From positions 1-39,980 of the forward strand of contig LBUD01000015.1 in assembly GCA_000992395.1 (NCBI GenBank): a DNA stretch of 39,980 nt. Direction: 5' to 3'. The stretch is from Parcubacteria group bacterium GW2011_GWA2_38_13 (GTDB lineage: Bacteria; Patescibacteriota; Patescibacteriia; Buchananbacterales; GWA2-38-13). A program made the translations under genes and the position numbers. The notes below the pieces were generated by a model. That model saw nothing but the letters and a program-made list of their open reading frames with translations. It was not told the DNA's origin and ran no database searches. Below are positions 1 to 39,980 of this stretch, piece by piece (within the stretch, counting starts at the first letter, position 1; each line of letters begins with the position of its first letter).

Positions 1-55
1 TAATATTGTTGTATTATATTTTCTGCCATACAAAATAATTATCTGGTATAAATTT

Positions 56-1105
56 TCAAACCTCTTCTAAATCCTTTAGAAGCTGTGTGCCCAAAATTAT
101 TGGCGTAAGATTTTCTTTTATACATAACAACGCTTTTTTAGAAATATGATCCCGCAATTCCTGATTATTTTTTATATCTACTATTGCATCGGCAATAGCA
201 TCTATATCGGCGCGTTTGCATAAATAAACATTTTCTCTATGTGTGAATTTTTCGCGAATGGCAGGAGTATCGGATGTTATAACAGATATGCCCATGGCCA
301 TAAGTTCATACACCTTATTTGGTATTACCCGGTTCACCTTATCGGTATTTCCAAAAATTCCCAAGCCCACGTGGACCGATCCGATAAAATTCATAAGTTT
401 CTCCGGCACCATAACAGGAAAAAAATCAACATTTGAAAGTTTCAATTCATTGGTCGCGAATTCTTTCATCTTTTTATAATCCTGCCCGCCTCCTATAATC
501 CATAATCTTATATTTTCTTTTTCTAATTTTTTCATTGCCCCCAATACATACTCAATGCCATGAAGCGGGGTGATGTACCCATAAAAAACAGCTAGAAAAC
601 ACTTTTCGTTTTTTTGTACATTTAATGGATGATATACATTATCATCAATTCCGTGGTATACCACAATTAATTTTTTTGAATTCATACGAAAGGTTTTAAT
701 AAAATATTGCGCGTGTTCTTTGGTGTCAAGAAGAACTCTGTCGGCAAGCGCGCAAGAAAGCCAATCCATACAATAATACCACAAAGCTTTTAAAGAATAT
801 GGACTGCAATTTTTCCTATCAAACACGTTTCCGTCGTACATAGAGGCAAATGCGTCAAAAACTATTGGTTTTTTTGAAATGAGTTTTGCAAATGGCATAA
901 TAATTTGCCCGGGAAATCCGACTAACATAATATCGTAATTGTTTCTTATTTCTCTGTGCTGTTTATATAAATTCCAAAATTTTTTAAATCCAGGCGTCCT
1001 GTCCTGAACCTCAATTACCTCAACACCACATTTTCTTAGCCCGATAATTGTATTTTTCGCGCGGCAATAATCTTTTTGATAAATTCCGAAGTAACAAATT
1101 TTCAT
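56..1105 (-). CDS. GT4-like glycosyltransferase
   Basis: ORF 56..1135; C-terminal 'IPNKVYELMAMGISVITSDTPAIREKF' typical of GT-B/GT4. Likely start is the internal Met (MKICYFGIY) at 1105, which removes overlap with the next gene. Confidence 0.85.
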   Translation of the reverse strand: MKICYFGIYQKDYCRAKNTIIGLRKCGVEVIEVQDRTPGFKKFWNLYKQHREIRNNYDIMLVGFPGQIIMPFAKLISKKPIVFDAFASMYDGNVFDRKNCSPYSLKALWYYCMDWLSCALADRVLLDTKEHAQYFIKTFRMNSKKLIVVYHGIDDNVYHPLNVQKNEKCFLAVFYGYITPLHGIEYVLGAMKKLEKENIRLWIIGGGQDYKKMKEFATNELKLSNVDFFPVMVPEKLMNFIGSVHVGLGIFGNTDKVNRVIPNKVYELMAMGISVITSDTPAIREKFTHRENVYLCKRADIDAIADAIVDIKNNQELRDHISKKALLCIKENLTPIILGTQLLKDLEEV

Positions 1106-1113
1106 AAAAAATT

Positions 1114-2082
1114 TTAAATATTTTTTCTCCACCATGCCAGCATATCGGGTAATGTTTGTTGCATAAAATCAATTTCAGGTTTCCAGCCGCTCGCTTTTTT
1201 AAATTTATTATTATCGCCGACAATCGCATTACCGTCATTCGGCCTCGTACCCGATGTATCTTTAATAAATTGAATGTTTTTTATTTCCGATAATCGTATG
1301 AGCGCGTCAAGAATTTCTTGAAGCCGAAGTCCGTTGCCGGAACAAATATTATATACATCGCCCGCTTGGCAATTTTGGGTAGCCATTACATATCCCCTGA
1401 CAATATCCCGAACATCGGTAAAGTCCCGGACAGCTGACAAGTCGCGTATTTCCAAAATTGGCGGCCGTATTCCTTTTTCTATTTCAATAATTTTTCTTGC
1501 CATATTAGAAACAAAAAATATCGGGTTGCGCCGAGATCCCGTATGATTAAACGCCCTCATCCGGATAATTTTCATCCCGTAAGAGATAAAATATTGGTAC
1601 CCCATGTAATCCTGCGCGAGCTTGCTTATGGCATAGGGAGATCTTGGGTGCAATTCTTCGTTTTCTTTAATAGGCAAATTCGCTTCGCCCACAAAACCAT
1701 ATTCCTCCGAAGAGCACGCAATAAGGATTATAGGATCAGCCTTGTCCTTTAACATCCTTACCGCTTCAAAGAGATTGGATTGCCCCAAGATATTCGTAGA
1801 AAGCGTTGAGGTCGGATCTTCCCAGGAAGAATGAACGTAGCTTTGCGCTGCCAGATGGTATATGCGATCCGGCGCCACTTTTGCAACAACCCTCTCAACT
1901 TCTTTTTTATTATTGATGTCGCAGGTCAGGATGTGTATTTTCTCAGAGAATGCTTTAATATTTTTGATATCCGTATCCGGAAGAATTGTACCAAAAATTT
2001 CCGCTTTATTTTTTTGCGATAGTATATATTCGGCAAGATGGCTTCCGGCAAACCCGGCAATACCGGTTATAAAAATCTTCAT
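1114..2082 (-). CDS. NAD(P)-dependent SDR, GDP-mannose 4,6-dehydratase-like
   Basis: N-terminal 'ITGIAGFAGSHLAEYIL' Rossmann motif, 'YAISKLAQDYMGYQY' YxxxK motif, 'RAFNHTGSRR'. Confidence 0.88.
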   Translation of the reverse strand: MKIFITGIAGFAGSHLAEYILSQKNKAEIFGTILPDTDIKNIKAFSEKIHILTCDINNKKEVERVVAKVAPDRIYHLAAQSYVHSSWEDPTSTLSTNILGQSNLFEAVRMLKDKADPIILIACSSEEYGFVGEANLPIKENEELHPRSPYAISKLAQDYMGYQYFISYGMKIIRMRAFNHTGSRRNPIFFVSNMARKIIEIEKGIRPPILEIRDLSAVRDFTDVRDIVRGYVMATQNCQAGDVYNICSGNGLRLQEILDALIRLSEIKNIQFIKDTSGTRPNDGNAIVGDNNKFKKASGWKPEIDFMQQTLPDMLAWWRKNI

Positions 2083-2083
2083 A

Positions 2084-3373
2084 TTATAAAGTGTGTTCTA
2101 TAATCTTTAAAAATTTCTTAATAATCGCGTCATAAGTATAATTTTCCATAACTCTTTTTCTCGCATCATCGCCCATTTGTTTTTGTAAATTCTCATCTGA
2201 CAAAATTTTGACTATCGCGTCGGCAAGAGCTTTTGAATTTTTTATAGGAACAACAAGACCGGTCTGGCCGTCAATATTAATCTCAGGGCTTGCTCCCGCG
2301 TCAGTCGTTATGACCGGCAAGCCGCACGACATTCCCTCAATAGTCACCTGACCAAATGCCTCCATCCAAATCGAAGGAACCACAAAGACATCCGCGGCAT
2401 TAATATATTCCGGGAGTTCGGAGAATGGCTTCCTGCCAAGTATTTGCACGCTACCGCCTACTCCAAGATTTTCAATCAATGCTTTCATTTTTTCGCTCTC
2501 GCCACCGCCGCCGATGATTGCCAACGACGCGTCAGAAATTCGCGCACGTACCTCAGGCATCGCTTCTAATAAATATCCTATCCCCTTTTCTTCAAAATTT
2601 ATTCTCCCTATAAATAAAATGATTTTCTTTCCCCGTAGCCCAAGTTTTTTTCTTAAATCATTTTTATTCCCAAGGGGTTTGAATATATTCTCTTCAATAG
2701 AGATACCAAGATCTATTGACTTTGATTCATCAAGGCCAAGCTCTTTTCCTTCCCGAATCGCCGCCTTGCTGAGAAAAACTATGGCATCGGCATTTTTATA
2801 AATAGCTTTTGCGTACTTCATCTGCCTTTTTTTCCCGAGCAAAAGCTTAAGCTTAAAATTAAGAATGCCGCCCATCCCGATTTTATAAAAAAATTTGTAC
2901 CATGGCTTTTCGCCAAAAATATCTTTCGGGGTCCTCTGAAAATGCCAGTGCCACGCCGTTATTTGCCGGAATATAAACGGCACACCAAGCCTGTGTTTTA
3001 TTTTTGCAACTGCATAACCGGTTTCACGCGCTTGCCAAACATATACAATTTTACATCCCTGTCTTACAGCTTCCAAAACCATTTTTTGCGTTCGGACACT
3101 ATAAATAAAAAAAATTATTCTGTTAAGGGGCCACGCCCAAATACTCGCCATCATAGGAGGCCAATATCTTTTTATTTTTACCCCATTAACATCCACGCTT
3201 CCCTTTTTAAAAAAACTTAAAAATGGCGCAACTACTGTTACCTCATGCCCGAGCGTTACCAAGCGCCTCATTTTTTCTATAAAATAATGATACGTGCCGA
3301 GATGTTCGCCAATTTCTTTTTCTGTTCCGAATTTATACGCTACAACGCATATTTTCATACAATCATATTTCAA
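2084..3373 (-). CDS. GT4 glycosyltransferase
   Basis: 429 aa; 'ILFIGRINFEEKGIGYLLEAMPEV', 'VVPSIWMEAFGQVTIEGMSCGLPVITTDAGASPEI'. Start may be 3373 or 3358. Confidence 0.9.
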   Translation of the reverse strand: MKYDCMKICVVAYKFGTEKEIGEHLGTYHYFIEKMRRLVTLGHEVTVVAPFLSFFKKGSVDVNGVKIKRYWPPMMASIWAWPLNRIIFFIYSVRTQKMVLEAVRQGCKIVYVWQARETGYAVAKIKHRLGVPFIFRQITAWHWHFQRTPKDIFGEKPWYKFFYKIGMGGILNFKLKLLLGKKRQMKYAKAIYKNADAIVFLSKAAIREGKELGLDESKSIDLGISIEENIFKPLGNKNDLRKKLGLRGKKIILFIGRINFEEKGIGYLLEAMPEVRARISDASLAIIGGGGESEKMKALIENLGVGGSVQILGRKPFSELPEYINAADVFVVPSIWMEAFGQVTIEGMSCGLPVITTDAGASPEINIDGQTGLVVPIKNSKALADAIVKILSDENLQKQMGDDARKRVMENYTYDAIIKKFLKIIEHTL

Positions 3374-3414
3374 ATAAATATTCTTCTTCCTAAATCCATT
3401 TCCCTATCACTCTG

Positions 3415-3420
3415 ATTATA
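3415..3420 (-). promoter_or_regulatory. -10 TATAAT (extended TGGTATAAT) for the 2084..3373 gene, directly abutting hairpin copy 1
   Basis: Minus strand reads ...GCAAGTGGTATAATCAG..., 2 nt downstream of the palindrome. Confidence 0.5.
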
Positions 3421-3422
3421 CC

Positions 3423-3460
3423 ACTTGCAATTTTACTGCGATAGCATAAAAATAACAAGT
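3423..3460. repeat. 38-nt hairpin element, copy 1 (arms degenerate)
   Basis: acttgcaattttactgcgatagcataaaaataacaagt; the conserved loop ctgcgatagcat is intact. Confidence 0.85.
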
Positions 3461-4011
3461 CATACGCTTTTATCAATTTTTATATCTTTAACTTTCAACA
3501 TCTGTACTCCATCTTCTATACCAAAATCTTTAATGATGCTCCGAATATCTTTAATAATATTATTTGAAGTAATCCATATACTCTTTTGAAGCTGATCAAA
3601 ACCCAGATCTTTAAGCTTATTACGAAATATCTCCCGTTTATATTTAAATTTTTCAGGAATATCATAAAAAATCATCAATTGCTCGTTATGGGGCAATTTT
3701 TCTTTCTTTTGAATTTTTAACTGCAAGGAAAAAATCTTTTTCTGCGCTTTGGGGGTCAAAATAAAACCATACGATTTTTCGAATTTCTTTTTTTGTAGAT
3801 ACCCCCTCCTTTTTAAATTTGCCAAAGCACTGTGAATCTTCTGTCTTTTATTTTTATCTTCTAAAAATTCTTCCATCCACTTGCGATTTTCATACCTTTT
3901 CGGCAAACCTCTTAAAAAAGGTGGGATATAATGAAAACTAAAAACATGTTCAGTGGTATCAAAAAAATCAGAAAGAAATAATAACATTTTATCAGATAAA
4001 GAATATCCCAT
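3460..4011 (-). CDS. PaaX-like protein: N-terminal winged-helix-like region plus C-terminal Cas2/ferredoxin-like fold
   Basis: 183 aa; 'IHSALANLKRRGYLQKKKFEKSYGFILTPKAQKKIF' wHTH-like, then 'EQLMIFYDIPEKFKYKREIFRNKLKDLGFDQLQKSIWITSNNI', Cas2/PaaX-C like. No CRISPR context. Confidence 0.7.
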   Translation of the reverse strand: MGYSLSDKMLLFLSDFFDTTEHVFSFHYIPPFLRGLPKRYENRKWMEEFLEDKNKRQKIHSALANLKRRGYLQKKKFEKSYGFILTPKAQKKIFSLQLKIQKKEKLPHNEQLMIFYDIPEKFKYKREIFRNKLKDLGFDQLQKSIWITSNNIIKDIRSIIKDFGIEDGVQMLKVKDIKIDKSV

Positions 4012-4049
4012 ATCTTAAAATATCTATCAAAATTATGAATAAACTTTCT

Positions 4050-4087
4050 ACTTGTCATTTTTCTGCGATAGCATAAAAATGACAAGT
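4050..4087. repeat. 38-nt hairpin element, copy 2 (perfect 13-bp arms)
   Basis: acttgtcatttttctgcgatagcataaaaatgacaagt. Confidence 0.9.
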
Positions 4088-4088
4088 G

Positions 4089-4112
4089 ATTATTATTATT
4101 ATTATTATTATT
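4089..4112. repeat. ATT trinucleotide microsatellite (8 units)
   Basis: attattattattattattattatt directly next to hairpin copy 2. Confidence 0.95.
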
Positions 4113-4141
4113 TTCGTTTTCCGGTTGTGTATATTCCCTAT

Positions 4142-6970
4142 TCATTCCCTCACTTCATATAGCTGATACAGAGCGTCATCGCCTTCGCCATAATAATCAT
4201 TTTCAACTGCTTCTTCAAGTAGTTGTACGCCAAGTCTTTCCAAATCTTCCTTATGCCTTTCCATAAATCGTTGAGAGTTGGGACGAAGGTGCATATCTAA
4301 AAGTACTGGCTTTTTCTGCTCCTTGGCTTTTTCTTTCAGTTTTTGCGTAAATGCCTCCATCATATTCCAGCCGATTCCCTGCCCTTGCGCTTCCGGTGCA
4401 ACCGCGATGTCTTCCAAATACACACAGGGTTCGCCATCAGAGGTTTCATCTTCAACGCCAACAATATACCCAAGCATTTCTAAAGTCTTCTTCCCCTTTC
4501 TCGTCCCCTGCAAGGTAATAGAATATTCCAAACCTTTTTCATCGTTAATATCTTGGATCAAACCCTGTCCCGCGATGAGGTCTTCATCTTCTTGCTGGTA
4601 AATTGTCCTTTCTAATCTTAGGATTTCCGAAAAATCTTTTTCCGTGAGATCCTTGGTGACCAGGCCTTTGAATTGCACCTTGGGAAGGTCTGTCTTTTCC
4701 TTCTTTTCCATATTCTGGCGTTTTGGATTTTCATCTTTTTCATCCCAAATAATTTTTACGCTTTTCTCCTCTGCCTCAAGAAAATAGCCGTCGGGACGGT
4801 TGCTGTTGCCAATTTTTTTGTAGGTGGACTCGTCATCGCGCAATATATTCTGATTGCTCGCGGTGGGAAGGTCATTATTTCTTTTGCCCAAGACAACTTT
4901 TTTTGCGCCTATGGTTCTGGCGTACTCTTGTAAAAACTCAAAAAGCTCTTGAGTAAGCTGTTCCGGATAGTTTGAACTGTACAGCGTATTGGATTCAATA
5001 TTATCTACCACCAAAACTGGAGTGCCCCCCTCATCTTCACCCAGCCAGCACCAAGCGGCCGTCACTGGCTCTTGCTTGGTTTCGTCCCAGATATTAACAA
5101 TTTGAATGCCCAGGTCAGTAGTGTAATCAGCAATGGTTGATTCTGCGCCATCCGCATGGTATCCGCTTTCAATGGAAATACAGCAGGGGGAATAATTGGC
5201 CTGATACAAATCAATATCTGGATTTCTTGCCCAGACAAATATGCTCATGGGCTGGGATTCAAGCTTTTCTTTTTCCGCGTCCTGCCGTTCAGAAAAAAGG
5301 TTAGCCAGAGTGCTCCGGTCAACATCATAGTGAGTGAGCTGTTCCTGGAAACCTTGCTGAATTTCCTGGATCAGCCCGGCTGACCTCTCCTCGCCTAATG
5401 CCGGCAGAATAGTGGCATAAAGAGTATTTCTAAAATCTTCCATTCTCCGCTCTAAAACACTAAATTTTGTCCTAAGCTCATCTTTTGCTTTGGCTATTTT
5501 TTCTTTTTGCTCTCTGATTTCTTTGCCGGATGGCGCCTTTTGGGCAGTGAGCTCCTGAAATTTGGCTTCCGCCTCCATGGCTCTTTCGTGCGCCAGGTGC
5601 ACGTCATTTTTTAGTAATTGGAATGAATTAATGGTATTGATGAGTTTATTCCATACTGATACGGTGGCTGTCTTTTCCTTGGATTTTTCAGTGCTTTCCA
5701 TTCCCTTAAGAATTCCTTGGGATTTTTTCTCATTGCCTTCTCTTTTCGCCTTTTCGTATTCCCCTCTCATCTTGGCAATCTTTTCATCAATGCCACCGCT
5801 TTCTGCCACGGGTATCTGGTGTTCCGAGAGTTCTTTATGATATGGCTTTACCGTTTCTTTGATGAGGTGAGCGTAGCTGTCAATGGTTTCTTTAATTCTA
5901 TTGATCGGCGTGGCAATGGTTTCCGAAAATGCCACGGTGTTTTTGCGAGATGCCAAAGAAAAATATCGTACTTCATCATACGCGAGCCATTGTTCAACAG
6001 CAATGCCGCTGGCTTCAATTGCTTTATATATTTCTGTGTTTCTTTTAAAGTCTTTGAGCTTTTCCTGCATGGCCTGGCGGAACTCCAGGGACTCGGGATC
6101 TATTTCTGGATGTGCTGCCATGATTTCATTTTTGGCAGTGTACAGAAAGGTAATGTTTTCTCTTGAACTAGCATCCAATGATTCAAATTTTACCAAGAGC
6201 TTTGTGCCAAAACGGGGATTTCTCTCTACCGCGTCAAAAAGAAAAGGATTTTCATCAACGGTGGTAAAAAGTTTCTCGGGCGCTCCTCTATAGTTAAATA
6301 ATGACATTACTACTTCAAGGGAACGCGTTGCTTGGCGGTAAAATTGCGCCGATTTTTCCTGAAGCTTTACGAGCAGTTCTTGAAGATCCGGAAATGCATC
6401 AATAATTTCCCGCGGGGTTATCTGAACGAAAAAATTTTCCCTAACTTCAAGGGCAGCATCTACCCAGCCGTGAGACAAATGCTCAATCATACCTTCCTTG
6501 GCAGCGGAATGCAACTCTGGCGATTGTAGAATTTCCTTGGAAACCTTCAATCGATTTTTGATGTTAAGGGCAGAATTTAGCCGGCTGTCAGACAAACACT
6601 TAATCATTCCTTCCTTGGCAGCGGATTGCACGACTTCCTCGGGAACCTTAAAGTCATCTTTGATTTCAAGGGCATCATCTATCTGGTCGCAAGACAAACA
6701 CTTAATCATTCCTTCCTTGGCAGCGGATTGCACGACTTCCTCGGGAAGCTGAGATCCAACTTTGATTAGAAGGGCATAAAATATCCGGCCGTGAGACAGA
6801 TGATCAATCATGCTTTGCTTAGCTTTTTCTTGATCTTCCGTGAGTTTAATTTCTGGTTTTTCTTTATCTGGTTCAGCTTCTTCAACTTTTTCACATTTTT
6901 TATGATCCCCATCCTCCAAGGGCAAGCCACAAGCCGGTTCAAATTGTTGACCTTCGGATTTTTCGGTCAT
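4142..6970 (-). CDS. Large protein with N-terminal ~34-aa helical-type repeats, coiled-coil middle and C-terminal GNAT acetyltransferase-like domain
   Basis: 942 aa; repeat unit '..PEEVVQSAAKEGMIKCLS..'; C-terminal 'VYLEDIAVAPEAQGQGIGWNMMEAF' matches GNAT motif A. Confidence 0.75.
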   Translation of the reverse strand: MTEKSEGQQFEPACGLPLEDGDHKKCEKVEEAEPDKEKPEIKLTEDQEKAKQSMIDHLSHGRIFYALLIKVGSQLPEEVVQSAAKEGMIKCLSCDQIDDALEIKDDFKVPEEVVQSAAKEGMIKCLSDSRLNSALNIKNRLKVSKEILQSPELHSAAKEGMIEHLSHGWVDAALEVRENFFVQITPREIIDAFPDLQELLVKLQEKSAQFYRQATRSLEVVMSLFNYRGAPEKLFTTVDENPFLFDAVERNPRFGTKLLVKFESLDASSRENITFLYTAKNEIMAAHPEIDPESLEFRQAMQEKLKDFKRNTEIYKAIEASGIAVEQWLAYDEVRYFSLASRKNTVAFSETIATPINRIKETIDSYAHLIKETVKPYHKELSEHQIPVAESGGIDEKIAKMRGEYEKAKREGNEKKSQGILKGMESTEKSKEKTATVSVWNKLINTINSFQLLKNDVHLAHERAMEAEAKFQELTAQKAPSGKEIREQKEKIAKAKDELRTKFSVLERRMEDFRNTLYATILPALGEERSAGLIQEIQQGFQEQLTHYDVDRSTLANLFSERQDAEKEKLESQPMSIFVWARNPDIDLYQANYSPCCISIESGYHADGAESTIADYTTDLGIQIVNIWDETKQEPVTAAWCWLGEDEGGTPVLVVDNIESNTLYSSNYPEQLTQELFEFLQEYARTIGAKKVVLGKRNNDLPTASNQNILRDDESTYKKIGNSNRPDGYFLEAEEKSVKIIWDEKDENPKRQNMEKKEKTDLPKVQFKGLVTKDLTEKDFSEILRLERTIYQQEDEDLIAGQGLIQDINDEKGLEYSITLQGTRKGKKTLEMLGYIVGVEDETSDGEPCVYLEDIAVAPEAQGQGIGWNMMEAFTQKLKEKAKEQKKPVLLDMHLRPNSQRFMERHKEDLERLGVQLLEEAVENDYYGEGDDALYQLYEVRE
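6591..6747 (-). repeat. Two exact 55-nt copies (6591-6645 and 6693-6747), period 102 nt = 34 aa, within the 942-aa gene
   Basis: Both read gacaaacacttaatcattccttccttggcagcggattgcacgacttcctcgggaa. Confidence 0.95.
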
Positions 6971-7016
6971 AGTATTAAAATTATAAATTACAAATCAGGA
7001 ATAATATATATTTTCT

Positions 7017-7054
7017 ACTTGTCATTTTACTGCGATAGCATAAAAATGACAAGT
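7017..7054. repeat. 38-nt hairpin element, copy 3; arms extend to 7008-7063
   Basis: atattttctacttgtcatttt-actgcgatagcata-aaaatgacaagtagaaaatat; 21-bp stem. Confidence 0.92.
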
Positions 7055-7097
7055 AGAAAATATGTGGGTATAAATTTTAATATTCTTTTATAAATTT

Positions 7098-8168
7098 TCA
7101 TATAACAAATTGTTTTACTATGAATTGTGCCAATGATCCGAGATTGTGTTTTTTCAACACCTCCTCGCGCAAAACTCTTCGAATCTTTTCTTTATTTTGG
7201 CGTGTTAGATTTTTTATCTGGAATAATTTTTTTGCAAGTTCTTTTGGCTGATCTTTTTCTATTAATAAATTATCGCTTACTATTCCCTTGAATGCCTTAT
7301 TGGAAGTAATGACCGTGCATCCGCATGCCATTGCCTCTAAAACGGCCTTATCTACGCTTCCTGTATTGCTTAAATTAATAAAAACATCGGCTTCTTGATA
7401 AAATCTCACAACCTCCTTATTCGGTATCGGTCCTACAAATTCTATAATTTTCTCCAGATCCATGGCCCTTACCATCTGCTTTAAATTATCAAAATAGCTC
7501 TGATGCTCAGGCAATCCGGGTTCGCCTACAATTTTTACAATTAAATTTTTTTCACCGCCGTCGTCCAGCGAATCAATTGCTTTAATCAGGCTCTCTAAAT
7601 CTTTGGTGGGGGAAATTCTTCCTACAGTTAGAATATGAAACAATGCGTCATCAGGATAATCTTTCCATATAGGATGAAACAGCTCGGTGTCAATGCCATG
7701 CCCCGTTGCTAATACTTTTTCGGAATGTATAGGAAAACTTTCCGGCGATGCGGTCAAAATCACGTTAGCCATCTTTACCAACAATTTTAGTTTCCACGTG
7801 ATTGTGCCATGCGTATACCAAGAAACTATTTTTTTCCTATGGATTTTCGCATATGGCCAAATATTTAACGTATACTCCGGATTCATATGGCAAAATATTC
7901 CCTGCACTTTCGGAACAATTTTTATGGCATATTTTTGAAATTCTATGAAACGTCCAAACCGGCTGACTCCGACTTCTTTGCCAAGCGAATAAATCTCAAC
8001 GTTGTCCGGCAATCCCGAAACATCACCTTTTTCAATGCAAATACAATACAACTTCGCATTCGCATCAAGATTTTTCAATTCTTGCGCAATTTTATCCACC
8101 CAGCCATAAGCGAAACCGGCCAAAGCGTCGGCGTGATCAATTTTTCTTGTTATCATGAGTATATTCAT
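7098..8168 (-). CDS. GT4 glycosyltransferase
   Basis: 356 aa; 'HILTVGRISPTKDLESLIKAI', 'DVFINLSNTGSVDKAVLEAMACGCTVIT'. Confidence 0.9.
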   Translation of the reverse strand: MNILMITRKIDHADALAGFAYGWVDKIAQELKNLDANAKLYCICIEKGDVSGLPDNVEIYSLGKEVGVSRFGRFIEFQKYAIKIVPKVQGIFCHMNPEYTLNIWPYAKIHRKKIVSWYTHGTITWKLKLLVKMANVILTASPESFPIHSEKVLATGHGIDTELFHPIWKDYPDDALFHILTVGRISPTKDLESLIKAIDSLDDGGEKNLIVKIVGEPGLPEHQSYFDNLKQMVRAMDLEKIIEFVGPIPNKEVVRFYQEADVFINLSNTGSVDKAVLEAMACGCTVITSNKAFKGIVSDNLLIEKDQPKELAKKLFQIKNLTRQNKEKIRRVLREEVLKKHNLGSLAQFIVKQFVI

Positions 8169-8180
8169 ATCTAAAATATA

Positions 8181-10034
8181 TTAATGTAGATTAAAACATC
8201 TTTGTACGGCAATACAATATTTTGAATCGTGAAATTCCCTGATTTGGTATTTTAAAATAATTTCCTTAAGCCATTGGGGCAATTCATCCGAATATTTTAC
8301 TTCCATAATGGATGCATTTTCCAATAAAATATTGCCGTCAGATACCTTGTGAATTCCTTGAAACGAGCCTGCCGTGAATTCTTTATCAAAAATAACCCGG
8401 ATATCTTTATTGAGCCCGCCGACCATAGCGCACCTTTTATAATTTACAAAAAGTATCGGCTTCATCTGATGCTGTGATGCAATTTGCAAAAATTCCTGTA
8501 TAATTTCCCGGCTTTCGGCCGGCATATTTGAAGCTTTATCCAGCGACATATTTTGCATGATCCGTGAAAAATCCGAATAGCTGATTTTTACTCTAAATTT
8601 CTTTACATACTTTCCTTTTCTTTTTTTTATTTCAGGATATACGATAAAATCTTCAGTATCGGGCTCAACGTAAATCCTTAAACGGTATTTTGTCAATTCT
8701 TTTGTTATGTCCTTCCTTTGGTGATAGCATTGAAAATCTTGTGTATCAAAATAAACATTAATAATTTTATAAAAATTTCCGCCGGTAATATTTGAATATT
8801 CATCAAATTCCATAAATTTTCTCATTTCCCCAATTATCGTGTTGAGCTGATCCCAAGGAATAAGAAATTTTATTTCCTGGCGCAAAAAACTCGCGCTTTC
8901 TATAACATGAACGATATTGTTCCAAAATGCAATGATTTTTTCCGTTACAACCTTCCCATCAAAATTTTCAAAAACATATTTTTTTGCGTTTTGCCCCATT
9001 GCAAGCGCAACGTCAAAATTTTTCAGTATATATAATATCTTTTCGCCCATCAGACTATAATCTCCTATTCCAACTAAAAACCCGTTATACCCGTCTTTGA
9101 TAATTTCCATTGCACCGGTTGTTGCTGTTGATATAACCGGTTTCCCGCACGCCGACGCTTCAATCAAAACCTTACCAAAGCTTTCACTAAGCGATGACAG
9201 GACAAAAATATCACAAGCATAATAGTATGCAATAATGTCTTTCTGTTCTTTTTGCTCCAAAAAATGCACGTCAAGCTTTTTTCCCGCGCATAAATCTTTC
9301 AGTTTTGCGCCTTCGCTTCCAGACCCTATGACAACAAGGGTTGCGTTATTGATTTTTTTTGCCACTTCCTCGTATGCATGTATCAGGGTTTCAATATCTT
9401 TAACTTTTTCCAGCCGCCCCACAAACAGGATAATTTTTTTATTTTCATAATCTTTTCGAATAGCCTCCACTTTGTTTATATCAGTATTTCCAAACTTTGA
9501 TATATCAACGGGTGTCGGGATAACTTTTATTTTATTTTCAGGCACTCCATTCAAAATTAATTTTTTCTGTATACCAATACTCATTGCACGAAACGCGTCA
9601 GCTTCTTTCATATTATGTTTTGCCAGTAAAACCAGATACCTATTTTTCCAATCCTCTCTTAAAAAACTTCCATTATCCAAAAAATCTCCGTGGAAATGAA
9701 TTAAAAGTTTTGTTGTATGCATTTTTTTCAGTCTTATTCCAACCGTTGCCGTTATAAATGGGTCTTGCGTGATTATAAGATCATAATGTTTTTTTTCAAA
9801 CAATCGCCTTGCAATTTTCATCGCATCCCTGATATATAAAAATTTATATGATGAATTTGTAGGAAATGCCGATACATTTTCAGAAATTACGTAAGGCGAA
9901 TATCCGCTTTTGCTAAAAACTATAATATCAATACTGTCTACACGCTTGCCATATTCTTTATGACGCTCGCAAACATCCCCAAGCTGCCCTTGCCCCAGCA
10001 ATCCTTTATCCAAACTGATGATTAAAATATTCAT
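8181..10034 (-). CDS. Fusion: N-terminal GT4 glycosyltransferase plus C-terminal VTC/TTM-type domain
   Basis: 617 aa; GT4 'ILFVGRLEKVKDIETLIHAYEEV...SESFGKVLIEASACGKPVISTATTGAMEII'; C-terminus 'RQEIKFLI...NVYFDTQDF...KYRLRIYVEPD...IVYPEIKKRKGKYVKKFRVKI' matches VTC/CYTH-like tunnel motifs. Confidence 0.85.
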   Translation of the reverse strand: MNILIISLDKGLLGQGQLGDVCERHKEYGKRVDSIDIIVFSKSGYSPYVISENVSAFPTNSSYKFLYIRDAMKIARRLFEKKHYDLIITQDPFITATVGIRLKKMHTTKLLIHFHGDFLDNGSFLREDWKNRYLVLLAKHNMKEADAFRAMSIGIQKKLILNGVPENKIKVIPTPVDISKFGNTDINKVEAIRKDYENKKIILFVGRLEKVKDIETLIHAYEEVAKKINNATLVVIGSGSEGAKLKDLCAGKKLDVHFLEQKEQKDIIAYYYACDIFVLSSLSESFGKVLIEASACGKPVISTATTGAMEIIKDGYNGFLVGIGDYSLMGEKILYILKNFDVALAMGQNAKKYVFENFDGKVVTEKIIAFWNNIVHVIESASFLRQEIKFLIPWDQLNTIIGEMRKFMEFDEYSNITGGNFYKIINVYFDTQDFQCYHQRKDITKELTKYRLRIYVEPDTEDFIVYPEIKKRKGKYVKKFRVKISYSDFSRIMQNMSLDKASNMPAESREIIQEFLQIASQHQMKPILFVNYKRCAMVGGLNKDIRVIFDKEFTAGSFQGIHKVSDGNILLENASIMEVKYSDELPQWLKEIILKYQIREFHDSKYCIAVQRCFNLH

Positions 10035-11149
10035 ACATTTTCCAATATTTTAATAGTTGAAGACATCATTTTTTCTTTTTCAAATTTTTTCAAAATATCC
10101 TTCGCGTTTGTTTTAAATAGTTCTTTTAATTTCGGATCTGAATAAATTTTTTTTACCGCTTCCACTATCTGATCCTCATTATCATATTCAACCAACAAAC
10201 CGGTTTTCCCGTCTTCTATTACTTCGGGATTGCCTCCAGTATTTGTGGTAACGATAGGAATGCCCGCCGAAAGGCATTCTAAAAGAGTATGTGATAATCC
10301 TTCGTATCCGGTATTAAGAATAAAAATTCCTGCGCCTCTAACGCTTTTCATAATATTTTGCCTTGTCTGGCAGGATAAAAATACTTTATTCTCAAGCCGT
10401 GCCTCTTTTATAAGCCGAAGCAATTTTCCTTCATCGGGTCCGCTTCCATAAATATTCAAAATAAAATTTTTATTAATTTCTAAAAGCTTTGGCATTATTT
10501 TTATCAATGTGGAAAAACCTTTCCACGGAACCAATCTTCCGGTTGTTACAATACTATTCGGATTAACGGAAACATCCGAGGTGATTTCTTCCGGAACAAA
10601 AGAATTATATATAACATTAATTTTATTTTCCTTAACTCCCCAGCCCATCACAATATTTTTTAAATAATTGCTTGGAACAATAACGGCATGTGCATTTTTT
10701 ACAGTTAACCGCTCCAAATATTGCAATATGCCAGTTTTCCCGACCATCTTGATTTTTTGAAAATTATCAATTCCCATTTCTGTCGCGTTGGAATTTCTCG
10801 CTGACTCCCAGGCATAATCTCCCACCACCTTTACTGCGTATTTTTTTCCTAAAATATTATTCACAAGATAAGCCGGAATTCCACTCGAAATCGGCCCCTG
10901 AGCATATATGACATCAAATTTTTTTGCTAAAAAAAATAGTTTCAAAAAATATCGGACATAACGAATCAGGACAAAAGATTTTCTGGAAATCCGCGTTATA
11001 GTAAAATCATATGATTGTGTATCATCGCCACAACACAACACTTCAAAATCATAATGGTTTTCCTTCATCCAAAGCGCCAGATCCATCGCATATGTTGCTG
11101 GTCCTCCGATATCCGGCGGAAATATTTCGCACGCAAGTAATATTTTCAT
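10031..11149 (-). CDS. GT4 glycosyltransferase
   Basis: 372 aa; 'SIVTTGRLVPWKGFSTLIKIMPKL', 'GYEGLSHTLLECLSAGIPIVTTNTGGNPEVI'. Confidence 0.92.
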   Translation of the reverse strand: MKILLACEIFPPDIGGPATYAMDLALWMKENHYDFEVLCCGDDTQSYDFTITRISRKSFVLIRYVRYFLKLFFLAKKFDVIYAQGPISSGIPAYLVNNILGKKYAVKVVGDYAWESARNSNATEMGIDNFQKIKMVGKTGILQYLERLTVKNAHAVIVPSNYLKNIVMGWGVKENKINVIYNSFVPEEITSDVSVNPNSIVTTGRLVPWKGFSTLIKIMPKLLEINKNFILNIYGSGPDEGKLLRLIKEARLENKVFLSCQTRQNIMKSVRGAGIFILNTGYEGLSHTLLECLSAGIPIVTTNTGGNPEVIEDGKTGLLVEYDNEDQIVEAVKKIYSDPKLKELFKTNAKDILKKFEKEKMMSSTIKILENV

Positions 11150-11155
11150 AATTTT

Positions 11156-12583
11156 TTACTTTTTAATTTCCTGATACTCTTCATCGGTGTTTACATTTAA
11201 TACATCATAGTGGCCGCCAAGAGTATTTCTTGCGGCATATAATCCCGTTACAATAGAATGATCCATATTATTATAACGAAAAGCGCCGCCCCGCCCCACA
11301 ATCTGCAAATTTTTTATTGATTTGATATATTCAAATATAATCTCAAGCGGCGCGCGGTATCCGATTTTATAAATAGGATATGTATCTTCCTGCCGCGCGA
11401 CAAATCCGTCTATAATTTTTAAATTTTTCCCAAGCCCGACACGATGTAATTCATCTTTTGCATATTCAATCAATTTTTCATCATCCATTATCCAAAGATC
11501 ATCACCTTCAAAACAAACATATTCCATCCCAAGCGATGTTTTTGATGCATCGGGCACCATAGAGGGACTCCAATTTTTAAAATTCTGTATGCGGCACACC
11601 TTAACTTCCGGGCTATGAATATAAATCCAATTGTCCGGAAATATATCAGGCGTATCAATTATCAGACAAACGGTAAAAAATCCCCGGAAACGCAAAAATT
11701 GCAATGCTTGTAAAATATTTTCTGGAGGTGCCGGCTGTATTTTTTGTATAAGCTCGGGGAGAGGTATGCTTGAAATAAAATTATCACCCTCAATAAGAGC
11801 CGTACTCCCATCATTGTTTCGCGTTTCTATTCCTTGCACCGCCATATCTTTAATATGAATCCGAACAACGCTGCAACGCAATTGTATTTCTCCGTTTTTC
11901 AATCTGATATTTTCAGCCATTTTCTCATACATCATTCCGGGACCGTATTTTGGATAATGGAATTCATCAATAAGACTTGTTTCTTTGGCTTTATTTGAAA
12001 AAAAAGCATTTATAATAGCCCGCGCCAAAGATAATCCCTTGATCCTTTGCGAGGCCCATTCCGCTCCTATCTCCGTTGTGGGTATGCCCCAAATTTTCTC
12101 CGTATATGTTTTAAAAAAAATGTTAAAAAGCCTTCTTCCAAATCTTGAGACAACCCATTCTTCAAAAGTGTCCATCTTCTTTTTACGTCTGAAAGAATGC
12201 TTTATCCGAGCGTAAAAATAACTCAATATAATTGCGACAGCCTGGTATATACCTATATTTTTTAAAGCATTCATCGGCCTAAGCGGATAAAAATAGAACT
12301 TCTTATCATAGTATATTCTTGATAGCCTCGGGCGTTTTAAAAAATCGTCACCCAGCGTTTCATTCCAAATATTTTGCACTTCTTTGTTTTTTGTAAAAAA
12401 CCTGTGTCCGCCTATATCAAAATAATAATTTTTATAATTTATTGTTTTTGATAGCCCGCCGACTTGGCTATCTTTTTCAAGCAACAATACTTTTTTCTTG
12501 TTTTTTACAAGTTCATACCCCGCGGCCAAACCAGCCGGTCCGGCGCCCAAAACAACAGCAAAATTTTTTATTTTTTCTTCCAT
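11156..12583 (-). CDS. FAD-dependent amine-oxidase/UDP-galactopyranose-mutase-like oxidoreductase
   Basis: 'AVVLGAGPAGLAAGYELVKNKKKVLLLEKDSQVGGLSKTINYKNYYFDIGGHRFFTKN' dinucleotide-binding motif. Start set to the internal Met to avoid overlap. Confidence 0.85.
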   Translation of the reverse strand: MEEKIKNFAVVLGAGPAGLAAGYELVKNKKKVLLLEKDSQVGGLSKTINYKNYYFDIGGHRFFTKNKEVQNIWNETLGDDFLKRPRLSRIYYDKKFYFYPLRPMNALKNIGIYQAVAIILSYFYARIKHSFRRKKKMDTFEEWVVSRFGRRLFNIFFKTYTEKIWGIPTTEIGAEWASQRIKGLSLARAIINAFFSNKAKETSLIDEFHYPKYGPGMMYEKMAENIRLKNGEIQLRCSVVRIHIKDMAVQGIETRNNDGSTALIEGDNFISSIPLPELIQKIQPAPPENILQALQFLRFRGFFTVCLIIDTPDIFPDNWIYIHSPEVKVCRIQNFKNWSPSMVPDASKTSLGMEYVCFEGDDLWIMDDEKLIEYAKDELHRVGLGKNLKIIDGFVARQEDTYPIYKIGYRAPLEIIFEYIKSIKNLQIVGRGGAFRYNNMDHSIVTGLYAARNTLGGHYDVLNVNTDEEYQEIKK

Positions 12584-12584
12584 A

Positions 12585-13709
12585 CTATTTTTTTTCAACT
12601 AATCCATTAAATATACCAGCCATTTTTATTGAAATACTGTCCCATTGATATTTTTCCATAACAAGCTTTCTTCCGTTTTCACTCAATTTTTTATATAAAT
12701 TATCATCTTGCATCAATAACGTAATTTTTTCAGCCAAATCACTTGGATCGTCAACCGTACACAATAAACCGGTCTCATTGTCGTATAAAAAATCGGAAAT
12801 TCCGCCGACAGGAGTGCCTATGACCGGCAAACCCATAGCCATTGCTTCCAAAAACGCGTTGCCAAGCCCCTCTGATCGCGATGGCCGAACAAAGATATCC
12901 GCTTGTACCAAATACTCATTTACTTTTTCCGGTATAACGTTTCCTATAAATTCAATCCTATCTTCAATCCCAAGGTCTTTTGCCAATTTTTTTAATTTCT
13001 CCTCCATGCTCCCCCCACCGACAACTATCAACTTAAAATTCAATTCGTAATCCGTAATTCGTAATTCTTTAATTGATTTTATTAAAACGTCAACGCCATT
13101 CTTTTTCTCCAGCCTTGAAACAGTTATAATCACTTTTTCATTATTCACTTTGAACTTTGAACTTTGAACTTTGAACTTATCTAAACCCACCCCATTCGGC
13201 ACCACTTCCACCGGGCATTTTGCTCCCATCTTTTTCGCGCGATCAGCCAAAAAATTTGAAATCGCCTGGATACAATCAGCCTTGCGGTAAATATTTTTAT
13301 ACAAAGGCCTTATAAACCATGTGCGAAGCCATATATCTATTTCCGAATCCCCTTCCTGCAGTGTAAGTAAAAATGGAATGTTTGGATTATTTTTTTTAAA
13401 AAACAACCCCGCCAGTCCCGCCTGATTCGCCATCATCGCCCAGGTTATATCGTATTTTTTTTCTATGCACATCTTTTTGGCAACTCGTGCCGCCGCCCAT
13501 GGAAAAAAATATTTACTCATTTTCCCATTACCGATTCTCAACACATTCACGCGACCAATCTTCTCCTCGCTTTTTTGCTTTCCGTCCAGATTCACCGTGA
13601 TCATGTCAAATTCAAAATCAGGCAAGCGATCAGTAATTTCTTTAATCGCCACTTCGGCTCCGCCGACAAACGGAAAATAAGCGAGGGAAAAAATTAAAAC
13701 TTTTTGCAT
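12585..13709 (-). CDS. GT4 glycosyltransferase with two in-frame heptamer-repeat insertions
   Basis: 374 aa; 'VIITVSRLEKKNGVDVLIKSI', 'RSEGLGNAFLEAMAMGLPVIGTPVGGISDFL'; inserts 'KFKVQSSKFKV' and 'ELRITDYELNFK'. Confidence 0.92.
   Translation of the reverse strand: MQKVLIFSLAYFPFVGGAEVAIKEITDRLPDFEFDMITVNLDGKQKSEEKIGRVNVLRIGNGKMSKYFFPWAAARVAKKMCIEKKYDITWAMMANQAGLAGLFFKKNNPNIPFLLTLQEGDSEIDIWLRTWFIRPLYKNIYRKADCIQAISNFLADRAKKMGAKCPVEVVPNGVGLDKFKVQSSKFKVNNEKVIITVSRLEKKNGVDVLIKSIKELRITDYELNFKLIVVGGGSMEEKLKKLAKDLGIEDRIEFIGNVIPEKVNEYLVQADIFVRPSRSEGLGNAFLEAMAMGLPVIGTPVGGISDFLYDNETGLLCTVDDPSDLAEKITLLMQDDNLYKKLSENGRKLVMEKYQWDSISIKMAGIFNGLVEKK
13037..13071. repeat. Heptamer-period repeat (aattcaa ttcgtaa tccgtaa ttcgtaa ttcttta) inside a GT4 CDS
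   Basis: Five 7-nt units; minus-strand translation KELRITDYELNFK. Confidence 0.85.
13147..13178. repeat. Perfect heptamer tandem repeat (ACTTTGA)4.6 inside a GT4 CDS
   Basis: actttgaactttgaactttgaactttgaactt; minus-strand translation KFKVQSSKFKV. Confidence 0.97.
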
Positions 13710-13757
13710 AATAAATATTACTTAGAAAAACAAACCCTTACCGTTTTATTTACCCTT

Positions 13758-13877
13758 AATTTCTAATTACTAATTTTTAATTTCTAAACAATGCCTGATG
13801 TCTAATTTCAAAATTTTTATTTATTAGTTTATTAGGAATTTCTTAGGTTAATTAGAAATTAGGTCAATTAGAAATTT
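13758..13877. repeat. Intergenic heptamer-like AATTTCT/AATTAGA repeat region with both orientations
   Basis: aatttct aattact aattttt aatttct (13758-13785), then ttaggtt aattaga aattagg tcaatta gaaattt (13843-13877). Confidence 0.8.
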
Positions 13878-14826
13878 TATAATATTCTTTATACCACTGT
13901 AAAAACTTTTCTATCCCTTCTTCAATACCTGTTTTCGGCTCCCAGCCAAGTTTTGTTTTTGCCTTTTCAATATCAGCCCAAGTTTTTGGAACATCCCCCT
14001 CCTGCATTGGCAACAAATTTTTCTGAGTTTTCGCGCCAATATTTTTTTCAATAACTTGAATGAAATATTCAAGCGCAATTGGTTTATTATTTCCTAAATT
14101 ATAAATTTCATACCCGGAATTTCTATCAATCGCGCGAATGATACCGTCAATAATATCGTCAATGTACGTAAAATCTCTTTCCATTTTTCCATTATTAAAA
14201 ACATCAATTGGCCTGCCCTCAAAAATAGCTTTTGTAAATATAAAAAGAGCCATGTCCGGCCGCCCCCAGGACCCATACACCGTAAAAAATCGTAAGCCCG
14301 TACAGTTCATTCCATACAAATGGTGGTACGTATGCGCCATAAGCTCATCAGCTTTTTTCGTTACCGCATATAATGAAACCGGATTATCCACCCTGTCGGT
14401 TTCAGAAAACGGCACCTTGGTATTGCCTCCATATACGGATGAAGACGACGCAAAGATGAAATTTCGCACCTGGTGTTTTTTCGCAAGCTCAAGGAGATTG
14501 AGCGTGCCGAGTATATTCGCCTTTTCGTACGCGAAAGGATTTTCGAGAGAATACCGGACTCCAGCCTGCGCCGCCAAATGGCATATGGCGTCAAATTTTT
14601 TGCTTGAAAAAATTTTATCCAATGCCGCAAAATCGCAAATATCAATTTCATTCATTTTAAAATTCACCCCTGATAAAAATTTTTCTATTCTGTCGCGCTT
14701 TAGTTTCGGATCGTAATAATTATTAAAATTATCAACACTCACAACAGAATCGCCCTGCGCCACAAGCGCTTGTATTAAAGCTGATCCTATAAATCCGGCC
14801 CCACCAGTGACAAGTATTTTAGGCAT
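13864..14826 (-). CDS. NAD-dependent epimerase (UDP-glucuronate 4-epimerase-like SDR)
   Basis: 'ILVTGGAGFIGSALIQALVAQGDSVVSVDNFNNYYDPKLKRDRI', 'SLYAVTKKADELMAHTY'. Confidence 0.92.
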   Translation of the reverse strand: MPKILVTGGAGFIGSALIQALVAQGDSVVSVDNFNNYYDPKLKRDRIEKFLSGVNFKMNEIDICDFAALDKIFSSKKFDAICHLAAQAGVRYSLENPFAYEKANILGTLNLLELAKKHQVRNFIFASSSSVYGGNTKVPFSETDRVDNPVSLYAVTKKADELMAHTYHHLYGMNCTGLRFFTVYGSWGRPDMALFIFTKAIFEGRPIDVFNNGKMERDFTYIDDIIDGIIRAIDRNSGYEIYNLGNNKPIALEYFIQVIEKNIGAKTQKNLLPMQEGDVPKTWADIEKAKTKLGWEPKTGIEEGIEKFLQWYKEYYKISN

Positions 14827-14868
14827 ATTTAATTTCTGTTTTTTTAGGTTAATTAGGTAATTAGATAA

Positions 14869-15654
14869 TTAGGTTAATTGTTTCTTCTGCCCTAGCAACT
14901 CCTCATTTATCTTCTGCACATCTTCAAGCAAAGGAACTTCCACACCCAGATCCTGCGCAAGATCAACAAGCGAAGCCAGATCTTTCGGCAAACATTTGCC
15001 GCCAAATCCCCTGAAACCCCCGTGCCATACATCAAAATTTCCCGGAGCCACTCGCCTATCGTGTTCAAACGCCTCGCGCACGATATTGTAATCAATACCA
15101 AGCGACTGGCATATATCATAAATCTGGTTTGCAAAAATAACTTTTGTAGCATAATACGAGTTCACCATATACTTTGTCATTTCAGCGGCTTTCGCCAACA
15201 TAATTTTTGAATACTTTGCTTGCGGCAATATTGCCAAAATTTTTTCTGCAACATCTTTGCTTAACTTTGTATACCCGACGATTTGTTTATCAGGGTTCAA
15301 AAAATCCTGCGGCGCGGTTGAATTGTCTAAAAATTCCGGATTAAAAAGCAGGCGCAATTTTGGATATTTTTCTTGGAACATATCCGTAGTGCCGGGTACA
15401 ACCGTTGATTTGATAATCACGACCTTGCCGTCCATATTGCTCAATTTTTCCAAAACCTCATCAACAATTGATGCATCAAAACCTGAATTTTCGTTATACG
15501 GCGTTGGAACACATATAAAAATATATTCTTGGCTTGCCACCTCATCCCACGGATCCATTGTTAAAAATTTGTCATAAACCTTAGCATTTTTAAAAAAATT
15601 TTTCACTGCCTTGCCCACCACTCCTCCCCCAATGATTCCAACGGATTTATGCAT
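14869..15654 (-). CDS. Short UDP-glucose/GDP-mannose dehydrogenase-like protein lacking the C-terminal UDP-binding domain
   Basis: 261 aa; 'VGIIGGGVVGKAV', 'IKSTVVPGTT', 'NPEFLDNSTAPQDFLNP', catalytic-type 'GFGGKCLPKD'. Confidence 0.85.
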   Translation of the reverse strand: MHKSVGIIGGGVVGKAVKNFFKNAKVYDKFLTMDPWDEVASQEYIFICVPTPYNENSGFDASIVDEVLEKLSNMDGKVVIIKSTVVPGTTDMFQEKYPKLRLLFNPEFLDNSTAPQDFLNPDKQIVGYTKLSKDVAEKILAILPQAKYSKIMLAKAAEMTKYMVNSYYATKVIFANQIYDICQSLGIDYNIVREAFEHDRRVAPGNFDVWHGGFRGFGGKCLPKDLASLVDLAQDLGVEVPLLEDVQKINEELLGQKKQLT

Positions 15655-15662
15655 ATAATTGC

Positions 15663-15691
15663 TTGATTATTAACAATTTACATACTATAAT
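15663..15691 (+). promoter_or_regulatory. Sigma70-like promoter TTGATT-N17-TATAAT
   Basis: Exact 17-bp spacer; 36 nt upstream of the 15728 ATG. Confidence 0.75.
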
Positions 15692-15727
15692 TATAAATAA
15701 TTTCATCAAAGAAGTCAAAGGATAAAT

Positions 15728-16864
15728 ATGACTAAATTTAGTAAAATATTATTCATTATTACCCAATCTGAACTTGGCGGCGCGCAAAGATATGTTTTAG
15801 ATTTGGCAAATCATTTAAAAGATAATAATTATGACATAATTGTTGCGTCCGGTCAATCCGGACATCTTTTAGATGAATGCAAAAAAAAATCAATACAAAT
15901 ACATATTTTTAAAAATTTGATCAGACCAATTCATCCGTTTAAGGATCTTTTTGCATTTTTTGAAATATATTCATTTATAAAAAAAGAAAAGCCGGATATC
16001 GTACATCTGAATTCTTCAAAATCAGGAATTTTAGGAGCTGTTGCGGCCAAGGCCGCCGGAGCGAAAAAGGTGGTTTATACGGTACATGGTTTTGTTTTTA
16101 TGGAGCCCATGGCAAAATGGAAAAAAATATTTTATATATGCGCGGAAAAATTTTCTTCGTTTTTTAAAGACGCAATAATTTGCGTATCAGAATACGACAA
16201 AAAGATGGGCATACGATACAGAATCGCACCTGAAAAAAAATTTATAACCATCCATAACGGTATTGAACCCATCAACTTCCTGCCAAAAGAAGAAGCGCAA
16301 AAATTTCTATTAAAAAGCTATCAGCTATCAGCTATAAGCTATAAGCTAATAATCGGCACCATAGCAAATTTTTATCCAACAAAAGGACTTTTGTATCTGG
16401 TCCAATCTGCGAAAAAAATAATTGAAAAATTTCCACAAACACTTTTTGTAATTATCGGAGACGGCGAGGACAGAAATATTCTTGAAAACGAAATTGCAAA
16501 ACTTAGCATTAAAGAAAATGTATTGCTTTTGGGAAAGATACCAGATGCGTTGCGCTATCTTCGCGCGTTTGATATATATGTTTGTTCATCTGTAAAAGAA
16601 GGGCTTCCCTATTCTATTATTGAAGCAATGTCAGCAGGGCTTCCAATCGTTGCCACAAATGTCGGCGGAATACCGGAGCTATTAGCAAATGATTGCGGAA
16701 TTTTAGTTGAGCCAAAGAATTCAGATGCAATTTTCATGGGAATAGAAAAAATTATCAGCAGTCCCGGGCTTGGAAATATTTTAGGAAACAATGCAAAAAT
16801 AATTGCGCAAAAAAAATATTCGCTGGATACGATGATTCAAAAAACGCATCAAATATATTTATAA
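15728..16864 (+). CDS. GT4 glycosyltransferase with in-frame heptamer-repeat insertion
   Basis: 378 aa; 'SELGGAQRYVLDLANHL', 'CSSVKEGLPYSIIEAMSAGLPIVATNVGGIPELL'; insert 'KSYQLSAISYKL'. Confidence 0.93.
   Translation: MTKFSKILFIITQSELGGAQRYVLDLANHLKDNNYDIIVASGQSGHLLDECKKKSIQIHIFKNLIRPIHPFKDLFAFFEIYSFIKKEKPDIVHLNSSKSGILGAVAAKAAGAKKVVYTVHGFVFMEPMAKWKKIFYICAEKFSSFFKDAIICVSEYDKKMGIRYRIAPEKKFITIHNGIEPINFLPKEEAQKFLLKSYQLSAISYKLIIGTIANFYPTKGLLYLVQSAKKIIEKFPQTLFVIIGDGEDRNILENEIAKLSIKENVLLLGKIPDALRYLRAFDIYVCSSVKEGLPYSIIEAMSAGLPIVATNVGGIPELLANDCGILVEPKNSDAIFMGIEKIISSPGLGNILGNNAKIIAQKKYSLDTMIQKTHQIYL
16314..16348 (+). repeat. Heptamer tandem repeat aaagcta (tcagcta)2 (taagcta)2 inside a GT4 CDS
   Basis: Five consecutive 7-nt units. 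Confidence 0.95.
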
Positions 16865-16891
16865 TGATGCGATTACAAAATTATTTCACAA

Positions 16892-16920
16892 ATAGCCCGC
16901 GAAAAAAGCGGGTATTTTTT
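16892..16920 (+). terminator. Intrinsic terminator after the 15728..16864 GT
   Basis: agcccgc-gaaaaaa-gcgggt followed by attttttatt. Confidence 0.75.
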
Positions 16921-18661
16921 ATTCATTCAATCTGGCGCGGTACACCTTAAATATCAATACCCCGTCATCATCAAAAACATTTTCAACCGTAACAGGAGCA
17001 TTATCTTCCATTGATCTTAGAAATTCATTTTCAACAAAACCTGAAAGCTCACTTTGCTTTGGATTCGCATAATACGAAGGATTAAAAACTTTCTCCGCAA
17101 CCCCTTTAATATAATAAAAATTTTTCATTTTTCTTTCCTGCAATAACGCAAACCAATTGTCGGCTGTTTGGGAGCTTCTCCAAAACGTCAAATCAGATGA
17201 CATGATCATTCCATGGTAAACCTTATATCTTTCCAAATACCATGTTGTAGCAAACCAATCCAGCCCGTTTTCATATAAATAAATATTATTGTCCGCGAAA
17301 TTGACATCATAAAAAGTAATATCGTGCAAGGCGTTAATCGCCTTGACATCGCTTGAAAATAATTTGTCTTTTTTCCAAATTTCAAGCATATGCTTCTCAA
17401 GATTTTTAAAACCCAGGTCTTCCGCCCTTAAGCTGGAATAATTTTTATCTTTAACCCCCATGGGCTTTGCAAAAATATTCGTATTCATATTAAAGTAAAT
17501 TTCCATGCTTGCAAAAAATATTATTAATGGCACAAATATGCATAGTAATTTTTTTTGCGTTTGGATTTCTTTGTCGCGAATAACAAAATTATAAAAATCC
17601 ATAATACAAACGGCAAGGGCCAGCGCCAAAAATGGAGACCATATCGCCATGTAGCGGATATTGGGCGAGATAAAGCTGAATTCAACTGCCAAGGATGTTA
17701 TTGCAAGAAAAAGAAAGTGGTGTTTCTTTTTTCTCAAAAATATTTGTGCGGCTATATATGTAACCGATATCAATATTGCGCCAATGAATATTTTGGAATA
17801 TCCAATGCCCAAGGCCGCCCCAATATTTAAAAAGTTGGCGTACGGGCTCGTTACCAAATTTTGCGTAAATAAAATGGGCCAATCTTTTTGGGCGGCTTCA
17901 AAAACCCATGGGAAAATATGCGAGAATTGCACATCAAAATGCCCCCGGGTCTTAAAAAGCATAAAATTATAAAAAATCACCGGAGAAAAAACAACTGCGA
18001 AAACTGCCATTGCAACAAAAAATTTTTTGCTAAACAATATTTTTTTATCACGAAAATAAGCATACGAAACAATCAAAGGTATTAAAAAAAATGTCGTATA
18101 CTTTGTCAAAAATGCCATTCCCAAACAAGCGCCGAATAACGGAAAATAATTCTGTTTTTCAAACGATTTTAGAAAAAATAGAATCGCTAAGAGTATAAAA
18201 AATATAACCACCCCTTCCAGATATGTCACGCGGGATGCCCATGTAAACAAAGTAGATATCCCTAAAAAGAATACGGCCATAAGAGCGGTGTTTTTATCAT
18301 ACAATTTCTTTGCTATATAATATAATAAGATCAAAGAACCTATTCCCGCCAGCGCAAACGGCAAAAGCGCGGTGAATTCATTTTCCCAAAACACGCGAAA
18401 GAATATATTTTGTATTATAAAAACAAGCGGAGGATGCGCGTGAAAAGACAGCCTTGCCCACCACGGAATAATAAAAAACCATTGCACGGGAGTTGTCTGC
18501 CGATCCGAGAAAAGATAATCCAAATACCCCACCGACCACATAGAATAGAAGGCGCCGTCTGTTTGGAAATCGGCGCGTGTCAGGCGAAAAAAAATCAATA
18601 TACCGGAAAAACAGATTATTATAATAAATAATATTGCGGATTTCGAAAACTTCATACGCAA
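16919..18661 (-). CDS. ArnT/PMT-like (GT39/GT83-type) membrane glycosyltransferase
   Basis: 580 aa, multi-TM; 'RADFQTDGAFYSMWSVGYLDYL', 'HAHPPLVFIIQNIFF'. Confidence 0.8.
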   Translation of the reverse strand: MRMKFSKSAILFIIIICFSGILIFFRLTRADFQTDGAFYSMWSVGYLDYLFSDRQTTPVQWFFIIPWWARLSFHAHPPLVFIIQNIFFRVFWENEFTALLPFALAGIGSLILLYYIAKKLYDKNTALMAVFFLGISTLFTWASRVTYLEGVVIFFILLAILFFLKSFEKQNYFPLFGACLGMAFLTKYTTFFLIPLIVSYAYFRDKKILFSKKFFVAMAVFAVVFSPVIFYNFMLFKTRGHFDVQFSHIFPWVFEAAQKDWPILFTQNLVTSPYANFLNIGAALGIGYSKIFIGAILISVTYIAAQIFLRKKKHHFLFLAITSLAVEFSFISPNIRYMAIWSPFLALALAVCIMDFYNFVIRDKEIQTQKKLLCIFVPLIIFFASMEIYFNMNTNIFAKPMGVKDKNYSSLRAEDLGFKNLEKHMLEIWKKDKLFSSDVKAINALHDITFYDVNFADNNIYLYENGLDWFATTWYLERYKVYHGMIMSSDLTFWRSSQTADNWFALLQERKMKNFYYIKGVAEKVFNPSYYANPKQSELSGFVENEFLRSMEDNAPVTVENVFDDDGVLIFKVYRARLNE

Positions 18662-18662
18662 A

Positions 18663-20426
18663 TCAATTAAGTTTTATCCTTAATACCCTGAAAGCCTCTT
18701 TATTTTCATCATTATATATCGGCGTAACTTCCCCATCGCTTCCATTTTTTATATATTCCAAAAAAATATTTTCAAAATTTTCTACAAAATCTTTCCGATC
18801 ATTGCTTGAATCATAGTCTCCGCGATACACTAGAGGGTTTGCCCCGACAATATAAAAAAGATTTTTAATTCCCAGACTGCGCAAAACATTTATTGAATCT
18901 TGAGGTGAAATTTTACTGTCCACAAGCTCTTTAATATACTCAGAATCCCCCATAAATGGCACTTTATGATAAATCCATTGTCTGTTAAAATACCATATTC
19001 TCGCAAACCAGTCCAAATCAAAATCAAAAAGATAAAAATTATAGCCCTGTAATGATTTCCAATCAAGCCGTATTTCATCCAAAACGTTGATTTTTCTTAA
19101 TTTTTTATTGTAAAAATCTTCATTCTCCCACGTTGTTTTTAAAAATTTTTCCAGCTGGTTATATCCAAGGTTTCTTTCAACAATATTTGAAAATATTTTT
19201 TTATCACTTGCAACAAAGCCCGGCACATGATTTATTCTATAACTATGCATATATTCAAATCCAAATATACTTATTATAATGGCGGCAATTCCTATGAATC
19301 CTATACTTTTTTTGGAAAAAAATTTCACCATATCGCTTATAAAAACCCCTATCGCTAGAGATAAAAATGGAAGAAATATTGGCAAATAACGCGACGTAGG
19401 GGAGATAACCATAAACATTGCGGATGCGCTAAGTATTGCCACGAGAAGGAATTTCTCAAAATGCTCTTTTGAAAAAAATAATGTTTTTATTGCCACATGC
19501 AACACGGAGAATAGCATCATAATGTAAAATGGAAATGAAAATCCTTCTTTCATACCCGGCCAAATATTTTTTAGGTTTGTATATATATTTCTGGAATCCG
19601 TCTTATCGGTATATATACCCGGCCAATCCCTTTGCGCTGCTTCAAACATATTTGGAAAAAGATGCGATAGTTGGACGTCAAGGTGTCCGCGCGTTTCATA
19701 GACCATGATATTATAAAAAATAACAGGCGATATGATAACCAAAAATGCAATCATGCCGAGAATAAATTTTTTATTAAAAAATATTTTTCTCTGCCACATC
19801 GCAATATACGCAAAAATAAACACCATAAGAAAAAACGAAGTATATTTTGACATAAGCGCGCAACCCAGGGCGCACCAAAACCATACAAAGTAAGAATCTT
19901 TCTCAAGCGCGCGGATGAACAGATAGAATGCGAAAGTAATAAAAAATATTTCAATGCCTTCAAGGTACGATATCCTGAAAACCCACGAAAACAATGTTGA
20001 AATAGACAGCGTTCCAGCCGAAATAAGCGCGATTTTTTTCCCGAACATTTTTGCAGCTGACATAAATACAAGAAAAAATGTTCCCATGCCGGCAAGCGCG
20101 AACGGAAGCCTCATCGCGAAAGTATTATCCCCGAAAATTTTAAAAAAAATATTCTGTATTATAAACACAAGCGGAGGGGCGTCATGAAATGATAGTTTTG
20201 ACCACCACGGAATTTTTCCATACCACTGTATCGGCGCTGTTTGCTGATAAGGCACAAGATAATCCACAAGCCCAACCGAGCGCATAGAATAGTGCGATCC
20301 GTCCGTATAGCTGTCGGCCCTTCCCAATTGATAGAATAAAAAAAAGGCTGTATTTATTATAATTATATAAAAAATAATCCTCTCTATTGCTTTGAGTTTT
20401 TCATGTTTTAGTGTTAATGTTTCCAT
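18663..20426 (-). CDS. ArnT/PMT-like membrane glycosyltransferase (paralogue)
   Basis: 587 aa; 'RADSYTDGSHYSMRSVGLVDYL', 'HDAPPLVFIIQNIFFKIFG'. Confidence 0.8.
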   Translation of the reverse strand: METLTLKHEKLKAIERIIFYIIIINTAFFLFYQLGRADSYTDGSHYSMRSVGLVDYLVPYQQTAPIQWYGKIPWWSKLSFHDAPPLVFIIQNIFFKIFGDNTFAMRLPFALAGMGTFFLVFMSAAKMFGKKIALISAGTLSISTLFSWVFRISYLEGIEIFFITFAFYLFIRALEKDSYFVWFWCALGCALMSKYTSFFLMVFIFAYIAMWQRKIFFNKKFILGMIAFLVIISPVIFYNIMVYETRGHLDVQLSHLFPNMFEAAQRDWPGIYTDKTDSRNIYTNLKNIWPGMKEGFSFPFYIMMLFSVLHVAIKTLFFSKEHFEKFLLVAILSASAMFMVISPTSRYLPIFLPFLSLAIGVFISDMVKFFSKKSIGFIGIAAIIISIFGFEYMHSYRINHVPGFVASDKKIFSNIVERNLGYNQLEKFLKTTWENEDFYNKKLRKINVLDEIRLDWKSLQGYNFYLFDFDLDWFARIWYFNRQWIYHKVPFMGDSEYIKELVDSKISPQDSINVLRSLGIKNLFYIVGANPLVYRGDYDSSNDRKDFVENFENIFLEYIKNGSDGEVTPIYNDENKEAFRVLRIKLN

Positions 20427-20467
20427 AGAACGATTATTTGCTATACTGTAATTATATAACGCTTCAT

Positions 20468-22168
20468 ATGATTCTACGCAAGCATCTTGGCATATCCATA
20501 GCAGCTGCCGGCCTTATAGCAATGGCAATATTTTTTCGCCTTGGCTACGTTGGCGCAAGCGATGTCATAACCGATGAAGCATCGCTTGGTTTTCGCGCCA
20601 TAGGGCTCATTGATTTTGACGCGACGATACACCAGCCGTCCCCATGGGAATGGGCGAATATACTTTCCTCCTGGATGAGGCTCTCAATGCACGACCATCC
20701 TCCCCTCTTTTTTATTATACAACATTTTTCCCTCAAAATATTGGGAGAAAACACAATTGCTTTGAGGCTGCCTTCAGCTATCTTCGGGATTCTGTCGGCA
20801 TATCTCATATATAGTATCACAAAAAAATTGTTTGATGAAAAAACCGCAATGGTGGCAGGAGCGCTGTCATCGGCCAATGTTTATTTAATCTGGGTATCAA
20901 GAATCGGCCTTCAAGAATCAACGCTTATATTTTTCTTTTTGCTTTCCATATATTTTTTTCTCAAAAGTTTCTCGGACGAACGTTTTTTTATTCTTTGCGG
21001 AATTTGCGTCGGACTCTCGTGGCTGACGAAATATACGGCGTTTATTCTTGCGCCGATATTTCTGACATACTTTATAATTTTTGATCGGCAATATTTTCGC
21101 AATAAATTTTTTTGGGCAGGTGTTGCGCTTGCGCTTGCAATCTTTTCACCGGTGCTTTTGTATAATTACAGGCTTTATCTCGCCTTTGGGCATTTTGACT
21201 TCCAGTTTTCCTATGTATTCGGACAAAATGTCGCTCAATGGCAAATCCAGCCGGGCAAAGAAGAATTTAAAAACATCCTGGATAAATTTTTCTCAATTTT
21301 TATAAATCTAAAAAACGGCCTATCTCCGGCATTTGCCGGACTGCTTTTAGCAACAATGGTTTACTTTTTCCATAACATAATCACAAACAGAAATAAAAAT
21401 AAAATATTTTTGCTGCTTGCGCTTATTTTTTTATTCCTTGAATATATTGTCATCGGCCCGTCGCAAAGATTTTTAAGCGCGATTATTCCTTTTTTTATCA
21501 TCATCATATCGTGCAGTATTATTGATGTATATAATTCAATACAAAAATTTGCACGTATAGCTATGTGGAAATATGCATTCACGCTTTTGCTATTTTTATT
21601 TTTTGTTTATGAGGCAATATTTTCCTACCAAACAAATATAACTATGCAGCCGAAACATTATTACTCCAAAGATATAGCCTCTCATTATTCGTATTCAGGT
21701 TACCAAAATCTTGACCAATGGCTGACCGACGAAATCCAAAACAAAAAACCTCGGTTTTCATTTGACCTATCCTATATTTTTCTCAAAGACATAAGTATTA
21801 AAACAAATGAAAAATATAATCGTGGCAATTTCAAAGATGAGGGAATTTTATTCGTATATGATGAAAATATGAATGAACAATCAAGTTTATGGATAATGCA
21901 CCGCCTTATGATATATCATAATTGGCCCGTACTTGCCTCAAAACAATATTATAACGCCATACAAAAAAATGGCGATGATTATTATAAAAAGCTTGGTTTT
22001 GAAAAAATTTATTTAATAAAAAAAGACCCCGAAACGCTCGGGAAAAAATTCAGTCTGGAAGGTAAAAATATTGATGACCTTATCTCTTACCTTAATATCA
22101 GCGGTAGCGAGCCGTATATACTAAAAAATTCACAAGGCAAAAAATCTTTTTCTATTTACTCACTATAG
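20468..22168 (+). CDS. ArnT/PMT-like membrane glycosyltransferase (third paralogue)
   Basis: ORF 20438 starts at a TTG that overlaps a TGCTATACT -10-like box; the ATG at 20468 is more likely. 'SDVITDEASLGFRAIGLIDF', 'HDHPPLFFIIQHFSLKILG'. Confidence 0.8.
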   Translation: MILRKHLGISIAAAGLIAMAIFFRLGYVGASDVITDEASLGFRAIGLIDFDATIHQPSPWEWANILSSWMRLSMHDHPPLFFIIQHFSLKILGENTIALRLPSAIFGILSAYLIYSITKKLFDEKTAMVAGALSSANVYLIWVSRIGLQESTLIFFFLLSIYFFLKSFSDERFFILCGICVGLSWLTKYTAFILAPIFLTYFIIFDRQYFRNKFFWAGVALALAIFSPVLLYNYRLYLAFGHFDFQFSYVFGQNVAQWQIQPGKEEFKNILDKFFSIFINLKNGLSPAFAGLLLATMVYFFHNIITNRNKNKIFLLLALIFLFLEYIVIGPSQRFLSAIIPFFIIIISCSIIDVYNSIQKFARIAMWKYAFTLLLFLFFVYEAIFSYQTNITMQPKHYYSKDIASHYSYSGYQNLDQWLTDEIQNKKPRFSFDLSYIFLKDISIKTNEKYNRGNFKDEGILFVYDENMNEQSSLWIMHRLMIYHNWPVLASKQYYNAIQKNGDDYYKKLGFEKIYLIKKDPETLGKKFSLEGKNIDDLISYLNISGSEPYILKNSQGKKSFSIYSL

Positions 22169-22176
22169 GAAGGTAT

Positions 22177-22194
22177 GGAAACCTAAAGGTTTCC
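22177..22194. repeat. Perfect hairpin GGAAACC-TAAA-GGTTTCC between convergent genes
   Basis: ggaaacctaaaggtttcc; no clear U-tract. Confidence 0.8.
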
Positions 22195-22195
22195 G

Positions 22196-24571
22196 CTACA
22201 GGCCTCCATAATAACTGTCATCTCTATTTCTTCCATCTTTTGCGTACACATCGGCCATGCTTGAATATAAAATAGCTGCGTTCGGGAAATGCGTTATCCC
22301 TTCCAGTAATAATTCTTCTGCCTCTTTATAATAACCCCTTGCGGCATATACCCCTGCAATCCTTTTGTAGTTATCCGAAGCAAGCGTGCGCAATTCTTTC
22401 AAAATTTTCAATTGTTCCTGCGCTTTATCAATATTTTTTATAGTCACATATCCGGAAAATAATGCCCAGTGAGGATCAAAAACGCGAGGAGCCAAATCCG
22501 ATGCCTTTTCAAAATCCGCGACTCCTTTTTCATACTCGCCAAGAGACATATATGCTCTTCCTGTTAATAAAAAGGTGTATGCGCGAGTGGGGCTTTGTTC
22601 TATGGTTTTCTCGCGCATTGCGATAATTTTTTTTGCATTTTCCTCCTCAATGCCCATCGTATCCATGTAAAAATTCATAAGAAAAATCTTCAATCGGACA
22701 TCTCCCTGATGTTTTTCAATACTATCAAGCATTTGTTTTTCCGACCGGCTGAATAATTCGGATAAAATAAAACTTGGTTTATTATTATCTTTTATCATGT
22801 TTTTAATCCAATCCGCGGCTACATAAATTAATTCAAATCTTCCGAGATACGGCCCTTTCTCTATGGTATCCAGCAAATCTTTTGCTTCATTCTCGCTAAA
22901 ATTTTTATTCACCATAGCGAATGTTTTTAAAAAATTTGCGTTTTGACTCATAGGCACAATATTGCAATACCAAATAATGAAAGCCATTATTAAAAATGAA
23001 GCGATATAAACAATTTCTTTGTTATTTTTTATTACAAAAGGAATTTGTTTTTCTTCAATATGGGGCTGTGCAGGTTTTTCTGATTCCCTTAAGACAAGAT
23101 GCGAAATAAATCCTATCATAAAATAAAACGGCATTGAACTGTTTAAGCTGTCAAAAACAAAAAGATTTTGCCCTATATAGGCAATGAGAAATGAAGAAAA
23201 AATTATTCCTATATAATTTTTCTTCTGATATCGCAAAAGATAATATATCAAAAATCCGATAAACCCCAAATACAGCGCGAGCCCGACAGCGCCGCCTTCG
23301 GATGCGTACTGAATTATTATATTATGGGGCCTATCAAACCAGACAACAGCATCTTCCTTATCATAAATAACTGTCGGAAAATACTTATCAAATACCTGAT
23401 AAAAATTTTCCATCCCCCATCCAAAAATCGGCTTGTCGTAAAAACCCCGCAGGGCGGCATTCCATGTTGCAAGGCGGGTCTGTGTTGTATGATCACTTAA
23501 GGATATTGACGCGATTCTAGATAAAAATGGCGAATACGCGACTATCAAATTATTTTTATTATTAAAAACCAAAATTGATCCCAATGACAATGCCAGCACG
23601 ATACACACACTGTAAATTTTTATATTCATTTTCACGCCGCGCCGGAGCAAAACCGCTACAAATGCAAATGCAATAGCAAGCGCAATGCCGATGATTGCTC
23701 CCCGCGTCTGAGTGAATGTAATGAGTGCGGAAAACATCACAATCACAAGTCCATAGAATATATACGGTAAAAATTTATTTATTTTTTCCAAAGCTCCTTT
23801 CCAAAAAGGCAAAAACGCTAAAATATGAAATATCACAAAAGGAATCCACAGTATCGCGTTTGAAAATAGTTGGCGTAAAATCCCGGATTTCCCCGAGCCT
23901 AATCCGTATTTTATTTCCAAAAAAAGTATAAAAATATCAAACCCAATAAAACAATATTTAAAAATCGCCACATCATATATCTCTTTATTCTTCATAAAAA
24001 AATAAAGACACATAAAAATGTGTATCAAAAGATAGGCGGAAAGATATGTCGGATTTCCCAATGTTGATGACACGCGCTCGCCTCCCGAAGACTCCAATAA
24101 AAGATTTACTCCCGCAACCTGGCTTAATCCTACAAACGCAATGGCAATTGCTGAAAAAATACTTACTTGCATCATCATCTCCCACTCTTTTTTTGTCTGC
24201 AATACCCCCAATAATATAAAGAAAAACGCGAACTGATGATATAGCGTTATGAGCCCGTCCATTCTTTCAAAACTGCTCCAAAAGCTATATAAAAAATCCC
24301 CTGCCAAAATGCTTGACAGGGTAAACGATGCCACAAACCCCGCGAATATCAGCAAAATTTTGTTTTTAGGAAGGATATATTTTGGATTCTGCACCACCAA
24401 AACAATAAATAACAAAATCATCGCCTCAACGCAGATTCTGAAAATAAAATTTCTTGGGGTAATGAAGGGAAAATAAAAACCACTCGGCGATACGAACGGC
24501 AAGAAAAAAATTATTCCCGTTAATGTAAGAATTCCGCGCACAAGATACTTTTCCCAAAGTTGCTTTGCCAT
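22196..24571 (-). CDS. O-antigen ligase/polymerase (Wzy/WaaL-like) membrane protein with C-terminal TPR region
   Basis: Multi-TM; 'PTYLSAYLLIHIFMCLYF', 'TQTRGAIIGIALAIAFAF', 'FGWGMENFYQVFDKYFP', 'DRPHNIIIQYASEGGAVGLALYLGFIGFL'; TPR-like C-terminus. Confidence 0.88.
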   Translation of the reverse strand: MAKQLWEKYLVRGILTLTGIIFFLPFVSPSGFYFPFITPRNFIFRICVEAMILLFIVLVVQNPKYILPKNKILLIFAGFVASFTLSSILAGDFLYSFWSSFERMDGLITLYHQFAFFFILLGVLQTKKEWEMMMQVSIFSAIAIAFVGLSQVAGVNLLLESSGGERVSSTLGNPTYLSAYLLIHIFMCLYFFMKNKEIYDVAIFKYCFIGFDIFILFLEIKYGLGSGKSGILRQLFSNAILWIPFVIFHILAFLPFWKGALEKINKFLPYIFYGLVIVMFSALITFTQTRGAIIGIALAIAFAFVAVLLRRGVKMNIKIYSVCIVLALSLGSILVFNNKNNLIVAYSPFLSRIASISLSDHTTQTRLATWNAALRGFYDKPIFGWGMENFYQVFDKYFPTVIYDKEDAVVWFDRPHNIIIQYASEGGAVGLALYLGFIGFLIYYLLRYQKKNYIGIIFSSFLIAYIGQNLFVFDSLNSSMPFYFMIGFISHLVLRESEKPAQPHIEEKQIPFVIKNNKEIVYIASFLIMAFIIWYCNIVPMSQNANFLKTFAMVNKNFSENEAKDLLDTIEKGPYLGRFELIYVAADWIKNMIKDNNKPSFILSELFSRSEKQMLDSIEKHQGDVRLKIFLMNFYMDTMGIEEENAKKIIAMREKTIEQSPTRAYTFLLTGRAYMSLGEYEKGVADFEKASDLAPRVFDPHWALFSGYVTIKNIDKAQEQLKILKELRTLASDNYKRIAGVYAARGYYKEAEELLLEGITHFPNAAILYSSMADVYAKDGRNRDDSYYGGL

Positions 24572-24575
24572 AATA

Positions 24576-25307
24576 TTATTTATCAAGCTCCGCAAGCGCC
24601 TGTTTTGCAACAATGCTTTCCGGGTATATTTTCAAAAGTTTTTTATAGGTCTCTATGGCTTTTGGAATTTGTTGTAATTGCCGATAATGAAGCGCGAGAT
24701 TAGCTAAAATATCTGTTTGCTCCGGATATTTGACAGAGCCGGAAATCAAAATATTTTCTGCTTTCTTTTCATCATTGAGAAAAAATCTGTAAAGCTCATA
24801 AAGCTCGCTATAGTACATTTCAAGATACGGACCCGGGATTTCAATGGCTTTCAAATAATACTCTTCGGCTTTTGCGTAATCTTTTATATAACGAAAATAC
24901 AATTCTCCCAGATTTCCGTAAGGCAAAAACGCTCCCGGCTGTAATTTTTGGGCATACATAAATGCGGCTTGGGCTTTTGCAAAATTACCAACATCCCTAT
25001 GTACGCCTCCAAGATATATAAGCGGCCAATATAAAAACGTTTCGTTCTGATTCCCCTGTGTTTCAATCACTGCTATTTTTTCTTCAAGTTCTTTTTTGAA
25101 TACCTGAAAATCCTGAAAATATTTTTCTTTTTGTGCATCTGTCAGATCGGTTTTTATGTATTCCAATTTCATAAGACTTTCAAGGGTTGTCTGTGAAGAA
25201 TTTACATTCGCCGGTTTTTCAGTTTTATTAAAATAATAGAATCCGGATATCAAAAAAATAACAACAATGAGCGTGATAATAATGCCTAAAATCTTTCTTT
25301 TATTCAT
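24576..25307 (-). CDS. Membrane-anchored TPR protein
   Basis: 243 aa; N-terminal TM segment, TPR-like 'PYGNLGELYFRYIKDYAKAEEYYLKAIEIPG'. Confidence 0.82.
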   Translation of the reverse strand: MNKRKILGIIITLIVVIFLISGFYYFNKTEKPANVNSSQTTLESLMKLEYIKTDLTDAQKEKYFQDFQVFKKELEEKIAVIETQGNQNETFLYWPLIYLGGVHRDVGNFAKAQAAFMYAQKLQPGAFLPYGNLGELYFRYIKDYAKAEEYYLKAIEIPGPYLEMYYSELYELYRFFLNDEKKAENILISGSVKYPEQTDILANLALHYRQLQQIPKAIETYKKLLKIYPESIVAKQALAELDK

Positions 25308-25382
25308 ACATAATTCTTTAAAATTATTATCTATTATATATAGATTCTATATTATTTTTGATAAAAAGTCCATATAACAACA

Positions 25383-25413
25383 ATCTCTCCCCCGACGGGG
25401 CCGGGGGAGAGAT
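25383..25413. terminator. Perfect 12-bp hairpin downstream of the S-layer-like gene (possible terminator)
   Basis: atctctcccccg-acggggc-cgggggagagat; weak U-tract. Confidence 0.55.
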
Positions 25414-25448
25414 AAATAACTAATTCACTACGATGATTGGACTCAAGA

Positions 25449-25862
25449 TTACTTGCTGATTGTCTGAGGAGTGGTTGAATTATCCGCAAGACCGCTTACG
25501 CGATAACCATTGAACCAGCCAAGTGTCTTGGTTGCTGTAGACGATGAGTATTGGTCAAAATTAAGATCTGACCATATAAAGTCGTCTTGATCTACGGTTC
25601 CATCAATAGCGCCAAAAGTGGTCGCTACGGTTGATGCAAAGGCTGCGTCACCAGCCAATACAACGTTTACTGATTCCTCCGTTGTCGAGCCGTCATGACC
25701 CGAAAGCGTACCTTTAAGCGTAAAGTATCTGGTTGCGCCCGCATCAACGATGTATGAATCTGTCTTATCGGCCGCGGCTCGTGCCGTAGCATCATCGTTA
25801 TTCAAGTCAAACCTTGCTTCAACTATTACCGGTGTCGCTGAGGTGCCAATAACGGTCACCAC
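25449..25862 (-). pseudogene. C-terminal continuation of the S-layer-like protein, separated by an apparent -1 frameshift
   Basis: Reading back in this frame gives FIEVQYLGTLLSDTGDFVVTVIGTSATPVIVEARFDLNN, a natural continuation of the upstream protein. Confidence 0.7.
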
Positions 25863-28800
25863 GAAATCGCCAGTGTCTGATAATAGTGTTCCAAGATATT
25901 GAACTTCAATAAATTCGTAACTTCGTTACTCGTAATAACGCCTGCTCCGGTAAACGGAGTTACGGTTACGGTCGGAACGCTCTTAAGTTCAGTGAATGCC
26001 TTAAAGTTGTCGCTGATACCGTTTGTCGTTACGCTGGATGAGCCGACAGCTGTTCCCTTGACATAGATGTAGCTTAATTTCACCATCACGCCTTCTCCTG
26101 ACAATGCGGAAGCGGATGCGTTGGATGTAAGAGCCTTGAATTTAGCTTTCACAACATAGGTCTTTTCCTGATCCAATGCCAATGTAAGCGGGGCAGTAAT
26201 GGTTGCGCGCGCCGCGTTCACAATCTGCGTTCCCAATGCTGCTGATCCGCCCTGCTCCCAGAGTTCAATCTGGTCAATGTTATTGTAATCACCGTCTATA
26301 TCTGTTTCGGTATTGGCTACAATCTGGAAGCCGACATCAGAAATATTCATTCCTTCATATTTTGCCTTGGCAATGAATTTACCGATTTCTACGGTTGTTC
26401 CGCCAACTACCAACGCCGCTTTTGGATCAGTGCCCAATGATATCTGCAATGTTCCACCGGATGACAATGTCATTGAGGCCGCTGCTCCCGCTGTGTAGGT
26501 TTCAGTTACTGTCTGGCCTTCCTCATCAATGGCCGCTATAAGATCTTCTACCAATTCAACTAAGAATGAGCCGGAAGTGTCAGCTGTGCCGACATTACCC
26601 TTTACCGATAGAACCTTTGTGGTACCTTTGGTAACCTTTAGATTACCCGCGGAAATGGATAATGTGGTTGTGGATCTGCCTGTGGTTGAACATGTTGTGC
26701 CCGAGCATGTTTGTGATGATGAATTCACCGGAATTTCTGTTGCTCCATCATAAATCTTTATCGTATCCAAGATGTTCGGCTGGGCAGAGGTGTCTTTTAC
26801 CAATATACCAACCTGAGTTATGCGGATATCCATACCTGAATCAGAAGCATCCAATATAAACTGGGCTACTTCAAAATTCGGGGTTCCGGAAACTACTGTC
26901 TGTGCCGCAGGAGTTGATCCGACAGAAACTGCCAATGAAGCTGCTTTTACATTCAAGGATGTTGACTGCACTTGTCCTGCAGGTGTAGGCGTGATCAAAT
27001 TGCCCGAAACATCACCGCGAACGGTAATAGCTTCCGGGAATATGCCAACCTGAACAGTGTCATTTGCAATGAAATTTGCATCCAAATCTCCATACACCAT
27101 CACTGTGGTCTCACCCACTGACAAAGAAACCGTATCGGTTGATGTTGCTGTCAATTGACCCGCAATGTTCAAGACCGGATCCTTCGCGCTTGTAAGCGAT
27201 GCACCGTTTGCATCCTGGGAAACAACGTTTGTTATAATTCCATTCCCAGTGCTTGCGGTAGAGGTCGTAACCTTATATCCTAATGAAGTGATATTCAATT
27301 TCTCACCCTCAACCACAAATTTGAATTTCCCAATCAATACTTTCTTGGCATTTTCGGCAATTTTATTGGATGTAATCGCTAATGATTCAATCCTCAATTT
27401 TCCGTTGCCAATAGTGGTGTCTGACGGGTTGTAGTAAGGCGACGAACTCACAGTTGCGCTTGATGCATTCGTGTACGTTGGTACTACGTTAAATGTTCGC
27501 AGTACATCAAAAATAACAACATCGGACTTCTGGTCTACATCAAGAGAAATAGTCCTTGCGGAACCGCTCTTGATATCCAAGCGAAGATCTAAAGTGATGT
27601 TATTACCTTTCTTAACGGTTAAGTTAAGGCCGGTAAAACTGATTTTCTTTGTGGCCGGTGCGGCAACAGTTGCGAGAGTTTCGCTTGTATTCGTGTTAAT
27701 AAGACGTATATTCTGTAAATCTTCAGGTGCCGCTGAACCATTCTGCGTGAATGTTACGCTTTTAACTGTGAAATCCTGTCCTGTTGCTGTGCTATTGTTG
27801 GAGATCTTAATGGACGACACAATGTAATCCTTGGTGCCGACTTCCTTTGTAGTGGCAGCAGGACTATTTGCGCCAACGGCGATTGCCGCTGTTCCAACGG
27901 TCATGGTGCCGTTTATATTCTGATAGTTACCGGTTATCGGCAATGTACCAACAAGAGTTGCTCCGCCTTTCAAAACGATCGCGTTTACGCCCAATGTCGG
28001 TGTTTCACCGGCATAGCTAGATAACGCGCCAGATGTCATATTCGCGGAAACAATGACCTTCTTGGTCGTTCCTGCTGCAACAGTAATATCATCGCTGAAA
28101 ATTGCTTCGTGGGTGGAATTTAAGGATTTGCTCAAACTGTTGAAAGGAAGCATGGTTGATGCATCCAATAAATCAAAGTCTGCGAATTCGCCGTCCTGTG
28201 AAATTCCGCCTCGGATAATAGTCACGCTATCAACAACGACATCGCCATCCGATGATGCTGTTAATGTGAATGTGGAGAATGGAACTCTCGAAGCGCTTCC
28301 CATAACAATTCCTGAAGCTGGGGTATCGGAAGCTAATGCCACGGTCATGGTGGATCCACCAGTCACAGGTCCCGAGCCTGAGAGATTCTTATCAACGTTT
28401 ATGGAAGTTGATCCTGCGGTTTCGGCTGTCTTGTCAAATGACGACGTTCCTGTAACATCTCCTCCCAATGTATAATTGGTGAAGAAAACATCCGGGACAT
28501 CATCAATTTGCTTGTTCCAAGTGCTTCCGTATAAGGCCACAGCGATAGCTTCTGTTTGTACCCATCGCAATGTTCCGCCCTTGGCTACTGCGTAGACCTT
28601 GGGATCAGTTGTAATTTTAACCATCTTTAATGCTGGCCGATATGTGGCATTTCCGCCAATTGGATATGATTCCATTTCAGTCTGTGAAATTTCTTTCACT
28701 GACGAAAAATCAGCATACCATGTCTTATATGTTTTTTCATTTGGGAATACATACCTTTTTCCATTGGCGCCAAGATAATACACGGCTTGGCAAACTGATG

Positions 28801-28951
28801 CGTTTGTGCCGGTGCATTTTATCTTGATCAAATCGCCTGACGTGGCTGCGAATGCTGCCGGAAGGGCAAACACTCCAACCGACCACATAATGGTTGTCAT
28901 AACGACGACAACGGTAACGGCTTTTTTCCCTGTTTTTAATAAGTTAGACAT
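25856..28951 (-). CDS. Large S-layer-like surface protein
   Basis: 1031 aa; signal-like N-terminus, 'VYYLGANGKRYVFPNEKTYKTWYADFSSVKEIS...PALKMVKITTDPKVYAVAKGGTLRWV', then long beta-rich Ser/Thr repeats. Confidence 0.75.
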   Translation of the reverse strand: MSNLLKTGKKAVTVVVVMTTIMWSVGVFALPAAFAATSGDLIKIKCTGTNASVCQAVYYLGANGKRYVFPNEKTYKTWYADFSSVKEISQTEMESYPIGGNATYRPALKMVKITTDPKVYAVAKGGTLRWVQTEAIAVALYGSTWNKQIDDVPDVFFTNYTLGGDVTGTSSFDKTAETAGSTSINVDKNLSGSGPVTGGSTMTVALASDTPASGIVMGSASRVPFSTFTLTASSDGDVVVDSVTIIRGGISQDGEFADFDLLDASTMLPFNSLSKSLNSTHEAIFSDDITVAAGTTKKVIVSANMTSGALSSYAGETPTLGVNAIVLKGGATLVGTLPITGNYQNINGTMTVGTAAIAVGANSPAATTKEVGTKDYIVSSIKISNNSTATGQDFTVKSVTFTQNGSAAPEDLQNIRLINTNTSETLATVAAPATKKISFTGLNLTVKKGNNITLDLRLDIKSGSARTISLDVDQKSDVVIFDVLRTFNVVPTYTNASSATVSSSPYYNPSDTTIGNGKLRIESLAITSNKIAENAKKVLIGKFKFVVEGEKLNITSLGYKVTTSTASTGNGIITNVVSQDANGASLTSAKDPVLNIAGQLTATSTDTVSLSVGETTVMVYGDLDANFIANDTVQVGIFPEAITVRGDVSGNLITPTPAGQVQSTSLNVKAASLAVSVGSTPAAQTVVSGTPNFEVAQFILDASDSGMDIRITQVGILVKDTSAQPNILDTIKIYDGATEIPVNSSSQTCSGTTCSTTGRSTTTLSISAGNLKVTKGTTKVLSVKGNVGTADTSGSFLVELVEDLIAAIDEEGQTVTETYTAGAAASMTLSSGGTLQISLGTDPKAALVVGGTTVEIGKFIAKAKYEGMNISDVGFQIVANTETDIDGDYNNIDQIELWEQGGSAALGTQIVNAARATITAPLTLALDQEKTYVVKAKFKALTSNASASALSGEGVMVKLSYIYVKGTAVGSSSVTTNGISDNFKAFTELKSVPTVTVTPFTGAGVITSNEVTNLLKFNILEHYYQTLAISW

Positions 28952-29254
28952 TTTTATTAATTTCCTTTCTTAAACCTGCATAAATCCCGGTGGGACAACA
29001 TAATACAGAAAGATTCAACTCATAGTAATCCTACTCTTGAAAAAACCCTCGAACGTGAGTCCGACCTTTGATTATTCAAGGCGTAGATGAGATGAACTCC
29101 CATGATCCAAAAAGTACGCAAGCTTTAAACATAATACGAATCTACAAATTTTATGCGAATACTACAAATAATTCCCAAAAACACTATTCGTAGCTCTTGA
29201 GACTTTCATTTGAGGTATTCGCATGCCATTCGCAGATTTGCATTACGTATTATT

Positions 29255-29284
29255 ATTATAATAAATTTAATGTGCTTTCGTCAA
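29255..29284 (-). promoter_or_regulatory. Sigma70-like promoter TTGACG-N18-TATAAT for the S-layer-like gene, with ~280-nt leader
   Basis: Minus strand ttgacgaaagcacattaaatttattataat. Confidence 0.7.
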
Positions 29285-29308
29285 AAAAATTCCTGTGAAT
29301 AACCTAAT

Positions 29309-30346
29309 TTAATCTTCAATTTCAGCGCTATCTATAATAACGGCCGTCATGTCCGGATTTTCATTACTCACCGATACCTCATCTGTTCCGACAATGCTTC
29401 TCAATAGTGTTTTTGCAATCTGGATATTTTTTAAAACCGCGTCAAGATTCCCCTGCTCCATATCAATTTGTATTTTGCCAAAAATCTTTTTTATTTCTGA
29501 AATATTATTCGCGATATTTTCATCGAGCGTATCTTTATATTCCTTTTCAACTGCTAAAAATTTATTTTCAATCTCCAGTATTTTTTGTAAAACCAAATCT
29601 TTGATATCTTCGGTATTCTTCACGCTCTTGGTTGTCGTGGCAATAGATGTCGCGCTTGGCTCGGCAATGCTTCCCATAAGCGCCTTAAGCCCCGCGTCTT
29701 CTGTTATATCTTTTGCATTTTCAAAACTCTTTTTTACATCATCGCCCAAGGCTTCCTGTTTTTCAAATGTTTTTTCAAGCTCTTTGCCGGTTGAATCCAA
29801 TGAAAGCGCGATTTTTAAACTCATTTCTTTTTCCGGCATATTATTATCCACATCATCTTTCACTGATTGAATATTTTGCTTGAATGTCTTTACGGCAATA
29901 TGCACTTTTTTCTCTTTCTCCTGGGAATCTTCGGGTTGAAGCATTATTCTGTCTATTTCATAAATCCTTTTATTCGCGAATTCCACTTTCAGCTCGGTTT
30001 TGGCGTTGGAATCGCTCATAAATGCCAATTGCGCGCGTTCAAGCCGTATTTTCAACGGATATAGCGCGTCTCCCGGAAGGCTATAGTATGCCGCGTTCAC
30101 CACTATGCTTGATCCCGTGGCTGACCCAAGCACGAGCAATAATAGCACGGTTGGCTGTAAAACCATCCTTTTGGCCGATCCAAACGCGATTTTTGTAAAA
30201 GCGAGCCATGGCGACACTTTTCTTTCCGGAGAAAAATTTTTCATAAGCAAAACAAGCTCTTTTTCGCAATTGAGCTTCCATCCCGCATTCGGCTTCGCGG
30301 AATTTTTCATCGTATTCAGTTTTTTTATTACTTCGCTTGTTCTCAC
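29309..30346 (-). CDS. Anti-sigma-factor-like/DUF5667-type membrane protein
   Basis: 345 aa; 'VVNAAYYSLPGDALYPLKIRLERAQLAF' motif; single TM; overlaps the sigma gene by 4 nt. Confidence 0.72.
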   Translation of the reverse strand: MRTSEVIKKLNTMKNSAKPNAGWKLNCEKELVLLMKNFSPERKVSPWLAFTKIAFGSAKRMVLQPTVLLLLVLGSATGSSIVVNAAYYSLPGDALYPLKIRLERAQLAFMSDSNAKTELKVEFANKRIYEIDRIMLQPEDSQEKEKKVHIAVKTFKQNIQSVKDDVDNNMPEKEMSLKIALSLDSTGKELEKTFEKQEALGDDVKKSFENAKDITEDAGLKALMGSIAEPSATSIATTTKSVKNTEDIKDLVLQKILEIENKFLAVEKEYKDTLDENIANNISEIKKIFGKIQIDMEQGNLDAVLKNIQIAKTLLRSIVGTDEVSVSNENPDMTAVIIDSAEIED

Positions 30347-30906
30347 ACGTTTGTAGATTTAATATGTTTCTTTAATTCTTTTATTGCGCGATGAAGCAAA
30401 ATTCGTACGGCGCCTTTTGACCTATTCATTATTTTTGAAATTTCCGAAGTAGAAAAACTTTCAATATGATAATACACTATTACTTCCCGATATTCGTCTT
30501 TTAATAATTCAAGAGCTTTTTCAATTTCTGAATAATCCTTTTCATCATCTATCCTTAGGCCAAGATCCTGTTGATTTTCATCTGTTATCCGGGCAACCTC
30601 GTTATCTTCCAAGGGTTTATCTTCCCTGCCTTTCCTGTAGTAGTCAGTGATTAAATTCTTCGCTGTCTGGAAAAAAAATGCATTCAAGTACGCGATATTG
30701 TTTTCTTTTTTATAAATGTACTCCCATGTTCTTTTGAATACTTCCGATGCCATATCCTCTGCGTCTTCTTTGCTCCTAACCCGCATAAATATATACCGGT
30801 AAATCCTATCTACGTAAAACCTGTAAATTTCAATGAAAACTTCAGTATCAAACGAATTGAGCCGGGATAAAAACAGTTTTTCTTGTATCTTCTCTGTGTA
30901 GTTCAT
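30343..30906 (-). CDS. ECF-type sigma70 family RNA polymerase sigma factor
   Basis: 187 aa; 'YRFYVDRIYRYIFMRVRSKEDAEDMASEVFKRTW' (region 2), 'REVIVYYHIESFSTSEISKIMNRSKGAVRILLHRAIKELK' (region 4). Confidence 0.92.
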   Translation of the reverse strand: MNYTEKIQEKLFLSRLNSFDTEVFIEIYRFYVDRIYRYIFMRVRSKEDAEDMASEVFKRTWEYIYKKENNIAYLNAFFFQTAKNLITDYYRKGREDKPLEDNEVARITDENQQDLGLRIDDEKDYSEIEKALELLKDEYREVIVYYHIESFSTSEISKIMNRSKGAVRILLHRAIKELKKHIKSTNV

Positions 30907-30949
30907 TTATGTAGACGTATAAAATAAAAAAGTGTTACACTAATCAATT

Positions 30950-30978
30950 ATTATAGAATAAATATTAAAAAAAGTCAA
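30950..30978 (-). promoter_or_regulatory. Sigma70-like promoter TTGACT-N17-TATAAT for the sigma factor gene
   Basis: Minus strand ttgact-ttttttaatatttattc-tataat. Confidence 0.78.
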
Positions 30979-31091
30979 ATACTCAGTATTTAACTATTTT
31001 ATTATAAAATTTAATTATTTTAGACAATAAAATGTAAATAAGGACTAACCTTTGGATATTTTTAATTCAAAATAATATCTCCTATATATGA

Positions 31092-32006
31092 CTACGTAAT
31101 TTTTCCAAGAACTACTTCAATTTTAATTTCCTTCGTATCCCTTAAAATGGTAAATATCGCTTTGTCTCCAATTGAATATTCTTGTATTATTGAGCTAAAA
31201 CTTTTTATTCCGCTTATACTCGATCCGTCTATATGCGTTATAATATCTTTAACGCGAATTCCCGCCATTCCGGCCGGTGTTGGTGGAAACGGGGTCTCCC
31301 ACACCATTATCCCCTTTTCCAGCGTAATTTTTTGATTTTTCAGGCCAACGGCGCGCGATAAATCAATATATTTAATACCTAAAACCGGTCTTGCTATTTT
31401 TTCATTCTGTAAAATGCCCTCTATGGCTTGTTGTAAAATATTTGATGAAATAATAGTATTTACCTTTTTATCATCTTTTTGATTCAGTATCATTCCAATA
31501 ACATCTCCGTCTAAATTTACCGCAACCGCGCCACTGAAATATTTATCAAATTCATCCTTAGTAAGCAAAAATTCTGATAGTTTTTCCGTAGATTCCACAA
31601 ACTGAGTTGTTTCCTGCGAAAGCCGCCAATCTATATTTTTAATGTTTGTTGGTATAATACCGCTTGCAAAACTCACCGCAAGAATATTTTGTCCAATGCT
31701 ACTATTATCAGGGCTTCCAAGCTTTACGGCAGGAAGGTCTTTTGCGCTTATTTTAATAAAAACAGCATTACTATATGGATCTACAATAATTTTTTCAACT
31801 GGATATACGTTTAAACCACGGACTACTGCGATTGATTCCTTTTTAAAATTACGTGAAATATCAATAATGGTAACAATCCAACCGTCTTCGGTAAGAATAA
31901 AACCATTGCTCATGAAATCGTTGAGATTCCAAGAAATTTTTTCAAACGCACAAGCTCGGGTATTGCCTGAGCGGAATTTTCCGCCGGCTGCCCAGAACAA
32001 AAACAA
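31092..32006 (-). CDS. HtrA/S1C-like PDZ protein, predicted catalytically inactive; N-terminus in another frame
   Basis: 'MSNGFILTEDGWIVTIIDIS', 'FSGAVAVNLDGDVIGM', PDZ 'FPPTPAGMAGIRVKDIITHIDGSSISGIKSFSSIIQEY'. Confidence 0.75.
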   Translation of the reverse strand: MFLFWAAGGKFRSGNTRACAFEKISWNLNDFMSNGFILTEDGWIVTIIDISRNFKKESIAVVRGLNVYPVEKIIVDPYSNAVFIKISAKDLPAVKLGSPDNSSIGQNILAVSFASGIIPTNIKNIDWRLSQETTQFVESTEKLSEFLLTKDEFDKYFSGAVAVNLDGDVIGMILNQKDDKKVNTIISSNILQQAIEGILQNEKIARPVLGIKYIDLSRAVGLKNQKITLEKGIMVWETPFPPTPAGMAGIRVKDIITHIDGSSISGIKSFSSIIQEYSIGDKAIFTILRDTKEIKIEVVLGKIT

Positions 32007-32122
32007 AAATCCTCAGGATGGATAAAATATTTCCAAACAATGCCCGCGCCCATGGCTCCACTGGCCACGCTCAATAAAAATAAAGACATTGTAATAAAAA
32101 TTAAATTTTTTTTCATTTTCAT
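31910..32122 (-). pseudogene. N-terminal TM/signal fragment of the HtrA-like protein (frameshifted)
   Basis: 'MKMKKNLIFITMSLFLLSVASGAMGAGIVWKYF...LVRLKKFLGIS' overlaps the 31092..32006 frame at an A6 run. Confidence 0.65.
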
Positions 32123-32129
32123 AATAATT

Positions 32130-32933
32130 TTATGACCATTTCGCGGTTAATAAAATAATCGTTGTTGTAATACATGCAATAAATGCATACCTTGCTAAAA
32201 TATTTTTATTCATTAATCCCAATATCTGATTTTTTGCCAATCCCATAAAAATATAATATACAATAGCGATCATAAAACCATTCACATATATGCTTGAAGG
32301 CAAAAAATTAATCACCCAAAAAAATTCTAAAAGTATGAGCGGTATTATGCAAAGATACGCCCACCCCTTTTCAATAAAACGGTAATACATCATCCAAATG
32401 CCTTGAAATACCAATACAAGCGCTATACAAAGCACTAAAAGGCTTGCCGCCCATACCTGAAATCCCAAAAAACGGATATATCCGTACATAGCGGCGGAAA
32501 AGGAATATATAATAAAAATGCTTAAAAAACCCGAGATATTCCCAAAAGAATAATCTTGAAATTTTTCCCTGCGATAATATCGTAAATATATATTTTCCAA
32601 AAATACTCCTAAAAAAGAATTAAAAATTGCGGGAAACAAAACGCTCAGCCAGGTGCTTTCTAAAAAGAGTATAAGCGTATATTGGCTTATGACAAGTAAC
32701 GCGGGAGTTGGGGCAAAGCCAAAAAATTCTTTTATATTTTTTCTTCCCGTAAATGAAAAAATTGACAACAAAACTAAAATAATAGAAGCTATACAAAAAA
32801 AATAAATAATAAAAGAACCTTTTGCTTCCCCCGCGTAAACGTTGCTTCGCGTGTAGGTAAAATAAATATATTCAACAAATAAAAAAATAATCAGCGGAGT
32901 CGCCCACACCAAATTGTGCTTGAGTTTTGACAT
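32130..32933 (-). CDS. Multi-TM membrane protein of unknown function
   Basis: 267 aa, mostly hydrophobic helices. Confidence 0.7.
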   Translation of the reverse strand: MSKLKHNLVWATPLIIFLFVEYIYFTYTRSNVYAGEAKGSFIIYFFCIASIILVLLSIFSFTGRKNIKEFFGFAPTPALLVISQYTLILFLESTWLSVLFPAIFNSFLGVFLENIYLRYYRREKFQDYSFGNISGFLSIFIIYSFSAAMYGYIRFLGFQVWAASLLVLCIALVLVFQGIWMMYYRFIEKGWAYLCIIPLILLEFFWVINFLPSSIYVNGFMIAIVYYIFMGLAKNQILGLMNKNILARYAFIACITTTIILLTAKWS

Positions 32934-33011
32934 AATATATAAAGATTCAAAAATTGAATACAGCTATGCAAGGAGCAAGTCTGCTTTGGGACGAGACTTT
33001 TAGCAAGCCCT

Positions 33012-33385
33012 GTAAATTTCTAATTATTCTAATTCCTAATTAATCTAAATAATTCCCAATGTATAAATCCAAATGTCAAATCAAATCCGAACTATTTAAA
33101 TCCTAGATACGAAATCCTAACTCATTAAATCCTAAATCTGAATATCGAAATTCTAAACAAGTTCGAAATCACAATTTTCCAATTTTCCAAACAATACTTT
33201 ACATTTTTAGTTTGAAACATTGTGATTTGTGATTTATGATTTGTTTAGGATCTAGGATTTAGAATTTCGGATTTATTTGATATGAGAATTTCGGATTTTA
33301 AAAGATTTGAGCTTTGGTTTTTGGGTTTATTGTTTTGGGATTTTATTAGAAATTAGAGCAATTGGGTCAATTAGAAATTATCAAG
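33012..33385. repeat. Long imperfect inverted repeat built of degenerate ~7-nt words
   Basis: Left arm aaatcct/agatacg/aaatcct.../aaatctg/aatatcg/aaattct; right arm gtgattt/gtgattt/atgattt.../ggatcta/ggattta/gaatttc/ggattta. Confidence 0.85.
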
Positions 33386-33400
33386 CCATCTCGTATCCAT

Positions 33401-33805
33401 TTACTTCATCCACCCATTTTCCCCTTTCAATTGTTCCAATTTTTCCATAGCGTCCTGAATGGTTGCCTGGTCGGCATTATTTGATCCCTTGATAATATTG
33501 CTGAAAGTCAAGACAAGGTCAAGATGAAGATTTTTATATTTATCCGGAACCACTACATTTAAAAGCTCGTCGCGTATTGCAAGAGGGCTAACTTTTTTGG
33601 AAAATTTTTCTAAAATAACCTTTACATTTTTTTCGTACTCGGCTTCAAGCTTCGGATTGGGCACGGGCGTTGGTTTTACTTCTGAAGAATTATTGTTCGC
33701 CGGCGCGCCTGCCTTGTTGGAATTTTTAATATAATCAACTCCGTAAAATAAAACAACCGCGATTGCGATAGTAAAAAAAACCGAGAGTATTTTTTTGTAT
33801 CTCAT
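33401..33805 (-). CDS. Small membrane-anchored protein of unknown function
   Basis: 134 aa, N-terminal TM then 'PTPVPNPKLEAEYEKNVKVILEKFSKKVSPLAIRDELLNVVVPDKYKNLH'. Confidence 0.65.
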   Translation of the reverse strand: MRYKKILSVFFTIAIAVVLFYGVDYIKNSNKAGAPANNNSSEVKPTPVPNPKLEAEYEKNVKVILEKFSKKVSPLAIRDELLNVVVPDKYKNLHLDLVLTFSNIIKGSNNADQATIQDAMEKLEQLKGENGWMK

Positions 33806-33811
33806 ATTTTT

Positions 33812-34144
33812 TTAAAAAATATAATTTCCTTTTTCCATTTCAATTTCATCCCACCTTAAAATATTTTCATCCCACTTAAATGCTTTAAATTTATTCACGC
33901 GCTCGGTTTCGGAATACACATACTCTACCTTAGTCTCGCTTCCAATCCTTTTTGATCCATGAGTCTTTTTATCCAAAAGCAAGGGCTGATCCGTCCATTC
34001 AAGTCTCATTTTCCCCAAAGGACCGGAAAACTCAATAAATTCAACAGTGCCCGGCCTATTTTCAAAATCATTTGTGCCACTATCAATAATTTCAAACTTC
34101 TCCTGTACGATATCTTTTATTTCCTGCCATTTTTCAAGAGTCAT
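33812..34144 (-). CDS. Small conserved-looking protein (start MTLEKWQEIKD)
   Basis: The ORF track begins at 34264, but the first ~40 aa are encoded by AT-rich repeat sequence; MTLEKWQEIKD is the likelier start. Confidence 0.65.
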   Translation of the reverse strand: MTLEKWQEIKDIVQEKFEIIDSGTNDFENRPGTVEFIEFSGPLGKMRLEWTDQPLLLDKKTHGSKRIGSETKVEYVYSETERVNKFKAFKWDENILRWDEIEMEKGNYIF

Positions 34145-34150
34145 ATTTGG

Positions 34151-34206
34151 AGTATTTAGTATCAAGTATATAGAATTTAGTATAAAAAAATATACTAAAT
34201 ACTTTA
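34151..34206. repeat. Heptamer-period repeat with inverted 12-bp ends
   Basis: agtattt agtatca agtatat agaattt agtataa ... atactaaatact. Confidence 0.88.
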
Positions 34207-34325
34207 TTCCAAGCAATACACGTTTAATACTTTCTATCATACCAAATAAATCAAATTTTTTCAATTTTTTTAAATGATAAAAGTTATATTTTTATCTAAA
34301 TTTAAATATTATTAAGCATTTTTAA

Positions 34326-34354
34326 TTGACTAATATAATTAAATGTGCTATAAT
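34326..34354 (+). promoter_or_regulatory. Sigma70-like promoter TTGACT-N17-TATAAT (extended TGC)
   Basis: ttgact-aatataattaaatgtgc-tataat. Confidence 0.82.
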
Positions 34355-34427
34355 TATACATTGTAGTGTTTACCCGTTCTTTTCGGTGGTTCTGTTTTCG
34401 GAGATAGGTTTCGTGTCTATCCCCTTT

Positions 34428-34545
34428 CCGCCAATGCGGCTTTTATAAAAGTATAAAGTATCTAGAATCAAGTATTTAGTATATAAATTTTATACTTTAT
34501 TCTAAATACCAAATACTCAATACTACATAAAAGCCCCAGTGGCGG
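34428..34545 (+). repeat. Long leader hairpin: 19-nt arms (2 mismatches) enclosing inverted heptamer arrays
   Basis: ccgccaatgcggcttttat ... ataaaagccccagtggcgg; inside, 5 heptamers at 34449-34483 and 5 inverted at 34492-34526. Confidence 0.85.
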
Positions 34546-34585
34546 GAAAATGTTCTTCAAAAGTCAGTTACCAAAAGGAGAGTGC

Positions 34586-34678
34586 ATGATTATTCTGGAT
34601 TCTGGACAATTCGCTACGATTTCCAAACTTCGCGAATGGAAACAAACGCAAATGAGGCTGGCTGAAAAAAAGCCTTAA
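34586..34678 (+). CDS. Small ORF (30 aa) MIILDSGQFATISKLREWKQTQMRLAEKKP
   Basis: Strong SD AAAGGAG ahead of the ATG, promoter upstream, stop 2 nt before the next ATG. Not in the ORF track. Confidence 0.6.
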   Translation: MIILDSGQFATISKLREWKQTQMRLAEKKP

Positions 34679-34680
34679 CT

Positions 34681-34911
34681 ATGGAGGAACGGCTCAGGCG
34701 CGCAGTTCCCTATATTCTTCGGCGGGTCTTTGACAATAAACATATCATCCACGACCTGGTCGCATACGGCGGGGTCTGGATAAAATTCAGGAGTAACGAA
34801 GGCGACTGCTACGGATTCACACAGCTCCAAGAATTCAGAGATCGTTTCAATGGACTGAAAACTGCATGGCAAGAATTTGCCAAAGTTGACATCCTTTCCC
34901 CGATTTCATGA
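34681..34911 (+). CDS. Small protein of unknown function (76 aa)
   Basis: Adjacent to the 30-aa ORF; followed by an intrinsic terminator. Confidence 0.65.
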   Translation: MEERLRRAVPYILRRVFDNKHIIHDLVAYGGVWIKFRSNEGDCYGFTQLQEFRDRFNGLKTAWQEFAKVDILSPIS

Positions 34912-34955
34912 GTGATTCCTTTGAAATCACCATTACCGCACTTTAAACAACCCAT

Positions 34956-34989
34956 AACCCTGACTTACCAAGTAAGATCGGGGTTTTTT
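34956..34989 (+). terminator. Intrinsic terminator AACCCTGACTTACCAAGTAAGATCGGGGTTTTTT
   Basis: Two-part stem followed by a T-tract. Confidence 0.9.
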
Positions 34990-35047
34990 CTATATATGAG
35001 AATGCGGTCTCAAATATGTTAAAGAACCTGACACTCGCAAATAAAAT

Positions 35048-35076
35048 TTGCTTATTTTCTTAATTTATGCTATAGT
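35048..35076 (+). promoter_or_regulatory. Sigma70-like promoter TTGCTT-N17-TATAGT (extended TGC)
   Basis: ttgctt-attttcttaatttatgc-tatagt. Confidence 0.72.
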
Positions 35077-35100
35077 ATAATCAAATAAATAATATATATT

Positions 35101-35664
35101 ATGGGCGTTGAATCAAGAGGAACAATAGCAGAAGCTGAATTTTTAGGGGAAATCATTGACCCGGAAAAACTCGCTTCAAAAGAGAAGAAGCTTAAAGAAA
35201 GGCTTGGCTGGCTGACACAAGATCAGCTCATGGACAATGTAAAAGAGTTCCAGCCCGGCAACCCGAGCGATCCGGAAAAACAGTTTCCCGGAGATATTTT
35301 TGCCCTTATCGCTGAAAAAATAACACCAGATGATTATGACCGGCTCAGATATTATACTGCAGTTACCAGGAAAGAAGATATAGTGTTAAAATCCCGGCTG
35401 GATTATTGCGAGGGCGTTGATTTCTTTTTTGAATTTGATTCCGAAGAAGGAGTGGTAAAAGTAACCTGCGACTTCGCCCTGTTTGAAAAATCAGAAACAG
35501 ATTTCAAGGCGGACGTGCTTGCCGTAATCCCAGACGAAGATATGAACCCCAAAGATGATCCCAAGCTCTGGGAATCCACTACAAAAAAAATCGCAGAAGA
35601 TATTATTTGGAATATCAAAGAAAGAATTAAAGAAATAAAAAAGAAAAAGGAGGAAAGGCCATGA
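35101..35664 (+). CDS. Unknown 187-aa protein
   Basis: 'LDYCEGVDFFFEFDSEEGVVKVTCDFALFEK...DFKADVLAVI' weakly recalls PD-(D/E)XK-like cores; unproven. Confidence 0.7.
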   Translation: MGVESRGTIAEAEFLGEIIDPEKLASKEKKLKERLGWLTQDQLMDNVKEFQPGNPSDPEKQFPGDIFALIAEKITPDDYDRLRYYTAVTRKEDIVLKSRLDYCEGVDFFFEFDSEEGVVKVTCDFALFEKSETDFKADVLAVIPDEDMNPKDDPKLWESTTKKIAEDIIWNIKERIKEIKKKKEERP

Positions 35665-35966
35665 GTAACGAAAACAAAGTAAAAGAAAAATTTCTTGGCT
35701 CTTTGAAATCCCCAAAAGTTACTGGAAAAAACGCAGTTGATCCGAAGAAAATATCCATGCCAATGCATGACCCCGAAGCAGTTATTCAAGTTTTTTGTAC
35801 CGGCTGCGGGAAATATTCTCGCATCAACCAAAAAGGCGCAACCAATTTAGCCCAAATGGCAAACGTAGAATTGCCTTCCGACACTGATGGTTTCTATTTT
35901 GAAACGAGCCGTTGCATTCTGTGCGACGATGACTTCAGGGAAGTCAATCTGCAAAAGGCACGCTAG
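35661..35966 (+). CDS. Small protein with two CxxC motifs (putative zinc ribbon)
   Basis: 101 aa; 'CTGCGK' and 'CILCDDD'; ATGA overlap with the upstream gene; SD aaaggaggaaagg. Confidence 0.72.
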   Translation: MSNENKVKEKFLGSLKSPKVTGKNAVDPKKISMPMHDPEAVIQVFCTGCGKYSRINQKGATNLAQMANVELPSDTDGFYFETSRCILCDDDFREVNLQKAR

Positions 35967-35982
35967 GGCGCAACAACCCAAA

Positions 35983-36014
35983 ACCCCGACTTATCAATTA
36001 AGATCGGGGTTTTC
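35983..36014 (+). terminator. Intrinsic terminator AACCCCGACTTATCAATTAAGATCGGGGTTTT
   Basis: 12-bp stem with a bulged A, then a T-tract. Confidence 0.9.
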
Positions 36015-36036
36015 TATATATAATTTTTAACGAAGG

Positions 36037-36489
36037 TCATACCTTCGTTTTTTTTGTACTGCTTATTCTAGCTAAAAATTCTTCTACCTTTTCTAATATT
36101 TCGTTCTTGCTATTTTTATAATAGAGCTTTTTTTCCGCGTCTTTATTATCAAACCAGCCAAAAGAAAAATGCTCAGAGGAAATAAATACATTGCTTGAAT
36201 TCACACGGCCGAGAAAAAAAGTTACTTTTTTATTTATTACCCTTCCCTCCTCCACGCGAAAAGAATAATAATTATAAACCTTAAATTCCGGATGCAAGAA
36301 TATATCTTTTTTTTGTATGCCTGTTTCTTCCTCAACTTCCCGGTATGCGGCCTCAAGCTCTGTCTCGCCTTTTTCCAATTTGCCCTTTGGAAAATTCCAA
36401 TACCTTCCGCCATGCTGAAGAAGCAAATAATGCGGTTCATTATTTTTGATAATATATAAAACAATGCCTGCCGAGAGCTGGTTAATCAT
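36037..36489 (-). CDS. NUDIX hydrolase
   Basis: 'GKLEKGETELEAAYREVEEETGI' Nudix box. Confidence 0.95.
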   Translation of the reverse strand: MINQLSAGIVLYIIKNNEPHYLLLQHGGRYWNFPKGKLEKGETELEAAYREVEEETGIQKKDIFLHPEFKVYNYYSFRVEEGRVINKKVTFFLGRVNSSNVFISSEHFSFGWFDNKDAEKKLYYKNSKNEILEKVEEFLARISSTKKTKV

Positions 36490-36499
36490 TTAAATTTCA

Positions 36500-38014
36500 T
36501 TACTTATTCAATGCCGCGCGTGTCGCCGGGCCCACATATCCCAATTGCGAAATGCCATGCGCTTTCTGAAACTTCTTTACTCCCGCAAATGTTAAGACTC
36601 CAAATTTTCCCGTAATAGGGCCGCTATAAACACTTTCTTGCGTCAAACGATTTTGAAGTTCCTTTACATCATCTCCCGTTGCTCCAATATTTAAAAATCT
36701 TGAAAAAACAAAAGTTTTCACACCCAAAACAACTCCTGGATCAGTTGAATCTTTGTCCGGCTCTATTGATCCGACCATAATGGTAAATGCAGGAATGTCA
36801 AGGCGATTACTAGCCACACCGTTTGAATCCGTAACAATTATGGAACAATTATTGTGCAAACCGCGGCTTAATGCATTAAATTGTATACTATTTTTTCCAA
36901 CCAAAGCAACCATTGTCGGGCTTGCGCAGTCCCCGAAATATTTTATTGATCCGGCTTGTGTGGCGCTAAATTCATACACCGGGCTCGTGCTGAAAACTTC
37001 ATACGGAATCGGCGTCACCTGCGCTATTGCAGGGCCTAAAGCAAAAATAATTTTTTGAATATCGTTTCCGGAAAATGCCGGGCTGATATTGCCTTGAGCG
37101 TCAGCTATAACAACATCCGTGATTTGTAAAGGCGCGCTTCGGCTTATATGCCCCGAAGCAACCGTATAGATAGCCGTGTAATTGTAACCACGATCAATAG
37201 TGGTCCAGTTGAGCGATACGCCATTGTATGATCCGAAAATTCGCAAATTCGGATCCGGAGTTTTTGGCATTAAGCGGAATCGTATTGTTTCACCCATTTT
37301 TAATATTCCGGACGAGGTCGCGTCTGATGTTAATGAAAAAATTTCCGGAACCGTGCTATTGAAATTTAACGTTGCCCGAACAGGAGATGCTCTAGCTCCC
37401 GATATATCTTCCATGTTTATAATAAATGGCACAAGGCCCGCAGTATCGCTATCCGTATAGGTATATGTTGCCACATATGGCCCGATACCGCTTCCGGAAA
37501 CGCTCACGGTGTGGCCGGAAATTACAATTGTTGGAGTTTTTATTGACTCGCTCGTGATAAATGTAAGCGTAAGGGTGTCGTTCTTTTTTGCAATGCCCGC
37601 ACCAAAACTATTGGAATTTGTAGAAAATATCAGGGATGTAATGGTTGGAGCCTGGCCGTCAATTACATTGATATATGTTCCTACAAACGGCGTATTATCG
37701 CGCTCACTCACGGTACCGGCGCCCAAAGTAAATCCACCCGCGGTAATGGGAGAAAAACCCGCGCCATCAAAAGTAAGTGTTATATATCTCGTTCCGCTTC
37801 CGCTTAATCCGGTGATAGATCTTCCGCTTAATGCTCCGGTGAAACCCGTGTAATCGGAGATTTTTGTATACACCGCTTCTGAAAATTCTATAGATACCTC
37901 GCTTTGCGAAGTGATTTTCGCGCTCACAACTATCGGAGCGCTTGCGGCAACGTTTGAAACCGCGCCAAAAAATATTATTACGCCAACAATCACTACTCGC
38001 ATTGTTTTTTTCAT
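36500..38014 (-). CDS. Secreted Ig-like-repeat surface protein with C-terminal peptidoglycan-binding domain
   Basis: Signal peptide; 'GATGDDVKELQNRLTQESVYSGPITGKFGVLTFAGVKKFQKAHGISQLGYVGPATRAALNK' PG_binding_1-like. Confidence 0.88.
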   Translation of the reverse strand: MKKTMRVVIVGVIIFFGAVSNVAASAPIVVSAKITSQSEVSIEFSEAVYTKISDYTGFTGALSGRSITGLSGSGTRYITLTFDGAGFSPITAGGFTLGAGTVSERDNTPFVGTYINVIDGQAPTITSLIFSTNSNSFGAGIAKKNDTLTLTFITSESIKTPTIVISGHTVSVSGSGIGPYVATYTYTDSDTAGLVPFIINMEDISGARASPVRATLNFNSTVPEIFSLTSDATSSGILKMGETIRFRLMPKTPDPNLRIFGSYNGVSLNWTTIDRGYNYTAIYTVASGHISRSAPLQITDVVIADAQGNISPAFSGNDIQKIIFALGPAIAQVTPIPYEVFSTSPVYEFSATQAGSIKYFGDCASPTMVALVGKNSIQFNALSRGLHNNCSIIVTDSNGVASNRLDIPAFTIMVGSIEPDKDSTDPGVVLGVKTFVFSRFLNIGATGDDVKELQNRLTQESVYSGPITGKFGVLTFAGVKKFQKAHGISQLGYVGPATRAALNK

Positions 38015-38051
38015 ATTTTTATACTATATAATAATTGATTAAAAGTTTTTG

Positions 38052-38139
38052 ATTGTCATCCCCTCGACGATTCGAGGGAATCCAAAAATAAATCATTACA
38101 ACAATTTTCTAGATTCCGCATCATGCGCGGAATGACAAT
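38052..38139. repeat. 88-bp double-hairpin MITE/REP-pair-like element with ATTGTCAT/ATGACAAT ends
   Basis: CCCTCGA-cgat-TCGAGGG and ATTCCGC-atcatgc-GCGGAAT inside terminal inverted repeats. Confidence 0.8.
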
Positions 38140-38156
38140 TATTATTATTCTACCAT

Positions 38157-38188
38157 AAAAAAAGAGCCCCATGCAAAGCACGGGGCTC
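38157..38188 (-). terminator. Intrinsic terminator
   Basis: Minus strand gagccccgtgctttgcatggggctcttttttt. Confidence 0.92.
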
Positions 38189-38319
38189 AATAGCCAACTG
38201 GAAAAGGTCTCAGGTTAGATTTTTTTTCTTCTTATACTTTCCTCCTTAAATATGTTTATGGCCTGATTAAAAGATCGAACGAAGAAAGGGGTTTGAAAAA
38301 TTGATTTCCAGTCCCCCGA
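38157..38319 (-). ncRNA. Candidate ~163-nt RNA with own promoter and terminator
   Basis: Minus-strand promoter TTGAAA-N17-TATAAA; terminator GAGCCCCGTGCTTTGCATGGGGCTCTTTTTTT; 5'/3' complementarity ACTGGAAA/TTTCCAGT. Confidence 0.6.
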
Positions 38320-38416
38320 ATGCTTATTTATAGCATATCTAAATATTTTTTTCAATACTTCAATAATAAATTTTTGCTAAGTTTTAACCAAAAATATAGA
38401 TATATAATTCATTTTA

Positions 38417-38445
38417 TTGATAAATAAATACAATTATGATAAAAT
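38417..38445 (+). promoter_or_regulatory. Sigma70-like promoter TTGATA-N17-TAAAAT
   Basis: ttgata-aataaatacaattatga-taaaat. Confidence 0.75.
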
Positions 38446-38451
38446 CATTTC

Positions 38452-38648
38452 AGATCGCATACCCACCGAATGGAGCGCAAAGCTCTTCCACCCACGCGGT
38501 CTCTTCCCCTTAAAGGAGGACACAAGTCCTGGGAAGCAATGTTTCACAGAGCGCCGGCGTTTACAGTACGCCAATTACCCAAACAAGCGTCTCTGATGGA
38601 GCGAATCTTGCCATGAGCAGAAGCACCTTTAGCCTCTGCTCTTTTTTT
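38452..38648 (+). ncRNA. Candidate ~197-nt transcript: structured RNA and/or small-protein mRNA (48-codon ORF 38470-38616)
   Basis: Promoter plus terminator; hairpin CTTCCC..AGGAC-ACAA-GTCCT-GGGAAG; ORF MERKALPPTRSLPLKGGHKSWEAMFHRAPAFTVRQLPKQASLMERILP ends at the terminator. Confidence 0.65.
38615..38648 (+). terminator. Intrinsic terminator
   Basis: gagcagaagc-accttta-gcctctgctc followed by ttttttt. Confidence 0.93.
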
Positions 38649-38656
38649 ATTGGTAA

Positions 38657-39980
38657 TTAAGAATTTTTTAAGTATTTTCTCCCTTTTAATTTATCAGGAA
38701 AATATTGTTGGTCTTCCTTCCATTCATAATCCGGAGAATATTTATAATCTTTGCCGTACCCAACTTCTTTCATAAGTTTTGTCGGAGCATTTCGCAAATG
38801 CAAAGGCACGGGCTCATCCATGGTTTCTTTCACGTCCTGTTTCACCTGCCCGTACGCCTGATACACCTCTACGGATTTTTTGGATTTTGCCAAATACGCC
38901 ACGCACTGCGCCAAAACAACGTCGCACTCCGGCATGCCCATAAAATGGCACGCATGGTAGCACGCAACGGCCTCCACAAGCGCCGTTGGATTGGCTAAGC
39001 CGATATCTTCCACTGCCATTCTTATCAAGCGCCGTGCTACATAAAGCGGGTCTTCTCCGGACTCCAGCATCCTTCCAAGCCAATAGAGCGCGGCATCGGC
39101 ATTGCCTCCGCGAACGCTTTTATGAAGCGCGGAAATAATATTATAATGCTCCTCCCCTTGCCTATCATACAGATGGGTTTTTTGCAAAGCTTCTTTAATT
39201 TTAGATTTTTCAATAATAATTCTTTGTTCCCCCTCTCCTGTCCCTCGGTTTGCGCTCAGGACATCCTCTCCCTGCCTACCGGCAGGCAGGCCACCTAGGG
39301 GCGAGGAAACTTTTCTCTTCTCCCCCTCACCCCGCCCTCTTTCCCTTGGGGAGAGAATCTCCTTTTGGGAGGACTTTTTCTTTATATCATTCTCCCTCCC
39401 CCCTTTGTGGGGGAGGGCTGGGGAGAGGGGTGTGGATTTCACCGCGAACTCCAAGGCATTAAGCGCGGTTCTGGCGTCGCCATTTGAAAATTCTGACAAA
39501 TACAAAATAGCTTCATCATCCATTTTAATTTTAATATTTCCCAAACCCTTTTCTTTATTTTCTAACGCTTGCCGTAATATTTTTTCAATACTATGGATGG
39601 AAAGCTGTTCCAAAACAAAAACACGGCTGCGCGAAAGCAGAGCTGAATTTATTTCAAAAGAAGGATTTTCGGTTGTCGCGCCAATCAAAGTGACAACGCC
39701 TTTTTCCACGTGCGGCAAAAGCCCGTCTTGTTGCGCTTTGTTCCAGCGATGGATTTCATCAATAAATAAAATCGTGCGCTTGTTATACGACTTGCGCCTA
39801 TTTTCCGCCTGCTCAATAACTTCGCGGAATTCTTTCACGCCCGAAGATACGGCGGAAAATTGCACGAATGTGGATTTGGTCATTTTTGCAATCACCCACG
39901 CAAGCGTGGTTTTGCCCGATCCCGGCGGGCCCCAAAAAATCATTGACGGGATGTCATCCTTTTCAATTGCCTGGCGTAAT
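38657..39980 (-). CDS. rarA: Replication-associated recombination protein A (RarA/MgsA) AAA+ ATPase, 5' end beyond window
   Basis: 'MIFWGPPGSGKTTLAWVIAK' Walker A, 'ILFIDEIHRWNKAQQDGLLPHVEKG' Walker B, 'GATTENPSFEINSALLSRSRVF'; frame is open to the window end. Confidence 0.95.
   Translation of the reverse strand, partial: LRQAIEKDDIPSMIFWGPPGSGKTTLAWVIAKMTKSTFVQFSAVSSGVKEFREVIEQAENRRKSYNKRTILFIDEIHRWNKAQQDGLLPHVEKGVVTLIGATTENPSFEINSALLSRSRVFVLEQLSIHSIEKILRQALENKEKGLGNIKIKMDDEAILYLSEFSNGDARTALNALEFAVKSTPLSPALPHKGGRENDIKKKSSQKEILSPRERGRGEGEKRKVSSPLGGLPAGRQGEDVLSANRGTGEGEQRIIIEKSKIKEALQKTHLYDRQGEEHYNIISALHKSVRGGNADAALYWLGRMLESGEDPLYVARRLIRMAVEDIGLANPTALVEAVACYHACHFMGMPECDVVLAQCVAYLAKSKKSVEVYQAYGQVKQDVKETMDEPVPLHLRNAPTKLMKEVGYGKDYKYSPDYEWKEDQQYFPDKLKGRKYLKNS
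39226..39433. repeat. GC-rich in-frame repeat insertion inside rarA
   Basis: Encodes 'PLSPALPHKGGRE...ILSPRERGRGEGEKRKVSSPLGGLPAGRQGEDVLSANRGTGEGEQ'; hairpins 39394-39417 and 39271-39290. Confidence 0.88.

Follow-up and report, generated by a model that had tools for sequence, protein, structure and literature searches.

Between a NUDIX gene and the DNA-repair gene rarA, a contig of the uncultured Parcubacteria group bacterium GW2011_GWA2_38_13 (LBUD01000015.1, positions 1 to 39,980 of the forward strand, hereafter the window) carries a compact plus-strand unit that could well be a stand-alone orphan gene whose product, a small folded RNA of about 197 nt, is not translated, a reading to which we give a probability of about 0.5. 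On the plus strand, a promoter (38417-38445) precedes a putative transcript region that is rich in G+C (38452-38648) and ends in a strong terminator (38615-38648). The reading builds on a promoter match, a terminator, a fold, a G+C excess and an absent coding signal, all of them seen in the sequence or computed from it, and would have the unit transcribed and its product untranslated. An earlier note had described the locus as a compact plus-strand unit holding a structured RNA of no recognized class and a short ORF; this description is supported except for the peptide.

The promoter is of the sigma70 type, with TTGATA at 38417-38422 and TAAAAT at 38440-38445 separated by a 17-nt spacer, and has the TG of an extended -10 element. 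Judging from the position of the -10 hexamer, transcription would start at about 38452. The earlier note had called this promoter strong, and the elements are indeed present, but as a consensus match alone it is not significant, as three promoter-like sites were observed in 1.1 kb and 3.6 were expected, which puts a single match at chance level and weakens the RNA gene reading. The intrinsic terminator, previously reported with nine of ten base pairs, consists of the stem GAGCAGAAGC/GCCTCTGCTC at 38615-38641 with the loop ACCTTTA, followed by seven T. With -13.4 kcal/mol plus T tract it lies far above chance, shuffles of 1.1 kb containing 0.007 equally strong ones on average, and this favours an RNA gene; terminators of such strength number 18 in 477 kb of sampled genome strands. 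The unit has its own promoter and intrinsic terminator, as expected of a stand-alone sRNA gene, by consensus and energy only. Alternatively, the unit could be non-functional intergenic DNA that arrived with the segment between rarA and the NUDIX gene (36490-38656), its structure being a relic or a moderate product of chance and the terminator alone being functional. We consider this somewhat unlikely; the chance-level promoter speaks for it, but since no other plus-strand gene precedes the terminator there would be nothing else to terminate.

For the full unit the predicted folding energy is -64 kcal/mol and the z-score -4.05; not one of 200 shuffles was as good, while the reverse strand reached a z-score of -2.38. 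Without the terminator the z-score is -2.98 on the plus strand versus -0.63 on the minus strand, indicating that about a quarter of the z-score comes from the terminator and that the remainder is strand-specific. A fold that surpasses all shuffles and is stronger on the putatively transcribed strand argues for an RNA gene, and a full-length z-score of -4 argues against non-functional DNA, though the first 120 nt of the unit alone, at about -1, would suit the latter.

In the predicted ensemble three helical domains precede the terminator. Domain 1 (38452-38502) is closed by helix P1 (AGATCGC/GCGGTCT, probability about 0.99) around the hairpin GGAGC-GCAAA-GCTCTTCC, with ATACCCACC unpaired on one side and CACCCAC on the other. 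Domain 2 (38503-38536) is a hairpin bearing a Shine-Dalgarno (SD) sequence, in which CTTCCC (38503-38508), the bulge CTTAAAGG, AGGAC-ACAA-GTCCT (38517-38530) and GGGAAG (38531-38536) follow each other; its inner stem has a pairing probability of about 0.94 and the outer CTTCCC/GGGAAG stem of only about 0.31, the remaining helices of the unit having at least 0.94. Domain 3 (38541-38602) is a long hairpin of GTTTCACAGAGCGC and GCGTCTCTGATGGAGC (at least 0.99) that encloses the helix GGCGT-ACGCC (38556-38572) and the unpaired AATTACCCAAACAA. The hairpin of domain 2 and the GGCGT-ACGCC helix had been noticed before and lie where they had been placed. Among the internal single-stranded stretches, the three that are best exposed (ATACCCACC, CACCCAC and AATTACCCAAACAA) have the 5-mer ACCCA in common, with one copy each within 38459-38467, 38489-38495 and 38573-38586; these copies, spanning 38460-38581, may serve for pairing or binding. 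In 12 of 1000 shuffles (1.2%) some 5-mer occurred unpaired at least three times, a figure to be read with the fact that the ACCCA pattern was spotted post hoc. The repeat favours an RNA gene and is reminiscent of the three sites of the Listeria sRNA LhrC; its post hoc discovery detracts from this argument.

How unusual is such a unit in this genome? The background sample comprised the window and ten further stretches (about 198 kb), 238 kb altogether, so that genome-wide rates are estimates from this sample. The unit has a G+C content of 52%, compared to 38% for the window and a mean of 31% for the sampled intergenic regions. The genome has few intergenic regions that reach 120 nt (57 in the 238 kb), and by its richest 120 nt the unit ranks third among them. 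Most of the comparable regions are interspersed repeats, including the two ranked higher and some ranked lower, or tRNA genes, of which there are several. G+C-rich intergenic DNA has served as a signal in published screens for structured RNAs (GC-IGR approach; PMC8632094), and 52% G+C in a 31% background resembles structured RNA genes, which favours the RNA gene reading and is at odds with non-functional DNA. Terminator and G+C excess are both unlikely to be due to chance. Moreover, promoter-to-terminator units with little ORF content are rare, the sample containing four: the candidate RNA, a unit that is also unexplained, and two identified genes, one for tRNA-Pro and one for a small membrane protein; this rarity, together with the missing coding signal, likewise argues for an RNA gene. 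On the plus strand of contig 9 of the source genome (L139:2206-2413 in G000), a promoter-to-terminator unit of about 180 nt with little coding content contains a 21-codon frame, MPGNTERKILDFSLVFRENLS, and has no match in Rfam.

Could the unit instead encode a small protein? A strong SD sequence (AAAGGAGG) in the hairpin of domain 2 might control a 25-codon ORF starting at 38539 or a 48-codon ORF starting at 38470, and the hairpin might perhaps serve as a structured spacer between AAAGGAGG and the 25-codon ORF. As previously described, the 48-codon ORF (38470-38616), within which the 25-codon ORF lies, runs from an ATG at 38470 to a TGA at 38614-38616 that overlaps the terminator stem, and the internal ATG at 38539 follows AAAGGAGG at a distance of 19 nt. 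The position of AAAGGAGG upstream of the ORF and of the stop codon at the terminator would fit a gene, as would a short ORF behind a AAAGGAGG site near rarA in a related genome (L006). However, the spacing of 19 nt is unfavourable, the SD core (G38518-G38519) has a predicted probability of being unpaired of at most 0.01, and the T and G of the start codon are predicted to be paired. Codon scores, derived from 167 genes of the genome, place the 25-codon frame among the 2.3% of real genes that score worst, similar to out-of-frame DNA, and the 48-codon frame in their 5% tail. Furthermore, all three plus-strand frames are open across much of the unit, and at least 48 open codons occur in 66% of shuffles. 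The 48-residue and 25-residue peptides match nothing in Pfam and PHROGs, and tblastn, which the earlier note had proposed as a check, yielded no credible relative in 286 class-level genomes; peptide matches in two genomes (G143 and G077, E about 0.007) lie in unrelated sequence and were judged to be chance. Of an alternative plus-strand frame, RRTQVLGSNVSQSAGVYSTPITQTSVSDGANLAMSRSTFSLCSFFIGN, the part from CTG 38529 is coding-like (top 0.3% versus out-of-frame gene DNA), but when the unit itself was shuffled, 14% of the shuffles reached the score of the frame; this best-scoring frame, open from 38514, has no ATG, GTG or TTG near the SD sequence, has no homologue and continues through the terminator, and was rejected. 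A small-protein gene is thus improbable, the peptide proposed in the earlier note is not borne out by codon scores, frame lengths, homology or predicted pairing, and the 48-codon ORF is best treated as incidental and not as a gene.

Nor did the unit match a known RNA class in the collections searched. None of 4227 Rfam families reached its gathering cut-off in the window, and the unit itself gave only noise up to E = 10, the best match being sbrA (E 1.2, 15.5 bits with 45 needed), in agreement with the earlier note, which had recognized no known class. ARAGORN found no tRNA or tmRNA and no tRNA-like domain in the unit. The unit shares with 6S RNA (RF00013) a similar length and a stand-alone organization, and since 6S RNA was detected neither in the source genome nor in 20 relatives in a search that was positive for several control genomes, a diverged 6S-type housekeeping RNA could be hiding here. 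This is very improbable, because the one-sequence prediction shows separate domains and a terminator with unpaired 5′ and 3′ ends in place of a rod with a central bubble, Rfam gave no 6S match up to E = 10, and the unit is absent from relatives. Type I toxin mRNAs are likewise short structured transcripts with an SD sequence in a hairpin, a tiny ORF and a strong terminator; however, the peptide of the unit, MFHRAPAFTVRQLPKQASLMERILP, has no hydrophobic stretch, and the divergent neighbouring unit, the one examined as a possible antisense RNA, does not overlap the candidate unit. The duplex of the unit with the RNA of this neighbour is predicted at -57 kcal/mol versus a shuffle average of -62, no better than shuffles, and on the peptide and this neighbour a type I toxin was rejected. 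A further close parallel is provided by the LhrC/RsaE-type sRNAs of Listeria and Staphylococcus, which are also small intergenic units with their own terminator and repeated C-rich single-stranded sites. LhrC uses three redundant C-rich single-stranded sites with the motif UCCC to bind an initiation region (PMC4132741). The unpaired motif of the present unit is ACCCA and not UCCC, its UCCC (in 38503-38508) takes part, with incomplete pairing, in the SD hairpin, no similarity is detected by Rfam, and the host lies outside the Firmicutes.

The unit is convergent to rarA, which occupies 38657-39943 on the minus strand and ends 9 bases beyond the T tract of the unit. This layout is compatible with a cis-antisense RNA that pairs with the 3′ UTR of rarA and affects the stability of the rarA mRNA. 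The terminator hairpin has its T run on the plus strand only and the 3′ flank of rarA has no minus-strand T tract here, so that transcripts of rarA may continue into the candidate unit. We regard such a role as quite improbable, as the layout is not kept beside the other rarA genes searched and a strand-specific fold would not be required for it. The interval of about 2.2 kb between rarA and the NUDIX gene (36490-38656) contains a PG_binding_1 protein, a second small unit and the candidate RNA unit. In the only other genome of the same family the NUDIX gene lies close behind rarA with no candidate unit there, and in view of this bare junction the segment looks lineage-specific; absence from the syntenic place would also be expected of non-functional DNA.

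The surroundings hold several further features. The minus-strand context noted earlier applies to the genes, but a second compact unit (38355-38157) lies on the minus strand divergently to the candidate RNA unit. Its promoter is TTGAAA-N17-TATAAA (38355-38327 region); an AAGGAGG site precedes the six-codon frame ATA-AGA-AGA-AAA-AAA-ATC-TAA, the terminator is perfect with 11 pairs (38188-38164), and the fold z-score is -2.05. At the DNA level, 192 class-level genomes contained a single weak outside match, judged to be chance. Between this unit and the PG_binding gene, at 38057-38145, are REP-like inverted repeats (ccctcgacgattcgaggg; attccgcatcatgcgcggaat). The neighbouring minus-strand gene (36500-38014) encodes a 504-residue protein whose sole recognizable part is a C-terminal PG_binding_1 domain of about 70 residues, to which the matches of its relatives are confined. 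RarA itself has about 65 residues (roughly 173-238) that are absent from its relatives, tblastn matches being split at about 172 and 240. Since the corresponding DNA (39230-39430) is rich in G+C and includes repeats similar to CTGCCTACCGGCAGGCAGG that are also found in intergenic DNA of the genome (L134 and L140), an interspersed repeat seems to have been inserted in frame into this conserved ATPase gene.

Searches for relatives returned the unit's own copy only, both at the DNA level (55 relatives and, by rank, 12 order-level, 381 class-level and 380 phylum-level genomes) and with a single-sequence covariance model (144 class-level genomes and 50 loci). Short DNA matches of 17-29 nt in six genomes (G001, G003, G141, G189, G229 and G341) were judged to be chance; that in G141 covers the terminator end only and the others, examined in context, lie in unrelated sequence with no promoter-terminator unit. 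With laxer filters the covariance model gave two weak matches in 35 relatives, also judged to be chance, including one in G026 (18.7 bits, with an E-value per genome of 0.0145 in this set of 35) that overlaps predicted ORFs, is not part of a promoter-terminator unit and is mostly missing the third domain. No match was found in phage, plasmid and viral contig collections. A search of the genome contigs with the RarA protein identified 80 rarA loci, the best at about 57% identity, and when the unit was compared with these loci by local blastn no counterpart emerged. That the genomes searched yielded no homologue, and so neither covariation nor conservation to draw on, weakens the RNA gene reading and would suit non-functional DNA. 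According to the earlier note, lack of conservation of structure or peptide would refute the unit; no homologue was found, but a young RNA gene is not refuted by this, because the lineage is thinly sampled with one other genome of the family.

How could such an RNA act? The promoter and intrinsic terminator would yield a structured RNA of about 197 nt, convergent to rarA, in which three helical domains would hold apart three single-stranded loops rich in C (ACCCA). By pairing of these loops with G-rich parts of mRNAs, its targets, the RNA would be a trans-acting base-pairing regulator. This is the likeliest mode of action, though a weakly supported and rather doubtful one. When 194 initiation regions were tested as targets, they scored slightly better than shuffles but weaker than internal coding sequence, which does not favour the RNA gene reading; targeting of SD sequences by the ACCCA loops is not supported. 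More speculatively still, the unit might represent a lineage-specific class of structured regulatory RNAs, with three domains and three ACCCA loops, in an under-sampled family of Patescibacteria. In a limited literature search, no description of a small RNA regulator from the Patescibacteria group came up.

Taken as it stands, the unit is accurately observed and unusual for its genome, and constitutes a modest lead whose function is a guess. Until a relative or a transcript appears, its practical value would lie in querying metatranscriptomes. Should transcription be found, the unit would illustrate cleanly how a structured RNA gene can stand alone in a small genome of the Patescibacteria type.
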